Origin: Flavobacteriaceae bacterium 3519-10
GTDB lineage: Bacteria; Bacteroidota; Bacteroidia; Flavobacteriales; Weeksellaceae
DNA: 64,000 bases
Direction: 5' to 3'
Assembly (NCBI GenBank): GCA_000023725.1
Contig: CP001673.1
Location: 2,118,342 to 2,182,341, forward strand
A program made the position numbers and the translations under genes. The notes under the pieces are model-generated. The model saw nothing but the letters and a program-made list of their open reading frames with translations, had not been told where the DNA came from and did not search any database. This document shows, piece by piece, positions 1 through 64,000 of the stretch (positions are counted from its first letter, which is position 1; every line of letters begins with the position of its first letter).

Positions 1-3000
1 AGCCGCCGAAAAAGCATAAGACCCTTCGGAAAGATTGGAAATGATACCGTTGAGTTTGTCCTTAAGATATATCTGTTGCCCTTTTGCGAAAACACCTTCA
101 GCCCGGTCTAGAGAAATTGAGTAAGTACCGGACGTGAAATGTGTGGTGCCGAGCGCCACTACATCATCCGTTGTAAAATCACTTTTACCGTTGATGCTCA
201 CTTTTTCACCATCAACGAGCGAGTAGATCACGTCTGAACCACCCATCGACTGCGAATCGTGCATCGTGTAAGCATTATTTCCTCCGGCAAAGTAAACGAC
301 AGCGATGTTGCTGGCGATATTGGAGGAATTTGCCATGTTCAGCCAAAAGCGGTCGGGTTGATCTGCAGCTTCTTTCCCAAAGAAACCTTCTGCACTTTCA
401 GCACTTCTGATATTGTTGTTAAATTTGAGGTCCATCTGGCTTGCACCAATGAGCTTTGCCATAAAACCCTGAGCCACTTTCACATACCTGGTCGGAACTT
501 TCAGCGTCGCAGTTCCCGGATCTCCCGTTGCCTCAAGAGGTGTACCCTCTCCAGGTGGCGTTGCCGCATTGAAAGTTGCGTAGGCTTGCCCCTCATACTG
601 ATCACCCATCTGCTTAATTTGGGTATTCGCGGTATTATCCCAAAAATAAAAAGTTGGACTTAACGTATTTGATTCCGTGTTATTCTGATAGAACTTAATA
701 AGATCCATATTCGATGGATAAGGATTGCCGATGAGATTAAACCCGCGTTTAGGATTATTAGGATTTGAATTAGACAAAGAATACACGAACGCGCCGTTAG
801 CCGGTTTTCCCTCGAAGACCGCGTTAATTTCAGAGGCCGGAAAATTCGCTGTAGGCTCCTTAACTGCCAGTGCACGCCCTTTGATAAATGCACCGCTCGA
901 ATTTGCAAACGTGTTGGTAGCTTCATTATGGTATAAAATAAAAGGCACGTTCACAGGATTTCCGGCGGAATCTTTATAAATATCTTTCATATTCCAATCC
1001 AGTGCAGGGGAGATCAGATAATTATACTGCTGTCTGTTGGCAGAAAGATTAATTTTCCTATTTACTCTAAATGATCCGGTTCCTGAATTTGAATCGCTTT
1101 CGTTTACCTGCACTAAATTTGCATCTGACTCCACAATTACATTCCCATTATTTACGAGAACATCTGAAGCTTTAACAGCACCAACTCCCGACACGGTTAA
1201 TGTTGCACCACTGCTTACTTCACACTGGCAGGCCGTGAAACCGCCATCAACTGCGGTATTATAATCGCCTGCAAAAATGGCTTTATCTGAAGGCTGCGGC
1301 GCGGAAGGAGACCATGAGCTACCGTTCCATACTTTTGGTACCAGTCCAGTGCTCATAATTCTGATATCATCAATAATCCAGGATTCATTCAGCGCATTGT
1401 TCTGCAATGAAATCCTCACTTTTAAACTGGATACCGATGGGAGATTATTGATGGTAACTGCACTATATCGCGCCATAGAAGTGGATTTGAAATATGTCAG
1501 GTTGTTATCGGCAGAATAGGCACGACTTGCTTGCGCTGTAAAATCGCTGCCGAAACTCCAGGCAAGATTCAATTGGTCGGATACCACTTTAGCCTGCCGG
1601 TACCAGTTTGCTCCGCCATCCGGACTGATTTCTACAAGAACATGATCAATCTTTGTATCGTCCGGAATAAGTTCCGGATCTGAATCGGCATTTTTGCTGT
1701 CCATTCCGTTGCTCGAACTGCCCAGTGAGAAGCCTGCGATTTTAAACGAGAGCGAAAGATTAGTGTAACTGGAAGTATTGACCTCATTAAAAATTAACAT
1801 TAAGCCTGACGCCGTCTCCCCGATCGGGTCTGCACCTTGCACCCGGTAGCCACGGCTGCCTTCCGAATACAGTTTGTTATTTTTAGGCGATGAATTGTTG
1901 CCGCTGTCTCCGATTGTAAATCCCGAGCCCAATCCCGGTGCTAAAGAACCTATATTCGTTCGTGTAAAATTCATTACTGCAGGTGGAGCGGTGGTTTCGA
2001 AATCCTGCACAGCGACCACAATTTCACCGGGCGAAGAACAATAGACAGCGCCTCCCCTAATTGCAAATGTGTAAGGATTATCATTCGGATCATTGTTTGC
2101 GATTGAAACCGTTGCATTTTTGGTCCCAATAGTCGTCGGTGCAAACCGGATCTGAAAAGCCGCGGTCTGGTTCTGATTGAGGACAGTACCGGATGCCGGC
2201 CCATTCAATATTGAAAACGCGGTAGCATCAGCACCCATAATAGTGATTGCACCCAACGTAAGTGGCGCCCCACCCAGGTTCTTTATCTCGAATCCTTTAG
2301 TTTGGGATTCCCCCAGGTTCTGGCTGGCAAAAAGCGTATTATTCAGGCCGCTTGCAGTTGCACTTCCGTTATTTATGGTGGTGCCGTTTCCTGTGACTTT
2401 CATTTCCACAATGCCAACAGTTACCTGCCCCGAAAGATTCACTGTTTTGGAAACCGCAGATGGCGATGTAAGCGTCACGGTTCCGCTATAACTGCCAACG
2501 GGCAGGCCGTCTTTAAGCCGAACATATACAGTTTTGTTAGTCACCGCGCCGGTCTGGGTTTTGGTCAAAACCAAGGACGTCCACGGCGCGACGTTGTTGG
2601 CGTCATAAGTTTGGTTGGTTGATATTTCCCAGTTAGCCGATGCCGTCACTGTAATATCGGCCGCGAGATTGCTTCCGTTCACTTTAAAACTCTGCAATGC
2701 GGACGGACCCTGGGCTAAGGGGTAAGTAAATCCGGAAAGTGATGTTTTATCAACCGTAATTAAAGGTTGGGCCACCGTAGCCGCGACAAGAAAAGTATAT
2801 AGAGGCGTATCGGGATCATCGCTGGCAATCTGTACCGTTCCAGTATGACCTCCCGGAATCATGCTGTTGAATTTTATCTTAAACGTCACACTGCTGAAAG
2901 CAGGTACATTACTGGCGGAAGGCTGCGCAGAAACGCTGAAGCCCGAACTTCCGCTCACTAAACTGACCGCGGGGTTCGCAAGGGCTAAAGTTGCAGATCC

Positions 3001-4488
3001 TAGATTCTTAATCGTAAAAGTGCGCTCAACATCCGTTCCGGCAATAATTGCGGCTCCAAAGTCGGTTAAATCGTTTCCGGCTGGAGTGGTATCACCGTTA
3101 ACAATAGTGGTTGCGTTTCCCTGGATGTTGATATTGGGTTGAGCAGTTCCAGTGAAACAGGTCCACGTCAGATCGTCAATGGCATATCTGGCTCCGGCGG
3201 ATTCCAAGGTAATTATAACAGTTCCAGGAATATTTATATTATTGAATGTTTTTTCTACTACCGAATTATCAGTTGGCATTTGAGATGCTTGCAATGTTCC
3301 TACTATTGTATTATTCACTTTAAGTAAAAGATTTCCCGAAGTATCATTAAAAGGAAACTTTGCATTAAAACTGATGCTTGAAACTCCGTTTGTAAAAACA
3401 GGAGAAGTTACTACTCCAGCCCTAATAGTGATTGCTTTGTCATTGATTACTTGATCAGTGCGCGCATCGGTCGCTGTCCACGTTCCTCCCACACCGGACC
3501 AGAACCGATCAGTATAGGTATTAGCATTACTTGCAGACAAATTTGAAAAATCCTCCGTAAAATTACATGGTGGCGCCATGGTTGTGCAGCTTGTCTGCGG
3601 TTCACCAACAAGCTTATAATCAATGTCGGTTCCTGAATTTGTATAAGACCAAATCTTAAAATAATAAGTAGTAGAAGGTGTCAAATCTGACACTGAAAAA
3701 GTCTGGACGCCTTGACTTATATTTTGTTCACCCGGACCATTAACTACAGCAGTACCGTCAGCTGGATTGGTGATAGCTGCATACGAAACACTGCTCCACT
3801 TTACCAGATACCCGTCAGGCACGGAAGTTCCGGTTGCATCTGTCCATGATAGCTGAATAGAATTACTGTTGCTGACGAGGCAGTTGAAGGAAGAAGGAAA
3901 ATCACTCGGTTCCGGCTTTATTATGGTCGATAGAACGGTTCCATTAAATGTGAAATCATTAATACTGAATGTTCCAGCGGCCCCCGAGGCTCCCCAGCCG
4001 TATACCCTAAAGGTGATTGCAGATGTTATATTCTGAAATGCCGCAGCGCTTAAACTGATGGTTGCACCGGTCGCTGTGGGATTTCCAATATCTGAGGTGA
4101 AACTATCTAAACTTGAGCGGAATGCAAAGAATGTTGGCCCGGTTCCGGACTTTTCACCGGTATAAACAAAATCGCTGAAGTTAATTTTAAAATTGGGATT
4201 GGGAGTCAGGGTGAACTCAAAATAATCATTGGCTTCCAACGAAAGGCTGTTCCAACCTGACGCATTATATCTATCAGCTGCATTACTTGCCGCTATCCCA
4301 CTTCCGCGACCTATTCCGGAGACTGTGATATTTGGTACAACATACTGTCCAGTTGTGTACGGATTAGCAGTATTGGGATTGATTCCGGTTATCGGATTGG
4401 TGAATAAAATCTGGCCGCTGAAACTCACTGAAAACACCAAACTGAAGTATACGGCAAGCCGAAAAAAATAAGGTAAATATTTTTTCAT
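1..4488 (-). CDS. Giant secreted multidomain protein, probable T9SS substrate (partial, 3' end outside window)
   Basis: Read on the minus strand, one uninterrupted frame of 1496 codons runs from an ATG at 4488 off the window edge, so the C-terminus is missing. The first ~25 residues form a signal peptide (MKKYLPYFFRLAVYF, ending near SFSGQ). Approximate order after that: an N-terminal beta-rich region; a fibronectin type III domain (~195-290); a choice-of-anchor J-like, lectin-like region (~300-445); a choice-of-anchor D-like Ig domain (~450-570); another Ig-like unit (~570-690); a second anchor-D-like unit (~690-815); a further lectin-like domain beginning YCSSPGEIVV (~817-1050); then a C-terminal region with GFNLIGNPYPSNM (~1243), a motif common in Bacteroidota T9SS cargo. 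A sorting domain is expected outside the window but not seen. Likely a surface adhesin or matrix protein; no catalytic motif recognised. Confidence 0.85.
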   Translation of the reverse strand, partial: MKKYLPYFFRLAVYFSLVFSVSFSGQILFTNPITGINPNTANPYTTGQYVVPNITVSGIGRGSGIAASNAADRYNASGWNSLSLEANDYFEFTLTPNPNFKINFSDFVYTGEKSGTGPTFFAFRSSLDSFTSDIGNPTATGATISLSAAAFQNITSAITFRVYGWGASGAAGTFSINDFTFNGTVLSTIIKPEPSDFPSSFNCLVSNSNSIQLSWTDATGTSVPDGYLVKWSSVSYAAITNPADGTAVVNGPGEQNISQGVQTFSVSDLTPSTTYYFKIWSYTNSGTDIDYKLVGEPQTSCTTMAPPCNFTEDFSNLSASNANTYTDRFWSGVGGTWTATDARTDQVINDKAITIRAGVVTSPVFTNGVSSISFNAKFPFNDTSGNLLLKVNNTIVGTLQASQMPTDNSVVEKTFNNINIPGTVIITLESAGARYAIDDLTWTCFTGTAQPNINIQGNATTIVNGDTTPAGNDLTDFGAAIIAGTDVERTFTIKNLGSATLALANPAVSLVSGSSGFSVSAQPSASNVPAFSSVTFKIKFNSMIPGGHTGTVQIASDDPDTPLYTFLVAATVAQPLITVDKTSLSGFTYPLAQGPSALQSFKVNGSNLAADITVTASANWEISTNQTYDANNVAPWTSLVLTKTQTGAVTNKTVYVRLKDGLPVGSYSGTVTLTSPSAVSKTVNLSGQVTVGIVEMKVTGNGTTINNGSATASGLNNTLFASQNLGESQTKGFEIKNLGGAPLTLGAITIMGADATAFSILNGPASGTVLNQNQTAAFQIRFAPTTIGTKNATVSIANNDPNDNPYTFAIRGGAVYCSSPGEIVVAVQDFETTAPPAVMNFTRTNIGSLAPGLGSGFTIGDSGNNSSPKNNKLYSEGSRGYRVQGADPIGETASGLMLIFNEVNTSSYTNLSLSFKIAGFSLGSSSNGMDSKNADSDPELIPDDTKIDHVLVEISPDGGANWYRQAKVVSDQLNLAWSFGSDFTAQASRAYSADNNLTYFKSTSMARYSAVTINNLPSVSSLKVRISLQNNALNESWIIDDIRIMSTGLVPKVWNGSSWSPSAPQPSDKAIFAGDYNTAVDGGFTACQCEVSSGATLTVSGVGAVKASDVLVNNGNVIVESDANLVQVNESDSNSGTGSFRVNRKINLSANRQQYNYLISPALDWNMKDIYKDSAGNPVNVPFILYHNEATNTFANSSGAFIKGRALAVKEPTANFPASEINAVFEGKPANGAFVYSLSNSNPNNPKRGFNLIGNPYPSNMDLIKFYQNNTESNTLSPTFYFWDNTANTQIKQMGDQYEGQAYATFNAATPPGEGTPLEATGDPGTATLKVPTRYVKVAQGFMAKLIGASQMDLKFNNNIRSAESAEGFFGKEAADQPDRFWLNMANSSNIASNIAVVYFAGGNNAYTMHDSQSMGGSDVIYSLVDGEKVSINGKSDFTTDDVVALGTTHFTSGTYSISLDRAEGVFAKGQQIYLKDKLNGIISNLSEGSYAFSAA

Positions 4489-4650
4489 GTCATTTGTGTG
4501 TATAACAAAATTAATCAATACCCCCACAAATAATATAAACTTTTGCTGGTAAATTACGACATTGATTAATAATATTTACAATTGACGCAACATCCTACAT
4601 CTTAGCGGCATCGGCAGCACAACACACGGCCACCATTACTTAAAAACCCC

Positions 4651-4658
4651 TATTTTTG
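4651..4658 (+). promoter_or_regulatory. -7 promoter element before lplA
   Basis: TATTTTTG matches the Bacteroidota TAnnTTTG -7 consensus and lies 17 nt upstream of the lplA ATG. No clear -33 box is visible. Confidence 0.5.
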
Positions 4659-4674
4659 CAGCAAATAAATTTCT

Positions 4675-5658
4675 ATGCTCATCATCGACTCGCCTTCCAA
4701 CAATGCCTATTTCAACATCGCCGCCGAAGAATATCTTCTTAACCGGTTTCCGAAAGAGGATCTTTTTCTGCTTTATGTGAATGCGCCATCAATTATTGTC
4801 GGTAAATTCCAGAATACCCTGGCTGAAATCAATTTGGATTATGTGAAGGAGAAAAACATAAAAGTCGTACGCCGCATGTCGGGCGGTGGTACCGTTTATC
4901 ATGATCTTGGCAACCTGAATTTTTCATTCCATACCCTGCTCGGAAAGCATGATTTTATGGACTTTTCGATCTTTACGAAACCCGTGATCACTTTGCTGAA
5001 TAACTTAGGCGTGCCCGCCGAACTCAAAGGACGGAATGATCTGCTTGTCGACGGTAAGAAATTTAGCGGAAATGCGAAACTTGCGAGGCAGGGAAAAATG
5101 ATTCAGCACGGAACTATTCTTTTGGATTCTGAAATGGAAGTTTTAAGTCAGGCACTTACGGTGAATCCATTGAAATTCGTCGATAAGGCCACCAAATCTA
5201 CACGTTCGCGCGTGACAAACCTTATTGATTATCTGCCTGAAACGATCTCAACTGATGAGCTGAAGAATCTTCTGACCGCCGAAATCATCAAAAACAATCC
5301 GGAGGCTACACGCTATCAGCTCACGAACGAAGATCTGAAGGGAATTGAAAAATTCATGACTGAGAAGTACGAAACCTGGGACTGGAATTTCGGCTTTTCG
5401 CCAAATTACAACTTTAAAAAAGGGATTAAAGTGCCGGCAGGTTTTATCGAAGTGCATTTGGATGTAGAAAAAGGAAGCATCCAACAGGCTAAAATTTTCG
5501 GCGACTTCTTCGCAGCAGAGCCCATTGAAGAATTTGAAGCAAAATTAATTGGCATAAAACACGAACCTTCGCAGTTGCTGGCGCTGCTTTCTTCTGTAAA
5601 TATCACGCAGTATTTTGGCAATGTAGAACCGGCAGAGCTTATTGAAGCATTCCTGTAA
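4675..5658 (+). CDS. lplA: Lipoate-protein ligase A
   Basis: Activates lipoate with ATP and transfers it to the lysine of lipoyl domains in 2-oxoacid dehydrogenases and the glycine cleavage H protein; cytoplasmic. The 327-residue length matches bacterial LplA. Visible signatures: the lipoate-binding RRMSGGGTVYHDLGN stretch (residues 66-80), NDLLVDGKKFSGNA (~121-134) carrying the catalytic lysine, and QHGTILLD (~144-151). The catalytic domain covers roughly residues 1-245 and a C-terminal accessory domain the rest. The gene stands alone with its own -7 element and converges on a lipoprotein gene only 4 nt away. It would lipoylate proteins serving the same central metabolism as the citrate synthase and succinate dehydrogenase encoded further on. 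Confidence 0.95.
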   Translation: MLIIDSPSNNAYFNIAAEEYLLNRFPKEDLFLLYVNAPSIIVGKFQNTLAEINLDYVKEKNIKVVRRMSGGGTVYHDLGNLNFSFHTLLGKHDFMDFSIFTKPVITLLNNLGVPAELKGRNDLLVDGKKFSGNAKLARQGKMIQHGTILLDSEMEVLSQALTVNPLKFVDKATKSTRSRVTNLIDYLPETISTDELKNLLTAEIIKNNPEATRYQLTNEDLKGIEKFMTEKYETWDWNFGFSPNYNFKKGIKVPAGFIEVHLDVEKGSIQQAKIFGDFFAAEPIEEFEAKLIGIKHEPSQLLALLSSVNITQYFGNVEPAELIEAFL

Positions 5659-5662
5659 CCCA

Positions 5663-6049
5663 CTATTGTTTCTGAACCGTCCAGCTACCGTTCCAGTCGC
5701 CCATCTTCCAGGTGCCGGACTTGGCATTTAGGTTTCCGAGCAGCGTAAAACCAGATTCTAATTTTACAGATTGAAGCGCGCCATCGTCTCGAACCATTCC
5801 GGAAAAAGTAGATTCTTCAGTACCGAATGCTGCAATTCTGGTAACCGAAGTATAGCCGTTCTTTGCAACCTCGATCGACAGTGTTCCGACCTCATCACCC
5901 GAATAGTTTCCTTTGTAAATTCCCTTGAATGGCGAAACATAGTTTTCTTCAGCTTTCCGGTCCCAGTAGTTATCGAGGATTTGGTCGCACGAAAACAGGG
6001 TGAGCGAGAAGAGCAGAAGCAGCAGGTGGTAAAATTTGGTTTTCATCAT
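5663..6049 (-). CDS. Small lipoprotein of unknown function
   Basis: The 128-residue product has an SPII signal with lipobox LFSC (cysteine at ~21), so it is probably anchored in the outer or inner membrane. The mature part is short and beta-rich, with alternating Gly and Thr/Ser, and ends GTWKMGDWNGSWTVQKQ; it looks like a small beta-barrel or lipocalin-like sheet, but I recognise no named family. Translation may start at the first or second of two adjacent ATGs. The gene is monocistronic, convergent with lplA and divergent from the small membrane protein at 6123. Confidence 0.75.
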   Translation of the reverse strand: MMKTKFYHLLLLLFSLTLFSCDQILDNYWDRKAEENYVSPFKGIYKGNYSGDEVGTLSIEVAKNGYTSVTRIAAFGTEESTFSGMVRDDGALQSVKLESGFTLLGNLNAKSGTWKMGDWNGSWTVQKQ

Positions 6050-6098
6050 TCAGAGTAAACTCAAATATAATTAAAATCTGTATTCTTGTTTAAATAAT

Positions 6099-6106
6099 TA
6101 TTTTTG
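6099..6106 (+). promoter_or_regulatory. -7 promoter element
   Basis: TATTTTTG lies 16 nt upstream of the ATG at 6123 and matches TAnnTTTG. The nearest TTG is too close to serve as a -33 box, so only the -7 half is supported. Confidence 0.45.
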
Positions 6107-6122
6107 CACAAATAAAATCTTT

Positions 6123-6461
6123 ATGCAACGCACGCTTATCTATTTTTTAGCCGGAACCGCCATCAGTTTTTTGCTGAACTACTTTCTGTTGGGTAGCGCT
6201 GGCTGGGCGCTGGATCTGTATTATGCAGTGGCGTTTGGTGCAGCATGGGCAATTGCGTACTTTCTGGATGATGAAAAGTTTTCACTGATACAGAAACTTG
6301 GGATTTCATTTATAAGCATGGTGGCACTGGTTGCGTTGGGTACTTTAATCTTCAGCCTCGAGCTCGCTGTGCCGTCGGTGATTAAATTTTCGATGGTTTT
6401 CGTTGCTTATTATGTTCTGGCGAGTTTCCGCGGAACGAAGTCATTGAGAGGAAAGCGCTAG
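6123..6461 (+). CDS. Small integral membrane protein, unknown function
   Basis: The 112-residue protein is mostly hydrophobic, with about four predicted membrane helices (near residues 5-25, 30-48, 58-80 and 86-103). Short charged loops (DDEKFS in the middle, RGTKSLRGKR at the end) suggest a positively charged cytoplasmic C-terminus. No motif links it to a named family. It has its own -7 element and is convergent with the lipoprotein at 6478, with no hairpin between them. Confidence 0.7.
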   Translation: MQRTLIYFLAGTAISFLLNYFLLGSAGWALDLYYAVAFGAAWAIAYFLDDEKFSLIQKLGISFISMVALVALGTLIFSLELAVPSVIKFSMVFVAYYVLASFRGTKSLRGKR

Positions 6462-6477
6462 TGGCGTGAGAAATAAT

Positions 6478-7950
6478 TTATTTATAGTTTCCTTCCGTAT
6501 CAGTTTTAACCAGCATTATTTCATCATACCACAAATTAAAACTATAATAACGCCCAAAAGCGAACGCAATTCTATAACTCTGGTCATCTTCCAAGACTAC
6601 ATCGATACCTGCAGCATAATTTGGGAGGGAGTTGTAATATTTCTTATAAAGCATATTTCCTCTATTATCGGTTCGGAAATAAACACCCAGCTTGTCTTCT
6701 TTTCCTACAAAGACGAGATCGCCTGACGCGGTTTCTTTAAAAGAATAAAACATACTGTACATCTGAGTAACGGCATAATAGGTCTTAGCCCACACCTCGT
6801 TCCCGGACTGGTCTATTTCTACAATACTTTGCTGGCTGCTGAGGAGATAATTTCCGTTCTTTCTCCTCAAAATCTTATGAGACAGATTGTTATGATGATT
6901 ATAAGCTTTTTCTGACAGAGAGCGGCCATCTGTATCGGTTTTTAGAAAGTAAAAAACTTGTTTTACCATATTAGAGTTAGTATCCATACCGGAAACATCA
7001 ATATCTCCCAATATATAAATTTGATCACCCTTTATATCAATATCCATAAATCTGAGATACATTGTTTTATTACCGGTTTCCGTAATGTATGATGTATACT
7101 TTTTCTCCCATATTAATTGGCCATCCGGTGTTAACTTAGTGATCATACCCATTTCAGCACTCTCATCAGTAGTATCTGCCAGTGTTCCTACAATGTAGAT
7201 ATTATGATCCGCGTCGGTCGCAAACGAATTAATGGTAGAATCTCCATAACCATTATCGTACGTTGTAATACGTTTCTCCCATTTCTGTATCCCGTCCAGA
7301 TTTAGTTTGGCTACTGTATAACTTGCGGCAAGTATAATTTCGCCTTGTATTTCTTTCATGATAAAAGTAAAGGGAGAACTTTCGCCCGCTATATCATAAT
7401 TTTTCTTCCAAATAATATTTCCGTAATAATCTGTTTTCATTAGAAATACGATATAAAAATATGTACCCGCAGATACATATCCTCCGACAAGATAATTCCC
7501 ATCTGATAGTTTTAAAATATTATAGGGAGCTCCAGACGTTAATGTAGCTCCGGGAAACAGATAGTTTTTAACAAAAGTTAAATAAAACTTTTTAGTTTGA
7601 AAAGAAAAGGAAGTAGATGTGGTATTTTTATGTGCGTCGGTAACGATAATCTTCCCACTGTAAGTAGTAAGTTCGTCTAAGTTCTGAAATTTATAAGTTC
7701 TATCCTTAGCGCGTTCTAACACTAACTTGCCATCTAGTTCAATACTATAGCTCAGCTCATCACTTTCAGGGTCGCTCGCAGCTTCCCAAGATAAATGAGC
7801 ACCATTGTGCGAGATACTGTCTATTGTAAATTTCACTGGGGAGGGAGGCTGATTTACTTCAACTTTTGGATTTGACTCAGTAGGGCTCAATTCACGATCA
7901 GAACACGAAAGTATCCAACATATAGACAGAATAAAATAGAGGTATTTCAT
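6478..7950 (-). CDS. Lipoprotein with fibronectin III domain and beta-propeller-like repeats
   Basis: The 490-residue product starts with an SPII signal (ILSC, cysteine ~16) followed by a Ser/Pro-rich linker. Residues ~35-120 form a fibronectin type III domain (PPSPVKFTIDSISHNGAHLSW, then GKIIVTDAHKN). The rest consists of repeats of the type KTD..GNIIWKKNY, LTPDGQLIWEKKY, DQSGNEVWAKTYY and TDNRGNMLYKKYY, about 45-55 residues each, typical of a blade-repeat fold. No sorting domain is present, so it is probably surface-tethered by lipid. No enzyme motif is visible; a binding or scaffold role is inferred. It is transcribed away from rplM. Confidence 0.75.
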   Translation of the reverse strand: MKYLYFILSICWILSCSDRELSPTESNPKVEVNQPPSPVKFTIDSISHNGAHLSWEAASDPESDELSYSIELDGKLVLERAKDRTYKFQNLDELTTYSGKIIVTDAHKNTTSTSFSFQTKKFYLTFVKNYLFPGATLTSGAPYNILKLSDGNYLVGGYVSAGTYFYIVFLMKTDYYGNIIWKKNYDIAGESSPFTFIMKEIQGEIILAASYTVAKLNLDGIQKWEKRITTYDNGYGDSTINSFATDADHNIYIVGTLADTTDESAEMGMITKLTPDGQLIWEKKYTSYITETGNKTMYLRFMDIDIKGDQIYILGDIDVSGMDTNSNMVKQVFYFLKTDTDGRSLSEKAYNHHNNLSHKILRRKNGNYLLSSQQSIVEIDQSGNEVWAKTYYAVTQMYSMFYSFKETASGDLVFVGKEDKLGVYFRTDNRGNMLYKKYYNSLPNYAAGIDVVLEDDQSYRIAFAFGRYYSFNLWYDEIMLVKTDTEGNYK

Positions 7951-8199
7951 ATGTGCTTAAAAAAATTAAAAAGGAAAGATAATTCTTTTTTGACTTCATT
8001 CGGTTGACAATCAAAAATTCTTTAATAAGCTGAAGCCTAAACCGTTTAATCGACTTTATAAGAAAGGACAATGTAAATCTCCGTTGTTATTTAAGAAAGA
8101 AATAACACCCCGAAGTGATTTTTCAAGGATTGTTGACCCTTAAAAATATTCAATAATCGCAAGATTTTCAAAACCTTAGGACATTCTTTGCCGAAACGC

Positions 8200-8229
8200 T
8201 TTCAGTTTCAAATTAAATCTTTACCTTTG
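8200..8229 (+). promoter_or_regulatory. Promoter of rplM-rpsI(-rpsB)
   Basis: TAccTTTG (8222-8229) matches the Bacteroidota -7 consensus, with TTTC (8200-8203) as the -33 box at an 18-nt spacing. This is a well-formed sigma-70 type promoter for the class, and would start the transcript near 8236. Confidence 0.7.
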
Positions 8230-8233
8230 CACA

Positions 8234-8268
8234 CCCTATTTAGGGAAAATTATGTTTAATCGTTAAAC
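8234..8268 (+). promoter_or_regulatory. Structured leader of rplM (two short hairpins)
   Basis: Two small palindromes lie between the promoter and the GTG start: CCCTA-TT-TAGGG (8234-8245), at or just before the likely transcription start, and the perfect GTTTAA-TCG-TTAAAC (8254-8268), ending 8 nt before the start codon. A hairpin this close to the start could gate initiation, as in autogenous ribosomal-protein leaders. I recall an L13 leader motif described for Bacteroidia but cannot confirm a match here. Confidence 0.4.
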
Positions 8269-8276
8269 GAAAAAGT

Positions 8277-8732
8277 GTGAATACATTAAGTTACAAAACA
8301 GTTTCAGCTAACAAAGCTACCGCTAATAAAGAATGGGTTGTGGTAGACGCTGAAGGACAGCCATTAGGAAGACTCGCTTCCAAGGTTGCAAAGATTTTGC
8401 GAGGTAAGCACAAAACGGATTTTACGCCTCACGCAGACTGCGGAGACAACGTAATCGTTTTGAATGCTGGGAAAGTAACCCTTTCCGGAAACAAGTGGGC
8501 GGACAAAACGTACATTTGGCATACTGGTTACCCAGGAGGTCAAAAGTCAATGACTGCGCTTGAACTTCAGAAAAAAGACTCTCTAAAAGTTTTGGAAAAA
8601 TCCGTAAAAGGTATGCTTCCTAAAAACAAACTGGGATCTATTCTGTTCTCTAACCTTTATCTGTATGAAGGTACTGAACACAAACATGAAGCTCAGCAGC
8701 CAAAAGTTATTAATATTAACGAATTCAAATAA
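8277..8732 (+). CDS. rplM: 50S ribosomal protein L13 (uL13)
   Basis: The 151-residue protein carries the L13 signatures [19 protein letters not shown] near the N-terminus and the GMLPKNKLG motif near residue 115. It is an early-assembly 50S protein. Translation starts at GTG: there is no in-frame ATG upstream, and the ATG at 8252 is out of frame. It is first in a cluster with rpsI (5 nt downstream) and rpsB, the usual L13-S9-S2 order. Confidence 0.97.
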
Positions 8733-8737
8733 TTAAT

Positions 8738-9124
8738 ATGTCCACAGTTCATAAAATCGGAAGAAGAAAAACTTCTGTTGCAAGAGTTTATGTGAAGCCG
8801 GGTTCTGGTGTTATCACGATAAACAAAAAGGATTCTAAAGATTATTTCGGTACTGATGTTTTGGTTTACAAACTAAACCAGCCATTTTTGTTAACAGAAA
8901 CTGCTGGCCAGTATGATGTTACCGTAAATGTTTTCGGTGGTGGTATCACAGGTCAGGCAGAAGCCATCAGACTTGCGGTTTCCAGAGCACTTTGCGAAAT
9001 CAACGCAGAATTCAGATTATTGCTTAAGCCACACGGTTTGCTTACCAGAGATGCAAGAATGGTAGAGAGAAAGAAACCAGGTCAGAAAAAAGCAAGAAAG
9101 AGATTCCAGTTCTCGAAACGTTAA
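8738..9124 (+). CDS. rpsI: 30S ribosomal protein S9 (uS9)
   Basis: The 128-residue protein has the S9 signatures [17 protein letters not shown] at the start and the C-terminal [14 protein letters not shown] tail, whose last residues reach the tRNA in the P site. The internal [20 protein letters not shown] stretch is standard. It follows rplM by 5 nt and is co-transcribed with it. A 198-nt spacer with heptamer repeats separates it from rpsB. Confidence 0.97.
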
Positions 9125-9126
9125 TC

Positions 9127-9226
9127 TGCGATTGGCTATTGGCTTATGGCTTTTAGCATTCCGGAAATTAAAATTTATTAACCGCTTAACCGCCAATTGC
9201 CAAAAGCAAGAAGCCAAAAGCACCTT
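9127..9226. repeat. Opposed heptamer repeat arrays between rpsI and rpsB
   Basis: The left array, 9127-9161, consists of five heptads: TGCGATT, GGCTATT, GGCTTAT, GGCTTTT, AGCATTC. The right array, 9192-9226, consists of five near-complementary heptads: GCCAATT, GCCAAAA, GCAAGAA, GCCAAAA, GCACCTT. The arms can pair as a long imperfect hairpin of ~100 nt in the rpsI-rpsB transcript. It has no T-run, so it is not a classical terminator. Confidence 0.6.
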
Positions 9227-9322
9227 AAATGCCCCGTTAGTTTAGCACCCAAACATTTCTCCCATCTAAAGAAATTGTTGATTGCACAAATGCGGAACGT
9301 AAACTAAAAACAAAAAAGCGAC

Positions 9323-10099
9323 ATGGCAAAAGCAAATGTTAAAGACCTTTTAGAGGCAGGTGTACACTTCGGTCACATGACCCGCAAGTGGAATCCAAAT
9401 ATGGCTCCATACATTTTTATGGAGAAAAACGGTATTCACATCGTAGACTTACATAAAACAGCAGTGAAATTAGACGAGGCTTGTACAGCTTTGGAAAAAA
9501 TCACTTCTGCAGGCAAAAAAGTTCTTTTCGTAGCTACTAAAAAGCAGGCGAAAGAAGTGGTAGCTAAATATGCAGCTGACCTTAATATGCCTTATATTAC
9601 TGAAAGATGGCCTGGAGGTATGTTAACAAACTTTGTTACCATCCGAAAAGCTGTTAAGAAAATGAACCAGATTGATAAAATGAAGAAAGACGGTACTTTT
9701 GAAACTTTATCTAAAAAAGAAAGACTTCAGGTAGACCGTCAGCGTGCTAACCTTGAGAAAAACTTAGGTTCTATCTCTGATATGGTACGTCTTCCGTCAG
9801 CAATCTTCGTTGTTGATATCATGAAGGAACACATCGCCATCACTGAAGCAAAAAAATTAGGTATCCCTATTTTTGCAATCGTAGATACAAACTCAGATCC
9901 TAGAAAAGTAGATTACGTTATTCCTGGAAATGATGATGCATCTAAATCTATCGATATGTTGCTGAGCATTGTTTCAGCTTCTATCAAAGACGGATTGTCT
10001 CAGAGAAAAGCAGATAAAGAAAAATCTAAAGAAGAAGGCGAAAAAGTTTCAGCAGATGCTGATACCGATTTCGACACTGAAGCTACGGCTGCAGAATAA
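9323..10099 (+). CDS. rpsB: 30S ribosomal protein S2 (uS2)
   Basis: The 258-residue protein has the S2 signatures LLEAGVHFGHMTRKWNPNM at the start and PSAIFVVDIMKEHIAITEA with PIFAIVDTNSDP in the second half. It belongs to the small-subunit body and is needed for bS1 binding. The last ~30 residues form an acidic tail (KEEGEKVSADADTDFDTEATAAE). It is the last gene of the rplM cluster and ends at a strong terminator. tsf, which commonly follows rpsB, is absent here. Confidence 0.97.
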   Translation: MAKANVKDLLEAGVHFGHMTRKWNPNMAPYIFMEKNGIHIVDLHKTAVKLDEACTALEKITSAGKKVLFVATKKQAKEVVAKYAADLNMPYITERWPGGMLTNFVTIRKAVKKMNQIDKMKKDGTFETLSKKERLQVDRQRANLEKNLGSISDMVRLPSAIFVVDIMKEHIAITEAKKLGIPIFAIVDTNSDPRKVDYVIPGNDDASKSIDMLLSIVSASIKDGLSQRKADKEKSKEEGEKVSADADTDFDTEATAAE

Positions 10100-10122
10100 G
10101 ATTTTATCTTAATAATTACAAG

Positions 10123-10157
10123 AATCCGCCTCACCATTAAACGTGAGGCGGATTTTT
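10123..10157 (+). terminator. Rho-independent terminator after rpsB
   Basis: A perfect 12-bp stem AATCCGCCTCAC/GTGAGGCGGATT (10123-10134 and 10143-10154) with an 8-nt loop is followed by a T-run. It begins 24 nt after the rpsB stop. Confidence 0.9.
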
Positions 10158-10209
10158 ATTTGTAATTAATCCGTAGGTAAAAAATATGCGTCCAAATTAA
10201 ACATCAAAC

Positions 10210-10704
10210 TCATGCACACGATGCCTGACAATCTATGGAGCATAGAAGGACACCAAGGTTTGTTTCTTTATCGTAACATCCGTTTGCACGATGACATTTA
10301 ATAATGCAATCAGCGCCCACATTATCTTGGGTTACTGCAATATTGTTCTTTAAAAGTTTACTACTGATGCTTTTCAGGTTCTGAATCTTACTAGATGGCA
10401 ATTCGGCGTCTTTAGCCACACTCAAATAAGTTGCAACTTCATGTTCATCCTTATCAAAACTTATTTTAAAATAATATCCCGCCGTATCGGACGTCTCCTT
10501 ATAAATAATATAATAAAAAGCCTCTTCGGCAGCTATTCTCTTATCTAACAACACAAATGTTGCTGCTTTTGGAGATTCATTCTTTCTGAAAGTCTTAAAA
10601 TATTCGGGATCGTTCCGGTCATTTTTCAGGGTTGCACTGCAATTTGCGTAACTAACCAGAAAAATAATTAATGTAAGTAGTTTATTTATTGAGAAATTTT
10701 TCAT
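10210..10704 (-). CDS. Exported protein with six-cysteine C-terminal tail, unknown
   Basis: The 164-residue product has a signal peptide (hydrophobic residues ~8-20; cysteine at 22 follows an atypical lipobox YANC, so SPI or SPII is undecided). The middle is a mixed alpha/beta segment without known motifs. The last 32 residues carry six cysteines spaced C133-X3-C137-X5-C143-X11-C155-X3-C159-X3-C163, suggesting disulfides or metal binding. It lies 13 nt after a GLPGLI gene on the same strand and is probably co-transcribed with it. I do not recognise the family. Confidence 0.7.
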   Translation of the reverse strand: MKNFSINKLLTLIIFLVSYANCSATLKNDRNDPEYFKTFRKNESPKAATFVLLDKRIAAEEAFYYIIYKETSDTAGYYFKISFDKDEHEVATYLSVAKDAELPSSKIQNLKSISSKLLKNNIAVTQDNVGADCIIKCHRANGCYDKETNLGVLLCSIDCQASCA

Positions 10705-10717
10705 CTAATTTAAATTT

Positions 10718-11530
10718 TTAAAGCTCGATATTATTTTCATTTTGAAATTGCTTGATCATAGTTCTTTGATTCTCTTCGAAAAGTTTTCTTAGATCAACTA
10801 CATCTCCATTTTTGTCAGGAACTTCGTAGATTTGCGACGAATTCATGAGTTGAATCAACCGCTGCAATGGAGCTTTTCTATACGCTTCCCTTGCTGTATT
10901 AAATTTCAATTTGTCGGTTTCTTTAAACTTCCTGCTTTCTAAATCTAAGTGAATTTGCCTGCCTTCTGCAATTCCAACCGCTTCAAAATGATGTTTTTTT
11001 TCATCATCAAATATCTCAAGAATGAGTCCAGGCAATCCAAAAAACTTATAAGGCCCATCACTTACAGGTATTTCAGTCGTGAAATAGGCCGAGTATTGCC
11101 GTCCCATATATGAAGTTTTTGCAAGGAAAACCTTATAACCTAAAACCTGCTTATTTTGCGCGGTAATCTGCCATTTGAAGTCTGGTTTTTCATCGTACTG
11201 AAATTCCAGATCATCGAACTCATCAGAATAGTACGTGATCGTTTGCAGGTTGAGATTCTTTTTAACAAATCCTCTGAGATGATCCTCGGGCAAATTTTTA
11301 AAATCAGTCCTGACACCATTTTTAGTGTTTTCGGCAAAAACTGAATCAGAGACATAAGCTGCCTCACTAAAAAACATGGATTCGTTATCGCGCATTACAA
11401 GAAAAACATGCTGCCGCAGCAGAGCTGTATCTACTTTAGAAGTTTGTTTCGTATAACGGTATTGCATGGTGAAACTCTGCGATTTAGAAAGCGAAAAAAA
11501 GGTGATGAACAGTAAGGTGAAAAATTTCAT
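10718..11530 (-). CDS. GLPGLI family exported protein (TIGR01200 type)
   Basis: The 270-residue protein has an SPI-type signal peptide (MKFFTLLFITFFSLSKSQ) and the defining motif GPYKFFGLPGLILEIFDD around residues 160-180, preceded by YFTTEIPVSDGPY. GLPGLI proteins are found almost only in Bacteroidota, often in paralogous sets; their function is unknown. The motif is preceded by the usual region predicting cell-envelope localisation. It is first in a two-gene unit with the six-cysteine protein. A second member lies at 60357 and has the same central motif with the variant GPYKFRGLPGLIFELYDD. Confidence 0.9.
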   Translation of the reverse strand: MKFFTLLFITFFSLSKSQSFTMQYRYTKQTSKVDTALLRQHVFLVMRDNESMFFSEAAYVSDSVFAENTKNGVRTDFKNLPEDHLRGFVKKNLNLQTITYYSDEFDDLEFQYDEKPDFKWQITAQNKQVLGYKVFLAKTSYMGRQYSAYFTTEIPVSDGPYKFFGLPGLILEIFDDEKKHHFEAVGIAEGRQIHLDLESRKFKETDKLKFNTAREAYRKAPLQRLIQLMNSSQIYEVPDKNGDVVDLRKLFEENQRTMIKQFQNENNIEL

Positions 11531-11562
11531 AGATGAAGCATGCTGGAAAACGGTTAGCTAAT

Positions 11563-11570
11563 CAAAAGTA
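11563..11570 (-). promoter_or_regulatory. -7 element for the GLPGLI/Cys-tail unit
   Basis: On the minus strand this reads TACTTTTG, matching TAnnTTTG, 32 nt before the ATG at 11530. No good -33 box is seen. Confidence 0.45.
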
Positions 11571-11647
11571 AAAAAAAGTCACGATGTCTCACTAAATAAA
11601 AATTTATTCATAAGCTAACTCCAACATAAGTACACACCAATATCTAC

Positions 11648-11673
11648 AAAAAACCCGCCTCACAGTGAGACGG
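11648..11673 (-). terminator. Terminator after trmB
   Basis: On the minus strand CCGTCTCAC and GTGAGGCGG form a 9-bp stem (one G-U pair) with a very tight loop, followed by GTTTTTT. It lies ~95 nt beyond the trmB stop. The stem is nearly identical to that of the rpsB terminator. Confidence 0.7.
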
Positions 11674-11765
11674 ATTGGTTTATTTTGATTTAAAATTTTT
11701 AAACAATTTCTTCATTTAGTCTGCTTCAGTTTTTGGGCAGACAAAAATATTGAAGAAAAAGGAAG

Positions 11766-12443
11766 TTATTTAATCTTAAATTTAATGTAAGTAATGGTTT
11801 TGCCTTTTGCCGAGAACAAACCTTCATAATACGTCTTGATTTCACGTAACAGCGGTGTGTCCGGATCGAATTCGGGCGCGCCGTAAATATCGTGGTGCGC
11901 TGAAATAATCTCGTGGCCCATGCCCTGAAGCAAACCCAAAGTATAACCGTGAAGGAACTCAGAATCTGTCTTCAGATGCATGATGCCGTCCTTTTTTAAG
12001 ATTTTCTGATACCGTGCAAGAAATTCGGGATTAGTCATCCTGTGTTTTGTACGCCGGAATTTTATCTGAGGATCAGGAAAAGTAATCCATATTTCATCCA
12101 CCTCATCTGCTGCGAAAAAACCGTCGATAAGTTCGATCTGAGTTCTGAGGAAAGCTACATTATTGAGGTTTTCTTCGAGCGCTTCTTTAGCACCGAACCA
12201 AAACCTCGCACCTTTGATATCGACACCGATAAAGTTTTTTTCGGGAAACGCTTTAGCAAGCCCTACGGAATATTCGCCTTTGCCACAACCCAGTTCCAGC
12301 ACTACCGGATGGTCGTTTTTAAAGACTTCGCTCCGCCATTTACCCTTTAAATGATACCCTTGTTGTGCTTCTTCCCTTGTTGGCTGAAAGACATTTGGAA
12401 GTATCCTGTTCTCATCGAATCTTGCCTGCTTATTTTTACCCAT
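11766..12443 (-). CDS. trmB: tRNA (guanine-N7-)-methyltransferase
   Basis: SAM-dependent Rossmann methyltransferase that makes m7G46 in the variable loop of tRNAs. The 225-residue length fits. Motif I is VLELGCGKGEYSVGLA (residues ~48-63), followed by GVDIKG. The family signature around FPDP (122-125) reads WITFPDPQIKFRRTKHRMTN, close to the usual FPDPWPKKRH form but with QIKFRR. A C-terminal LKTDSEFLHGY segment is also typical. The gene has its own -7 element upstream and its own terminator, so it is monocistronic. Confidence 0.95.
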   Translation of the reverse strand: MGKNKQARFDENRILPNVFQPTREEAQQGYHLKGKWRSEVFKNDHPVVLELGCGKGEYSVGLAKAFPEKNFIGVDIKGARFWFGAKEALEENLNNVAFLRTQIELIDGFFAADEVDEIWITFPDPQIKFRRTKHRMTNPEFLARYQKILKKDGIMHLKTDSEFLHGYTLGLLQGMGHEIISAHHDIYGAPEFDPDTPLLREIKTYYEGLFSAKGKTITYIKFKIK

Positions 12444-12464
12444 TTTCTATAAATCAAAAACGTG

Positions 12465-12472
12465 CAAAAATA
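12465..12472 (-). promoter_or_regulatory. -7 element before trmB
   Basis: It reads TATTTTTG on the minus strand, 21 nt upstream of the trmB ATG. No -33 box was recognised. Confidence 0.5.
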
Positions 12473-12513
12473 GTTAAAATTGGCCGGCCTTCACAGTTTT
12501 ATCCGGTTTAAAA

Positions 12514-13284
12514 TTATTGGGATGCCGCATCTCCGAGTGAAACCATGATGGCTTTCTGCACGGTCTTCTGGGAAGCGTATTGCGCGCCGCATACAAGCCC
12601 AGAGAACAGATAGTCGCCTTTGGCTACTACGATGGTATTATCGCTCTGTGCGGGCACCGCAAGGCGGTATTTGGTATTGCCCACGCCTTCAATCCTCATA
12701 ATCATGTTGCAGAGCGATTTGTTTTCAATCAGAACGATGCTTTCTTTGCTGTTCGGATCATTGTCGAACAGCGCGTTAAGTACTTTTACGGTGTTGTTTT
12801 TATAGTCGGTTGGGTTCACGGCCATCAACATGTTGAATTCTTCCTGTTCAGTGTCGGTATATCCTGTCGCCGCGCCTGCAGAAGCTGAGGAGTTTCCGTA
12901 TACTTTGGTCATGTAGGTGCGGCCCTGTTGCAGCTGCTCTTTGAACTTCGCGATCTGTTTCTGTCTGATCATTTCGTTCATTTCTTCAAAAGAAATCCTG
13001 GTAGATGGCTTGCGGCGCAGCAGCGCAATCTTTTCCTGAAAATCTTTAACCCGCTGATCGGCAGGATGGGCATTTTTGATGTACTCTTTCAGCATTTTCA
13101 CAAGCCTGGGTTTCAGCACCGACCGTTTTGGGTCATCGGGATGTGCATCACGCAGAAATGCGTCTATTTCGTAGATACTTGTGCTGCGCAGGATGTGGGT
13201 GTAATCTTTCTTTTTCTGCTGTGCCATCAGCATACTTCCGGCAAGTAGAAGCATTATGCATAATAATCTGTTACCTGTCATCAT
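12514..13284 (-). CDS. Exported protein, DUF6759-like
   Basis: The 256-residue protein has a signal peptide (LLCIMLLLAGSMLMAQ), a charged helical N-terminal half (LKPRLVKMLKEYI, FEEMNEMIRQKQIAKFKEQL) and a beta-rich C-terminal domain with ESIVLIENKSLCNMIMRI, YRLAVPAQSDNTIVVAKGDY and LVCGAQYASQKTVQK. The C-terminal part, with its two cysteines, resembles the flavobacterial DUF6759 domain as I remember it. Function is unknown; a periplasmic or surface location is inferred. The start could be either of two adjacent ATGs. No operon partner is evident. Confidence 0.7.
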   Translation of the reverse strand: MMTGNRLLCIMLLLAGSMLMAQQKKKDYTHILRSTSIYEIDAFLRDAHPDDPKRSVLKPRLVKMLKEYIKNAHPADQRVKDFQEKIALLRRKPSTRISFEEMNEMIRQKQIAKFKEQLQQGRTYMTKVYGNSSASAGAATGYTDTEQEEFNMLMAVNPTDYKNNTVKVLNALFDNDPNSKESIVLIENKSLCNMIMRIEGVGNTKYRLAVPAQSDNTIVVAKGDYLFSGLVCGAQYASQKTVQKAIMVSLGDAASQ

Positions 13285-13347
13285 TTGTGAATAAATTTTA
13301 CGTCATCATCTTGAAAACGAATTAAATATAACAAATATTTTGGAAAA

Positions 13348-13372
13348 TCGGGCAGCACGTTAATCAGCCCGA
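13348..13372 (-). terminator. Terminator after the 13430 gene
   Basis: On the minus strand TCGGGC and GCCCGA flank a 13-nt loop and are followed by TTTTCC. The short 6-bp GC-rich stem lies ~58 nt beyond the stop. Confidence 0.5.
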
Positions 13373-13429
13373 CTTTTGGTAAGGTGGAATGTATTACGTA
13401 AAAACTGTATTCAACTTAATGGATGAAGT

Positions 13430-14221
13430 TTATTTAGGCACTTCCATCAGGCTCGAATTCCGCAGTCGGCGCTGATAAATCGGAAGGTATTTTTCAATGT
13501 AAACCGCGATGGCTTCATAATTATTTGCCTGGATGTACGGATACAGATTCTCTGATGTATACACAAACTGCAGGAAATTATCTGTAAGCTGGGCCGGAAT
13601 TTTAAGTGCAGCAAAATACTCTTCACCGTAATATTTCCGGATGTTCCCGACTGCGGTATTCATCCGTTCATATTGGTTTGCGCGTTCTTTTTTCTTGCGT
13701 TCGCCCGAAAGAATATCATAAATACTTTCTAAACTGAACGTGAGTCCGCCTCCCGAGAAGCCGGCAACCGGAAGTTCAGGTGGTGTACCGTCTCCTTTCG
13801 GTGTCGGTAATCCTATCATCTGCTGCAACGCAAGTGTCTTTTCGCCGGTTTTAAGCGAACTGACATCTTTCCGCAGATTTCCGGTGGGCTTGAATTTACT
13901 GATCACCACTTCCTGAATATCATAGTACGCGATTTTCAGTTCTACAAAGTTCTGTGTATTTGCTAAATCTGCTTCGCTCACCTTCACATCCTTCCTGTCC
14001 GTAACGATGGAAGTAAATCGGATAATGTCTCCGGGTTTGGCGGGAATCTTAAAAGCGCCAAAATAATCGGTGTAGACCGTGCTTTGCGAGGTAAGGTTCG
14101 TTACATAAACCTGATTAAGGTAATAAACAGAATTATCGCGTATAATTATTTCGCCGGAAAAGAACTGTGCGTGGATGGCATTGAGAGTAAAAAACGCGGC
14201 AAGCAGAAAAAACTTCTTCAT
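13430..14221 (-). CDS. Exported carboxypeptidase-regulatory-like domain protein
   Basis: The 263-residue protein has an SPI signal peptide (MKKFFLLAAFFTLNAIHAQ). Residues ~20-110 resemble the CarboxypepD_reg-like beta-sandwich seen at the N-terminus of TonB receptors: SGEIIIRDNSVYYLNQVYVTN, TDYFGAFKIPAKPGDIIRFT, then YYDIQEVVISKF. The C-terminal ~150 residues have no TonB plug or barrel and end in a helical segment. Without a barrel it is probably a free periplasmic protein. It has its own -7 element 9 nt upstream of the ATG and a terminator downstream. Confidence 0.75.
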   Translation of the reverse strand: MKKFFLLAAFFTLNAIHAQFFSGEIIIRDNSVYYLNQVYVTNLTSQSTVYTDYFGAFKIPAKPGDIIRFTSIVTDRKDVKVSEADLANTQNFVELKIAYYDIQEVVISKFKPTGNLRKDVSSLKTGEKTLALQQMIGLPTPKGDGTPPELPVAGFSGGGLTFSLESIYDILSGERKKKERANQYERMNTAVGNIRKYYGEEYFAALKIPAQLTDNFLQFVYTSENLYPYIQANNYEAIAVYIEKYLPIYQRRLRNSSLMEVPK

Positions 14222-14229
14222 ATAGAGCG

Positions 14230-14237
14230 CAAAAATA
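14230..14237 (-). promoter_or_regulatory. -7 element before the 13430 gene
   Basis: It reads TATTTTTG on the minus strand, 8 nt from the ATG. If used, the 5' leader is almost absent. Confidence 0.4.
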
Positions 14238-14430
14238 ATTCAATTTTCGCACAGTTAGGCATTTACAGAATCTTCAGGTGGGTTAAAGTTTGGTTAAAAT
14301 ACAACTTAAAGTTCATGTAGAATTAACAAAAAAAGAGTTGCAGCCGAATTAGAGAATAAATGTGCGGTCAGTATTCTGACATACAATCCTTTCGATTTTA
14401 TGCCGGACAGCTCGCTACAGAACATAAAAA

Positions 14431-14455
14431 AATCCCCGGTGGTATTCCGGGGATT
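14431..14455 (-). terminator. Terminator after the T9SS metalloprotease
   Basis: A perfect 9-bp stem AATCCCCGG/CCGGGGATT with a 7-nt loop is followed on the minus strand by a T-run. It lies ~20 nt after the stop at 14476. Confidence 0.9.
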
Positions 14456-14475
14456 CATATTAAAAGGAAGGGAAA

Positions 14476-17412
14476 TTATTTTTTGATGAATTTCACCTGG
14501 CTTACCTGACCGTCGTTATTAACAGAGATCATATAAACACCTTTCGCTAGTTGCGAAACCTGAACTTTGTTATCGGTTACTTTACCTTTCGAAACAGCCT
14601 GACCAGCCATGTTGAAGATGGTATAAGTAGCTTTGTCTGATACTTTAGTGATGTTCAGCAAATCAATTGCAGGGTTTGGATATACCTGAACTGAATTTGA
14701 TTTCACATTGTCATTCACACCTAACGTAGCAGAAATCTTAACAGCATAATCTTCCACTTCACCGTAGGTATAAGTACCACATGGGGTGGTTTGAGGTGTG
14801 CTGAATCTAAGTGCTACTCTCATACCAACAGTTTTGTCTCCAACGTACGCATCAGCAGGAACGGAGAAGATATCGCTTACAGGGTTAAGTTTATCAGCAC
14901 TTGTAGACATTACGATTTCGTCGTTATCGAATGTTCCGCTTCTGTCGAAGTCGATCCACGCAGTAACTGCTTCGTTGTATACAGTACCCGTCCAGAATTT
15001 GGTAACAGTAATGGTGTTATTAGTGGTACCTCTTGCCAGATTAACTAATCTTGTAGCATCTGAAGAGTAATTAGTGTAAGTAGATGGCCCGGAAGCGCTT
15101 ACCATACCAGCTGCACCTTCAGGAGCGATGGCTACATTAGAGATGTATTCATCATTTGGATTGGATGACGTTAGCGTACAGTAAGCCAGCATTAACGTGC
15201 TGAAATCCGTTACTGTAGTGTAAGAACCGGTAGTTCCTGTACAAACAGCAGCTACCTGAACATTGTAAGCAGTACCTTCTTCCAAATCTGTTAAAGCCAA
15301 AGAGTTGGCCGTTACAGGAACTTCAATCCACGTAGCATCTGTTGCTTTTTTGTATCTCACAATATAGGTCGCTCCGACAACCGGATCCCAGGTAATACTT
15401 GCTCCTGCAGTAGTTATTGAAGAAACAGTAAGACCAGCCGGAGCCGTACCGTCGCACGCAACGATTGCAGAAACCGTAACCGGAGCAACTGCGTAGAATA
15501 CGTTTCCGATGGCTGAAATTCTTACTTTCAGTGCAGTGTTGGTTGCGAAGGTTGCAAAAGAGAAATCTTCGGTTCCGTCATTAGGCGTTGATGCGCTGAG
15601 CACATTCCAGGTAGCACCGTTATCCGATGTATAATCTATTTTAACATTGGCTACATTGAATGGCGCCGCGTTGGTACCTACCACATCCCATGTTAAAGGA
15701 CCCGGAGCGTTGTTATATACTTTCGTAGAAGTAATCTTGAACGGACCGTTCGCGCTGATGGTAACTTTCTGCAAAGCGTTCTGCGTTTGTTTCTGTGCTA
15801 CGTCTGCATTGTTGTCTCTCACAGTTACGCGGAAGTTCTGAACTCTTGCAACAGTAGATACCGCTTCCCAATCTGTATTATTCTTAAGGCTTCCAGCTAA
15901 AACAGTAGAAAGTTTAGGGAAATATCTTGTTGGGTTGGTTGTTGGCGTCCATGATCTGAAAGTTGGGCCGTTCGTAAGTGTGCCCAAACTTGCTATTGTG
16001 GTAGAAGTGGTCGCATTATCTACTTCCTCCCAGGTGTAGGTAAGCGGATCGTTTTCAGGATCTGTTGCCTGAGCAGTCAGAACGAAAGCGGTGCTTTTCG
16101 GAATCGTAACGTCAGCCATTGCAGTAATTACCGGTGGATTGTTAGCCACTGCAGTTTCGATATCGCAGGTTTTTGAGGTTAAATTAGTCTGAACCTGGTT
16201 GATACTAACATGATGGAAATACGCATCTGAATGCGGCTGAACATCTGTTGCGCCGGTAATACCCGCGTAACCCATAATGGTAGAACCTGAACCTGGCTCC
16301 ACATTAACTCCAGTACCCTCAAGCTGGAAAGAGAAAGTGTGGTTTGCACCTAGCTGGTGACCGATTTCGTGAGCAACATAGTCGATATCAAAGTTGTCGC
16401 CCTGTGGAATGCCGTCTGCCGGTGAAGTGATACCGGAACCTTTTCCGTTGCCGGTAGGTACACCTGCGGTATTAAGTGGTGGGCTGATGCATACACAACC
16501 AATGCAGCCTGCGTTACCGCCACCGCCTGATGCGCCGAACATGTGTCCGATGTCATAATTTGCCTCGCCAGCCACCGCCGTAATTGCTTTCTGCGCAGAA
16601 AGGTTCCAGGTGGACAAAGTTGTGGAATAAGGATCGGTAGCAGGATCAGTGTAGATCAAAGCCGGAAAATCCTGAAGAATCAAATGAAGGCCGAAATCCA
16701 TTTCGAAGATGCCGTTGCAACGGGTTATCGTCGCGTTGATGGCGGTTAATGCGCCGGCTACGCCCCCATGGTAGGCTGTATATTCAGCATTGGTAGACAT
16801 CACAAGACGCATTGTTCTGTATTTTTTGTCTGAAGCTTTGCTGAAATCAGTAGGGTTATTGGTAAACGATTTACCAGACATATACAGCTTATCCAGCTGA
16901 GATTTGCTTAAAGGAGCTTCGCTCGTAGAACACACAAATGCTTTGTCAGCTTCCGATTTGTTGGTCTTCGGCAACACGCCGTACACCGATTTCTCTTTGT
17001 TCTGCGGCTCTACAAATTCGTAGACACCGTTTCTCACTACCATCGACTGGAAGTCATTAGGTGCTACACTGAAACGCACAAACGCGTTCGGATCGTCAAT
17101 CCCCTGACCAATGTATGAGCCCAGCTGATACCTGTCTGCAAGTGATTTAACCACCACCGGTGCGCTGTACACAGCAAACCTTTCGATCTTTCCGTTAAGT
17201 GTTGGTAATTTAATTTCTACCGGTACCGCATTCCGGCCGGTTTCCTGCGCATTGGCAAGTGTGGATCTCATTTGATCAAGATCTAATGAGTAGTAACTCT
17301 TGACGTTCGACGTCGTGCGAATTCTTTCTCCCTGCATAGACGTCGGGCTCCATTGTGCAAAAGCAGCCGTAGACATCAATCCGCAAAGTAAAGAAGTAAA
17401 AATTCTCTTCAT
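14476..17412 (-). CDS. Secreted reprolysin-like zinc metalloprotease with GEVED and T9SS sorting domains
   Basis: The 978-residue preproprotein starts with a signal peptide (MKRIFTSLLCGLMSTAAFAQ). A propeptide runs to about 190. The metalloprotease domain has the extended zinc motif HEIGHQLGANH (348-358: ligands H348, H352, H358, base E349) and a Met-turn at M380 (STIMGYAG), placing it among metzincins of reprolysin type. Next come Ig-like segments, a fibronectin III domain (~650-735), a GEVED domain ending CGTYTYGEVEDYAVKIS (~885), and a type A T9SS sorting domain from NSVQVYPNPA (906) to VKFIKK at 978. It is therefore exported by Sec, carried across the outer membrane by T9SS and cleaved at the sorting domain. 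The gene is single, with a strong promoter and terminator. The substrate is unknown; extracellular protein digestion is inferred. Confidence 0.93.
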   Translation of the reverse strand: MKRIFTSLLCGLMSTAAFAQWSPTSMQGERIRTTSNVKSYYSLDLDQMRSTLANAQETGRNAVPVEIKLPTLNGKIERFAVYSAPVVVKSLADRYQLGSYIGQGIDDPNAFVRFSVAPNDFQSMVVRNGVYEFVEPQNKEKSVYGVLPKTNKSEADKAFVCSTSEAPLSKSQLDKLYMSGKSFTNNPTDFSKASDKKYRTMRLVMSTNAEYTAYHGGVAGALTAINATITRCNGIFEMDFGLHLILQDFPALIYTDPATDPYSTTLSTWNLSAQKAITAVAGEANYDIGHMFGASGGGGNAGCIGCVCISPPLNTAGVPTGNGKGSGITSPADGIPQGDNFDIDYVAHEIGHQLGANHTFSFQLEGTGVNVEPGSGSTIMGYAGITGATDVQPHSDAYFHHVSINQVQTNLTSKTCDIETAVANNPPVITAMADVTIPKSTAFVLTAQATDPENDPLTYTWEEVDNATTSTTIASLGTLTNGPTFRSWTPTTNPTRYFPKLSTVLAGSLKNNTDWEAVSTVARVQNFRVTVRDNNADVAQKQTQNALQKVTISANGPFKITSTKVYNNAPGPLTWDVVGTNAAPFNVANVKIDYTSDNGATWNVLSASTPNDGTEDFSFATFATNTALKVRISAIGNVFYAVAPVTVSAIVACDGTAPAGLTVSSITTAGASITWDPVVGATYIVRYKKATDATWIEVPVTANSLALTDLEEGTAYNVQVAAVCTGTTGSYTTVTDFSTLMLAYCTLTSSNPNDEYISNVAIAPEGAAGMVSASGPSTYTNYSSDATRLVNLARGTTNNTITVTKFWTGTVYNEAVTAWIDFDRSGTFDNDEIVMSTSADKLNPVSDIFSVPADAYVGDKTVGMRVALRFSTPQTTPCGTYTYGEVEDYAVKISATLGVNDNVKSNSVQVYPNPAIDLLNITKVSDKATYTIFNMAGQAVSKGKVTDNKVQVSQLAKGVYMISVNNDGQVSQVKFIKK

Positions 17413-17435
17413 AGGATTAATTTTGTTTAGTTACC

Positions 17436-17466
17436 CAAAAGTAATTTTTTTTTCAGCACGGTCAAA
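17436..17466 (-). promoter_or_regulatory. Promoter of the metalloprotease gene
   Basis: On the minus strand TTTG (17463-17466), a 19-nt gap, then TACTTTTG (17436-17443): a textbook Bacteroidota promoter. It lies 23 nt before the ATG. Confidence 0.8.
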
Positions 17467-17658
17467 ATAAAAACCATGGAATTTTGAAGATCGCAGTCTA
17501 AAATCGATATCAGAACATCAATTTGACTATTGAATTCGCAATAATTTTTACTAAAAAATAAATATAAATTAATCTATGGAACAGAATTAAGAAAGTGAAG
17601 ACCGCTTTATGCCTTTTAAATTATTGCAAAACTATTCAATGCATAACTTAACCGAGCC

Positions 17659-18318
17659 CTAAAAGCTATACGCGATATTCCAGGAAAAACCCATATTGAA
17701 CTTCGACGAACTCTTGCCAAATCCCGGGACAATCATTGGCTGAATCTCTTCTTGGGTAGAAGAGTACAGCAGGTATTTTGGCTGCATATTGACGTCAATG
17801 TAAAAAGGTGAATCGAAAAGCTGCACGCGACCGCCCACCGTACCTTCAAGCCACGCCGAACTTTGGGAAGATGCGGGAAATGCTGCCGAGGTATCACTGC
17901 CACCGAACCCACGAACGGGAACCGCGAAATATTCCTGACTGTAGAATGAAGCTGCGGCCTTGGCTCCCGCATAGAAACCGTTCAGGTGATTTTCCTTATC
18001 CTGGGCAAGCATATAAAACGCTCCCAACTTAATAAAAGGTCCATTGGCAGTTGCATCGTAGCCGTTCTTCCGGTAAATATTTTTCTCAAACCCTGCATCG
18101 GCCACAGCGTGGATATTCCGTGAAATACGTGAAGACACAAAACCCTGAAACAGCTTTCGGTCCGAAAAAACCGATGTTCCGGCATTCAGCAGATCGATAC
18201 CCACCATAAAATTAGGCTGATATTTCCATTTTGCCTGCAGCGTGTCCGGTGGTTGCTGGGCACACAAAACAGCGGCTAAACAACTAAAAAAGAAGGAAAA
18301 AGTGAGTCTTGGATTCAT
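17659..18318 (-). CDS. DUF6048-like outer-membrane protein
   Basis: The product is about 219 residues long if started at the ATG at 18318, where a clean signal peptide begins (MNPRLTFSFFFSCLAAVLCAQ); an ATG 42 nt upstream would add a charged extension and is less likely. The mature part is beta-rich with alternating hydrophobic strands and ends FNMGFSWNIAYSF, with a terminal aromatic as in outer-membrane barrels. The sequence and the neighbours (DUF6452 lipoprotein, rlmD) match the flavobacterial DUF6048 context as I recall it. The start overlaps the end of the DUF6452 gene by 35 nt, implying translational coupling. Function unknown. Confidence 0.75.
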   Translation of the reverse strand: MNPRLTFSFFFSCLAAVLCAQQPPDTLQAKWKYQPNFMVGIDLLNAGTSVFSDRKLFQGFVSSRISRNIHAVADAGFEKNIYRKNGYDATANGPFIKLGAFYMLAQDKENHLNGFYAGAKAAASFYSQEYFAVPVRGFGGSDTSAAFPASSQSSAWLEGTVGGRVQLFDSPFYIDVNMQPKYLLYSSTQEEIQPMIVPGFGKSSSKFNMGFSWNIAYSF

Positions 18319-18763
18319 CGGTGATCTGGGTTTGGTTCTGTTCGAGACCGGTAACTTCATTTACAACTTCTACCGTGCCGATAACATTTTCGTACACTTT
18401 TCTGATGCCGCACGCTGGCGAAACATATTCGGATTTCGTGGTGTAATTCAGCTGGATTTCTGAGGGTACCGAGGTGCGCGACAATCCTACAAAAATTCTG
18501 GTAACAGGTACATCGTCCACGCGCAGCGGAATAAACACCGAATCCGTCTTCTGCCGTGCTGCAATTACCGGCACCTGGCCATTTCCGTAATCTACATTCA
18601 CAAACAGCGAATCAAGCGTCTTAAGCTTTCCGCTGGACTGCGTTTTAAACTTGAGTTTCATCCGCGGGGTGGCTTCCCCACTTAGGCATATATCATCATC
18701 GCTGCCGCATGAAAAAAGCGAAAGCAGAAATACGGACAGCAAGAGAAAGCGCAGGATTTTCAT
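18284..18763 (-). CDS. DUF6452-like lipoprotein
   Basis: The product is 159 residues if started at the second ATG (MKILRFLLL), which gives a standard SPII signal with lipobox LFSC; a start two codons upstream is also possible. The mature protein holds GSDDDICLSGEATPRMKLKF, then a beta-sandwich-like region with VDYGNGQ and DVPVTRIFVGLSR. This matches the DUF6452 family, which I recall as a partner of DUF6048. It sits 6-12 nt after rlmD and overlaps DUF6048 by 35 nt, so the three genes are probably one transcript. Confidence 0.75.
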   Translation of the reverse strand: MKILRFLLLSVFLLSLFSCGSDDDICLSGEATPRMKLKFKTQSSGKLKTLDSLFVNVDYGNGQVPVIAARQKTDSVFIPLRVDDVPVTRIFVGLSRTSVPSEIQLNYTTKSEYVSPACGIRKVYENVIGTVEVVNEVTGLEQNQTQITDESKTHFFLLF

Positions 18764-18775
18764 ACACAAATTTAC

Positions 18776-20185
18776 CTAAATCTTTACTAAAAGTGCGATA
18801 TTTTCGACATGGTGAGTCTGCGGAAACATATCCACGGGTAAAATCTTAACCAGACGGTAATGATCCTTCATCAACGCCATATCGCGCGCCTGGGTGGCCG
18901 AATTACAACTTACATAAACGATTTTTTCGGGTGCGAGTTTCAGGATCTGTTCCACCACTTTCTGGTGCATACCATCTCTCGGCGGGTCAGTAATCAGAAC
19001 ATCGGCTTTAGGATGATTGGCTAAAAATTCATCGTTGAAGATGTCTTTCATGTCGCCACAATAGAATGTGCAGTTATCAAGTCCGTTCAGTTTGGCGTGT
19101 TCTTTAGCCGCGTTGATAGCTTCCTGCACCGACTCGATCCCAATAACCTTTTTGGCATTTTTCGCGACATACTGTGCAATTGTGCCCGTACCGGTATAAA
19201 GATCGTAAACCACCTCATCACCTTTAAGATCTGCAAATTCAAGGGTTTTTCTGTACAGTTGCAGAGCCTGTTTATAGTTGGTTTGGAAAAAAGATTTTGG
19301 ACCTATTTTAAACTGAAGACCATCCATTTCTTCCATCAGGAAGCCTTCGCCAAAATACGTCACCACGTGCTGATCGTAGATCGAATCGTTCTGTTTGGAA
19401 TTGATGCAGTAAACCAAAGATTTAATCTGTGGGAATTCTTTAAGTAAAAAATCAAAAAGTTTTACGCGGTTTTCCTGTTCATCGCGAAAAAGCTGAAATA
19501 GAACCATCCACTCACCTTTTGAATTCTGGCGCAGCATCAATGTCCGTAAAAAACCTTCCTGATTTCTCACGTCGAAAAATTCAAGTCCGTTTGCAACCGC
19601 ATACTGATTAACGGCTAAGCGGATATAATTAGAAGGATCTTCCTGAAGCCAGCATTCCTTTAAGTCCAGAATTTTGCTCCACATGCCCGGAATATGAAAG
19701 CCCAATGCATTCCGGTTGCCAAAATTCTCTTCGGAGCTTATCTCGTACTGCGTCAGCCAGCGCGCATTTGAAAATGAAAACTCCATTTTGTTGCGGTAAA
19801 AATACTGCTCATCACTGCCGAGAATGGGCATGGTTTCAAAATCTTCGAAACCGCCAATACGTTTGATATGATTAAATACTTCGTCCTGCTTAATATCGAG
19901 TTGTTTTTCGTAAGACAGATTCTGCCATTTGCAGCCGCCGCACACGCCGAAATGCACACATTTCGGTTCTACACGATGCGGTGAGCGCTCCACGATTTCT
20001 ATCGCTTCAGCTTCGAAATAATTTGATTTCGACTTTTTTACGCGTGCATGCACAGTATCGCCGGGCACCGCGCCCGACACCAACACGGTTTTGCCTTCGT
20101 TGGTTTTGCCTATTGCCACGCCTTTAGAGCCGGCCGATACAAGCTGTATATTTTCTAAAACAATGTTCTTTTTGGACTTTCGCAT
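18776..20185 (-). CDS. rlmD: 23S rRNA (uracil(1939)-C5)-methyltransferase RlmD/RumA family
   Basis: SAM-dependent methyltransferase forming m5U in 23S rRNA. The 469-residue layout is an N-terminal TRAM domain (~1-70), an iron-sulfur cluster motif with C76, C82 and C85 (CVHFGVCGGC) and a later cysteine in LKECWLQED, a central RNA-binding domain, then the Rossmann domain with VYDLYTGTGTIAQYVA, DPPRDGMH and the catalytic/release pair VYVSCNSATQARD. It is first in a likely transcript with the DUF6452 and DUF6048 envelope genes, a curious pairing of an rRNA enzyme with envelope proteins. A -7 element lies upstream. Confidence 0.93.
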   Translation of the reverse strand: MRKSKKNIVLENIQLVSAGSKGVAIGKTNEGKTVLVSGAVPGDTVHARVKKSKSNYFEAEAIEIVERSPHRVEPKCVHFGVCGGCKWQNLSYEKQLDIKQDEVFNHIKRIGGFEDFETMPILGSDEQYFYRNKMEFSFSNARWLTQYEISSEENFGNRNALGFHIPGMWSKILDLKECWLQEDPSNYIRLAVNQYAVANGLEFFDVRNQEGFLRTLMLRQNSKGEWMVLFQLFRDEQENRVKLFDFLLKEFPQIKSLVYCINSKQNDSIYDQHVVTYFGEGFLMEEMDGLQFKIGPKSFFQTNYKQALQLYRKTLEFADLKGDEVVYDLYTGTGTIAQYVAKNAKKVIGIESVQEAINAAKEHAKLNGLDNCTFYCGDMKDIFNDEFLANHPKADVLITDPPRDGMHQKVVEQILKLAPEKIVYVSCNSATQARDMALMKDHYRLVKILPVDMFPQTHHVENIALLVKI

Positions 20186-20203
20186 CTATAAATTTAATGA
20201 GAG

Positions 20204-20211
20204 CAAAAGTA
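20204..20211 (-). promoter_or_regulatory. -7 element before rlmD
   Basis: It reads TACTTTTG on the minus strand, 18 nt upstream of the rlmD ATG. Confidence 0.5.
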
Positions 20212-20305
20212 AAGGTTTTAAAATAAAAAATATGGTAAGAATTCCGCGCCGACATTAATTACTGAAATGATTTTGCCTTTTTAAGATTCAAATATTTCAA
20301 AAAAA

Positions 20306-20332
20306 ATTCCTGCCAGAAAATCCGGCAGGAAT
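20306..20332 (-). terminator. Terminator after the thioredoxin-fold lipoprotein
   Basis: A 9-bp stem ATTCCTGCC/GGCAGGAAT with a 9-nt loop is followed on the minus strand by a run of T. It begins ~25 nt after the stop at 20358. Confidence 0.85.
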
Positions 20333-20357
20333 ATTATTTAAAGTTTCAGAACCAATT

Positions 20358-21869
20358 TTATGGCGCAGTCTGCGGTTGCATTTCCTGCGGCGGTGCCAAT
20401 AAATCATTCTGCAGCTGAACTTCAGGCTGAACCGTTGGCGCTTTTAAACCCGAAATTTTATCTAAAGCCGTCACGATTTCAGGGTCTCCAAGGTTGTAGA
20501 AAAACCTGCTGGCTACCTTGCCGTCTTTATCCAGGATGATGAATGATGGCATCTTGAACCCGTAGATTCCGTAATCTTTGGCAACAGCGGAACTCATGCC
20601 GCCTTCACCGTAAACATTGGCACCCTGGATGCCTTTCAGCATCGCATTGCTGGTTTTGGTGAACTGCTTTTTGGTATCGTCAAGATTTACGAAAGTGAAA
20701 TCTACTTTCGATTTGTAGAAATTTACCACTTCACGCAACACAGGAACCGTTCCTTCAGAAATATAAGGATTCCACGATGCATAGAACATTACTAAAGTCG
20801 GTTTTCCTTTTCCACCTGTTAAGTTGGCGGCAGAACCGTCCTGCTTGATCAGTTTGGATGCTGGCGCAGCTTCGCCCATTTTCGGGCCGGCAATAACGAA
20901 CTGTACTTTTTCGATGTCTTTTCTGATGTCGGCATCTTTAATTTTATCCTGAACCAGTTTGTTTATTTTACCCACATTTTCTGCGGTCATACCCGGTGCG
21001 ATATCGCTGCTGGACAATACGAAAGCCAAAAGATAATCTTTGGTAAGTTGTGGCATCTCTTTTTTGGTATCTAGGAATTTAGCAAAAACTTCCGACGAAA
21101 GTGCGCCCGGAGCCGGAGCTTGCGCTGTGGCAAACTTCTGGAATTCGGGGCTCAGTTTACTTAACAGATAATTGCGGTAAATCGGTTGGGTGCGTAGCAT
21201 GCGCTTTTCATCCTGTACCAGATTCTTTTCGGTGTCTATAAAGTTTTTCGATGGTTTATAGGAAGGATTCTGCGTTGCCTGCGGGTGATTCGCTTCGTAT
21301 TGGCTCATTAAACTTAAAACACTTGCATTAAGCTCATCTTTTTTCCAGTTAACCACCTCTTTATCAGCTGATGTTTTATCGGCAGCCGCATCGATGCTTT
21401 TTTCAAGATCAGCACGCAGTTTTTCAGCAGCTTTAAGGAACTCAGGTTCTTTTTTGGTTACCAGTTCACCTACGTTTATGTTTGAGGCATAGCCCTGAAT
21501 AAATTTCTGAACTTCAAGCAGGAAATCGTTGTTGTTTTTAGCGTCGCCCGTGATGGTAAACTGCTGTGGGAAATTCGCGGCCTGACCGGAAATGTTCAGT
21601 TCCTGTCCACCTTTAAGATAAATCATTGCGGTTTTACCGGCGTAGGTCATGATGTACATCCCGTTCTTCGGCGCTTCGAAACTTCCGGAAAAACTTCCTT
21701 TGCTGTCTACACCTAAATTAACCAACGGCAGCGTGGCAACGCCTGAAGCTTCAATAAACTCAATTCTTTCGAGTGGCGAACCGCCAGCAAAATTACCTTT
21801 TACTTCAACTTTCTTTGAACATGACATTGCGGTGATTGCCACAAACAGCATTAAAAAAAATTTATTCAT
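20358..21869 (-). CDS. Thioredoxin-fold (TlpA-like) lipoprotein lacking the CXXC active site
   Basis: The 503-residue protein is a lipoprotein (lipobox AMSC, C17). Residues ~25-115 resemble the DUF4369-type N-terminal beta domain common in Bacteroidota TlpA proteins. A helical middle region follows. The C-terminal thioredoxin-like domain (~330-475) has MGEAAPASKL, PTLVMFYASWNPYI and the cis-proline loop KMPSFIILDKDGKV (P441). Where active members have WCxxC, this has W366-N367-P368-Y369-I370, and the whole protein has no cysteine besides C17. It therefore cannot do dithiol chemistry; a binding or chaperone role is inferred. A Pro/Gln-rich tail ends the protein. It is monocistronic. Confidence 0.88.
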   Translation of the reverse strand: MNKFFLMLFVAITAMSCSKKVEVKGNFAGGSPLERIEFIEASGVATLPLVNLGVDSKGSFSGSFEAPKNGMYIMTYAGKTAMIYLKGGQELNISGQAANFPQQFTITGDAKNNNDFLLEVQKFIQGYASNINVGELVTKKEPEFLKAAEKLRADLEKSIDAAADKTSADKEVVNWKKDELNASVLSLMSQYEANHPQATQNPSYKPSKNFIDTEKNLVQDEKRMLRTQPIYRNYLLSKLSPEFQKFATAQAPAPGALSSEVFAKFLDTKKEMPQLTKDYLLAFVLSSSDIAPGMTAENVGKINKLVQDKIKDADIRKDIEKVQFVIAGPKMGEAAPASKLIKQDGSAANLTGGKGKPTLVMFYASWNPYISEGTVPVLREVVNFYKSKVDFTFVNLDDTKKQFTKTSNAMLKGIQGANVYGEGGMSSAVAKDYGIYGFKMPSFIILDKDGKVASRFFYNLGDPEIVTALDKISGLKAPTVQPEVQLQNDLLAPPQEMQPQTAP

Positions 21870-21890
21870 TATTTGATTTTAAAATTTGAA

Positions 21891-21923
21891 CAAAAATAAG
21901 CTATTTGTAAGCGTCTTTGGAAA
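21891..21923 (-). promoter_or_regulatory. Promoter of the thioredoxin-fold lipoprotein
   Basis: On the minus strand TTTC (21920-21923), 21 nt, then TATTTTTG (21891-21898), 21 nt before the ATG. Confidence 0.65.
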
Positions 21924-21956
21924 CTTTGAAACACATTTTGTAAAAGTTTAACAAAG

Positions 21957-21988
21957 AAAAAACCGCAATCTGTTCGAAAGCGGTTTTT
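21957..21988 (-). terminator. Terminator after sdhB
   Basis: AAAACCGC/GCGGTTTT arms (21959-21966 and 21980-21987) flank a 13-nt loop, with T-runs on both strands. It sits just beyond the sdhB stop, ending the sdhCAB transcript. Confidence 0.8.
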
Positions 21989-22008
21989 AAAAATATTGTG
22001 ATGGAAGA

Positions 22009-22776
22009 TTATCCTCTGTCCAGGTTCGCCGACATAAATTCACGGTTCATCCTTGCGATGTTTTCAAGTGAAATTCCTTTCGGACACTCAACTTCACAGG
22101 CACCGATGTTCGAGCAGTTTCCGAATCCTTCTTCATCCATGGCTTTCACCATATTCAGCACTCTACGTTTAGCTTCCACCCTACCTTGCGGCAACAATGC
22201 GTACTGCGAAACTTTCGCGCCCACAAACAGCATTGCAGAACCGTTCTTACATGTTGCAACGCAGGCTCCGCACGAGATACATGCAGCTGCATCCATCGCC
22301 TTATCGGCATCTTCTTTAGGCACCAGAATAGCGTTTGCGTCGAGCGTGTTTCCCGAAGTGTTTACAGAGATGAAACCTCCGGCAGCCATAATCCGTTCAA
22401 ATGCACTTCTGTCTACCACTAAATCCTTAATCACCGGGAAAGCGGCGCTTCTCCACGGCTCGATATGGATCGTTTCGCCATCCTTGAACATCCGCATATG
22501 CAGCTGACAGGTGGTGATGCCGGTATCAGGTCCGTGTGCGCGGCCGTTGATGTAGAGCGAGCACATCCCGCAGATTCCCTCGCGGCAATCGTGATCGAAA
22601 GCAATGGGTTCTATTCCGTCGTTGATCAGGTTTTCGTTGAGCATGTCGAGCATCTCAAGGAAAGAAGAATCGGTAGAAACGTCGGAAATTTTATAGGTTT
22701 CGAACTGCCCTTTTGATTTATTGTTTTTCTGTCTCCAAATTTTCAGAGTCAGGTTTAATCCTTTTTTTGCACTCAT
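22009..22776 (-). CDS. sdhB: Succinate dehydrogenase/fumarate reductase iron-sulfur subunit
   Basis: The 255-residue subunit passes electrons from FAD to the quinone site. The plant-type [2Fe-2S] motif is [16 protein letters not shown] with a later C in ITTCQLHMR. The ferredoxin-type clusters use [14 protein letters not shown] and [14 protein letters not shown], which supply the [4Fe-4S] and [3Fe-4S] ligands. It is last in sdhC-sdhA-sdhB, 23 nt after sdhA, and a terminator follows. With a single membrane subunit this is the Bacteroidota type-B complex, working in the TCA cycle and respiratory chain at the inner membrane. Confidence 0.96.
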
Positions 22777-22799
22777 TTTTATAATTTCTAGTTTGGAGA

Positions 22800-24812
22800 T
22801 TATTTATAACTTCTGGTTTTCACTTCGATGTTTTCGTACACCAGATCTTCTTTGTGCAACGTCTCCTGGTTAATGTCGCTTCCCTGATATTCCCAGGCGG
22901 CCACATATTTAAAGTTTTCGTCATCTCTTTCAGCTTCTCCCTCCGGAGTTGAATGATCCCAGCGGAAATGTCCGCCGCACGACTCTTCTCTTTTCAGTGC
23001 GTCAATCGCCATAAGCTGGCCCAATTCAAGAAAATCTGCTACACGGATGGCTTTTTCGAGCTCCATATTCATTTCTTCATTGGTTCCGGGTACCTTCACA
23101 TCTCTCCAGAATTCTTCGCGGATCTCTTCGATTTCCTTGATGGCTTCTTTCAGACCTTCAGGCGTACGTCCCATCCCTACTTTGTTCCACATCACGAGTC
23201 CTAACTTCTTGTGGAAATAATCAACCGAATGTTTACCTTTATTATTGATCAGGTGATTAATCTGATCGCGCACATCTTTCTCAGCGGCATCAAAAGCAGG
23301 CGAATCGGTAGGAATTGTTCCGGTGCGGATATCGGACGAAAGATAATCTGCGATGGTGTAAGGAAGTACAAAATATCCGTCCGCAAGTCCCTGCATCAGC
23401 GCAGACGCGCCAAGGCGGTTAGCACCGTGATCGGAGAAATTAGCTTCACCCAAAACGAAACATCCCGGGATTGTTGACTGCAGATTGTAATCAACCCAAA
23501 CGCCACCCATCGTATAATGCACCGCCGGATAAATCTTCATCGGCGTTACGTAAGGATTATCAGCCGTAATTTTTTCGTACATCACGAATAAATTACCGTA
23601 TTTTTCTTCGATCCATGCCTTACCCAAATCGTAGATGAGTTGTGGTGAAGGATCGTGAATATTCTTTTCAATCGCAGATTCTTTACCTTTCTTCATAATT
23701 TCGGTAGAGAAATCGAGGTAAACACCTTCCATGGTATCGTTATTTTCGATACCGAAACCGGCATCGCATCTTTCCTTAGCAGCTCTTGAAGCTACATCAC
23801 GCGGAACGAGGTTACCAAATGCGGGATATCTTCTTTCAAGGTAATAATCGCGGTTTTCCTCAGCGATGTTTTCAGGTTTGAGTTTGCCTTCGCGAATCGC
23901 CACCGCATCTTCAACATTTTTAGGAACCCAAATTCTGCCTGAATTTCTTAATGATTCTGACATCAGCGTAAGTTTAGACTGCGCCGTGCCGTGCACCGGA
24001 ATACAAGTTGGGTGAATCTGCACAAAACAAGGATTTGCGAAGTAAGCTCCTTTTTTATGAATCTTCCAGGCCGCAGAAACGTTTGATCCCATTGCATTGG
24101 TAGAAAGGAAATACACATTTCCGTAACCACCTGAAGCAATAACCACAGCGTGAGCAGAATGTCTTTCGATTTCGCCGGTAATAAGGTTTCTTGCGATAAT
24201 TCCGCGTGCCTTGCCATCAACGATCACCAGTTCAAGCATTTCGTGACGGTTATACATTTTGATACGGCCTTTACCGATCTGACGGCTCATGGCAGAATAT
24301 GCTCCTAATAAAAGTTGCTGTCCTGTTTGCCCTTTCGCGTAGAAAGTTCTTTTAACCTGAACCCCACCGAAAGAACGGTTATCCAGCTGGCCGCCGTAAT
24401 CTCTTCCGAACGGTACGCCCTGGGCCACACATTGGTCGATAATGTTGGCAGAAACCTCAGCGAGGCGGTAAACATTAGCCTCACGTGCTCGGTAATCTCC
24501 ACCTTTAATGGTATCGTAGAATAATCTGTAGGTTGAATCGCCATCGCCCTGATAATTTTTCGCCGCGTTAATTCCACCCTGCGCAGCGATTGAATGCGCT
24601 CTTCGTGGAGAATCCTGGTAGCAGAATGCTTTCACATTATAGCCCTGCTCTGCAAGTGTTGCAGCTGCTGAACCACCCGCTAAACCCGTACCGACAACGA
24701 TAATATCAATCTTATCGCGGTTGTTTGGTGCTACAAGATTCATGTGGTTTTTATGATTTTCCCATTTCTCCGCCAGCGGGCCGGAAGGGATTTTTGCATC
24801 TAATTTGCTCAT
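22800..24812 (-). CDS. sdhA: Succinate dehydrogenase/fumarate reductase flavoprotein subunit
   Basis: The 670-residue catalytic subunit oxidises succinate to fumarate, or the reverse. It shows an N-terminal dinucleotide fold [21 protein letters not shown] (~37-57) and the covalent-FAD region [16 protein letters not shown], where H73 is the expected flavin-linked histidine. Further signatures are [20 protein letters not shown] and [21 protein letters not shown]. The length is that of the long Bacteroidota/Wolinella-like type. It sits 56 nt after sdhC across an AT-rich heptamer spacer, and 23 nt before sdhB. Confidence 0.96.
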
Positions 24813-24813
24813 C

Positions 24814-24869
24814 TTAAATTTTTTAAATTTTAAATCCTAAATTTTAAATTAACCTTTAAAACTTAAATT
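24814..24869. repeat. AT-rich heptamer array in the sdhC-sdhA spacer
   Basis: Eight successive 7-nt units fill the spacer: TTAAATT, TTTTAAA, TTTTAAA, TCCTAAA, TTTTAAA, TTAACCT, TTAAAAC, TTAAATT. The period is kept although the units drift. Confidence 0.55.
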
Positions 24870-25531
24870 TATTGAGTTACATAATGAAATACGGCAATGA
24901 AAATAAACCCGGCAGGAATAAGGATTGAATACCATTTCCCAAACGCCTTGATCGTCGGTGTATATTTTGGATGGCGTGCGCCGATCGACTGAAAAGACGA
25001 CTGGAAGCCATGCGCAAGGTGAAGCCCAAGTAGTACAAATGCCACCACATATAACAGCACGCGCCATACATTTGCAAATCTTTCGTGCAGTTCGCCCCAA
25101 TACCTCATGTTATCGATTTCGTTACGTTCGATATATTTGAAGTTGATTTCATGCCACCAGAAATCGTACATGTGAAGCGCTAAAAACGCCAACACCACGA
25201 GCCCGGAGATCAGCATGTTTCTCGACATCCATGACGAGTTGGCCGAACCGTTATTTACGGCGTATCCCACAGGACGTGCTTTCCGGTTTCTAATTTCGAG
25301 GATAAAGCCCAAAACGAAATGGAAAATTACCGCGAAACCAAGTACAGGCTGCATAATAAACTGAATCAGTGGGTTGTAACCCATAAAATCAGACGCTGTA
25401 TTGAACGCATCAGGACCGAAAACTGAAAGGAAATTCACCGTGAGGTGCATGATAAGGAATATCAGCAAAAACATCGCAGATAATGCCATTGCGTACTTTC
25501 TACCAATCGTAGAACTTGTTAATCCTGCCAT
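24869..25531 (-). CDS. sdhC: Succinate dehydrogenase cytochrome b subunit
   Basis: The 220-residue integral membrane protein has about five helices (near 14-34, 57-77, 105-122, 153-173 and 200-216), the pattern of the single diheme cytochrome b subunit of type-B succinate:quinone oxidoreductases. Histidines in or near helices (H28, H66, H120, H169) are candidates for heme ligation. It anchors SdhAB and holds the quinone site. First gene of sdhCAB; a TAACTTTG -7 element lies upstream. Confidence 0.92.
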   Translation of the reverse strand: MAGLTSSTIGRKYAMALSAMFLLIFLIMHLTVNFLSVFGPDAFNTASDFMGYNPLIQFIMQPVLGFAVIFHFVLGFILEIRNRKARPVGYAVNNGSANSSWMSRNMLISGLVVLAFLALHMYDFWWHEINFKYIERNEIDNMRYWGELHERFANVWRVLLYVVAFVLLGLHLAHGFQSSFQSIGARHPKYTPTIKAFGKWYSILIPAGFIFIAVFHYVTQ

Positions 25532-25556
25532 AATATTGTTTAAATTTGAATTTTTC

Positions 25557-25564
25557 CAAAGTTA
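25557..25564 (-). promoter_or_regulatory. -7 element of the sdhCAB operon
   Basis: It reads TAACTTTG on the minus strand, 25 nt upstream of the sdhC ATG. The -33 region is not convincing. Confidence 0.5.
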
Positions 25565-25682
25565 AAAAATTGTGAAGGTATATGAAGGTGAGAAATGTCA
25601 GTATCAATTAGTTTGTAATCTTTCTAAATAAGATTATCATTCAGTTCAAAGCCCAAAGCCGTATTTCAGTCAAAATACAATG

Positions 25683-27461
25683 TCAAAAATTTTGGATTAA
25701 TTTATAGGTAACACCATTTATCCGTACCTCTTCCACTCCGCGCGGAAGCGTTTTGATTTCGTAATTTTTTGTGCGTCTGGCTGTGAGATAAGGTTCAATA
25801 ATATATTGGGTTATCTTTTCGGAATCTGAGCCATTGATCAGGAAAAATTGAACCCTGTCTTTTTTCTTAACCGAAAGTACGTTTTCCCTGAAATAGCGGT
25901 GAACCAAAACCTCGTCGATCTCATTTGCTTTATAATTCAAAAGCATGCGCAGCGCCACAAAAAGCAGCAGAAAATAGACAATACGCATGGCATTTTTAAT
26001 AGTAAAGCGTAAAATGGCGAACCTTAAAAAATAGATCATTACAAAACTCACGAGCACTTCAGGCATTGACATTGGAATCATCCTGTAAAAGGCAAAACCA
26101 GCAACCGCGAACAGATGAATCATTTCTAAAGCAGCACTGACGAAAGAATCATAAATAAGATTCAACAATTTAAACTCAAGCGAAAAGGCGGTCAGAACCG
26201 TCATCAAAAGCGAGAAAATAATCAGCACCTCCGAAAACGGAATTACAATCAAATTGGCCAAAATGGAAATGAAAGAATACTGGTGAAAATAAAAAAGCAC
26301 CAGCGGAAGCGTTACGATCTGTGCAGCAACACTCACCGAAACCACATTCACGAGGAAGTTCTGGAAATTGTTCTTAGGCCGTGGCAGATAGTTCAGAATC
26401 GGCTGGTTAAGCCAGAAAATACCGAACACCGCAAGAAAACTTAACTGAAAGCCGACATCGTAGAACTGGTGCGTGTCGGCGATCAGAATAATAAAGGCTG
26501 CAACAGCCATCGCATGCAGCAAATCTGGTTTGCGCTGCAGCAAAATGTAAATATAATAGGCCGAAATCATTATACAGCTTCTTACCACCGAACTTCCGTA
26601 GCCGATAAACACAGCGAAAGCCCAAATAAGAGCCAAAGAAATTACGATTTTAAAATTTCTGAGTTTGGGCGGAAAAATTCGGTTTAAAAACAACAGGATA
26701 AGCCAGAAAATAATCGCCATATGCGAGCCTGAAATCGCCAGAATATGCATCAAACCTGATTTACTGAAGTCCTGCACTGTACCCGAATCCATTTCGGTGC
26801 GGTCTGCCAGGATGATCCCTTTGGTGAACTCGCGGGTTCTGCGGCTTAAACCGGACTCATCAATTTTCTTTAAAATTTCAAGTCGTTTCTGCCTGATCTT
26901 TTCAGAAAACGAAACATCCTTCCGAGTTCCGGTCGCGAAAGAACCCCCGAGATAAGACTGAAAATAAATATTCTTCCGCGCGAGATATTTACCGTAATCA
27001 AACTGAAAATCGCTGTACGCTTTCTGCAGCCTGTTGATGTAAAGAGACGCTTTGTAGTAATGCAGAAAATCAAGTTCAGGCTCTTCTCTGGGCACCGAAA
27101 GTACACTTAAAAAAAACTGGTCTCCCTTCCAGGCGCTAATTTCATAACGCCGGTTTTTCTCATTCGAATTCAGTTTCCTGTTGATTTTAAATACAACATT
27201 CTGGCTTCCGGCGATATCGGGAAGTTGCGGAATCCTGTTGTTTAAAGAATGCGCAAATATCCCGAGCGAAACGAACAGAAATAATAACGGTATATGCCTG
27301 AAGCGGCGGAGGTGAAAATTATTTACAAAATACAGCGCAAGCATTAAAAAGCCCACAACCAGAAGTAAGCGGACAGAACTTGTTTTGAGCAGAAGATAAT
27401 CCTGCAAAACAATTCCGATGATAAAACTTACGCAAAGGATGAGTACAGGTTGTTTTTGCAA
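25683..27461 (-). CDS. ComEC/Rec2-family DNA uptake channel protein
   Basis: The 592-residue polytopic protein has an N-terminal block of short membrane helices with a soluble DUF4131-like/OB region (~30-190), then the Competence domain: SGLMHILAISGSHMAIIFWL, YGSSVVRSCIMISAYY, YDVGFQLSFLAVFGIFWL and ILANLIVIPFSE. These are hallmark ComEC/Rec2 motifs for import of single-stranded DNA across the inner membrane. It lacks the C-terminal metallo-beta-lactamase domain of Bacillus ComEC, as is usual in Flavobacteriia; a ~100-residue soluble tail takes its place. It lies 51 nt downstream of lpxB on the same strand. Confidence 0.9.
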   Translation of the reverse strand: MQKQPVLILCVSFIIGIVLQDYLLLKTSSVRLLLVVGFLMLALYFVNNFHLRRFRHIPLLFLFVSLGIFAHSLNNRIPQLPDIAGSQNVVFKINRKLNSNEKNRRYEISAWKGDQFFLSVLSVPREEPELDFLHYYKASLYINRLQKAYSDFQFDYGKYLARKNIYFQSYLGGSFATGTRKDVSFSEKIRQKRLEILKKIDESGLSRRTREFTKGIILADRTEMDSGTVQDFSKSGLMHILAISGSHMAIIFWLILLFLNRIFPPKLRNFKIVISLALIWAFAVFIGYGSSVVRSCIMISAYYIYILLQRKPDLLHAMAVAAFIILIADTHQFYDVGFQLSFLAVFGIFWLNQPILNYLPRPKNNFQNFLVNVVSVSVAAQIVTLPLVLFYFHQYSFISILANLIVIPFSEVLIIFSLLMTVLTAFSLEFKLLNLIYDSFVSAALEMIHLFAVAGFAFYRMIPMSMPEVLVSFVMIYFLRFAILRFTIKNAMRIVYFLLLFVALRMLLNYKANEIDEVLVHRYFRENVLSVKKKDRVQFFLINGSDSEKITQYIIEPYLTARRTKNYEIKTLPRGVEEVRINGVTYKLIQNF

Positions 27462-27512
27462 CGTGTTTTAAGGTAAATGTATCGATCTTCGGGTAATAAT
27501 TCTACCGTAAAA

Positions 27513-28619
27513 TCACCCATTCACGATGATATCTGCCGCCACGTCGCTGGCACCGCTTCCACCAAGTTTTTCGCGCAGCATCGCAAACTCCCTAAGCATC
27601 TTTTCACGGTCTTTTCCTTCCAAAATATGGGTGAGTTCGCGTGTCAGGTTTTGCGTAGTAAGTTCATCCTGAATAAGTTCGGTAACAATTTTCCTGTCCA
27701 TTATTAAATTCACCAAAGAAATAAATTTCAGGTCTTTCACAACACGTTTCCCGATTTCATAAGAAATCCGGCTACTGCGGTAACACACCACTTCCGGAAT
27801 ATCAAGCAGCGCGGTTTCGAGTGTTGCGGTACCCGACGTTACCAGCGCAGCTTTGGAACAGCGCAGTAAATCATAGGTTTTATTCGAAACAAAATGAACG
27901 TTTTCATCCACATATTTTTGGTAAAAGGTTGCGGGCAAACTCGGCGCACCCGCAATTACAAACTGATATTCCTGAAAAAAAGGCCTTACTGACAGCATGA
28001 TCTCGAGCATTTTAGTAACTTCCTGCTCGCGAGATCCGGGTAAAAGCGCAATGATTTCCTTTGAATTTAATCCGTTTTCCAATCTGAACCCTGAAGCATC
28101 AACAGGTTTCAGAAAAGAAATGGCGTCGAGCAGCGGATGGCCGATAAAATGGGCATCAACGGCATGTTTTTTATAGAAATCTTTCTCAAAAGGAAGTATC
28201 ACCAGCATCTCATCAACAAACTTCTGTATCTTTTTTACGCGACCTTCCTTCCAGGCCCAAAGCTGCGGCGAAATATAATAGATTACCTTGATGCCGAGGT
28301 TTTTGGCAAATTCAGCAATTCTTAAGTTAAAACCGGGATAATCAACCAAAATCAATACATCGGGAGAATAATTTCTGATGTCAGCTTTGCAGAGTTTAAT
28401 ATTCCTGAAAATGGTACGCAGATTCTTCGCTACTTCAAGAAAACCCATAAAAGCAAGGTCACGGTAATGTTTAACGGGATAAGAACCCGCCACTTCCGTC
28501 ATCAGATCACCACCCCAGAAGCGGAACGCGGCATCCGGATCTTTATTCTTCAAAGATTTCATGAGGTTGGAAGCATGCAGATCTCCGGAAGCTTCACCGG
28601 CGATAATGTAGTATTTCAC
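27513..28619 (-). CDS. lpxB: Lipid-A-disaccharide synthase
   Basis: GT19 glycosyltransferase joining UDP-2,3-diacylglucosamine and lipid X in lipid A synthesis at the inner membrane's cytoplasmic face. The 368-residue length is right. Signatures: MKYYIIAGEASGDLHASNLM at the N-terminus, VDYPGFNLRIAEFAK, YYISPQLWAWKEGRVKKI, HFIGHPLLD, LLPGSREQEV and the C-terminal VTSGTATLETALLDIPEVVCYR. It is divergent from DUF2480 over a 45-nt spacer and followed by comEC. Confidence 0.96.
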   Translation of the reverse strand: MKYYIIAGEASGDLHASNLMKSLKNKDPDAAFRFWGGDLMTEVAGSYPVKHYRDLAFMGFLEVAKNLRTIFRNIKLCKADIRNYSPDVLILVDYPGFNLRIAEFAKNLGIKVIYYISPQLWAWKEGRVKKIQKFVDEMLVILPFEKDFYKKHAVDAHFIGHPLLDAISFLKPVDASGFRLENGLNSKEIIALLPGSREQEVTKMLEIMLSVRPFFQEYQFVIAGAPSLPATFYQKYVDENVHFVSNKTYDLLRCSKAALVTSGTATLETALLDIPEVVCYRSSRISYEIGKRVVKDLKFISLVNLIMDRKIVTELIQDELTTQNLTRELTHILEGKDREKMLREFAMLREKLGGSGASDVAADIIVNG

Positions 28620-28634
28620 GTGGAATTTAAGTTG

Positions 28635-28642
28635 TAATTTTG
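28635..28642 (+). promoter_or_regulatory. -7 element for DUF2480 (divergent promoter)
   Basis: TAATTTTG matches TAnnTTTG, with a TTTC (28614-28617) 17 nt upstream as a possible -33 box that lies inside lpxB. Confidence 0.5.
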
Positions 28643-28644
28643 CT

Positions 28645-28652
28645 CAAAGATA
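28645..28652 (-). promoter_or_regulatory. -7 element for lpxB (divergent promoter)
   Basis: It reads TATCTTTG on the minus strand, 25 nt before the lpxB ATG. It lies only 2 nt from the opposite-strand -7 element, so the two promoters share one short spacer. Confidence 0.5.
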
Positions 28653-28664
28653 AAATAAAAAAAC

Positions 28665-29171
28665 ATGTCTGAATTTGAAATAAAAAACAAGATTGCGGAT
28701 AGTGGTTTGGTAAACTTCGACCTGTCTAAACTGGTTCCGCAAGGGCGCCGCGTTGGGATCGACCTCAAAGATTTTCTGTGGGAAGGGCTGATTCTTAAAG
28801 AAAAAGACTTCCGCGATAAAGTTGCCGCTATTTCTCCCGAAGAATTCAGTGGAAGTTATGTTTACATCTATAATTCTGCTGAAGCCATCGTTCCGCTGTG
28901 GGCTTATTTTCTGCTTACTTCCAAAATTACTGGCGAGGCCAAAAAAATTGTGTACGGAAGCCGGGAGGATCTGGAAGTTCTGCTAATGCACACTGCCATC
29001 CAAACCTACGATTTCACCGAGTTATCCGGTAAGCGGATTTTAGTTAAAGGCTGCTCCGACCAAAGCATTCCCGAAAACGCGTACATCGAACTTGTAGAAC
29101 AGTTGAAACCGATCGCGAAATCGCTGATGTTTGGTGAAGCCTGCTCGAATGTGCCGATTTTCAAGAATTAA
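28665..29171 (+). CDS. DUF2480 family protein
   Basis: The 168-residue soluble protein lacks a signal peptide. The sequence LVNFDLSKLVPQGRRVGIDLKDFLWEGLILKEKDFR is characteristic of DUF2480, a conserved Bacteroidota family of unknown function; the later VPLWAYFLLTSKI and the C-terminal FGEACSNVPIFKN also fit. The single conserved pair of cysteines (~130 and ~161) might bind a metal, but that is speculation. It is probably co-transcribed with the membrane protein 6 nt downstream. Confidence 0.88.
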   Translation: MSEFEIKNKIADSGLVNFDLSKLVPQGRRVGIDLKDFLWEGLILKEKDFRDKVAAISPEEFSGSYVYIYNSAEAIVPLWAYFLLTSKITGEAKKIVYGSREDLEVLLMHTAIQTYDFTELSGKRILVKGCSDQSIPENAYIELVEQLKPIAKSLMFGEACSNVPIFKN

Positions 29172-29177
29172 TTTCTG

Positions 29178-30446
29178 ATGAGGAAGCTAAAAAATCCGGT
29201 CTCTATTTTTCTCATCTTTCTGCTGATTTACTCGCTGGGCTCATTCTCTAAAATACCTTTTGGCGACTGTATGGCGCTGGTGCTCGATACCGAACTCGGC
29301 GTTTACATAAAAGCTGCGACGCCCACCTCGCACTTTCTGTACAGCAATGCTGCCATCTTTATTAAAAACATCACCAACCTCGACGCGATTTTGGTAAGCC
29401 GTTATCTCGTGATTGTTGCAGGTGCTTTTGTGGTGATGATGGTTTACAGAACGACTCAAATCATCACGAATAAAAACTGGGTTTCTATTGCTGCGGCGTT
29501 TGTTTTTGGCTTCAGTTTCACCTTTTGGCGGAATGCGGAAATAGTGGAAGTTTATACCTTTAACATGGTCTGGGTTTCGCTGCTACTGCACTACCTCATC
29601 AAAGTATTCCTGGTCGAAAAAAACCGTGAAACCAATATGGTGCTCGCTGCATTTTTCCTTTCGGTGAGCGTATGGGCACATATTCAGAATATATTTTTTA
29701 TTCCGTCAGTTCTGCTGATGCTTTTTTATTTTAAAAACTACAGTCGGGCTGCATTGATTTCACTTCTACTGCCTATCGTCAGTTTTGCGGTGATGATGGG
29801 GTTGAATTCGAGCCAAAATCTGTCGGTTACAAGTATTTTTAAGTCGGGCGAAAGTACCTGGGTGGCTGACAGTTTTAAAAAAGATTTATTTACCTATTTT
29901 AAAGATTTCATTAAGGCTTTCGGGTATTTGCTCTATAATTTTAATGTGTTCACCATAGCCGGAATTTTTGGTATCATCGCCCTTTGGCGCGTTAACCAAA
30001 AACTTTTTTATACGGTTTCGGTGGCAGCTGTAGTCATTTACGGTTTTGCCACTTTCTACGCGGTGAGCGATAATTACGTGTTCTTTTTGCCGTTTAATTA
30101 TATTTTCGCGCTGTCGGTCGGGCTCGGTGTTGCCAGCTTAAAAAAACAAAAACTCCTTGCGCGTCTATCACCGCTTTGTCTGCTTATTCCATTCGTATAT
30201 GTTTCGGCTTTTGCAATCAGTTCAAAAATACCCGCAGCCAAAAATTTTAATGACAGCAAAGCCTATAAAGGCGGTCTGCGCTATTATCTTGTGCCGTGGA
30301 TGCATGAAAATGTGGGCATTCTGGAATTTACCATTGAAAAAAGAAACGCACCCGAACCTCTCTATTGGATGATCGACAGTGCTGAAAACTATATTGAAAT
30401 TTTAAAACGTAAAGGCCTCAGCCGTGAAGAGATAAAAAAACTTTAA
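29178..30446 (+). CDS. Polytopic membrane protein, GT-C/DUF2723-like
   Basis: The 422-residue protein has roughly ten hydrophobic helices and small loops. The segment FSFTFWRNAEIVEVYTFNMVW resembles the SFTFW...EVY motif of DUF2723 proteins, a Bacteroidota group related to GT-C protein O-mannosyltransferases. A short soluble C-terminal region (~375-422) follows. It is clearly shorter than typical DUF2723 members (~1000 residues), which have a long C-terminal part. Glycosyl transfer from a lipid-linked sugar is inferred from this weak similarity. Probably in one transcript with DUF2480. Confidence 0.7.
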   Translation: MRKLKNPVSIFLIFLLIYSLGSFSKIPFGDCMALVLDTELGVYIKAATPTSHFLYSNAAIFIKNITNLDAILVSRYLVIVAGAFVVMMVYRTTQIITNKNWVSIAAAFVFGFSFTFWRNAEIVEVYTFNMVWVSLLLHYLIKVFLVEKNRETNMVLAAFFLSVSVWAHIQNIFFIPSVLLMLFYFKNYSRAALISLLLPIVSFAVMMGLNSSQNLSVTSIFKSGESTWVADSFKKDLFTYFKDFIKAFGYLLYNFNVFTIAGIFGIIALWRVNQKLFYTVSVAAVVIYGFATFYAVSDNYVFFLPFNYIFALSVGLGVASLKKQKLLARLSPLCLLIPFVYVSAFAISSKIPAAKNFNDSKAYKGGLRYYLVPWMHENVGILEFTIEKRNAPEPLYWMIDSAENYIEILKRKGLSREEIKKL

Positions 30447-30520
30447 CACTAATTAACGGCGCTGTTCAGACTTTGCGGTATTGTTTTGGGTAAATCTGAT
30501 ATTCACATTAAAACAATATT

Positions 30521-31187
30521 ATGAGTTTAATCGATTTAATCACAGGAAACGCGGGCAACCAGGTCGCAGACCAGGCGAAAAACAAATTCGGCATCGACAA
30601 AAACCAGGTGATTGCACTACTCGCTGTAGCTGCACCACTGGTAATTTCTTATTTAAGAAAAAAATCCCAGGATGACCCTAACGAGGCTGAAGCTTTAAAC
30701 AACGCGCTGGACAAAGACCATGACGGAAGTATCCTGAATGATCCTGCGCAGGTTGAAGCGCGTCAGCAGGAAGGCGGATCAATTCTCGATCACGTTTTTG
30801 GCGGCCAGAAAAACCAGGTCGAAAACCAGCTTTCACAGAAAACCGGTATTTCGATGGACAAGATTGGACCGGTTCTGGCGATGCTTGCACCGTTGATTAT
30901 GGGTTATATCGGAAAACAGAAACAGTCTGGCGGCGTAGCTTCCGGTGGAGGATTAGGAGATCTTTTGGGAGGGATTTTAGGCGGCGCGCAAAACGAAGCG
31001 CAGGCTCAACCTTCAAATCCGCTGAATGACATCTTGGGCAGCGTTCTCGGTGGCGGTTCTCAGCAATCTTCAGGAAACTCACTGAACGATATTTTAGGAA
31101 GTGTCCTCGGCGGAAACAGTGGCGGCCAACAGCAGGGCGGACTCGACGGTCTGTTAGGCAGCATTTTGGGCGAAAATAACGGACTAA
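30521..31187 (+). pseudogene. DUF937 protein with displaced stop (frameshift near 3' end)
   Basis: Residues 1-~225 look like a normal DUF937 protein: MSLIDLITGNAGNQVADQAK, LAVAAPLVISYLRKK, VLAMLAPLIMGYIGKQK, then Gly-rich repeats of NPLNDILGSVLGG type. In the ORF frame no stop follows LGENNGLNH, and reading runs 233 nt further into a Phe/Cys-rich tail antisense to bTHX. A TAA at 31185-31187, +1 relative to the frame and directly before a bidirectional terminator, is the likely ancestral stop; in that frame the end reads ..KITD. So either a one-base change near 31170 (real or a sequencing error) or true readthrough to 31420. Function of DUF937 is unknown. Confidence 0.7.
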
Positions 31188-31192
31188 ATCAT

Positions 31193-31226
31193 AAAAAAAA
31201 CCGAAGATTATTCTTCGGTTTTTTTT
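31193..31226. terminator. Bidirectional terminator between DUF937 and bTHX genes
   Basis: ACCGAAGA-TTAT-TCTTCGGT is flanked by A-runs on the left and T-runs on the right, giving a U-tract on both strands. It overlaps the last codons of the bTHX gene. Confidence 0.85.
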
Positions 31227-31501
31227 GCTTTTGGTTTTGCTTCTGCGGGTTTTTCGGTCTTTTCCGCTTTTGGTTTTGCGGCTGCTTTAGGTTTTGCGTC
31301 GGTTGGCGGTTCTGCATTTTCAGATTTTCCGGCTGGATAACCTACTTCTTTCCGAACTTTTACTTTAGAATCTTTTTTTTCATCTTCATCCATCACCGTA
31401 ACCGGAATGTTTTTTACTGAACTGGATTTTCTGGGTCTCCGTTTACCGTAACTTCCCGCGGTTACTTTTCCGCGTCTGGATTTCTGATCGCCTTTTCCCA
31501 T
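31208..31501 (-). CDS. 30S ribosomal protein THX (bTHX) with long charged tail
   Basis: Starting at the ATG at 31501, the product is 97 residues. The N-terminal MGKGDQKSRRGKVTAGSYGK and the following RRPRKSSS match bTHX, a small basic protein of the 30S head known from Thermus and common in Bacteroidota. An upstream start at 31534 is rejected because it would lie in the promoter -7 element. The last ~70 residues are low-complexity Lys/Ala/Glu/Pro (AKPKAAAKPKAEKTEKPAE), an extension beyond the core of about 27 residues. The gene converges on DUF937 at a shared terminator. Confidence 0.85.
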   Translation of the reverse strand: MGKGDQKSRRGKVTAGSYGKRRPRKSSSVKNIPVTVMDEDEKKDSKVKVRKEVGYPAGKSENAEPPTDAKPKAAAKPKAEKTEKPAEAKPKAKKTEE

Positions 31502-31531
31502 AATTGATAGTATTTTGTTAATGATTAACAT

Positions 31532-31539
31532 CAAAGTTA
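31532..31539 (-). promoter_or_regulatory. -7 element before the bTHX gene
   Basis: It reads TAACTTTG on the minus strand, 30 nt before the chosen ATG. Its overlap with the longer ORF start decides the start choice. Confidence 0.5.
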
Positions 31540-31571
31540 GCGAATTTAGCCAAAGGCGGCTTCTTAAAAAT

Positions 31572-32057
31572 TCATAAAGTTTTGGCCGCTTTCTTCCTGC
31601 TTTTACGGAAGTTCCACGGAGCGACAGGTTTTGGATCCTGCCATAAACCTTTTCTGCTCATTCTTGCCCGCTTCTCGAGCTGCGCGTAGTTTTCACTTTT
31701 CGAATACGCTTTATAATGCCACGCGAGTCCGTTCCGCACTAATTCTTTACCTAAATTCTGGTTTTTATAAAAAATTTCGGCGATCCAGCGGCCATTGCGG
31801 TCGCGCTTGCCCACGCTCACCACTTTCACATTTTTACCGAAGCAGAAATCTGAGGCGAACTGTTTCGCATTATTGCCGAAAGGCTGCTTTTTCTCAGGCG
31901 TATCCACGTGTGCAAGCCTCACCACAAACTGCCTGTCTTCAAACAGCATTACCATCGTGTCGCCATCCTTTACGCCCACAACTTTTGCGGTGATGGTCTG
32001 GGACAACATAACACCCGAAAATAACACGACACACCAAAGGATTAAAAATTTTTTCAT
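31572..32057 (-). CDS. Exported thermonuclease (SNase-like)
   Basis: The product is about 161 residues from the ATG at 32057, where a signal peptide begins (MKKFLILWCVVLFSGVMLSQ); the 60-nt longer ORF would run through the -7 element at 32075. The mature part is an SNase OB-fold: KVVGVKDGDTMVML, then VVRLAHVDTPEKKQPFG with the Arg and Glu of the active site, and KRDRNGRWIAEIFYKNQNLG with the second Arg. The end is basic (RKSRKKAAKTL). It cleaves DNA or RNA with calcium outside the cytoplasm. A role in nutrient scavenging is inferred. Transcribed divergently from aspS. Confidence 0.9.
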   Translation of the reverse strand: MKKFLILWCVVLFSGVMLSQTITAKVVGVKDGDTMVMLFEDRQFVVRLAHVDTPEKKQPFGNNAKQFASDFCFGKNVKVVSVGKRDRNGRWIAEIFYKNQNLGKELVRNGLAWHYKAYSKSENYAQLEKRARMSRKGLWQDPKPVAPWNFRKSRKKAAKTL

Positions 32058-32074
32058 ATTTAAATCTGTTGGCC

Positions 32075-32082
32075 CAAATCTA
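32075..32082 (-). promoter_or_regulatory. -7 element before the nuclease gene
   Basis: It reads TAGATTTG on the minus strand, 17 nt before the ATG at 32057. Confidence 0.5.
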
Positions 32083-32136
32083 ACGAAATACACGCACGTA
32101 ACCTCAGCTGTCGCCACATTTTCGGTCTAAAAAACT

Positions 32137-32144
32137 TACCTTTG
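32137..32144 (+). promoter_or_regulatory. -7 element before aspS
   Basis: TACCTTTG, identical to the rplM -7 element, lies 35 nt upstream of the aspS ATG. Confidence 0.55.
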
Positions 32145-32179
32145 CTCACGAAAAATTCAACCTTTAAAACTTTTGAAAT

Positions 32180-33934
32180 ATGTTCCGAACGCATACCAAC
32201 GGAGAGCTTTCTCTCACCAACATTAACGAAAATGTAACCCTTTCCGGTTGGGTTCAGACGATTCGCGATAAAGGTTTTATGATTTGGATCGACCTTCGCG
32301 ACCGTTACGGTATTACACAGCTTGTTTTCGATCAGGACCGTTCTTCAGTTGAATTATTGGAGAATGCCAAGAAACTCGGGCGCGAATTCGTAATTCAGGT
32401 TGAAGGTAAAGTGATCGAACGGACCAGTAAAAACCCAAAAATCCCTACCGGAGGAATTGAGATTTTAGTTGAAAAACTCACTGTTTTAAATGAATCTCAA
32501 CTTCCTCCATTCACCATTGAAGACGAAACCGATGGCGGCGAGGAACTGAGAATGAAATACAGATATTTGGATATCCGCAGAAATCCGGTGAAAGACAAAC
32601 TTATTTTCCGTCATAAAATGGCGCAGAAAGTAAGAAATTATCTTTCCGACCAAAATTTTATCGAAGTGGAAACTCCTGTACTTATCAAATCAACTCCTGA
32701 AGGAGCAAGAGATTTTGTGGTACCGAGCAGGATGAACCCGGGACAGTTTTACGCATTGCCACAATCTCCGCAAACCTTCAAACAATTACTGATGATCGGC
32801 GGCATGGACCGCTATTTCCAGATCGTGAAATGTTTCCGTGATGAGGATTTAAGAGCCGACCGTCAGCCTGAGTTTACCCAGATCGATTGCGAAATGGCGT
32901 TTGTAGAACAGGAAGATGTTCTTGAGATTTTTGAAGGAATGACGGCGACGTTGCTAAAAGATATCACTAGCAAAGAATTCGGAAAATTCCCACGCATGAC
33001 TTTTGCCGATGCAATGCAGAAATACGGAAACGACAAGCCCGACATCAGATTCGGGATGGAATTCGTGGAAGTAAATGAACTGGTTCAGGGAAAAGATTTT
33101 AAGATATTCGATGAAGCCGAACTTGTTGTCGGAATTAATGTTGAAGGCTGCGCAGATTACACCAGAAAACAGATCGATGAACTGATTGATTGGGTTAAAC
33201 GTCCTCAAATCGGCGCTTCCGGAATGATCTGGGTGAAATATCAGAATGATGGCGTTGTAACTTCTTCCGTAAATAAATTCTACAGTGAAGAGAATCTAAA
33301 GAAAATCACAGAAAAATTCGGGGCAAAAGAAGGAGATTTAATCCTGCTGATGTCCGGAAACGAAAATAAAGTAAGAACCCAACTTTCCGCCTTGAGAATG
33401 GAACTAGGGAACAGATTGGGTTTAAGAAATTCAAAAGAATTCGCGCCGCTTTGGGTGATCGATTTCCCGCTTTTGGAATGGGACGAAGAAACAGGAAGAT
33501 ACCACGCAATGCACCATCCGTTCACGTCGCCGAAACCCGAAGATGTACATTTACTTGAATCTGACCCTGGAAAAGCAAGAGCAAACGCGTATGATTTGGT
33601 TCTGAACGGCAACGAGATCGGTGGTGGATCTGTAAGAATTTTTGACAAAGATCTACAGTCGAAAATGTTCGATTTGCTAGGTTTCACCAAAGAAGATGCA
33701 GAAGCACAGTTCGGATTTTTGATGAACGCTTTCAAGTACGGCGCGCCGCCACACGCAGGTCTGGCATTCGGTTTCGACAGGTTGGTTGCCATTCTCGACG
33801 GAAATGAAGTCATCAGAGATTATATCGCGTTCCCGAAAAATAATTCAGGACGGGATGTGATGATTGATGCGCCTTCCTACATCGCTAATGAGCAGTTGGA
33901 TGAACTTTATTTAAAGGTTGAGACAAAAGAATAA
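32180..33934 (+). CDS. aspS: Aspartate-tRNA ligase
   Basis: Class IIb aminoacyl-tRNA synthetase charging tRNA-Asp. The 584-residue bacterial-type protein has an N-terminal OB anticodon-binding domain (~1-105, [20 protein letters not shown]), the catalytic core with RYLDIRRNP, motif 2 [18 protein letters not shown], a bacterial GAD insertion (~290-410), and motif 3 near the end [13 protein letters not shown]. The gene is single, with its own promoter element and a strong terminator directly after it. Confidence 0.97.
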
Positions 33935-33951
33935 GAAATCTTTCTTACCAT

Positions 33952-33980
33952 AAAAATCCCCGCAATCTGCGGGGATTTTT
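33952..33980 (+). terminator. Terminator after aspS
   Basis: A perfect 13-bp stem AAAAATCCCCGCA/TGCGGGGATTTTT with a 3-nt loop (ATC). It begins 18 nt after the aspS stop and only ~24 nt before the next gene. Confidence 0.93.
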
Positions 33981-34003
33981 CTATTTTTAATTAAAATTCC
34001 TCC

Positions 34004-36277
34004 ATGACCAAATTCCTGACACTCTTCTCAATTTCACTTTTAATAACAATGAACGCTCAGAAACTCACTTCTTTCGTGAATCCTTTTGTAGGCACCAAGA
34101 ATATGGGACATACATTTCCGGGTGCCACTGCGCCGTTTGGGATGGTGCAGCTTTCGCCGGAAACTAACCAGGTTCCGTATGCGGTTGACGGAAAATACAA
34201 TCCGGAAACGTACCGCTACTGCTCGGGATATCAGTTTGAAGACGAAACTATTTTTGGGTTTGCTCACACGCATTTCAGCGGGGTTGGACATTCGGATCTA
34301 GGGGATTTTTTGGTAATGCCGACCACGGGAGAACTGAATTTAGAACCCGGAAAAATCAATGAACCGAAAAGCGGCTACCATTCCAGGTTTTCAAAAGACA
34401 CTGAAAAGGCCGAACCCGGTTTTTATGAAGTCTTTCTTGACGATTATGGCGTTAAAGCAGAACTAACTTCTTCGGAACGCGTTGGTTTTCATCGATATAC
34501 ATTTCCAAAATCAGGCGAATCGCATATTATTCTGGATCTAATGTCGAATATTTATAACTATGATGGCAAGAACGTCTGGACATTTGTGCGGGTTGAAGAT
34601 AACCAAACCGTTGTCGGATACCGCGAAACAACAGGTTGGGCTAGAACCAAAAAAGTGTTTTTTGCGATGAAGTTCTCGAAACCGTTTAAAAATTATGGCA
34701 GAAAGCGCTATGAAAAAGTAGAATACAACGGCTTCTACAGAAAATTCAATGAGAACGAAAACTTCCCTGAATTTGCCGGCAGACAGATCCGCGCTTATTT
34801 CGATTTTGCCACTGAACAGGACGAACAGATTCTGATCAAATTTGCGCTTTCCAACACTTCGACTAACGGCGCTTTAAAAAATCTGGAAGCAGAGATTCCG
34901 CACTGGAATTTTGATCAGGTAAAAGCAGAAACTTCCGGAAAATGGGGAAAAGAACTTTCGAAAATTGAAGTGGAAACTTTAAACGAAAACGATAAAAAAA
35001 CTTTTTACACGGCACTTTATCACACGATGATGTCGCCAATTCTGTATGAAGATGTAGACGGAAAATATCTCGGACTCGACCAAAACATTCACGAGTCTGA
35101 AGGTTTTACCAACTACTCTATTTTTTCGCTCTGGGACACGTATCGTGCGCTGCATCCGCTTTACAACATTATTCAACCCAAAAGAAATAACGATTTCATT
35201 CATTCGATGATGGCGCATCACGACCAAAGCGTGCATAAAGCGTTGCCGATCTGGAGTCATTACGCGAACGAAAACTGGTGTATGATCGGTTATCATTCGG
35301 TGTCGGTAATTGCCGACGCCATTGCGAAAGGGACCACAAATATTGACGTAAGCAAAGCTTTAGCAGCTTCAAAAACCTCATCAAACCTCAAATATTACGA
35401 CGGAATTGAAGATTATCTGAAATACGGTTACGTGCCCGAAGATAAAAGCAGTTCATCGGTTTCTAAAACGTTGGAATATGCGTATGATGATTGGGCAATT
35501 GCGCAGATTGCAAAAAAAGCCGGCGATAAAAACGCTGAAGCCGAATATCTGAAAAGAAGTGAATCGTACAAAAAAGTGTACAATCCGAAAACCGGATTTA
35601 TGCATCCCAAACTTTCAGACGGGACTTTCAAGAAAGATTTCGACCCGATGGATACGCACGGACAGGGCTTTATCGAAGGAAATGCTTTCAATTACGGATT
35701 GTACGTTCCCCAAAACGTTCCGGAAATGATTAAATTGATGGGCGGAAAACAAAAATTTTCCAAACATTTAGATGAAATTTTCACCACTGAAATCGCTGAT
35801 AAATACATCGAGAAGAACGAAGACATTACGCGCGACGGCATCATCGGAAACTACGTTCACGGCAACGAACCCGGACATCACATCCCTTATCTCTACAACT
35901 GGACGGGCGATGCGTGGAAAACCCAGGAACGCGTGCGGCTGATTATGCGGAAAATGTATTCGGCGGAAGAAGACGGACTTTGCGGAAATGATGACGCCGG
36001 CCAAATGTCGGCGTGGTATGTTTTCTCGGCGCTTGGTTTTTACCCTGTTTTGCCCGGTTCAGATGAATATCAGATCGGTTCGCCATTGGTGAAATCGGCT
36101 AAAATTAATCTCGAAAACGGTAAGACTTTATCGATTAAAACCGAGAATCAATCAGAGAAAAACGTTTATGTTAAACGAGTTTTGGTGAACGGAAAAGAAC
36201 TTAAAAACCACGTTCTTAAGCACAGTGACATTGCAAATGGAGGCGAAATTGTTTTCGTGATGAGCAATAAGCCGTAG
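34004..36277 (+). CDS. GH92 family alpha-mannosidase, exported
   Basis: The 757-residue protein has a signal peptide (MTKFLTLFSISLLITMNAQ). The start of the mature part, FVNPFVGTKNMGHTFPGATAPFGMVQLSPETN, is the hallmark of GH92, calcium-dependent exo-alpha-mannosidases. Further support comes from FSLWDTYRALHPLY (~375) and GNEPGHHIPYLYNWTGDAWKTQE (~620) with GLCGNDDAGQMSAWYVFSALGFYPV (~665). The enzyme probably trims mannose from N-glycans or yeast-type mannan in the periplasm or at the surface. No SusC/D or other CAZyme sits beside it, so it is not in a typical PUL. It converges on the SDR gene with one base between the stops. Confidence 0.95.
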   Translation: MTKFLTLFSISLLITMNAQKLTSFVNPFVGTKNMGHTFPGATAPFGMVQLSPETNQVPYAVDGKYNPETYRYCSGYQFEDETIFGFAHTHFSGVGHSDLGDFLVMPTTGELNLEPGKINEPKSGYHSRFSKDTEKAEPGFYEVFLDDYGVKAELTSSERVGFHRYTFPKSGESHIILDLMSNIYNYDGKNVWTFVRVEDNQTVVGYRETTGWARTKKVFFAMKFSKPFKNYGRKRYEKVEYNGFYRKFNENENFPEFAGRQIRAYFDFATEQDEQILIKFALSNTSTNGALKNLEAEIPHWNFDQVKAETSGKWGKELSKIEVETLNENDKKTFYTALYHTMMSPILYEDVDGKYLGLDQNIHESEGFTNYSIFSLWDTYRALHPLYNIIQPKRNNDFIHSMMAHHDQSVHKALPIWSHYANENWCMIGYHSVSVIADAIAKGTTNIDVSKALAASKTSSNLKYYDGIEDYLKYGYVPEDKSSSSVSKTLEYAYDDWAIAQIAKKAGDKNAEAEYLKRSESYKKVYNPKTGFMHPKLSDGTFKKDFDPMDTHGQGFIEGNAFNYGLYVPQNVPEMIKLMGGKQKFSKHLDEIFTTEIADKYIEKNEDITRDGIIGNYVHGNEPGHHIPYLYNWTGDAWKTQERVRLIMRKMYSAEEDGLCGNDDAGQMSAWYVFSALGFYPVLPGSDEYQIGSPLVKSAKINLENGKTLSIKTENQSEKNVYVKRVLVNGKELKNHVLKHSDIANGGEIVFVMSNKP

Positions 36278-36278
36278 A

Positions 36279-37007
36279 CTAAGGAAGTTTCGCCACTAAA
36301 GATTCTGGAGATAATTTCAGAATCCAGTAAATGATTTTCCATTTCCAGTTTGGAACGATGGCGAAGGAATTTCCGGCATTCACGATGTGTTTGGCAACAT
36401 AATCCGGTTCCATGATTAAAGATTCATTCAATTGTAAACCTTCATTAATTTTGGTTCGTATGTAGCCGCTGACCAAAACATTTACGGTAATGTTCCGCGA
36501 ACTCAAATCCTGCCTCAAACCCGCAAGATAAGTTGTGAAGGCCGCTTTTGTACTTCCGTAAATATAATTGCTTTTTCGGCCGCGAACGCCTGAAAGCGAG
36601 GATAAACCTATGATTCTTTCTAGGTTTGTGTTTGATTTATCTTCCGCGATAATATTTAAAACAGAAACCGCGCCGGCATAATTCACTTTCATCATTTCGA
36701 AAGCATCACTGAAATTTCTGCACACTTCATCATTCTGCCTTAAAAATCCGGCGGCATAAATTACAATATTGGGCTTTGTTTTAAGCTCATTATTAAATTT
36801 CTGGTGCGACGAAAAATCAACCGCGTCAAAATAAATCACCTCAACAAAATCATCGAGTTGATGGGCATCCACGAAACTAGTCAGTGAATTTAAATCTCTT
36901 GAAGCCGCCGTAACCGCAAATCCTTTTTGGGCATACTGTAGAATGCACTGTTTGGCGACATCGGAATTGGCGCCGAGAATTAAAACCATTTTGTTGACCT
37001 GCGACAT
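36279..37007 (-). CDS. SDR-family oxidoreductase
   Basis: The 242-residue NAD(P)-dependent short-chain dehydrogenase has the nucleotide-binding start LILGANSDVAKQCI (~9-22), the NAG-like VIYAAGFL and the catalytic Y150-x3-K154 (YGSTKAAF) with serines at ~136-139 (SSLSG). The substrate cannot be told from sequence; a weak likeness to decaprenylphosphoryl-ribose 2'-epimerase-type SDRs is noted only as an alternative. It lies 9 nt after an enoyl-CoA hydratase-type gene, forming a probable three-gene unit with the SMUG2-type gene. Confidence 0.85.
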   Translation of the reverse strand: MSQVNKMVLILGANSDVAKQCILQYAQKGFAVTAASRDLNSLTSFVDAHQLDDFVEVIYFDAVDFSSHQKFNNELKTKPNIVIYAAGFLRQNDEVCRNFSDAFEMMKVNYAGAVSVLNIIAEDKSNTNLERIIGLSSLSGVRGRKSNYIYGSTKAAFTTYLAGLRQDLSSRNITVNVLVSGYIRTKINEGLQLNESLIMEPDYVAKHIVNAGNSFAIVPNWKWKIIYWILKLSPESLVAKLP

Positions 37008-37016
37008 TATTGGAGT

Positions 37017-37784
37017 TTACTTTGCGCTGAGTCTCGCTTTAATTTCTTCGATGCTTTTTTTGGCAGAATCTTCCAGAATCAGGCTTGCACTCATATGAAT
37101 GCGCTCCGGCATCAGACTTTCGAAATGTTCGGTGCCTTCCCAGGATACTTTCTTGATTAACGCCAAGGCATCTGTACTTCTAACCGAAAGCGCAGCCAAA
37201 AATTCATCAAGTTTTGCATCCATTTCAGCAATCGTTGGAGAAACTGAATGGTAAACATCATGCTTTTCGCACCAGTTTGCGCTGCGGAAATCAGCATCAA
37301 TTGACATTGCTGCGTATGCAGAATTTCCGATTTTTCTCTCCACATATGGCCCGATAACAAAAGGTCCGATTCCCAGATTCAGTTCTGTAAGAGCCATCGC
37401 CGCATTCTCAACAGCAAAACAGTAATCTGCCGCGCAGGCAATTCCTACTCCACCACCGGTTGTTTTTCCCTGAACCCGAACGATTACCAGTTTGCCACAA
37501 TTGCGCATTGCGTTGAGCACTTTCGCAAAACCGCCAAAGAATTTCGTAGAAGCTTCAAGCTCTTCAATGGACAGAAGTTCGTCGAAGCTGGCACCGGCGC
37601 AGAAGGCTTTCTCTCCGTCAGATTTAAGTAGGATGGCCTTTACAGCTGCATCTTTTCCGGTTTGCAGAATAGTTTGGGCCAGTTTTTCCAGGATTTCACC
37701 CGGAAGAGAGTTACTTTTTGGATGTCCGAAAGTGATTTCGGCAATATTGTTCTTGATTTCGTGGTTTACAAATCCGTTGTTCAT
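37017..37784 (-). CDS. Enoyl-CoA hydratase/isomerase family protein
   Basis: The 255-residue crotonase-fold protein has the oxyanion-hole signatures GEKAFCAGASFDELLS and KTTGGGVGIACAADYCFA, and ALTELNLGIGPFVIGPYV, where the glutamate is in a catalytic position. Proximity to paaZ (about 2 kb away, same strand) suggests a role in phenylacetate degradation (paaF/paaG type), but the intervening spacer and unrelated neighbours leave this open. The ATG overlaps the stop of the upstream glycosylase gene (TAATG), implying translational coupling. Confidence 0.88.
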   Translation of the reverse strand: MNNGFVNHEIKNNIAEITFGHPKSNSLPGEILEKLAQTILQTGKDAAVKAILLKSDGEKAFCAGASFDELLSIEELEASTKFFGGFAKVLNAMRNCGKLVIVRVQGKTTGGGVGIACAADYCFAVENAAMALTELNLGIGPFVIGPYVERKIGNSAYAAMSIDADFRSANWCEKHDVYHSVSPTIAEMDAKLDEFLAALSVRSTDALALIKKVSWEGTEHFESLMPERIHMSASLILEDSAKKSIEEIKARLSAK

Positions 37785-38476
37785 TATTCTTTATTTAACG
37801 CAATTAAATATTTATCAATGTATAACTGTTTCTCCCTGCTTTTGTACTGTTGAATGTATCTTGGATGTTCCAACACTGTCAACTTACTGAAAAAATGGTT
37901 TTCACTGTTGAGTTTCTCAATGAATGCAGCATTTTTCTTTCCCAAAACAAACACTTCCGAAGTATCCAGGCCTAAACTGATATGATTCCTGATGCTTTCA
38001 ACCATGAATTTCTTTACAGCCTCAAACAGTGACTTGTCGTCGTAATAATTCGCATTCAGCCAACTTCCATTTTTTTTCTTCCTGATGATAGCCAGAGGGA
38101 ACGGCGAATTTATATAAAAATCCGCATAAAACCGCTCCGCACCACCATACTGTTCAATAACATCATAGAGATAAACCGATGAAATCTCATGCGTACGCGC
38201 GGACTTCATTTCTATCCCACATACCGACTCCAACCTTTTCGTATCCGTAAACGGAACTCCGGTAACGCCCGCGCCATGCCGGCTGGGATTGATACCAATG
38301 ATAAATTTCCTCGAACAATGATCGCTGTAAAACTTATGGTAAAAGGAAGTCATAACCTCCAGCGTTTCAGGATTATCGAAAAAAGGATTCAGGACATCAA
38401 AACCTGGCGGAAGTGTGCCGGTATATTTTAATTTTTTGTTGAATTCAATAACATTTTCGCCGAAGGATTTTTGCAT
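37784..38476 (-). CDS. SMUG2-type uracil-DNA glycosylase family protein
   Basis: The 230-residue protein carries the family motif FIIGINPSRHGAGVTGVPFTDTKRL, with GINPS matching the catalytic loop of uracil-DNA glycosylases, and the C-terminal LEHPRYIQQYKS resembling the His-Pro loop that inserts into DNA. This fits the SMUG2/DUF4918 group of Bacteroidota. It would remove uracil or related lesions from DNA. It is first in a likely operon with the enoyl-CoA hydratase and SDR genes, which have no clear functional link. Confidence 0.82.
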   Translation of the reverse strand: MQKSFGENVIEFNKKLKYTGTLPPGFDVLNPFFDNPETLEVMTSFYHKFYSDHCSRKFIIGINPSRHGAGVTGVPFTDTKRLESVCGIEMKSARTHEISSVYLYDVIEQYGGAERFYADFYINSPFPLAIIRKKKNGSWLNANYYDDKSLFEAVKKFMVESIRNHISLGLDTSEVFVLGKKNAAFIEKLNSENHFFSKLTVLEHPRYIQQYKSREKQLYIDKYLIALNKE

Positions 38477-38551
38477 AAGATTAAATTAATTCTACAAAAA
38501 TGACGGTCCACCATCCTCGCAGAGCTATAACAATTTTCGCAAATAAGATTA

Positions 38552-38618
38552 CGTAGGAATCATATCTATGTAGCTAATGTATGCCCTCCGGAAAGGCGTC
38601 CCGTAGGGACGCTATCTT
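38552..38618 (+). repeat. REP-like palindromic element R1
   Basis: It begins CGTAGGAATCATATCTATG and ends in the perfect hairpin GCGTCCC-GTA-GGGACGC (38596-38612) followed by TATCTT. It sits 7 nt beyond the stop of the transposase remnant and is nearly identical to R2. Confidence 0.85.
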
Positions 38619-38625
38619 GAATCTT

Positions 38626-39092
38626 CTATCCGTCATAAAAATCAAACAAATATTTGTCATCATTTTCAATATCGAACTTGCTCAGGAAATCCAAAATATT
38701 CTTCCCTGAAATTCCTTCGCTGGTGATGCTGAGCCTGATTTAATATATAATTACAGACATAATCCTTTTGACTTCTGGAATATGAAAAAATGCCATAACC
38801 TTCCTGCCATGAAAACTTACCACATATCAGGTTCTTCTCATTAATAAAATTTGTGGACTCTGTTTTTATAATTTAACCAATTCAGGAACGGTAATTTGAA
38901 GACTCTTATAACTAAACAAAATATGGATATGGTCTGGATTCGCATAAATCGCAAGCACTTTCTAACCTTTATTTCTAAAGATTCCACAGATGACTTCTCA
39001 ACATCATCTTTAATTGTCGCACCTATTCTGGTTTCTCTGCCTTTTGTGGCAAAAACCAATTGAAGATAGATTTGTGAATAGGTGTTTGGCAT
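38626..39092 (-). pseudogene. REP-associated tyrosine transposase (RAYT, IS200/Y1 type), degenerate
   Basis: Read on the minus strand from the ATG at 39092, the start MPNTYSQIYLQLVFATKGRE is the usual one. Motifs then appear in shifted frames: KVLAIYANPDHIHIL with the HUH pair (near 38915), ESTNFINEKNLICGKFSWQ, EGYGIFSYSRSQ, YILNQAQHHQ (with the likely catalytic-region tyrosine) and LSKFDIENDDKYLFDFYDG, ending at a TAG at 38626-38628. I count at least three frameshifts and one in-frame TAG within ~155 codons, so the gene is dead, although every conserved block is still readable. Length and order match a full RAYT. Confidence 0.88.
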
Positions 39093-39118
39093 CGCAATTA
39101 TTTTTAATGTCTTTAATA

Positions 39119-39173
39119 TAGCGTTCCTACGGAACGCATAATTTTCACCCTACATTCTTTCTACACAGATGTT
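39119..39173 (-). repeat. REP-like palindromic element R4, inverted
   Basis: It is the same family as R1-R3 in opposite orientation: hairpin GCGTTCC-TAC-GGAACGC (39121-39137), and reverse complement of the stretch at 39148-39171 gives ATCTGTGTAG then GAATGTA. It lies 26 nt upstream of the transposase start, so R1 and R4 bracket the gene. Confidence 0.75.
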
Positions 39174-39276
39174 GTTGCTATGGAACAAATATTAAACCTA
39201 TTTAAGTTAGTTAATAAACGACAACAATCTTATTGCGCCAGAATATTAATAAATCATACTAATTCGCAAGATTCCC

Positions 39277-39393
39277 CAAGAATCGTATTTGTGTAGTTTT
39301 AAAACCTGATTGCTGGAACGGCGTCCCGTAGGGGCGCTATTTTAAAATCACCTACGAACGCAAATCCCTCATAATTTTCTACACTGGTTTTGT
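39277..39393 (+). repeat. REP-like element R3 with inverted partial partner
   Basis: It has the hairpin GCGTCCC-GTA-GGGGCGC (39321-39337, one G-U pair) with the head sequence AATCGTATTTGTGTAG. It is followed at 39351-39393 by an inverted, partial copy starting CCTACGAACGC, giving a REPIN-like pair. Confidence 0.7.
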
Positions 39394-39487
39394 CCTACTA
39401 AACAAAAATAATAACAATTTAATAGGTTCACCGACTATGATCTGGATGCGCTAAAACATTAATATTTCATAACACATTGAAAAATTC

Positions 39488-39606
39488 CGTAGGAATCATA
39501 TCTGTGTAGCTGAATGTATGCCCTCCGCAACGGCGTCCCGTAGGGACGCTATCTTAAAATCAATCCTACGGAACACAAATTCTTCCTATATTATTATAGA
39601 TAGATA
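39488..39606 (+). repeat. REP-like element R2 with inverted partial partner
   Basis: CGTAGGAATCATATCTGTG then the hairpin GCGTCCC-GTA-GGGACGC (39533-39549) and TATCTT. An inverted, more degenerate copy starting CCTACGGAACAC follows at 39566. It differs from R1 at only a few positions. Confidence 0.8.
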
Positions 39607-39683
39607 TTTTTCTACGTACAATACCAGTTTACCCGAACGAACTCCTACAAAATCTGCGCGATCTGTGAAATCTCTGCGCCCCT

Positions 39684-42173
39684 TTACAAGCCGAACTGCT
39701 CAAAATGATGCGTGAAGTGCTTCCTGTGGAATAACTCCATCATCTCTTTGTTCAGTGTTCCGAAACGAGGATGGAAATGTTCCGCGTCCGGGTTCTCACG
39801 GTAGTAAATAAGATATTCCTTAAGGGTTTGCATGAGCTTTTCTTTGGCCTGAGCAAGATTCTTAAATCTGAGGGTTGGCATTTCACCTTCCGCAAGCATG
39901 GGATACTTTGCGCCGGGTCTGATCTTTTGCTCAGTGTAGATCCAGTCCTGCAGCAAATCCATTTTTTCCGCCGGAATTTCCGGGAAGTCTGAGGGATCCA
40001 GTTTACTGAAACCGTTGCGCATCACTTCTTCCAGATGCTCCACCATCATTTGCGGAGTCATTTCGCCGAACTTTCTTTCGGTGGAATCAGTTAATCCGTT
40101 CAAACGCTTCTGAATTTCCTTCGCATTCAACTCCATAAACGGCGACTGTTTCGCTACCAGTGTAAGGATCGTGGCAACACATACGATCTCATCACGCTGA
40201 TTTACAACTTCAACAAGCCACTTTACTACGCCGCTTGGGATATTGCGTCCTTTTACACCTTTGTTTATTTTCTCTTTTGCGGTAAGATAAACAGTAATGG
40301 TGTCTCCTGCGTATACAGGTTTGAAGAAACTTGCATTTTCCAATCCATAATTGGCGATTACCGGCCCTTTTTTGCCGGAAACAAACAGACCCGCTGCCGC
40401 TGAAAGGATAAAATATCCATGTGCAACGGTTTTGTCGAAGATGGTTCCGTTCAAACTTGTGGAATCAGTGTGGGCATAGAAATGATCCCAGGAGACATTG
40501 GAAAAATTAACAATATCGGCTTCGGTAACCGTCCGGCCGGCGGTTTCCAGCGAATCACCGATTTCCACCTTTTCAAAGAACTTTCTGAAAGGATGTCTGT
40601 CAGAGAAATTCTGCGTGGCACCCTGCTGGTACACCTTTGTAATGGCAGAAAGCATATCCGGTGAACCCTGAATGGCCGTTTTTTGAAGGAAGAAGTGCAG
40701 ACCGTTAAGCCCGCCCATTTCTTCGCCACCACCCGCTCTTCCCGGTCCGCCGTGCATAAGTGTAGGCAACGGTGAGCCGTGACCGGTACTTTCCTTGGCA
40801 CTGTCGCGGTTCAGGACGAAAATACGTCCGTGCTGCGAAGCCATTTTCCAGGAAGTTTCAGCGACAAATTTCTCGTCGTTGGAAACGATGGAACCCACCA
40901 AACTTCCTTTTCCGCGTTTTGCTAATGCAGCGGCTTCTTCGGCATCGCGGTATGGCATAAGCGTAGAAACAGGTCCGAACGCTTCCACATCGTGAGAGAT
41001 ATTCTTTTCGAAAGGCTTATCGTTATAAAAGATTTTCGGACTCATGAAAGATCCTGACTCGTAACTGGCATCCAGAAGTTCATGCTGCCCGTCATAGATA
41101 AGTTCGGTTTCGGCCTTAAGAAGATTAACATTTTTAAGAACTTCTTCATACTGCTGTTTACCAACTAAAGAACCCATGCGTGTCTCGCGGTTCAGCGGAT
41201 TACCTATTTTGGTCTGGTCCAAAGCTTTACCTAGGGCATTCTGAACTTCATCAACCAAATTCTCCGGCACCATAATACGGCGGATTGCTGTACATTTCTG
41301 ACCTGCCTTGGTAGTAATCTCATTGCGGACTTCCTTAATAAAGAGATCAAATTCCGGGGTACCGGGTTTTGCATCCAAGCCTAAAATGGAGCAGTTCAAT
41401 GAATCGGCTTCCATATTGAAGCGCACGGCGTTGGTTGATACAGAAGGAAGCGATTTCAATTTTTTACCCGTTCTGGCCGATCCTGTGAAAAGCACAGAAT
41501 CGCCATCCTGCACATAATCGAGCATATTTCCCGGCTCACCGCAAACCAGCTGTATGGCACCTTCAGGCAGAATTCCGCTTTCAATCATATCGGTGAAAAC
41601 CGCGTTGGTAAGGTAAGATCCCGGTGTGGCGGGCTTTACAATACTTGGAACACCTGCCAGAAGTGAAGTGGAAAGTTTTTCCATCATTCCCCATACCGGA
41701 AAGTTATACGCATTGATCTGAACCGAAATACCTTCGCTTGGCGTCAGGATATGAGTTCCGATGAACGTTCCGTTTGCTGAAATCTTCTGCGTATCACCAT
41801 CTACCCAGAACGGCGTGTTAGGCAACATCCGTTTTGCCAGACCGGAATAGGTGAAGAACGTACCGAAACCACCTTCGATGTCTACCCACGAATCAGCATG
41901 TGTTGCACCCGTCTTATAAGAAAGCTCATAATACTTCTTCTTTCTCTCCAGAAGATAAAGAGCGACCTTCTTCAGCATTTCGCCACGGTCGTAAAAGGTC
42001 ATGGACGAAAGGTTTTTATAACCAACGGTGCGTCCGTAGTCCAGCGCCTGCTGGTAATCAATACCGCCGGTATCGGAAATGGCAACCAATTCACCGTTTA
42101 CTGCGTTGTATAATGGAATTTCTTCGCCGGAACCTTCGCTCCACTGGCCGTATATATAATTTTTTAGTTTCAT
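39684..42173 (-). CDS. paaZ: PaaZ-type bifunctional aldehyde dehydrogenase/oxepin-CoA hydrolase with extra C-terminal domain
   Basis: The 829-residue protein has an aldehyde dehydrogenase domain (~1-515) with E255 (NMEADS) and the nucleophile C294 (GQKCTAIRR), then a MaoC-like hydratase domain (~525-676) with the hot-dog motif SWDHFYAHTDSTSLNGT. PaaZ opens the ring of oxepin-CoA and oxidises the resulting aldehyde in phenylacetate degradation. E. coli PaaZ has ~680 residues; here residues ~677-829 add a DinB/DUF1569-like helical domain (MTPQMMVEHLEEVM, ending FHRKHFTHHFEQFGL). No other paa genes are in the window. The gene overlaps the upstream small membrane protein by ATGA. Confidence 0.9.
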   Translation of the reverse strand: MKLKNYIYGQWSEGSGEEIPLYNAVNGELVAISDTGGIDYQQALDYGRTVGYKNLSSMTFYDRGEMLKKVALYLLERKKKYYELSYKTGATHADSWVDIEGGFGTFFTYSGLAKRMLPNTPFWVDGDTQKISANGTFIGTHILTPSEGISVQINAYNFPVWGMMEKLSTSLLAGVPSIVKPATPGSYLTNAVFTDMIESGILPEGAIQLVCGEPGNMLDYVQDGDSVLFTGSARTGKKLKSLPSVSTNAVRFNMEADSLNCSILGLDAKPGTPEFDLFIKEVRNEITTKAGQKCTAIRRIMVPENLVDEVQNALGKALDQTKIGNPLNRETRMGSLVGKQQYEEVLKNVNLLKAETELIYDGQHELLDASYESGSFMSPKIFYNDKPFEKNISHDVEAFGPVSTLMPYRDAEEAAALAKRGKGSLVGSIVSNDEKFVAETSWKMASQHGRIFVLNRDSAKESTGHGSPLPTLMHGGPGRAGGGEEMGGLNGLHFFLQKTAIQGSPDMLSAITKVYQQGATQNFSDRHPFRKFFEKVEIGDSLETAGRTVTEADIVNFSNVSWDHFYAHTDSTSLNGTIFDKTVAHGYFILSAAAGLFVSGKKGPVIANYGLENASFFKPVYAGDTITVYLTAKEKINKGVKGRNIPSGVVKWLVEVVNQRDEIVCVATILTLVAKQSPFMELNAKEIQKRLNGLTDSTERKFGEMTPQMMVEHLEEVMRNGFSKLDPSDFPEIPAEKMDLLQDWIYTEQKIRPGAKYPMLAEGEMPTLRFKNLAQAKEKLMQTLKEYLIYYRENPDAEHFHPRFGTLNKEMMELFHRKHFTHHFEQFGL

Positions 42174-42451
42174 GATTTTGCTGATGAAGTTTTCATTTTT
42201 CTGAATAGCATTTTAATTAAAAAATACAGTAGAATTAAAACACCGAATATATCGAAGGTAAAAACTGCCGACGAAAATATGTCGCTGAACATTTCCTGCT
42301 GCTGAAATGAGTCCTTCATTCCAGCGTTTGCATGTGGAATGAGTTTTCTGTTGTCGATACTTTGGTTCAGGACATACAATGCAATAAAATTAAGGGCAAG
42401 CAGAAGAATGATTGCAAGCGCGATCCACTTACTTTTTTGTGATTTGAACAT
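42170..42451 (-). CDS. Small two-helix membrane protein
   Basis: The 93-residue protein has two hydrophobic helices (~10-30 and ~62-84) separated by a polar loop with QQQEMFSDIFSS, and basic ends (MFKSQKSKW, MLFRKMKTSSAKS). No family is recognised. Its stop overlaps the paaZ start (ATGA), suggesting translational coupling with paaZ. Confidence 0.65.
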   Translation of the reverse strand: MFKSQKSKWIALAIILLLALNFIALYVLNQSIDNRKLIPHANAGMKDSFQQQEMFSDIFSSAVFTFDIFGVLILLYFLIKMLFRKMKTSSAKS

Positions 42452-42542
42452 ATATAAAAGTCTGTTTAGCTGAAGTTGTTTTGGATGCGTTAAGATACAG
42501 AAAATTTCAAATTTGGCCGGGTTTTCTTGTGGGAAGGGGACT

Positions 42543-42652
42543 GCGCCCCGGATGGAACGGTATGTTTGAGCTCTTTTTGGGTCTTTTGGCGCGCGGCTTC
42601 GCCGCGCGCCAAAAGACCCAAAAAAGCGAGTAGTGACAGCCGGAATAGGCGC
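42543..42652. repeat. Large palindromic intergenic element with 25-nt arms
   Basis: Arms at 42573-42597 and 42601-42626 are reverse complements: they start CTTTTTGGGTCTTTTGG, continue CGCGCGGC, loop TTC, and return, with one extra A in the right arm. Outer short inverted ends GCGCC (42543-42547) and GGCGC (42648-42652) bound a ~110-nt unit. It is GC-rich in an AT-rich genome and is separate from the gltA terminator, which lies 7 nt further on. Confidence 0.7.
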
Positions 42653-42658
42653 CCAAAT

Positions 42659-42692
42659 AAAAACCCTTCCAACATTAATTGAAAGGGTTTTT
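42659..42692 (-). terminator. Terminator after gltA
   Basis: AAAAACCCTT/AAGGGTTTTT arms flank a 14-nt loop (42669-42682), with a T-run on the minus strand. It begins 18 nt after the gltA stop. Confidence 0.75.
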
Positions 42693-42710
42693 TATAAGTA
42701 AATCAGTAAT

Positions 42711-43997
42711 TTATCTTGCGCTTAAATCTAAATAATCGCGCTTTTGGGCACCCTGGTAAACCTGTCTTGGACGGCCGATCGGGTCGTTGTGCAAACGCAT
42801 TTCTTTCCATTGCGAGATCCATCCCGGAAGTCTTCCCAATGCGAACATTACGGTGAACATTTCGGTTGGGATGCCTAACGCCCTGTAGATGATTCCGGAG
42901 TAGAAATCTACGTTTGGATAGAGTTTTCTGCTTACGAAATACTCGTCTTCGAGTGCTACTCTTTCAAGCTGCATCGCGATGTCCAGAGCTTTATCTTCAA
43001 TCCCGAGTGAATTTAGAATATCATCAGCCGCTTTCTTGATGATGGTTGCGCGCGGATCGAAGTTTTTGTAAACTCTGTGTCCGAAGCCCATCAAACGGAA
43101 GTTATCTTCTTTGTTTTTAGCTTTCTCCACATATTTTGCAACATCGCCACCGTCCTGCTCGATCATTTCGAGCATTTCGATCACCGCCTGGTTTGCACCA
43201 CCGTGAAGTGGGCCCCAAAGTGCAGAAATACCTGCAGAAACTGATGCGAAAAGACCGGTGTGAGCGGAACCCACCATTCTTACGGTTGATGTAGAACAGT
43301 TTTGCTCATGATCTGCGTGAAGGATTAAAAGTTTATCTAAAGCCCCTACTACAACCGGATCAAGTTCAAATTGCTGATTCGGACGACGGAAACACATTTT
43401 GTAGAAATTTTCTACATAATTCAGGCTGTCATCACCGTGGTTGATGGAAAGACCCATTTTTTTACGGTAAGTCCAGGCGCAAAGGTGAGAGAATTTAGCC
43501 AAAAGCATTTCTGCAGCTTCATCCATTTCTTCTTTTGAAGATACGTCCACTGCTTTCGGGTTAAATGCTGTTAATGCGGATGTTAGTGATGACAGAACGC
43601 CCATCGGATGCGCGGAACGTGGGAATACGTCAAGAATTTTCTTCATTTCGTCCGCAACGAAATTGTATTTTTTAATTCCACCCTCGAAGCCGGAGAACTG
43701 GTCTTTTGTTGGCAGTTCGCCGTGAAGAAGCAGGTACATCACCTCGGTGAAGTTAGATTTTTCTGCGATCTGCTCAATCGGATAGCCGCGATAGTAAAGT
43801 TCGCCATTGTCGCCATCCAGATAAGTAATATCACTAAGGGTTGCGCCTGTATTTTTATACCCTAAATCGAGTGTAATAAGACCGGTTTGGTCTCTTAATT
43901 TAGAAATATCTATTCCTCTGTCACCGATGGTGCTATCTACAATCGGGTATTCATAGGAATTTCCGTCGTAGTTCAGTACTACTTTATTATCTGACAT
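42711..43997 (-). CDS. gltA: Citrate synthase
   Basis: It condenses acetyl-CoA and oxaloacetate to citrate, the entry to the TCA cycle. The 428-residue length is that of the long, hexameric type II (gram-negative) enzyme. Signatures: LDLGYKNTGATLSDITYLDG with YRGYPIEQIAEKS, the histidine region SAHTGLFASVSAGISALWGP with LHGGANQAV, GFGHRVYKNFDPRA, and the C-terminal ARVALEDEYFV-like segment with RPRQVYQG. It lies next to eno on the same strand but with a terminator between, so it is probably separately transcribed. Confidence 0.96.
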   Translation of the reverse strand: MSDNKVVLNYDGNSYEYPIVDSTIGDRGIDISKLRDQTGLITLDLGYKNTGATLSDITYLDGDNGELYYRGYPIEQIAEKSNFTEVMYLLLHGELPTKDQFSGFEGGIKKYNFVADEMKKILDVFPRSAHPMGVLSSLTSALTAFNPKAVDVSSKEEMDEAAEMLLAKFSHLCAWTYRKKMGLSINHGDDSLNYVENFYKMCFRRPNQQFELDPVVVGALDKLLILHADHEQNCSTSTVRMVGSAHTGLFASVSAGISALWGPLHGGANQAVIEMLEMIEQDGGDVAKYVEKAKNKEDNFRLMGFGHRVYKNFDPRATIIKKAADDILNSLGIEDKALDIAMQLERVALEDEYFVSRKLYPNVDFYSGIIYRALGIPTEMFTVMFALGRLPGWISQWKEMRLHNDPIGRPRQVYQGAQKRDYLDLSAR

Positions 43998-44037
43998 TTT
44001 AATTTATTTTTTACGAATTTATGATTATTCAAAGAAA

Positions 44038-44063
44038 AGGACAAGCCCGAAAGGACTCATCCT
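44038..44063 (-). terminator. Terminator after eno (strand-specific)
   Basis: The minus-strand RNA folds into an 11-bp stem AGGAUGAGUCC/GGGCUUGUCCU with loop UUUC, using three G-U pairs, followed by UUUUCUUU. On the plus strand the G-U positions become mismatches, so it should act only for eno. Confidence 0.65.
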
Positions 44064-44075
44064 GATATTTATTTT

Positions 44076-45395
<1,320 letters not shown>

Positions 45396-45516
45396 TTATA
45401 CTTACAAATTTAATTAAAATAGAATGATTTTGCGGACTTAAAGGCATGATTTTGCGTTTGTCGCCGTTAAACTTTCGTTAATAAGCCGCGATTAAGCCGC
45501 ACTCAGAAACAATTTG

Positions 45517-45524
45517 TAAATTTG
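45517..45524 (+). promoter_or_regulatory. -7 element for the 45546 lipoprotein
   Basis: TAAATTTG matches TAnnTTTG and includes the TTG that would begin a longer reading frame, so it supports the ATG at 45546. Confidence 0.5.
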
Positions 45525-45545
45525 ATAGATTCAAATATAAAAATT

Positions 45546-45899
45546 ATGAAAAAAGTTGTTTTAGTGGCATCAGCAATACTCTTTTCAGCCGTGCAAAGCT
45601 GCGATAAAAAAGAGGGGAATAAAAGCGTAATCGCAGCAGAAAATGCATCGGATACGAACAGAGATGAGAAGACTGAACGTTATGTGGCCGAAGACGGCTC
45701 TTCCGCACTTGTAAGTTTTATTACCAAAGACAATGAAAAATCAATCAGCGTCCGCAGTAACAACAAAACAATCACCGCTCCATGGAAATCGGAAGGCGTT
45801 TACAGCAATTACGACTTTGAGATCATGACTAAGAACGACAGCGTGACGATTACGCAGGGAAATAATGTGATTACGCTGAAGAAAGCGAGAGGACAGTGA
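45546..45899 (+). CDS. Small lipoprotein, unknown function
   Basis: The product has 117 residues from the ATG at 45546. A hydrophobic stretch with lipobox VQSC (cysteine ~19; MKKVVLVASAILFSAVQSC) predicts SPII export. The mature part is polar, with short strands (SALVSFITKDNEKSISVRS, NDSVTITQGNNVITLKKA) and no motif I recognise. A heptamer repeat array follows immediately, then the bidirectional terminator shared with rplQ. Confidence 0.7.
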   Translation: MKKVVLVASAILFSAVQSCDKKEGNKSVIAAENASDTNRDEKTERYVAEDGSSALVSFITKDNEKSISVRSNNKTITAPWKSEGVYSNYDFEIMTKNDSVTITQGNNVITLKKARGQ

Positions 45900-45901
45900 A
45901 A

Positions 45902-45980
45902 AGTAAAAAGTAAAAAGAGGCAAGTAAAAAGTGATTGAGTTAATGAGTGATGGATGATGGATGATGGGTGATGGGTGATG
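45902..45980. repeat. Heptamer repeat arrays AGTAAAA and GATGG(A/G)T
   Basis: Units of 7 nt: AGTAAAA, AGTAAAA, AGAGGCA, AGTAAAA, AGTGATT (45902-45936), then GATGGAT, GATGGAT, GATGGGT, GATGGGT, GATG (45949-45980). Two unrelated heptamers follow one another in one spacer. Confidence 0.8.
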
Positions 45981-45999
45981 AAAGTTTGATTATAAACAC

Positions 46000-46035
46000 A
46001 AAAAAGCCGCTCAAAATAAATTGAGCGGCTTTTTT
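46000..46035. terminator. Bidirectional terminator, end of ribosomal supercluster
   Basis: A 15-bp stem AAAAAAGCCGCTCAA/TTGAGCGGCTTTTTT with a 6-nt loop ends the rplC-rplQ transcript on the minus strand and the lipoprotein gene on the plus strand. Confidence 0.92.
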
Positions 46036-46057
46036 TGGGGAATTATAAAACTGAGGA

Positions 46058-46591
46058 TTAGTCAGTTTTGTGATCTGCAGATTCTGCGGCTTCGCCGGTA
46101 GTTTCTTCAGCTTTCGCTTCTTCTTTTGCAGGAGCTTCCTTCACTTCAGCAGTTACTGTTTCAGCTTTAGCGGATGAACCTCTTCTGCTTCTTCTTGTTG
46201 CTTTTTTCTCTTCTTCATTTGGGTTGTAGATATCGTTGAAATCTACAAGCTCTATCATCGCCATATCAGCAGCATCACCCTGACGGAAGCCAGTTTTGAT
46301 GATTCTTGTGTAACCACCGTTTCTTTCTGCGATCATAGGAGCAACTGTTCTGAATAATTCAGCAACTGCTTCTTTGCTTTGCAGGTAAGAGAAAACTGTT
46401 CTTCTGTTATGTGTAGTATCTTCTTTTCCTTTAGTTAGTAAAGGCTCAACATACACTCTTAAAGCTTTCGCCTTAGCAACTGTAGTGTTGATTCTTTTAT
46501 GCTCAATAAGAGAACAAGCCATGTTAGAAAGCAATGCGCTTCTGTGTGAAGTTGTTCTTCCTAAGTGATTAAATTTTTTACCGTGTCTCAT
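46058..46591 (-). CDS. rplQ: 50S ribosomal protein L17 (bL17) with long acidic tail
   Basis: The N-terminal ~115 residues have the L17 core ([20 protein letters not shown], then [20 protein letters not shown]). Residues ~118-177 form a Glu/Ala/Lys-rich tail ([20 protein letters not shown] and on to AESADHKTD) not needed by the fold; ordinary L17 has ~120 residues. Last gene of the alpha block, 6 nt after rpoA and followed by a strong terminator. Confidence 0.97.
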
Positions 46592-46597
46592 TGTTTG

Positions 46598-47593
46598 TTA
46601 TTTATCAGCGTCTAATTTATATTTAGCAACGTCGAAACCGAAGTTCAGACCTTTTGCATGCACCAATTCTTCTAATTCTGTTAAAGATTTTTTACCGAAA
46701 TTTCTGAATTTCATCAAATCAGACTTAGTATAAGAAACCAGTTCTCCCAAAGTTTCCACTTCAGCAGCTTTCAGGCAGTTTAATGCTCTTACCGAAAGAT
46801 CCATATCTGTAAGTTTAGACTTAAGGAGCTGACGTGTATGTAAAGTTTCTTCGTCGTACTGGATGGAGGCTTTCACGGCTTCGGTTTCCAAAGTAATTCT
46901 CTCGTCGGAGAACAACATGAAATGATAGATTAATATCTTCGAAGCTTCAGTTAAAGCATTCTGAGGGCTGATGGAACCATCAGTCTCAATATCCAAAACG
47001 AGTTTTTCGTAGTCTGTTTTTTGCTCTACACGATAGTTTTCAACGCTGTACTGAACTTTCTTGATCGGGGTGAAGATAGAGTCGATTGCAATGGTACCAA
47101 TTGGCGCACTGCCGGTTTTGTTCTGATCAGACGGAACGTAACCTCTTCCTTTCTCGATATTGAACGTAAGTTCAAATTTCACCTCTTTGTTAAGATTGCA
47201 GATCACCAAATCGGGGTTCAAAATTTCGAAGCCCTGAATTGATTTTCCTAGGTCTCCTGCGGTAACAGTAGTTTGGCCGGTAACCTTTGCGGTAACGGTC
47301 TCTGCTGCAGAAGCTTCAGATTTAGCTTTTAGCCTTAATTGCTTCAGATTCAGAATAATTTCTGTAACGTCTTCAATAACGCCGGGAATAGTTGAAAATT
47401 CGTGCTCTACGCCTTCTATTTTAATAGATGAGATAGCATATCCTTCCAGAGAAGAGAGTAAAACCCTTCTCAAAGCATTGCCGATGGTTAATCCGAATCC
47501 CTGCTCCAATGGTCTGAATTCAAATTTACCTTTGAAATCATCGGAGTTGAGTAAGATTACCTTATCGGGTTTAATAAATGTTAAAATTGCCAT
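46598..47593 (-). CDS. rpoA: RNA polymerase alpha subunit
   Basis: The 331-residue subunit has an N-terminal domain for dimerisation and beta/beta' assembly (~1-235: [42 protein letters not shown]) and a C-terminal DNA/activator-binding domain (~260-325: [37 protein letters not shown]). It sits in the alpha block between rpsD (31 nt upstream) and rplQ, as in most bacteria. Confidence 0.97.
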
Positions 47594-47624
47594 ATAATGT
47601 GGGGTTGAGCAAAAATTTGAAAAA

Positions 47625-48233
47625 TTATTTAGAGTAAAGTTCGACGATCAGCTGTTCTTTAATATCCTCCGGAATCTGTATTCTCTCCGGTGCTGATACG
47701 AAAGTACCTTCTTTCTTCTCGTCGTTGAACTGTAACCACTCATAGTTTGCTTTGCCAGCCAGTGAATCTGCAATAACTTCCAGAGATTTAGATTTCTCTC
47801 TGATCGCAATTACATCACCTGCTTTAAGCAAATAAGATGGGATGTTCACCAATTCTCCGTTTACAGTTACGTGTCTGTGAGAAACAAGTTGTCTTGCGCC
47901 TGCTCTTGTTTTACCAAAACCAAGTCTGTACACAACGTTGTCTAATCTAGACTCGCAAAGCTGTAAAAGGACTTCACCTGTTACGCCTTTTGCTCTTTGC
48001 GCTTTTTCATATAAGTTTGCAAATTGTCTTTCTAAAATACCGTATGTGTATTTTGCTTTCTGCTTTTCCATTAACTGAACAGCGTACTCAGACTTCTTTG
48101 ATCCTCTTCTTTTGTTCACACCGTGTTGTCCCGGTGGTTGATTTTTTCTTTTCTCGAAGTTTTTATCATCTCCGTAGATTGCAGCTCCAAATTTTCTTGC
48201 AATCTTAGTTTTAGGTCCAATATATCTTGCCAT
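47625..48233 (-). CDS. rpsD: 30S ribosomal protein S4 (uS4)
   Basis: The 202-residue primary-binding 30S protein starts [16 protein letters not shown] and has the S4 RNA-binding region with [25 protein letters not shown]. In many bacteria S4 represses its own operon. A 94-nt heptamer-rich spacer separates it from rpsK upstream, unlike the tight packing elsewhere; that spacer is a plausible place for such control. Confidence 0.97.
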
Positions 48234-48244
48234 AATTCTTATTA

Positions 48245-48311
48245 AGATTTTAGATTCTAGATTTTAGATTTTAGATTTAAAAATGAAAACATTCAAAATT
48301 TAAAATTCAAA
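48245..48311. repeat. Heptamer array AGATTTT in the rpsK-rpsD spacer
   Basis: AGATTTT, AGATTCT, AGATTTT, AGATTTT, AGATTTA (48245-48279), then ATTCAAA, ATTTAAA, ATTCAAA (48291-48311). It is inside the ribosomal operon, transcribed with it. Confidence 0.8.
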
Positions 48312-48327
48312 AATTTAAAATTCCAGA

Positions 48328-48717
48328 TTATACTCTTCTTCTTTTAGGTGGTCTACATCCGTTGTGTGGCATTGGAGTTACGTCTACGATTTCGCTTACT
48401 TCAATTCCTGAATTGTGAATGGTTCTGATCGCAGATTCTCTACCTGCACCAGGACCTTTTACAAACACCCTTACTCTTCTTAGGCCTGCATCGTGTGCTA
48501 CCTGAGAGCAATTTTCAGCAGCCATTTGCGCTGCAAAAGGAGTATTCTTTTTAGAACCTCTGAATCCCATCTTTCCGGCAGATGCCCAAGAGATAACTTC
48601 TCCGCTTTTATTCGTCAAAGAAATAATAATGTTGTTGAAGGTAGCCTGGATATGTGCTTCACCAATCGCTTCAACTTTTACTTTTCTTTTTTTAACTACT
48701 TTAGTCTGTTTTGCCAT
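48328..48717 (-). CDS. rpsK: 30S ribosomal protein S11 (uS11)
   Basis: The 129-residue platform protein has the signatures [39 protein letters not shown] and the C-terminal [17 protein letters not shown]. It lies 12 nt after rpsM. Confidence 0.97.
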
Positions 48718-48729
48718 AATTCTTACCGA

Positions 48730-49107
48730 TTATTTACTTGCTTTTTTCTTGTTAGCAACAGTTTTTCTCTTTCCTTTTCGGGTTCTAGAATTGTTTTTGG
48801 TTCTTTGGCCTCTTAAAGGTAATCCCAGTCTGTGACGTATTCCTCGTTGGCAACCAATATCCATCAATCGCTTGATGTTTAATTGAGTTTCAGAACGCAG
48901 TTCACCTTCTACTTTGATGTTTTCGGTGATAAAGTTTCTGATCAGTGCCAATTCATCGTCATTCCATTCGTTGACTTTCTTGTCTTCGCTGATGCCGGCT
49001 GCTTTCAGGATCTCGGACGAAGTGCTTCTCCCGATTCCGTAAATATAAGTTAAGCCGATAACGCCTCTTTTGTTCTTTGGTAAATCAATACCGGAAATTC
49101 TCGCCAT
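48730..49107 (-). CDS. rpsM: 30S ribosomal protein S13 (uS13)
   Basis: The 125-residue 30S head protein starts [20 protein letters not shown], with [14 protein letters not shown] and the basic C-terminal tail [19 protein letters not shown], which touches the P-site tRNA. It follows rpmJ by 9 nt. Confidence 0.97.
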
Positions 49108-49116
49108 AATTTAATT

Positions 49117-49233
49117 TTAGCCTTGTCTTTGTTTAAATTTGGGGTTTTTCTTGTTGATTACAAACAGGACGCCTTTTCTGCGAACGATTTTGCAATCAGC
49201 ACTTCTTTTTTTGATAGATGCTCTAACTTTCAT
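49117..49233 (-). CDS. rpmJ: 50S ribosomal protein L36 (bL36), zinc-free form
   Basis: The 38-residue protein was translated by hand on the minus strand: [20 protein letters not shown], ending NPKFKQRQG. Of the usual C-x2-C...C-x4-H zinc ligands only one cysteine (C14) remains, so this is the C-minus form common in Flavobacteriia. It is followed by rpsM 9 nt on and preceded by a 135-nt spacer after infA that contains a hairpin. Confidence 0.95.
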
Positions 49234-49311
49234 TTGATTTTTGCTTAATTTTCCAACGGTTAGATGAATTATATTTGCTTCACCCCCTTTTGTTTAAATA
49301 TTTAAATGATT

Positions 49312-49333
49312 AATAAAACCTTATGGCTTTATT
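49312..49333 (-). promoter_or_regulatory. Hairpin in the infA-rpmJ spacer
   Basis: On the minus strand AATAAAGCC-ATAA-GGTTTTATT forms a 9-bp stem with one G-U pair. It lies ~79 nt before rpmJ. It could be a weak attenuator or processing site. No promoter element was found between it and rpmJ. Confidence 0.4.
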
Positions 49334-49368
49334 CTGTTTTCTATATATTAATCCAGATTTCTCTGAGA

Positions 49369-49584
49369 CTAGTATCTAAATGTGATTCGTCCTTTTGATA
49401 AATCATAAGGAGAAAGCTCCAGTTTTACCTTATCACCAGGTAAAAGCTTGATGTAGTGCATACGCATCTTACCAGAAATATGGGCAATAAGGATATGCCC
49501 ATTTTCAAGTTCAACACGGAACTGCGCGTTCGAAAGTGCTTCGGTAATCACGCCGTCCTGTTCAATATGTTTCTGTTTTGCCAT
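49369..49584 (-). CDS. infA: Translation initiation factor IF-1
   Basis: The 71-residue S1/OB-fold protein starts [20 protein letters not shown] and has [20 protein letters not shown] and [20 protein letters not shown], the standard IF-1 sequence. It binds the 30S A site during initiation. Its ATG follows the secY stop with no spacing, and the adk/map genes often found here are absent. Confidence 0.97.
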
Positions 49585-50970
49585 TTACGAATTTGGGTTT
49601 GTTGTTCTGGATAGCTTGGATTGCATCAGTCCGTCATAATGATGATTCAGCAAATACGTGTTGATTTGTTGAACCGTATCGAGTATTACCCCGACCATAA
49701 TTAACAGCGATGTGCCCCCAAAAAACAGGGCAAATCTATCCGTCTGAACAAACGCTCCGTGCACTATTGCCGGAAGGACTGCAAAGATAGCTAAAAATAT
49801 TGAGCCTGGCAATGTAATTTTTGATAGAATATCATCCAGATAATCAGCGGTTTCTTTCCCAGGTCTAACCTTAGGTATAAGCCCGCCGTTTCTCTTAAGA
49901 TCATCCGCCATCTGGTTCACCGGGATGGTAATCGCAGTATAGAAGAATGAGAAGATGATAATAAGTACCGCAAACAACACATTATACTGCCAGCTGAACA
50001 CATCTTTGAAACCTGCCAAAAACGTATTCGACTCGTCAACTTTAGTTAAAAGCCCGGGTACGAACATCAACGCCTGCGCGAAAATGATCGGCATTACACC
50101 GGATGCGTTCACCTTAAGTGGGATCCACTGTCTTGCGCCCTGCATCAGGTTTCGGTTTGCTCCGCCACGTGCCTGCGCACGGCTTACATACTGAATCGGG
50201 ATTTTTCTTACTGCCACAGAGAGTACAATTGCCAGAAGCACCACCAACATCCAGAACAGAACTTCAATAAGGATCATAATAGTTCCTAATCCGCCTTTTC
50301 CTGTCTGTGTAGCTACTTCCTGAATAAATGCTCCCGGGAGGTCTGCAAGGATACCCACCATAATAAGGATGGAAATACCGTTACCTATTCCTTTGTCCGT
50401 AATTTTTTCACCCAGCCACATTGCGAATACAGATCCTGCTACCAGAATCACGATGCTCGGCAACCAGAACATCACCGACTCGGGATGCACATAATATGCT
50501 GAGGCGAACTGCGCGTGCGGCAGGAACATCTGCGTGATTGATGTAAGGTATGAAGGAGCCTGTACTAAACATACGGCAATGGTTAACCATCTTGTAATTT
50601 GGTTCAAAGTATTTCTGCCACTTTCGCCATCTTTCTGCAGCTTCTGAAGATACGGTATTGCCATACCCATAAGCTGAACGATGATGGAAGCGGAGATATA
50701 AGGCATAATACCGAGTGCCATGATAGACGCCCGGCTGAATGCACCTCCCGTAAACGAAGAAAGCAAGCCAAGAAGTCCTGCTCCCTGCTTGTTGCCTCCC
50801 TGGTTCTGGTAATGATCCAAAAGATTCCCCACCTCTGCCATGTTGATGGCGGGTAGGGAAATATAAGATGCGAATCTATACACGAGGACTAAACCTAAAG
50901 TGAAGAGTATTTTCTCCCTAAGTTCCTTTAGACTCCAAATGTTTTTCAGTGTTTGTATAAATTCTTTCAT
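49585..50970 (-). CDS. secY: Preprotein translocase subunit SecY
   Basis: The 461-residue, ten-helix inner-membrane channel of the Sec system handles the signal-peptide proteins and lipoproteins of this window. Signatures: FTGGAFSRASIMALGIMPYI with SIIVQLMG, KITDKGIGNGISILIM, NLMQGARQWIPLKVNASGVMP and the C-terminal QINTYLLNHHYDGLMQ. Located between rplO (9 nt upstream) and infA. Confidence 0.97.
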   Translation of the reverse strand: MKEFIQTLKNIWSLKELREKILFTLGLVLVYRFASYISLPAINMAEVGNLLDHYQNQGGNKQGAGLLGLLSSFTGGAFSRASIMALGIMPYISASIIVQLMGMAIPYLQKLQKDGESGRNTLNQITRWLTIAVCLVQAPSYLTSITQMFLPHAQFASAYYVHPESVMFWLPSIVILVAGSVFAMWLGEKITDKGIGNGISILIMVGILADLPGAFIQEVATQTGKGGLGTIMILIEVLFWMLVVLLAIVLSVAVRKIPIQYVSRAQARGGANRNLMQGARQWIPLKVNASGVMPIIFAQALMFVPGLLTKVDESNTFLAGFKDVFSWQYNVLFAVLIIIFSFFYTAITIPVNQMADDLKRNGGLIPKVRPGKETADYLDDILSKITLPGSIFLAIFAVLPAIVHGAFVQTDRFALFFGGTSLLIMVGVILDTVQQINTYLLNHHYDGLMQSKLSRTTNPNS

Positions 50971-50979
50971 TCGTGTAGA

Positions 50980-51426
50980 TTATAGAGTAATTGCTTTACC
51001 TCCTGCTTTAGCAATTGCTTCTTCAGCAGATTTGGTGAATTTGTGTGCAGAAACTGAAACTCCCGTTGTCAATTCGCCTCTACCCATAATCTTCACGATT
51101 TCGCTTTTCTTAGCTAAGCCGTTTTCAACTAAAATATCTTTAGTGATCTCGGTGATGCCTTTAGCATCAGCAAGAAGCTGAATCGTATCAATATTAATTG
51201 CTCTGTATTCTTTTCTGTTTACGTTGGTGAAACCAAACTTCGGAAGTCTTCTCTGCAAAGGCATTTGTCCACCTTCGAAACCAATTTTCTGAGAATATCC
51301 GGCTCTTGCTTTCTGGCCTTTATGACCTTTTGCCGAAGTACCGCCTTTTCCACTTCCCTGTCCTCTACCGAGGCGCTTGGAATTGTGAGTTGAACCTGAG
51401 GCCGGTCTTATATTATTTAAATTCAT
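50980..51426 (-). CDS. rplO: 50S ribosomal protein L15 (uL15)
   Basis: The 148-residue late-assembly protein has the Gly-rich start RLGRGQGSGKGGTSAKGHKG with QKARAGYSQKIGFEGGQMPL and the C-terminal ITKDILVENGLAKK region. It lies 75 nt after rpmD across a repeat-rich spacer with a hairpin. Confidence 0.97.
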   Translation of the reverse strand: MNLNNIRPASGSTHNSKRLGRGQGSGKGGTSAKGHKGQKARAGYSQKIGFEGGQMPLQRRLPKFGFTNVNRKEYRAINIDTIQLLADAKGITEITKDILVENGLAKKSEIVKIMGRGELTTGVSVSAHKFTKSAEEAIAKAGGKAITL

Positions 51427-51428
51427 TA

Positions 51429-51505
51429 TTTTTTAGATTTGAGATTTAAAGATTAGAGAGAGGAGACTAATTACAGAGTCTCCCGTCTCCTGTCTGTTGT
51501 CTTAT
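51429..51505. repeat. Heptamer array with hairpin in the rpmD-rplO spacer
   Basis: Heptads AGATTTG, AGATTTA, AAGATTA, GAGAGAG, GAGACTA (51435-51469), then GTCTCCC, GTCTCCT, GTCTGTT, GTCTTAT (51478-51505). GGAGACT/AGTCTCC (51462-51468, 51477-51483) forms a stem. The last unit overlaps the rpmD stop codon. It shares TTTTTTAGATTTGAGATT exactly with the rpsN-rpsH spacer. Confidence 0.8.
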
Positions 51506-51678
51506 TTTTGAACTTCTACTAAGTGACTTACTGCCGATACCATTCCTAAGATAGAAGGAGTATCGTCGTGTTCTACAACCTGGTGAAGTTTTTTCAATCC
51601 TAATGCTTCAAGCGTTCTTTTTTGGGTTTTAGTTCTACCAATAGCGCTCTTTACTTGTTTTACCTGAATTTTTGCCAT
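51502..51678 (-). CDS. rpmD: 50S ribosomal protein L30 (uL30)
   Basis: The 58-residue protein, translated by hand on the minus strand, starts MAKIQVKQVKSAIGRTKTQK, continues RTLEALGLKKLHQVV and ends MVSAVSHLVEVQK, matching bacterial L30. It lies 10 nt after rpsE. Confidence 0.95.
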   Translation of the reverse strand: MAKIQVKQVKSAIGRTKTQKRTLEALGLKKLHQVVEHDDTPSILGMVSAVSHLVEVQK

Positions 51679-51688
51679 TGCTTTTATA

Positions 51689-52210
51689 TTAACCGTTAAA
51701 CACTTTACTTAATGAAACACCTCTTAATTTTGCGATATCTTCTGGTCTTCTGATGTCTAACAACGCTTTGAAAGTAGCTTTCACCACGTTATGCGGGTTA
51801 GAAGATCCTTTAGATTTCGACAGGATATCGTGTACACCTGCAGACTCCAACACCGCTCTTACTGCACCACCGGCGATAAGCCCGGTACCGTGAGAAGCTG
51901 GTCTTAAGAAGATATCTGCACCACCGTATCTTGCTGAAGACTGGTGAGGGATGGTGTGGTTGATTACCGGTACTTTCACTAAGTTTTTCTTTGCATCTTC
52001 TACCGCTTTCGCGATTGCAGAAGCAACTTCCTTAGATTTACCAAGACCGAAACCTACGGTTCCTGCTTCGTCTCCTACAACAACAATTGCAGAAAATCCG
52101 AAAGCACGTCCGCCTTTAGTTACTTTCGTAACTCTGTTTACTGACACGAGACGATCTTTAAGTTCTAATCCTCCCGGTTTTACTTTTTCTATATTATCTA
52201 GTCCTAACAT
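51689..52210 (-). CDS. rpsE: 30S ribosomal protein S5 (uS5)
   Basis: The 173-residue accuracy-centre protein has the double-stranded-RNA-binding N-domain ([39 protein letters not shown]) and the C-domain [20 protein letters not shown]. It lies 19 nt after rplR. Confidence 0.97.
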
Positions 52211-52229
52211 AATTTCCGAAATTTATTGA

Positions 52230-52577
52230 TTAGAATTTTAGTCCGCCTTCTCTCGCACCGTCAGCCAGAGCTTTCACTCTTCCGTGGTAAACGAAACCGT
52301 TTCTATCGAACACTATTTTTTCAATGCCTGCCGCTTTCGCTTTTTCAGCAATTGCTTTACCTACTTCTGCAGAGATCTCTACTTTTGTACCTGTAGCGTT
52401 AAGGCTTCTTGATGAAGCTGAAGCTAAGGTTTTACCGTCTTTATCATCGATTAATTGAGCGTAAATTTCTTTATTACTTTTGTAAACAGATAACCGTGGT
52501 AATTCTGAAGAACCGGAGATTTTCCCGCGCACTCTTCTTTTAATCCTATTTCTTTTTTCTACTTTGCTTAGTGCCAT
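52230..52577 (-). CDS. rplR: 50S ribosomal protein L18 (uL18)
   Basis: The 115-residue 5S rRNA-binding protein has [20 protein letters not shown] and the end [20 protein letters not shown] with EGGLKF. It lies 17 nt after rplF. Confidence 0.97.
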
Positions 52578-52594
52578 TTTCTTAAGTTTTAAAA

Positions 52595-53140
52595 TTAAGC
52601 AGATTTACCAGCTTTACGTCTAACAATTTCTCCTACGAAACGAACTCCTTTTCCTTTGTACGGTTCAGGTTTTCTGAATGATCTGATCTTCGCTGCTACC
52701 ATCCCAAGAAGTTGTTTGTCATGTGAAGTCAAAGTAATAATAGGGTTTTTACCTTTTTCAGATAAAGTTTCTACTACGATTTCTTTTGGAAGATCCAGTA
52801 CGATACCGTGAGAGAATCCCAGTGCAAGATCCAAACGGTTGCCCTGATTAGATGCTCTGTATCCTACCCCTACAAGTTCCAGTTTTTTTGTCCACCCTTC
52901 GGCAGTACCCTGAACCATGTTATTGATTAACGCTCTATTAAGACCGTGTAATGCTTTGTGTTGTTTAGATTCTGATGCGCGGTCGAATGTGAGCACACCG
53001 TCTTCCTGTTTTAGTGTAATTCCTTCGGCTAATTGCTGTGTAAGTTCGCCTTTCGGGCCCTTCACAGTTACCAGTCCGTCTTTTTCAGTAACGGTAACGT
53101 TAGCGGGAATTTCTATAATTGCTTTACCAATTCTTGACAT
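52595..53140 (-). CDS. rplF: 50S ribosomal protein L6 (uL6)
   Basis: The 181-residue two-domain protein starts [20 protein letters not shown] and carries the L6 signature [19 protein letters not shown] near the C-terminus. It lies 17 nt after rpsH. Confidence 0.97.
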
Positions 53141-53157
53141 TTTCCTTTGATTAAAAA

Positions 53158-53556
53158 TTAATAAACATAGCAGATTACTTCTCCACCCACTTTTTCCTGA
53201 CGTGCTTTTTTATCCGTCATCACACCTCGTGATGTAGATACAATTGCAACACCCAAACCGTTAAGTACTCTTGGCAGGTCCTGTGAACCTTTGTACTGTC
53301 TTAGACCTGGTCTTGAAGCTCTCTGGATGCTTTTGATGGCTGGTTTGTTGGTTGTTTTGTCGTACTTTAAAGCGATTTTGATATTTCCCTGAACAGCGTG
53401 ATCCTCGAACTTGTAGTTCAGGATGTAACCCTGGTCAAATAAAATTTTTGTAATCTCCTTTTTGATTTTCGATGCAGGAATGTCCACCACTTTGTGGCCT
53501 GCGCTTTGTGCGTTCCTTACTCTGGTTAGGAAATCTGAAATTGGATCTGTTACCAT
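53158..53556 (-). CDS. rpsH: 30S ribosomal protein S8 (uS8)
   Basis: The 132-residue protein starts MVTDPISDFLTRVRNAQSAG and ends with the S8 signature GVAIVSTSRGVMTDKKARQE followed by GGEVICYVY. S8 is the usual translational repressor of the spc block. A 157-nt repeat-bearing spacer separates it from rpsN, the widest gap in the supercluster. Confidence 0.97.
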   Translation of the reverse strand: MVTDPISDFLTRVRNAQSAGHKVVDIPASKIKKEITKILFDQGYILNYKFEDHAVQGNIKIALKYDKTTNKPAIKSIQRASRPGLRQYKGSQDLPRVLNGLGVAIVSTSRGVMTDKKARQEKVGGEVICYVY

Positions 53557-53610
53557 TTTTCTATTTTAATTATTGGTTTATGACAGTTAGTTTTGAAATG
53601 AGACCTAAGA

Positions 53611-53679
53611 TTTTTTAGATTTGAGATTAGAGACTTAATTAAAAGTCTCCGATCTCTTGTCTATTCGTCCCGAGTCTAA
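53611..53679. repeat. Heptamer array with hairpin in the rpsN-rpsH spacer
   Basis: Heptads AGATTTG, AGATTAG, AGACTTA, ATTAAAA, GTCTCCG, ATCTCTT, GTCTATT, CGTCCCG, AGTCTAA (53617-53679). GAGACTT/AAGTCTC (53630-53636, 53643-53649) forms a 7-bp stem with a 6-nt loop. Confidence 0.8.
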
Positions 53680-53713
53680 AGTTCAACTTTACTGTCTCGA
53701 TTGTTCTAAACTG

Positions 53714-53983
53714 TTACCAACTGGCTTTTTTAACTCCCGGGATAAGGCCCTGGTTGGCCATTTCGCGGAACATAACTCTGGATAAACCGAAAGTTCTCAT
53801 GTATCCTCTTGGTCTCCCTGTTAATTTACATCTGTTGTGTAATCTTACCGGGGAAGCGTCTTTAGGTAATAACTGAAGTGCTGCGTAATCTCCGGCTTCT
53901 TTCAAAGCTTTTCTTTTCTCAGCATATTTTGCTACTGTAGCTTCTCTTTTGCGCTCACGCGCTTTCATTGATTCTTTAGCCAT
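53714..53983 (-). CDS. rpsN: 30S ribosomal protein S14 (uS14)
   Basis: The 89-residue protein has the signature [20 protein letters not shown] with [22 protein letters not shown]. The zinc-binding cysteine pairs of the short form are absent, so this is the zinc-free long form. It lies 3 nt after rplE. Confidence 0.97.
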
Positions 53984-53986
53984 CTT

Positions 53987-54538
53987 TTAGTTCTTTTTAA
54001 AAGGCATACCAAAATGCGTTAATAATGATTTCGCTTCTTTATCGGTTTTCGCGGTGGTAACGAAAGTGATGTCCATCCCCTGGATTTTCTTCACTTTGTC
54101 GATTACGATCTCAGGGAAAATGATCTGCTCGGTGATCCCTAAATTGTAATTTCCTCTTCCGTCGAAACCATCAGCTTTGATACCGTTGAAATCTCTGATT
54201 CGTGGTAATGCTGAAGAAGTAAGTCTGTCTAAGAACTCATACATTTGGTTTGCTCTTAAAGTAACTCTTGCACCAACGGGCATCCCTTTTCTCAGTTTGA
54301 AGGCGGCCTCATCTTTCTTAGAAAGTGTGCCTACTGCCTTCTGGCCTGTGATAGCGGTAAGTTCTTCAATTGCATAATCCACAATTTTCTTGTCTGCTGT
54401 TGCAGCTCCCAAACCTTGTGAAATAACGATTTTTTCTAATTTAGGTACCTGCATAACAGATTTGTACCCAAATTCTTCCATCATCGCAGGAATAATCTGT
54501 TCTTTATATAGTTTCTTTGGTCTTACTGTATATTCCAT
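53987..54538 (-). CDS. rplE: 50S ribosomal protein L5 (uL5)
   Basis: The 183-residue 5S rRNA-binding protein has [40 protein letters not shown] and the end [20 protein letters not shown]. It lies 11 nt after rplX. Confidence 0.97.
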
Positions 54539-54549
54539 CGTCTTTTTTA

Positions 54550-54876
54550 TTATAAAGTTTCCCCGGTTGATTTAGCAACTCGCACTTTTTTATCACCGTC
54601 TACTTTGCTTCCTGTTTTGGTTGCTTTACCGTCTTTATCGATAAGCATAACGTTGGAAATATGGATCGATGCTTCTTTCTCTACAATGCCGCCCTGTGGG
54701 TTACCTGCTGATGGTTTGGTATGTTTTTTAACGATATTCAAACCTGCAACAATTACTCTGGCGTCTTTGCCTTCTTTACGGATCACTTCAATAACTTCAC
54801 CTGTCTTACCTTTAATTTCTTTCTTACCGGTAGTGATGATTACGTTATCTCCTCTTTTGATTTTTAACTTTGTCAT
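54550..54876 (-). CDS. rplX: 50S ribosomal protein L24 (uL24)
   Basis: The 108-residue KOW-domain protein has [32 protein letters not shown] and [20 protein letters not shown]; it nucleates 50S assembly. It lies 17 nt after rplN. Confidence 0.96.
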
Positions 54877-54893
54877 TTCTGTAAATTTTAAAA

Positions 54894-55262
54894 TTAAAGT
54901 ACTTCAGGAGCTAATGAAATGACTTTCATAAATTCTTTATCTCTCAGTTCACGGGCAACAGGTCCGAAAACACGGGTTCCTCTCATTTCGCCGGTAGCGT
55001 TAAGAAGTACACAAGCATTATCATCGAATTTGATGTATGAACCATCTTTTCTTCTTACTGCTTTTTTTGTTCTTACAACTACTGCCTTAGTAACGGTTCC
55101 TTTCTTAGCGCTACCCTGTGGTGTAGAATCTTTGATAGTAACTACGATCTTATCACCAACTGAAGCATATCTTCTTCTGGTTCCTCCCAGAACTCTGATC
55201 ACCAGTACTTCTTTGGCACCTGTGTTATCAGCAACTTTTAATCTTGATTCGGTTTGTAACAT
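54894..55262 (-). CDS. rplN: 50S ribosomal protein L14 (uL14)
   Basis: The 122-residue protein starts [20 protein letters not shown] and has [20 protein letters not shown] with [10 protein letters not shown], the standard L14 sequence. Its ATG overlaps the rpsQ stop (TAATG), so the S10 and spc blocks are joined here without a break. Confidence 0.97.
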
Positions 55263-55516
55263 TACTTAGCTTTTTCAATGATTCTTACTAATCTCCATCT
55301 TTTACTTTTACTTAAAGGTCTTGTTTCAGTAATTAATACTGTATCGCCTTCAGTACACTCATTGTTCTCGTCGTGAGCGGTATATTTTTTCGTCTTAAGG
55401 ACGAATTTACCGTACATTGGGTGTTTTACTCTGGTTGTTTCACTTACAACAATGGTTTTTTCCATTTTATTGCTGGAAACAATACCGATTCTCTCTTTTC
55501 TTAGATTTCTATCCAT
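55262..55516 (-). CDS. rpsQ: 30S ribosomal protein S17 (uS17)
   Basis: The 84-residue OB-fold protein has [20 protein letters not shown] and [20 protein letters not shown], with the end [20 protein letters not shown]. It lies 15 nt after rpmC. Confidence 0.97.
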
Positions 55517-55531
55517 GATAAAATGAAATTC

Positions 55532-55720
55532 TTATTGTTGTTTTAGTGTTAGTTCCGTTTCAAGTCTTGCGATTGTTTTTCTCATGTCTCTGATCAGGAT
55601 AGGATTTTCAATCGGGCTGATGCTGTGCGATAATTTCAGTTTATTGAAATCTGCTTTTACTTCAGCTAATTTGTTTTGAATATCTCCTGCGCTTAGATTT
55701 TTGATGTCTGCTTTTTTCAT
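55532..55720 (-). CDS. rpmC: 50S ribosomal protein L29 (uL29)
   Basis: The 62-residue two-helix protein has DIKNLSAGDIQNKLAEVKAD and ENPILIRDMRKTIARLETEL, the typical L29 pattern at the peptide-exit tunnel. It lies 9 nt after rplP. Confidence 0.95.
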   Translation of the reverse strand: MKKADIKNLSAGDIQNKLAEVKADFNKLKLSHSISPIENPILIRDMRKTIARLETELTLKQQ

Positions 55721-55729
55721 AATTTCAGA

Positions 55730-56155
55730 TTATTGAGGTTGAACAAAATCGTTAGCGACAACAAACTTGGTAACTACCGGTAACTTCTGTGCAGCAAGAC
55801 GCAATGCTTCTTTTGCCACTTCGTAAGGTACCCCTCCAACTTCGAACATTATTTTACCTGGCTTCACTACGGATACCCAATACTCTACGGCACCTTTACC
55901 TTTACCCATCCTTACTTCGGCTGGTTTCTTGGTAATAGGCTTATCCGGAAATATTTTGATCCACAGCTGGCCCTCTCTTTTCATATATCTTGTAGCTGCG
56001 ATACGCGCTGCTTCAATTTGTCTTGCAGTGATCCAAGCACCTTCTGTTGCTTTGATCCCGAAAGTTCCGTAAGCGAGTTGGTTCCCTCTTTGGGCAACTC
56101 CCTTCATCTTCATCTTGTGAACTTTACGGAATTTGGTTCTTCTTGGTTGTAACAT
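55730..56155 (-). CDS. rplP: 50S ribosomal protein L16 (uL16)
   Basis: The 141-residue protein starts [20 protein letters not shown] and has [20 protein letters not shown] and [20 protein letters not shown]. It sits at the peptidyl-transferase centre. A 94-nt heptamer spacer separates it from rpsC. Confidence 0.97.
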
Positions 56156-56168
56156 TGTCTTAAATTTT

Positions 56169-56203
56169 AGATGCTAGATTTCAGATTTTAGATTTCAGAT
56201 TTT
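56169..56203. repeat. Heptamer array AGATTT(T/C) in the rpsC-rplP spacer
   Basis: Five exact-period heptads: AGATGCT, AGATTTC, AGATTTT, AGATTTC, AGATTTT. The same unit family as in the rpsK-rpsD spacer 8 kb away. Confidence 0.8.
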
Positions 56204-56249
56204 AAAAAAGTAACGGTGATTTAAAACTTAAAATTTATTATCTAAAATT

Positions 56250-57005
56250 TTAGTTGTTATTGTTTCTTCTTGGTCTTCTGTCGCCGCCTCTGTCTCCTCT
56301 GTCATTACGATCATTTCTGTCGCCTCTTCCTGCAGGTGCTCCTTTTTTCTGTTGTCCTACCAATGGGCTAAGGTCTCTTTTACCGTAAACCTCGCCTTTC
56401 ATGATCCAAACTTTTACGCCAAGCTTTCCGTACTGAGTTAAAGCTTCACCGATATGATAATCGATATCTGCTCTGAAGGTAGACAATGGGATTCTTCCGT
56501 CTTTGAAAGATTCGCTTCTTGCCATCTCCGCTCCGTTCAGTCTACCGGAAATCTGTACTTTGATCCCTTCTGCGCCCATTCTCATGGTGCTTTGGATAGA
56601 CATTTTTACGGCTCTTCTGTAAGAGATACGGTTTTCTATCTGTTTTGCGATGCTGTCTGCAACTAATACTGCATCAAGCTCGGGTCTTTTGATTTCGAAG
56701 ATATTGATCTGGATGTCCTTATCGGTGATCTTTTTCAATTCTTCTTTCAGTTTATCAACTTCCTGGCCTCCTTTTCCGATGATCAGTCCTGGTCTTGCAG
56801 TAGTGATTGTTACTGTTACTAATTTAAGGGTTCTTTCAATATAGATTCTTGAAATACCGCCTTTAGATAATCTAGCTTCAAGGTATCTTCTGATTTTGTA
56901 GTCTTCAGCGATTCTGTCGCCGTAGTTTTTACCACCGAACCAGTTCGAATCCCATCCTCTGATGATACCTAATCTGTTACCAATTGGATTTGTCTTCTGT
57001 CCCAT
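56250..57005 (-). CDS. rpsC: 30S ribosomal protein S3 (uS3) with Arg/Asp/Gly-rich tail
   Basis: The 251-residue protein has a KH domain ([20 protein letters not shown]) and the C-domain with [20 protein letters not shown]. The last ~28 residues are low complexity ([20 protein letters not shown] then RRPRRNNNN), an RGG-like extension beyond the usual end. It is a component of the mRNA entry site. It lies 8 nt after rplV. Confidence 0.97.
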
Positions 57006-57013
57006 ACCTTGAA

Positions 57014-57412
57014 TTAAATTTCTTTTGTACCTAAGATTAATGTAATGTGGTTTGATCTTTTTCGGATTCTGTGACCTCTACCCTGTGGGGCTGGTCTCAG
57101 TCTCTTCAATTGTCTTGCGCTGTCCACAAAAATTTCTTTTACGATTAAGTTTGCTTCTTCAATATCAGCATCTTCGTTTTTCAGCTGCCAGTTGGCCATT
57201 GCAGAAAGAAGAACTTTTTCTAACTTGTTAGAAGCGTCTTTTTTCGAAAATTTCAGGATAGCTAAAGCTTTGTCAACTTCAATTCCTCTGATGATATCAG
57301 CAACTAATCTCATTTTTCTAGGAGAAGACGGGCAGTCGTTATGTAACGCTTTTGCTACATCCTGGTTTGCTATTTTACGTGCTAATGCACTTTCTCTTTT
57401 TCTTGATCCCAT
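57014..57412 (-). CDS. rplV: 50S ribosomal protein L22 (uL22)
   Basis: The 132-residue protein has [20 protein letters not shown] and the tunnel-loop end [20 protein letters not shown]. Its loop lines the exit tunnel where macrolides act. It lies 2 nt after rpsS. Confidence 0.97.
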
Positions 57413-57414
57413 GA

Positions 57415-57693
57415 TTATCTACCTCCTTTATTTTTGTTACCACCGTGACCTCTGAAAGATCTTGTCGGAGAAAATTCGCCTAACTTGTGACCTACCATGT
57501 TTTCAGTAACGTATACAGGGATAAAAGATTTACCGTTGTGTACTGCGATGGTTTGTCCTACGAAGTCCGGGGAGATCATTGATGCTCTGGACCAAGTTTT
57601 TATTACTGTCTTCTTACCAGACTCTATATTTGTCTGAACCTTCTTATCTAAAGTATGATGAATGAAAGGTCCTTTCTTAAGTGATCTTGCCAT
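57415..57693 (-). CDS. rpsS: 30S ribosomal protein S19 (uS19)
   Basis: The 92-residue protein starts [20 protein letters not shown] and has the signature [19 protein letters not shown]. It lies 2 nt after rplB. Confidence 0.97.
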
Positions 57694-57695
57694 AA

Positions 57696-58517
57696 TTATT
57701 TTCTTTTAGATACGATAAATCGGTTAGACGCTTTGTTTTTCTTTCTTGTTTTGTAACCTTTAGCCGGCATACCGTTTCTGGATCTTGGGTGACCTCCGGA
57801 CGATTTACCTTCACCACCACCCATTGGGTGATCTACAGGGTTCATCACTACCGGTCTTGTTCTTGGTCTTCTTCCCAGCCATCTGCTTCTACCTGCTTTA
57901 CCGGATACGGTAAGCTGATGATCAGAGTTGGATACAGATCCAATCATTGCCATACATTCAGTAAGGATCATTCTGGATTCTCCTGAAGGCAATTTAACGA
58001 TTGCATATTTACCGTCTCTTGAAGTTAACTGTGCCGAAGATCCTGCGCTTCTTGCCATTACCGCACCTTGTCCAGGTCTCAGTTCGATGCATGAAACTAC
58101 AGTTCCCAACGGAACGTTTTTCAACTTCATTGCGTTACCTACGTTAGGCTCAGCTGTTTCCGATGAAATTACTTTCTGGTCTACTTTGATACCGTTTGGA
58201 GCGATGATGTATCTCTTCTCTCCGTCTGCGTACTCTAAAAGTGCGATGAAAGCAGTTCTGTTCGGATCATACTCTACAGTTTTTACCGTAGCTTCAACAT
58301 CGAATTTGTTTCGCTTGAAGTCGATAATTCTGTATTTTTGTTTGTGTCCACCTCCGGTGTAACGCATGGTCATTTTACCAGTATTGTTACGACCACCTGA
58401 CTTACTAATACCAACGGTTAGAGACTTCTCTGGTTTGTTGGTAGTAATTTCCTCAAAGTTGTTAACAACTCTGAATCTCTGTCCCGGGGTGATAGGTTTT
58501 AATTTTCTAACAGACAT
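57696..58517 (-). CDS. rplB: 50S ribosomal protein L2 (uL2)
   Basis: The 273-residue primary 23S-binding protein has [39 protein letters not shown] and the signature [18 protein letters not shown] with the conserved histidine for peptidyl transfer. It lies 41 nt after rplW. Confidence 0.97.
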
Positions 58518-58558
58518 TACTATTGATTATAATTAATTAATTCGTTTTGTTACTTGTC

Positions 58559-58849
58559 TTAGTTGGTAGCGAAAATATCAATCACTTCTCCTTCTGCAAG
58601 GGAAACAACTGCTTTCTTCAACTTGTTGGTTTTGCCAACCTGCAATCCTTTCTTGGTGTGTTTCGAAGAAACTTTAGGAGCGTAAATCATTGTTCTTACG
58701 TCTGCTACTTTCACACCGTAAGCCTCTTCTACCGCTTTTCTGATCTGGATTTTATTCGCTTTCGTATTTACGAAAAAAGAATAGGCACCTCTCAAATCCG
58801 TAAGATAGTTTGCTTTTTCTGAGATGATGGGTTTAATAATAATAGACAT
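58559..58849 (-). CDS. rplW: 50S ribosomal protein L23 (uL23)
   Basis: The 96-residue protein starts MSIIIKPIISEKANYLTDLR and has FFVNTKANKIQIRKAVEEAY and GVKVADVRTM. It forms the docking site for trigger factor and SRP at the tunnel exit. It lies 3 nt after rplD. Confidence 0.97.
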   Translation of the reverse strand: MSIIIKPIISEKANYLTDLRGAYSFFVNTKANKIQIRKAVEEAYGVKVADVRTMIYAPKVSSKHTKKGLQVGKTNKLKKAVVSLAEGEVIDIFATN

Positions 58850-58852
58850 GAT

Positions 58853-59482
58853 TTATTTTCTTAAGTTTTCCTGAAATTTTTCGATAGCACCTTCTAAAAA
58901 TACAATCTCGCCAGCGTGTACCAAATCGTAAGAACTGATCTCGTTGTACGTCAGTACTGTAGTTTTAGGTAAATTTCTAGATGACAGATATACATTTTTG
59001 TTAGCTTCAGGCAAAATATACAGTGATTTTTTACCCTCGAAACCTAATGCATTGTTCAAGTTGATAAATTCTTTAGTTTTAGGAGCATCAAAGTTGAATG
59101 CCTCAAGAACTTTAATAGAATTGTCTCTCATTTTTTGAGAAAGCACTGATTTTTTTGCTAATCTTTTCAAAGCTTTGTTCAGTTTGAAACGGTAATCTCT
59201 CGGTTTTGGACCGAAAACTCTACCTCCACCTCTGAAAGTTGGCGACTTGATATCACCATATCTTGCAGAACCTGAACCTTTTTGCTTCTTAAGTTTTCTT
59301 GTAGAAGCAGTAATTTCGCTTCTTTCTTTTGATTTATGTGTTCCCTGACGCTGTGCGGCAAGATATTGCTTCACTTCTAAGTAAACCGCGTGCTGGTTAG
59401 GCTCAATTCCAAAGATGGCTTCGTCTAACTGAACTGATCTTCCGGTTTCTTTTCCTGATGTATTGAATACTGTTAGTTCCAT
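58853..59482 (-). CDS. rplD: 50S ribosomal protein L4 (uL4)
   Basis: The 209-residue protein has the tunnel loop region [20 protein letters not shown] with [15 protein letters not shown], and the C-terminal [20 protein letters not shown]. In E. coli L4 controls the S10 operon; whether it does so here is unknown. It overlaps rplC by 10 nt, implying coupled translation. Confidence 0.97.
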
Positions 59483-60099
59483 TTTCTGATAATTACATAA
59501 GAATTTTTCGCTCCCGGAACAGCACCTTTTACTACTAAAAGATTTTGCTCTTCATCTACTCTTAACACTTGAAGGTTCTGTACGGTAACTTGCTTACCAC
59601 CCATTCTACCTGCCATGCGCATTCCTTTGAATACTCTGGACGGATCTGAACCTGCACCGATGGAACCTGGGGCTCTCAATCTGTTGTGCTGGCCATGGGT
59701 TGCCTGCATTACCCCACCGAAGTTGTGTCTTTTTACAACCCCCTGGAAACCTTTACCTTTTGAAGTTCCTGTAACATCAACAAATTCTCCTTGTGAGAAT
59801 AAATCAACTTTCACTTCATCTCCTACGCTTAATTTGTCTACGAACTCATGATAGAATTCTACAAGTTTAGCTTTTGGAGCAGAACCAGCCTTTTTAAAAT
59901 GGCCGATTAACGCTTTACCAACGTTCTTTTCACTCTTGTCATCGAAACCAAGCTGAGCAGCTTTATACCCATCTTTTTCTATGGTTCTGACCTGTAAAAC
60001 CGAGCAAGGACCAGCCTGAATAACGGTGCACGGCATATTTTTGCCGTTCTCGTCGAACAGGGAAGTCATCCCGATTTTTTTACCAATAATACCTGACAT
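59473..60099 (-). CDS. rplC: 50S ribosomal protein L3 (uL3), first gene of the supercluster
   Basis: The 208-residue protein starts [20 protein letters not shown] and has the L3 signature [15 protein letters not shown] and [20 protein letters not shown] with [20 protein letters not shown]. Here it is promoter-proximal because rpsJ is not upstream. A strong promoter sits ~95 nt before the ATG. Confidence 0.97.
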
Positions 60100-60188
60100 T
60101 ATTTATATATATTATTTATGTTCACAGTTTTCAATTGAGGTTTAGGTGATTTCTATTTTTGAAATAGGCATACTTCTTCCCTAAATTG
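60100..60188 (-). promoter_or_regulatory. 5' leader of the rplC operon
   Basis: The ~89-nt leader between the promoter and the rplC ATG holds a short hairpin CTATTT-CAA-AAATAG (60153-60167 region) and is AT-rich near the start. A regulatory role is inferred only from its position. Confidence 0.35.
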
Positions 60189-60194
60189 AGTGTG

Positions 60195-60225
60195 CAAATG
60201 TATGAAGATTTTCTGAATTGACAAA
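60195..60225 (-). promoter_or_regulatory. Promoter of the ribosomal supercluster
   Basis: On the minus strand TTTG (60222-60225), 19 nt, then TACATTTG (60195-60202). This is a perfect consensus with the same spacing as the metalloprotease promoter. No second promoter of this quality was noticed within the 14-kb cluster. Confidence 0.8.
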
Positions 60226-60268
60226 TACTGATGCAAAAATATTTTGAAAATCAGCGTTCTATGAAAAT

Positions 60269-60289
60269 GCCTCAGAATTATCCTGAGGC
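60269..60289 (-). terminator. Terminator after the second GLPGLI gene
   Basis: GCCTCAG/CTGAGGC arms with a 7-nt loop are followed on the minus strand by ATTTTC. It stands between the GLPGLI stop and the rplC promoter, insulating the ribosomal operon. Confidence 0.7.
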
Positions 60290-60356
60290 ACGGGTCTAAA
60301 TCTTTGCGAAAAAATGAATTTGAGCAATCCAGCCGCCAAAAATGCGTGGATGCAGT

Positions 60357-61196
60357 TTATCTCGGCTGCGGAAAGCGAATCGCTTTGCTGATCTCAATGG
60401 GGTTATTCTCGCGGCGGATGCGGGCCTGTGCATCCTCGGTAAGGGGTTTAAACTGGTCTAAACCCGTCACCTGTTTGCCTGCATACATAAAGCGGGCGCT
60501 TGGATCCGTATTGTTTTTGTAGGCTTGCTTCATCTCACGCAGCGGATCATTATAATTTTCAAGCTGTTTTGCAAGCCAAACCTTTTCAGTTATTGCTATC
60601 GGTTTTTTTCCGGCGAAAGATTCGAGGAACAAAGACGTATCATAGGTATCCTTAAACTGCTGACTTTTAATTAAAGCGAACTTAAAGTTATCCTTATCAT
60701 CATACAGTTCGAAAATAAGCCCCGGCAAACCACGGAATTTGTACGGACCTTCAGATATCGGTACTTCTTTGCTGAACCAGGCCGTCCAGTTTCTGCCTCC
60801 AAACTGAGTAGTGGCTTTCTGCAAAGTGTAATCGGCGGATTTCTTGGTTTCTTCTGTCAATTTCCACGAAATTGGATCAACAGTTTTAATACTGAAAAAA
60901 TCACTAGTAAGCAGAAAGCTCACATTTTCGTTAGAATCGCGCTTGCGGCTGAGCGCCGGCACGCTGTCGTCCCAGATAATATTCTTGAAATCGCGCACTT
61001 TGTTCAGCGAGTCGTTTTCAGCATACATATAAGGATAGAATTTCACATTGTCCGGATTCACGTCCAAAACCATGTTCTCTGTTCGGAACTCTTTGGCGAG
61101 CGAATCGCTTTTAAACTGAAATCCGTAGATGAAGCGGTGCGTCTGTGCCGTACATAAAGATGAAAGCAGCAAAATGAGGAGGAGCAGATTTTTCAT
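60357..61196 (-). CDS. GLPGLI family exported protein (second copy)
   Basis: The product is ~279 residues from the ATG at 61196, where a signal peptide begins (MKNLLLLILLLSSLCTAQ); a TTG 18 nt upstream lies in the promoter -7 element and is rejected. The motif GPYKFRGLPGLIFELYDD lies near residue 165, with WTAWFSKEVPISEGPYK before it. It is a paralogue of the protein at 10718 with the same architecture but different ends (IRFPQPR at the C-terminus). Function unknown; envelope location inferred. Probably monocistronic. Confidence 0.9.
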   Translation of the reverse strand: MKNLLLLILLLSSLCTAQTHRFIYGFQFKSDSLAKEFRTENMVLDVNPDNVKFYPYMYAENDSLNKVRDFKNIIWDDSVPALSRKRDSNENVSFLLTSDFFSIKTVDPISWKLTEETKKSADYTLQKATTQFGGRNWTAWFSKEVPISEGPYKFRGLPGLIFELYDDKDNFKFALIKSQQFKDTYDTSLFLESFAGKKPIAITEKVWLAKQLENYNDPLREMKQAYKNNTDPSARFMYAGKQVTGLDQFKPLTEDAQARIRRENNPIEISKAIRFPQPR

Positions 61197-61211
61197 GGCG
61201 ATTAGTTTATC

Positions 61212-61219
61212 CAAATTTA
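61212..61219 (-). promoter_or_regulatory. -7 element before the second GLPGLI gene
   Basis: It reads TAAATTTG on the minus strand, 15 nt before the ATG at 61196. Confidence 0.5.
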
Positions 61220-61270
61220 GTAATTCCTGAAAATATGCTGACCTTATTTAATTGTATTAAAAATCTTAAT

Positions 61271-62473
61271 CTATTTCGCTTTGCGAAATCTGTTGAACCA
61301 AAAAATAAACCCGGTAACCGGAAGTGAAAAACCGATAAAACACACAATAAAATAAAGGATGATGCTTTTAAGACCCAAAATTTCGCCGGTGTGCAGCGGT
61401 TTAGCAAGTGAAGTAAATTGCTGATCAAGTGGTTTGTCCTGAAACAGGTCTTTCGATTTTAGCTCACCGGTCTTGTCGAAAGTGATCTGATCAGGGAGCA
61501 TCGCGCCGAGCCAGTTATCGGTATTGATTTTCGTTACTACAAACCGCGGGTTCTCTTTATTAGGATATTCTACCGTTGTGGCCGCTTCATAGGGCAAAAT
61601 TTTATTTGCCGCAGCGATTATTTGTCCGAGCGTCGCGGCTTTTTCTTCTTTTAGTGAAGACTTTTCTTTTTGGCGGCTCAGCATATCATTAAAGAGATCG
61701 TCAAACGCATTGTCTTCTTCACCGGTATTTGTGGCAGCGGTATTCGAAACGAGTGTTCCTCCAAGTGAAACAATCAGCGCATTTTTAACCCACGGATAAG
61801 TAACGTAAAGCCCGGTGACAGCCATAAAAAACAACAGGATGCAAGCGTAGAAACCCATCGTGTTGTGGAGGTCGTAATTCAGACGCTGAAATTTCGCATT
61901 GAACTTTACAGTTAATGCCTGCCTCATATGTTTGAGTTTCTTCGGGAACCACAGAATAAAACCCGAAAACAACAGAATGCAGAACATCAGAACCGCTACC
62001 CCATTTATCTGGCGACCAACATTGCCCATCGCAAGATTCTTGTGAATATCAAGTATAACTTCAAAAAAATTATTGAGGCTCACATCTGCGTTGCCGAGAT
62101 TCTTGCCGGTGTAAGGATTAAAATATCCTGAAGATGCAATACCGTTCTGGCTATAATTCAATACATAACTTCGGTCCTTTTGCGCAGGCATAAATATTCC
62201 GGTGAGCACTTTCTGGTCTTTCGCCAGCATCTGCTGAATCTGATCGGGTGTTTTTTGGGTCCCGACGGCTTCAACATATACTTTGTCGCGGTTCAGCAAA
62301 TCGGTAAACTGATTTTTGAACGCATAAATACAGCCCGAAAGACATACAACGACGATCACAATACCCGACAGCAGCCCCAACCACAGATGAAGCAGGCCCA
62401 TGATGTATTTGAAAAGCGATTCTTTTTTGCGCCTTTTGCGGAGGAGAGTTTTCTTTAAAGGGGAAGTTTTCAT
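61271..62473 (-). CDS. PepSY-associated transmembrane protein
   Basis: The product is ~400 residues from the ATG at 62473 (a TTG 18 nt upstream is a poorer start). It has a basic N-terminus (LKKTLLRKRRKKES), helix 1 with HLWLGLLSGIVIVVVCLSGC, a PepSY-like periplasmic segment, then helices near 160-180, 205-230 and 365-395 with conserved His and Trp (HNTMGFYA, LHTGEILGLKSII). This matches PepSY-TM proteins, which in Bacteroidota often accompany siderophore receptors and may reduce ferric iron at the inner membrane. It is third in a minus-strand set with a TonB receptor and a lipoprotein. Confidence 0.85.
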   Translation of the reverse strand: MKTSPLKKTLLRKRRKKESLFKYIMGLLHLWLGLLSGIVIVVVCLSGCIYAFKNQFTDLLNRDKVYVEAVGTQKTPDQIQQMLAKDQKVLTGIFMPAQKDRSYVLNYSQNGIASSGYFNPYTGKNLGNADVSLNNFFEVILDIHKNLAMGNVGRQINGVAVLMFCILLFSGFILWFPKKLKHMRQALTVKFNAKFQRLNYDLHNTMGFYACILLFFMAVTGLYVTYPWVKNALIVSLGGTLVSNTAATNTGEEDNAFDDLFNDMLSRQKEKSSLKEEKAATLGQIIAAANKILPYEAATTVEYPNKENPRFVVTKINTDNWLGAMLPDQITFDKTGELKSKDLFQDKPLDQQFTSLAKPLHTGEILGLKSIILYFIVCFIGFSLPVTGFIFWFNRFRKAK

Positions 62474-62548
62474 AAGATGCACAAACGTCAAAAAGCATCA
62501 AGACAGTTTTATCTGCCTTAATGCTTCGATGAATAATTAATCTGTTTA

Positions 62549-63160
62549 TTATTCTCTCCCTTTGAAAGACTGATCTTTCACAATCTCGAGATATCTTGCG
62601 TGCTGCTCCGGAGTGAACACTTTTTTAAGTGCCTGCTTTCTCTGGTTGTCGAACTTCGTCCAGTATTCACGGGCCATTTCGGTGTTGCCGTGATATACAT
62701 CGTGGGCATCATTAAATGATTTTTCGAATGCATCATTTGCCGCATTAAGCATCGCAAACTGATCATCAGATAACTGTGTTTTGGTTTTGATCTGCTCTAA
62801 CAGCTGATTGGTATAACGAGGTCTTTTTCTTGAATTTTTATCAACGTAGGTATTGAATTTCTCCATCTGTGCAGGATCCAGCACCTTTGCCATTTCCTCA
62901 GCCTGCTTTTCGCGCATTTCTTCAGACTTTATTGCAAGTGCCACGCGGTCCATCTGTCCGCCCTGTGCTTTGGCAGCTTCGAAATTCTGCTCAGCCTGCT
63001 TTTGGTAACGGCCGGTAATCTCGTCGTAACTTTTTTCCTGATCAGCGGTGAGCGTAACTTCAGTCTTAAATTTCTGGTAATCTACGCCTCTTTTCTTTTT
63101 GCCCTCTCCGGAACACGAAACGATTACGAATGCAAGCAGTGCTAAAAAAAATGTTTTCAT
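62549..63160 (-). CDS. Helical lipoprotein between TonB receptor and PepSY genes
   Basis: The 203-residue protein has lipobox IVSC (cysteine 16). The mature part is highly charged and helical, with two repeated blocks of the form TLTADQEKSYDEITGRYQKQ...LDPAQMEKFNTYVDK and QLSDDQFAMLNAANDAFEKS...FTPEQHARYLEIVKDQ, reminiscent of Spy/CpxP LTxxQ repeats, which bind unfolded proteins or metal. That comparison is an inference. It lies 21 nt after the receptor stop, so co-transcription is likely. Confidence 0.75.
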   Translation of the reverse strand: MKTFFLALLAFVIVSCSGEGKKKRGVDYQKFKTEVTLTADQEKSYDEITGRYQKQAEQNFEAAKAQGGQMDRVALAIKSEEMREKQAEEMAKVLDPAQMEKFNTYVDKNSRKRPRYTNQLLEQIKTKTQLSDDQFAMLNAANDAFEKSFNDAHDVYHGNTEMAREYWTKFDNQRKQALKKVFTPEQHARYLEIVKDQSFKGRE

Positions 63161-63181
63161 TTTGAATTTATTTTTAATTGT

Positions 63182-64000
63182 TTAAAATTTATAGTTTAAC
63201 TGAATTGAGAAGTTGCGGGGCTGAATCTGATCCAAATAACCTCCTCGGAAGTAAGAGTTGTAACCCAATGCATCGAAAATGTTATTGAAGAAAACACGTA
63301 CGCCAATATTATTCTGGCTGTAACCAATCTGAGCATCCACGGTGGTATAAGAATTCATTAAAAACGGTTCCAGTCCTGGTGTTACGGAATTGGCATGACC
63401 TGAAACAATTGTTGTCTGGGTAAATTCATCTACCGGTCTTTCACCAACAAAATAAATACCTGCACCCATATCAAATCTGTTTAGGATTCCTGAGTCGAAT
63501 TTATAATTCAACCAACCGTTTGCTGTGTGTTTAGGCGCATTCATTGGGGCAGAACCTTCAACATAAGCCGGGCTGTTGTGATATTGCGCATCAAGATATG
63601 CCCAACCCGTCATCACCTGAAGGTTCGGTAATATTTTACCAATTAATTCTACTTCAACTCCTTTTCTGCGCAGCTGGCCAGCCAAACCATAAAAACCGGT
63701 CGCGGTACCATCTGCATTTAGGATGCTGTAGGAAAGATTATCATTTTTAATATCGAAAAGGGTAAGATTGAATCTTAATTTTTCGTCCAACCAATCAGAT
63801 TTAATTCCGGCTTCAAACTGCACTGCATCGGCCGCACCTACTGTTCCCCCATCGAGCAAACGGTTGTTCGCGCTTCTTAGGCTCGTTGTAGTTGTATAAG
63901 AACCGAAAAGGTTCACATTTTCACGTGGTGAAATGATCAATCCCAAAGATGGATTCCATGTAGCGTTCTCCTTATCTTCCGAGGTGCCATTTAATTTGCT
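63182..64000 (-). CDS. TonB-dependent siderophore receptor, C-terminal part (5' end outside window)
   Basis: The visible 272 codons are the end of an outer-membrane beta barrel: WNPSLGLIISPRENVNLFGS, then AADAVQFEAGIKSDWLDEKL, FDIKNDNLSYS, GVEVELIGKILPNLQVMTGW and the terminal strand RNFSIQLNYKF with a final Phe. These are typical of FecA/FhuA-like siderophore receptors, the plug domain being outside the window. The frame continues to the window edge without an upstream start. With the lipoprotein and PepSY genes it forms a likely iron-uptake unit. Confidence 0.9.
   Translation of the reverse strand, partial: SKLNGTSEDKENATWNPSLGLIISPRENVNLFGSYTTTTSLRSANNRLLDGGTVGAADAVQFEAGIKSDWLDEKLRFNLTLFDIKNDNLSYSILNADGTATGFYGLAGQLRRKGVEVELIGKILPNLQVMTGWAYLDAQYHNSPAYVEGSAPMNAPKHTANGWLNYKFDSGILNRFDMGAGIYFVGERPVDEFTQTTIVSGHANSVTPGLEPFLMNSYTTVDAQIGYSQNNIGVRVFFNNIFDALGYNSYFRGGYLDQIQPRNFSIQLNYKF

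Follow-up and report, generated by a model that had tools for sequence, protein, structure and literature searches.

The repeat cluster described here is probably, at a likelihood of roughly two in three, a REPtron-like locus in decay. Its Y1 transposase carries, in relatives, the signature of subclass 1.2, and the intact ancestor would have recognised the hairpins of the units flanking its gene and cut near their tails, the units spreading in trans. The window, meaning the whole stretch of 64,000 nucleotides that was analysed, holds four palindromic elements of about 76 nt (R1-R4) within 38546-39557, and R1 and R4, inverted relative to each other, bracket a transposase remnant. A first-pass annotation had seen here REP/REPIN-like palindromes inverted around a dead Y1 transposase gene, a picture that is borne out. 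The features of the locus are as follows.

37784 to 38476, minus strand: gene of the UDG superfamily, downstream neighbour of the remnant (PF03167, E 1.5e-13)
38546 to 38620, plus strand: unit R1, with hairpin A at 38546-38562, hairpin B at 38596-38612 and the tail TATCTT to 38618 (64.9 bits with model R1)
38626 to 39092, minus strand: dead, frameshifted Y1 transposase gene, IS200-like, with the subclass 1.2 signature in its relatives (PF01797)
39113 to 39188, minus strand: unit R4, with hairpin B at 39121-39137 and hairpin A beyond it, inverted with respect to R1 (69.9 bits)
39269 to 39345, plus strand: unit R3 (63.3 bits), its spacer matching that of a same-locus unit of genome G035
39350 to 39395, minus strand: decayed inverted partner of R3, limits drawn by eye (repeat D4 and reading of the sequence)
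39482 to 39557, plus strand: unit R2, alike to R1 in 69 of 76 columns including the spacer (70.3 bits)
39559 to 39612, minus strand: decayed inverted partner of R2, limits drawn by eye (inverted repeat I2 and repeat D3)
39684 to 42173, minus strand: paaZ, the neighbour on the other side (TIGR02278, E 5.6e-259)

The palindrome is exact at 38596 and 39533, has one mismatch at 39321 and has two at 39121 (minus strand). On both strands and with up to three mismatches, six matches were counted against 0.03 expected, and none of 100 shuffles gave six. A GCGTCCC hairpin had been ascribed to all four elements; the palindrome does recur at all of them within two mismatches, but the stem of hairpin B in R4 reads GCGTTCC/GGAACGC. 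Similarly, a shared "head" is present in near forms in R1-R4, whereas exact ATCTGTGTAG is limited to R2 and R4 (R1 has ATCTATGTAG and R3 has ATTTGTGTAG), and the stretch is the tail of hairpin A. The tail TATCTT of R1 ends 7 nt from the stop codon of the remnant (38626-38628), as annotated, and hairpin B of R4 lies 28 nt before the start codon at 39092, where 26 nt had been given for R4. R3 and R2 each stand beside an inverted partial copy, as described, in the form of the two decayed partners.

The remnant itself runs for 467 nt from 39092 to its stop codon on the minus strand, compared with 465 nt in relatives of 154 codons. Its pieces match these relatives in different frames, one reading contains five stops, and one piece scores above the cut-off of PF01797; the gene is dead, as had been supposed. 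A search of 38400-39700 against Rfam returned nothing at the gathering score, and its three matches with E of 0.12-0.88 were taken as chance.

The repeated element is a pair of direct hairpins rather than the single palindrome first proposed. Each unit opens with hairpin A (7-bp stem and 3-nt loop), which is followed by (N)ATCTGTGTAG or a close variant of it; after a spacer that varies come hairpin B, again with a 7-bp stem, and then TATCTT or a similar tail. Fifty-five units were collected from 29 loci around related genes, from the window and from two further positions in this genome. The search required the starts of A and B to lie 44-62 nt apart; 54 of the 55 units have a spacing of 47-55 nt, and one of 61. 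Both stems covary in an alignment of 40 of the 55 units, where 96.4% of cells are paired and 71 cells show double-sided changes, with neither value reached in 500 shuffles, and pairing falls to 27-47% when the partners are slid by one to three columns. Weaker shuffle measures were the pairs with a double-sided change, reached in 3 of 500 shuffles, and the pair types, reached in 96 of 500.

R1 and R2 agree in 69 of 76 columns, across hairpins and spacer alike, but their flanks are unrelated (7/50 and 12/45 identities in register). In this lineage a whole unit has therefore evidently been copied or converted, and the event ended near the limits of the unit. The likeness could be due to gene conversion. 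The spacer differs between most units, with a median score of -3 over 1485 pairs against 16 for R1/R2, and the remaining units that share a spacer are mostly orthologues or neighbours in one array. The spacers of R3 and R4 are common to G035 units at the same locus, so these two units appear to have been inherited, while the G035 unit at the place of R1 has another spacer.

The gene in the window is too broken for a test against family models, and 13 relatives without stop codons were used. All 13 match PF01797 (79.6 bits for the first member, cut-off 23), and nine pass the IS200/IS605 model NF033573 (55.1-65.0 bits, cut-off 55), with L026, L028, L038 and L044 just below that cut-off at 45.2-51.4 bits. 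None of the 13 passes the REP-associated tyrosine transposase model NF047646 (18.2-35.3 bits, cut-off 80), and the REP_Tyr_transpos model is matched weakly by all. Residues H55, H57, W96, Y116, Q120, H123 and H124 are invariant in 15 of 15 sequences, and DH[IL]H and WQ occur in 14 of them, L008 having EHVH and WG. The relatives are 154 aa long and carry the motif Y---Q--HH, not the Y---NP that is given for class 2 TnpA-Y1 proteins (PMC6006769). They fit the motifs of TnpA-Y1 subclass 1.2 in Table 1 and the text of Quentin et al. (2018; PMC6006769), namely DH[IV]H, WQ and Y---Q--HH in a protein of about 148 aa. The same table enters subclass 1.2 as "REP: no", and the text describes it as generally lacking IS200 terminal structures and as present at low copy number in Bacteroidetes (PMC6006769). 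Judged by its relatives, the protein is IS200-like with the subclass 1.2 signature, not the RAYT proper of the first-pass annotation.

Eight solved sequences were matched, all of them transposases, and the named ones are of IS200/IS605 type. With the predicted structure (mean pLDDT 85.4; 67-79 in the other four models), the TnpA proteins of ISDra2 and IS608 come first by E-value, but E. coli TnpA-REP (4er8), at rank 30 by E-value, has the highest query-normalised TM-score (0.61) of the 30 matches with E <= 0.001, and therefore the predicted fold does not settle the class. The clade of at least 60% identity is represented by one copy per genome among the matches listed, in 28 genomes, often in coexistence with other Y1 relatives. 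Among those matches there is no second copy of at least 60% identity in any genome, the copies being compared with the query and not with each other.

The surroundings of related genes were surveyed at the best 80 of 547 related loci, drawn from named genomes that include Chryseobacterium, Kaistella, Epilithonimonas, Elizabethkingia, Flavobacterium, Spirosoma, Dysgonomonas and one Ignavibacteriales MAG. A tailed hairpin oriented towards the gene was sought in 159 flanks, each up to 180 nt long, and was present in 124; the other strand gave 53 of 159, and control windows gave 64 of 3912. The gene is accompanied by a tailed hairpin on at least one side at 72 of these best 80 of 547 loci, by hairpins on both sides at 52, and by none at 8. 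Under a rule requiring two perfect stems, the counts are 30 of 159 flanks, 11 on the other strand and 3 of 3912 controls. Within the same best 80 of 547, loci whose proteins are at least 65% identical have ATCT tails in 12 of 13 cases and [CT]CTG tails in 0 of 13, and those below 60% identity have [CT]CTG tails at 50 of 67 loci, ATCT at 6 and neither at 11. The tail of the repeat evidently follows the transposase clade.

This genome contains at least six full units, four of them at the window locus, a count on which BLAST with R2 and the pattern search agree. The fifth lies at 286619-286690, accompanied by a single inverted hairpin at 286707-286723, and the sixth at 731640. Unit counts are lower bounds, since up to 32 candidates per genome were scored (32 of 1207 here). 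Units occur in 69 of 148 family genomes, ranging from 1 to at least 32. All 28 genomes whose transposase shares at least 60% identity with that of L034 across 134 residues or more have them, a figure that is partly circular because the unit model was built from the flanks of such genes. They are also present in 31 of 55 genomes with weaker or partial transposase matches, among which are this genome and G105 with their remnants, and in 10 of 65 genomes without a match, one of which holds 22. Confinement of the palindrome to this locus, which the first-pass annotation had named as speaking against its own reading, nearly holds for this genome (four of the six units), but units are dispersed in the genomes of relatives.

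Dispersed units were followed in G056, G070 and G080, where 25 of 26 lie outside ORFs of at least 100 aa and 0 of 26 between divergent ORFs, many of the 26 being the same site in two or three genomes. Inverted unit pairs 2 bp apart are found in all three genomes, and single units also occur. Spread appears to be slow, since 14 of 19 dispersed regions match another such region of a related species. At one site compared in six related species there is one hairpin in four, two in G070 and three, one of them imperfect, in G056. The difference between these states is a whole number of hairpin periods, as would be expected from cutting after each hairpin but also from recombination between direct repeats. 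Among the sites compared, no new unit insertion with a clean empty counterpart was caught; the L199 site is occupied by other sequence in related species. Dispersed units of these genomes (L195-L214) often have AATGT-like tails, compared with TATCT in those flanking transposases, and may belong to another subfamily. Arrays of units were also observed, with a period of about 108 nt in L184:3580-3978 and with alternating orientation in L146:2053-3659.

With the local gene dead, continued spread had been taken to need another copy of it, and no intact close relative was found elsewhere in this genome. The other Y1 gene (L008:1399-1851, minus strand; G000:C1:464961-465302) has an open frame of 150 aa with the motif YIKNQQTHH, and its protein is 31% identical to that of L034. 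It adjoins a different palindrome, GAACTCCGTAGGAGTTC, which has two places genome-wide (up to two mismatches), both beside this gene, and candidate units near it score only 16-18 bits. Two partial matches to PF01797, at 1845049 (over the cut-off, with one stop in the match) and at 619321 (below the cut-off), have no unit near them. Little or no continued spread of units is therefore expected in this genome.

In this lineage, four genera evidently have the gene at a common site, in the order paaZ / transposase / UDG-like gene. Of 29 genomes chosen, 26 (this genome among them) have a UDG-like gene, and the 1.5 kb before it were scored in these 26. A near-full-length transposase precedes it in six (G004, G035, G040, G048, G122 and, with one in-frame stop, G110), and a remnant in two, this genome and G105, where the last 54 residues are left between two units. 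Units without the gene are found in G114 and G140, and a lone hairpin relic in G129. In ten genomes (G011, G026, G063, G067, G085, G094, G118, G134, G137 and G143), paaZ lies within about 80 nt, with neither gene nor unit, and three (G053, G126 and G131) have other sequence at the site. In G012 a unit immediately precedes the UDG-like gene, and the transposase adjoins paaZ some 2 kb off on that contig; in G057, the last of the 26, the contig ends.

Within the best 80 of 547 loci, the gene stands between paaZ and the UDG-like gene at L118 and L123, but at L119 (Chryseobacterium formosense) it lies just past the UDG-like gene and not between the two neighbours. The other 77 have neither neighbour nearby, save for a distant aldehyde-dehydrogenase match in L136. 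The family search gave 7 of 29 loci with paaZ or both neighbours and 22 with neither nearby. G140, of the genus of the window, has only units at the paaZ-UDG site and a 69% identical gene elsewhere. The site is thus an old one in this lineage, yet over longer spans of time the gene does move. Within this lineage, the simplest reading is an old insertion followed by descent and repeated loss. Between G035 and G004 the three identities are 76, 86 and 96%, with the transposase the most diverged, and the proteins of G048, labelled as the genus of the window, are identical to those of L123 from Kaistella soli. G040 is an exception: its transposase is 79-86% identical to those of G122, G110 and G048, against 71-72 and 78-79% for the neighbouring genes, and gain by exchange is possible in single cases such as this one.

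Transfer of the block from another genus was also considered. It was suggested by pieces of paaZ that are about 96% identical to those of G035 and G004 against 73-78% with three genomes of its own genus, and it was dropped because a housekeeping protein places this genome nearest G053 (99%), which is labelled as the genus of G035 and G004. The other identities of this protein are mixed (G004 94%, G035 91%, own genus 81-95%). G053, the closest relative, has neither transposase nor unit between paaZ and the UDG-like gene and holds a tandem array instead, and therefore gives no clean empty site. This array (L261:9159-10323) has about 5.5 copies of a 211-bp repeat where the window has the transposase cluster, and the repeat contains a piece resembling the start of the UDG-like gene. 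A CACAGAT-rich stretch beside the cluster in the window (39640-39670) recurs in the array of G053 and, at the corresponding site, in G131. In both G126 (L257) and G131 (L254), a different gene starting MTENE... seems, by eye, to lie between paaZ and the UDG-like gene.

The transposases of IS608 and ISDra2 bind hairpins. By analogy with these and with TnpA-REP (PMC8266576), we infer that the transposase was the agent, that it worked through a single-stranded intermediate and that its cut sites lay near the conserved tails. The intact ancestor would have been a small HuH/Y1 endonuclease that most likely recognised the unit hairpins as single strands, A and then B in direct orientation, each with its short conserved tail. 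Cutting near these tails would have excised or copied units, which could then spread in trans. In this lineage the gene would have stayed at a single place in the chromosome as units became established at other intergenic positions, and here the gene died, leaving the units as presumed relics.

Since the gene stands without either neighbour at 22 of 29 and 77 of 80 loci, and beyond the UDG-like gene in L119, it may not always keep to one site, and whole cassettes may move too. This raises the alternative that the cassette of unit, gene and inverted unit is an insertion sequence that rarely transposes whole, with the units as its ends and the scattered units as remnants. Inverted units stand at both ends with hairpin B towards the gene, the proteins are IS200-like, and in many relatives, G140 of the same genus among them, the gene is located elsewhere. 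These other sites, together with the 4 of 13 relatives below the IS200 cut-off, led to more weight for the insertion sequence and less for the decayed REPtron-like locus. Even so, an insertion sequence is unlikely in view of the one copy of at least 60% identity per genome among the matches listed, the same site in four genera and the many unit sites without the gene.

The position of 25 of 26 dispersed units outside ORFs of at least 100 aa and of none between divergent ORFs (many of them the same site), and the period-sized differences between species, would suit a host-adopted housekeeping nuclease, with hairpins kept for other reasons, for example as 3'-end signals, and varying by slippage and recombination. 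This is also rather improbable, as tail motif and transposase clade go together, tailed hairpins are concentrated beside the gene, and most genomes examined have it broken or missing at the site, which is odd for such a role. A classical RAYT/REPIN system shares the general anatomy of inverted palindromes around a Y1 gene, dispersed copies and inverted pairs, and it can draw on the weak REP_Tyr_transpos match of 13/13 relatives and the top query-normalised TM-score of 4er8. It is very improbable, given the scores for NF047646 (0/13) and NF033573 (9/13), the motif Y---Q--HH in place of Y---NP, and a hairpin foot without GTAG, although GTAG does end the tail of hairpin A. A REPtron-like locus in decay, built around a Y1 transposase that bears the subclass 1.2 signature, is accordingly preferred as the best explanation.

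No description of the two-hairpin unit was found in the literature covered on RAYT, REPIN, REPtron, Y1 transposases and the palindromic repeats of Bacteroidetes, Flavobacterium and Chryseobacterium, and the core words of the repeat as a query returned only papers unrelated by title. The closest published group is TnpA-Y1 subclass 1.2 as set out in Table 1 and the text of PMC6006769, with the HuH motif DH[IV]H, W-Q, Y---Q--HH, about 150 aa, low copy number and occurrence in Bacteroidetes. Unlike its entry there ("REP: no"), tailed hairpins flank 72 of the best 80 of 547 related genes, a finding that bears on the published description of the subclass and not on membership. It puts forward a candidate substrate for a group of transposases that had been left without an assigned role, together with a testable prediction of hairpin and tail. 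Likewise, the paaZ-UDG site provides a series of near-complete, broken, units-only and empty states in which to follow the fate of repeats after the death of their enzyme.

With IS200/IS605 elements such as IS608 and ISDra2, the system shares its closest solved sequences and its HMM family. It differs from them in that the matches listed include one close copy per genome, four genera share the site, inverted units stand on either side and units are dispersed without the gene. TnpA-Y1 subclass 2.6, as described in PMC6006769, is similar in its occurrence in Bacteroidetes and its non-canonical hairpins near the gene, but belongs to another class, with the Y motif YIH[QN]NP and about 179 aa. RAYT/REP/REPIN systems, as described in PMC2817692 and PMC3116915, also have inverted palindromes on either side of a Y1 gene, extragenic copies dispersed elsewhere, inverted pairs, cognate pairing of gene and repeat, and orthologues of the gene that occupy one site in several species. 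In contrast to the single palindrome with a 5' GT(A/G)G head of those systems, the unit here is two direct hairpins with 3' tails; the protein fails the REP-transposase model, and copies are fewer (at least 6 in this genome, 1 to at least 32 in relatives). It is an evenly balanced proposition that subclass 1.2 Y1 transposases are the enzymes of a separate REP-like system across Bacteroidota, whose replicating unit would be about 76 nt long and hold two direct hairpins a fixed distance apart. Domestication of the RAYT kind would in that case have arisen in both class 1 and class 2, and the window would capture the terminal decay of the system at an old site.
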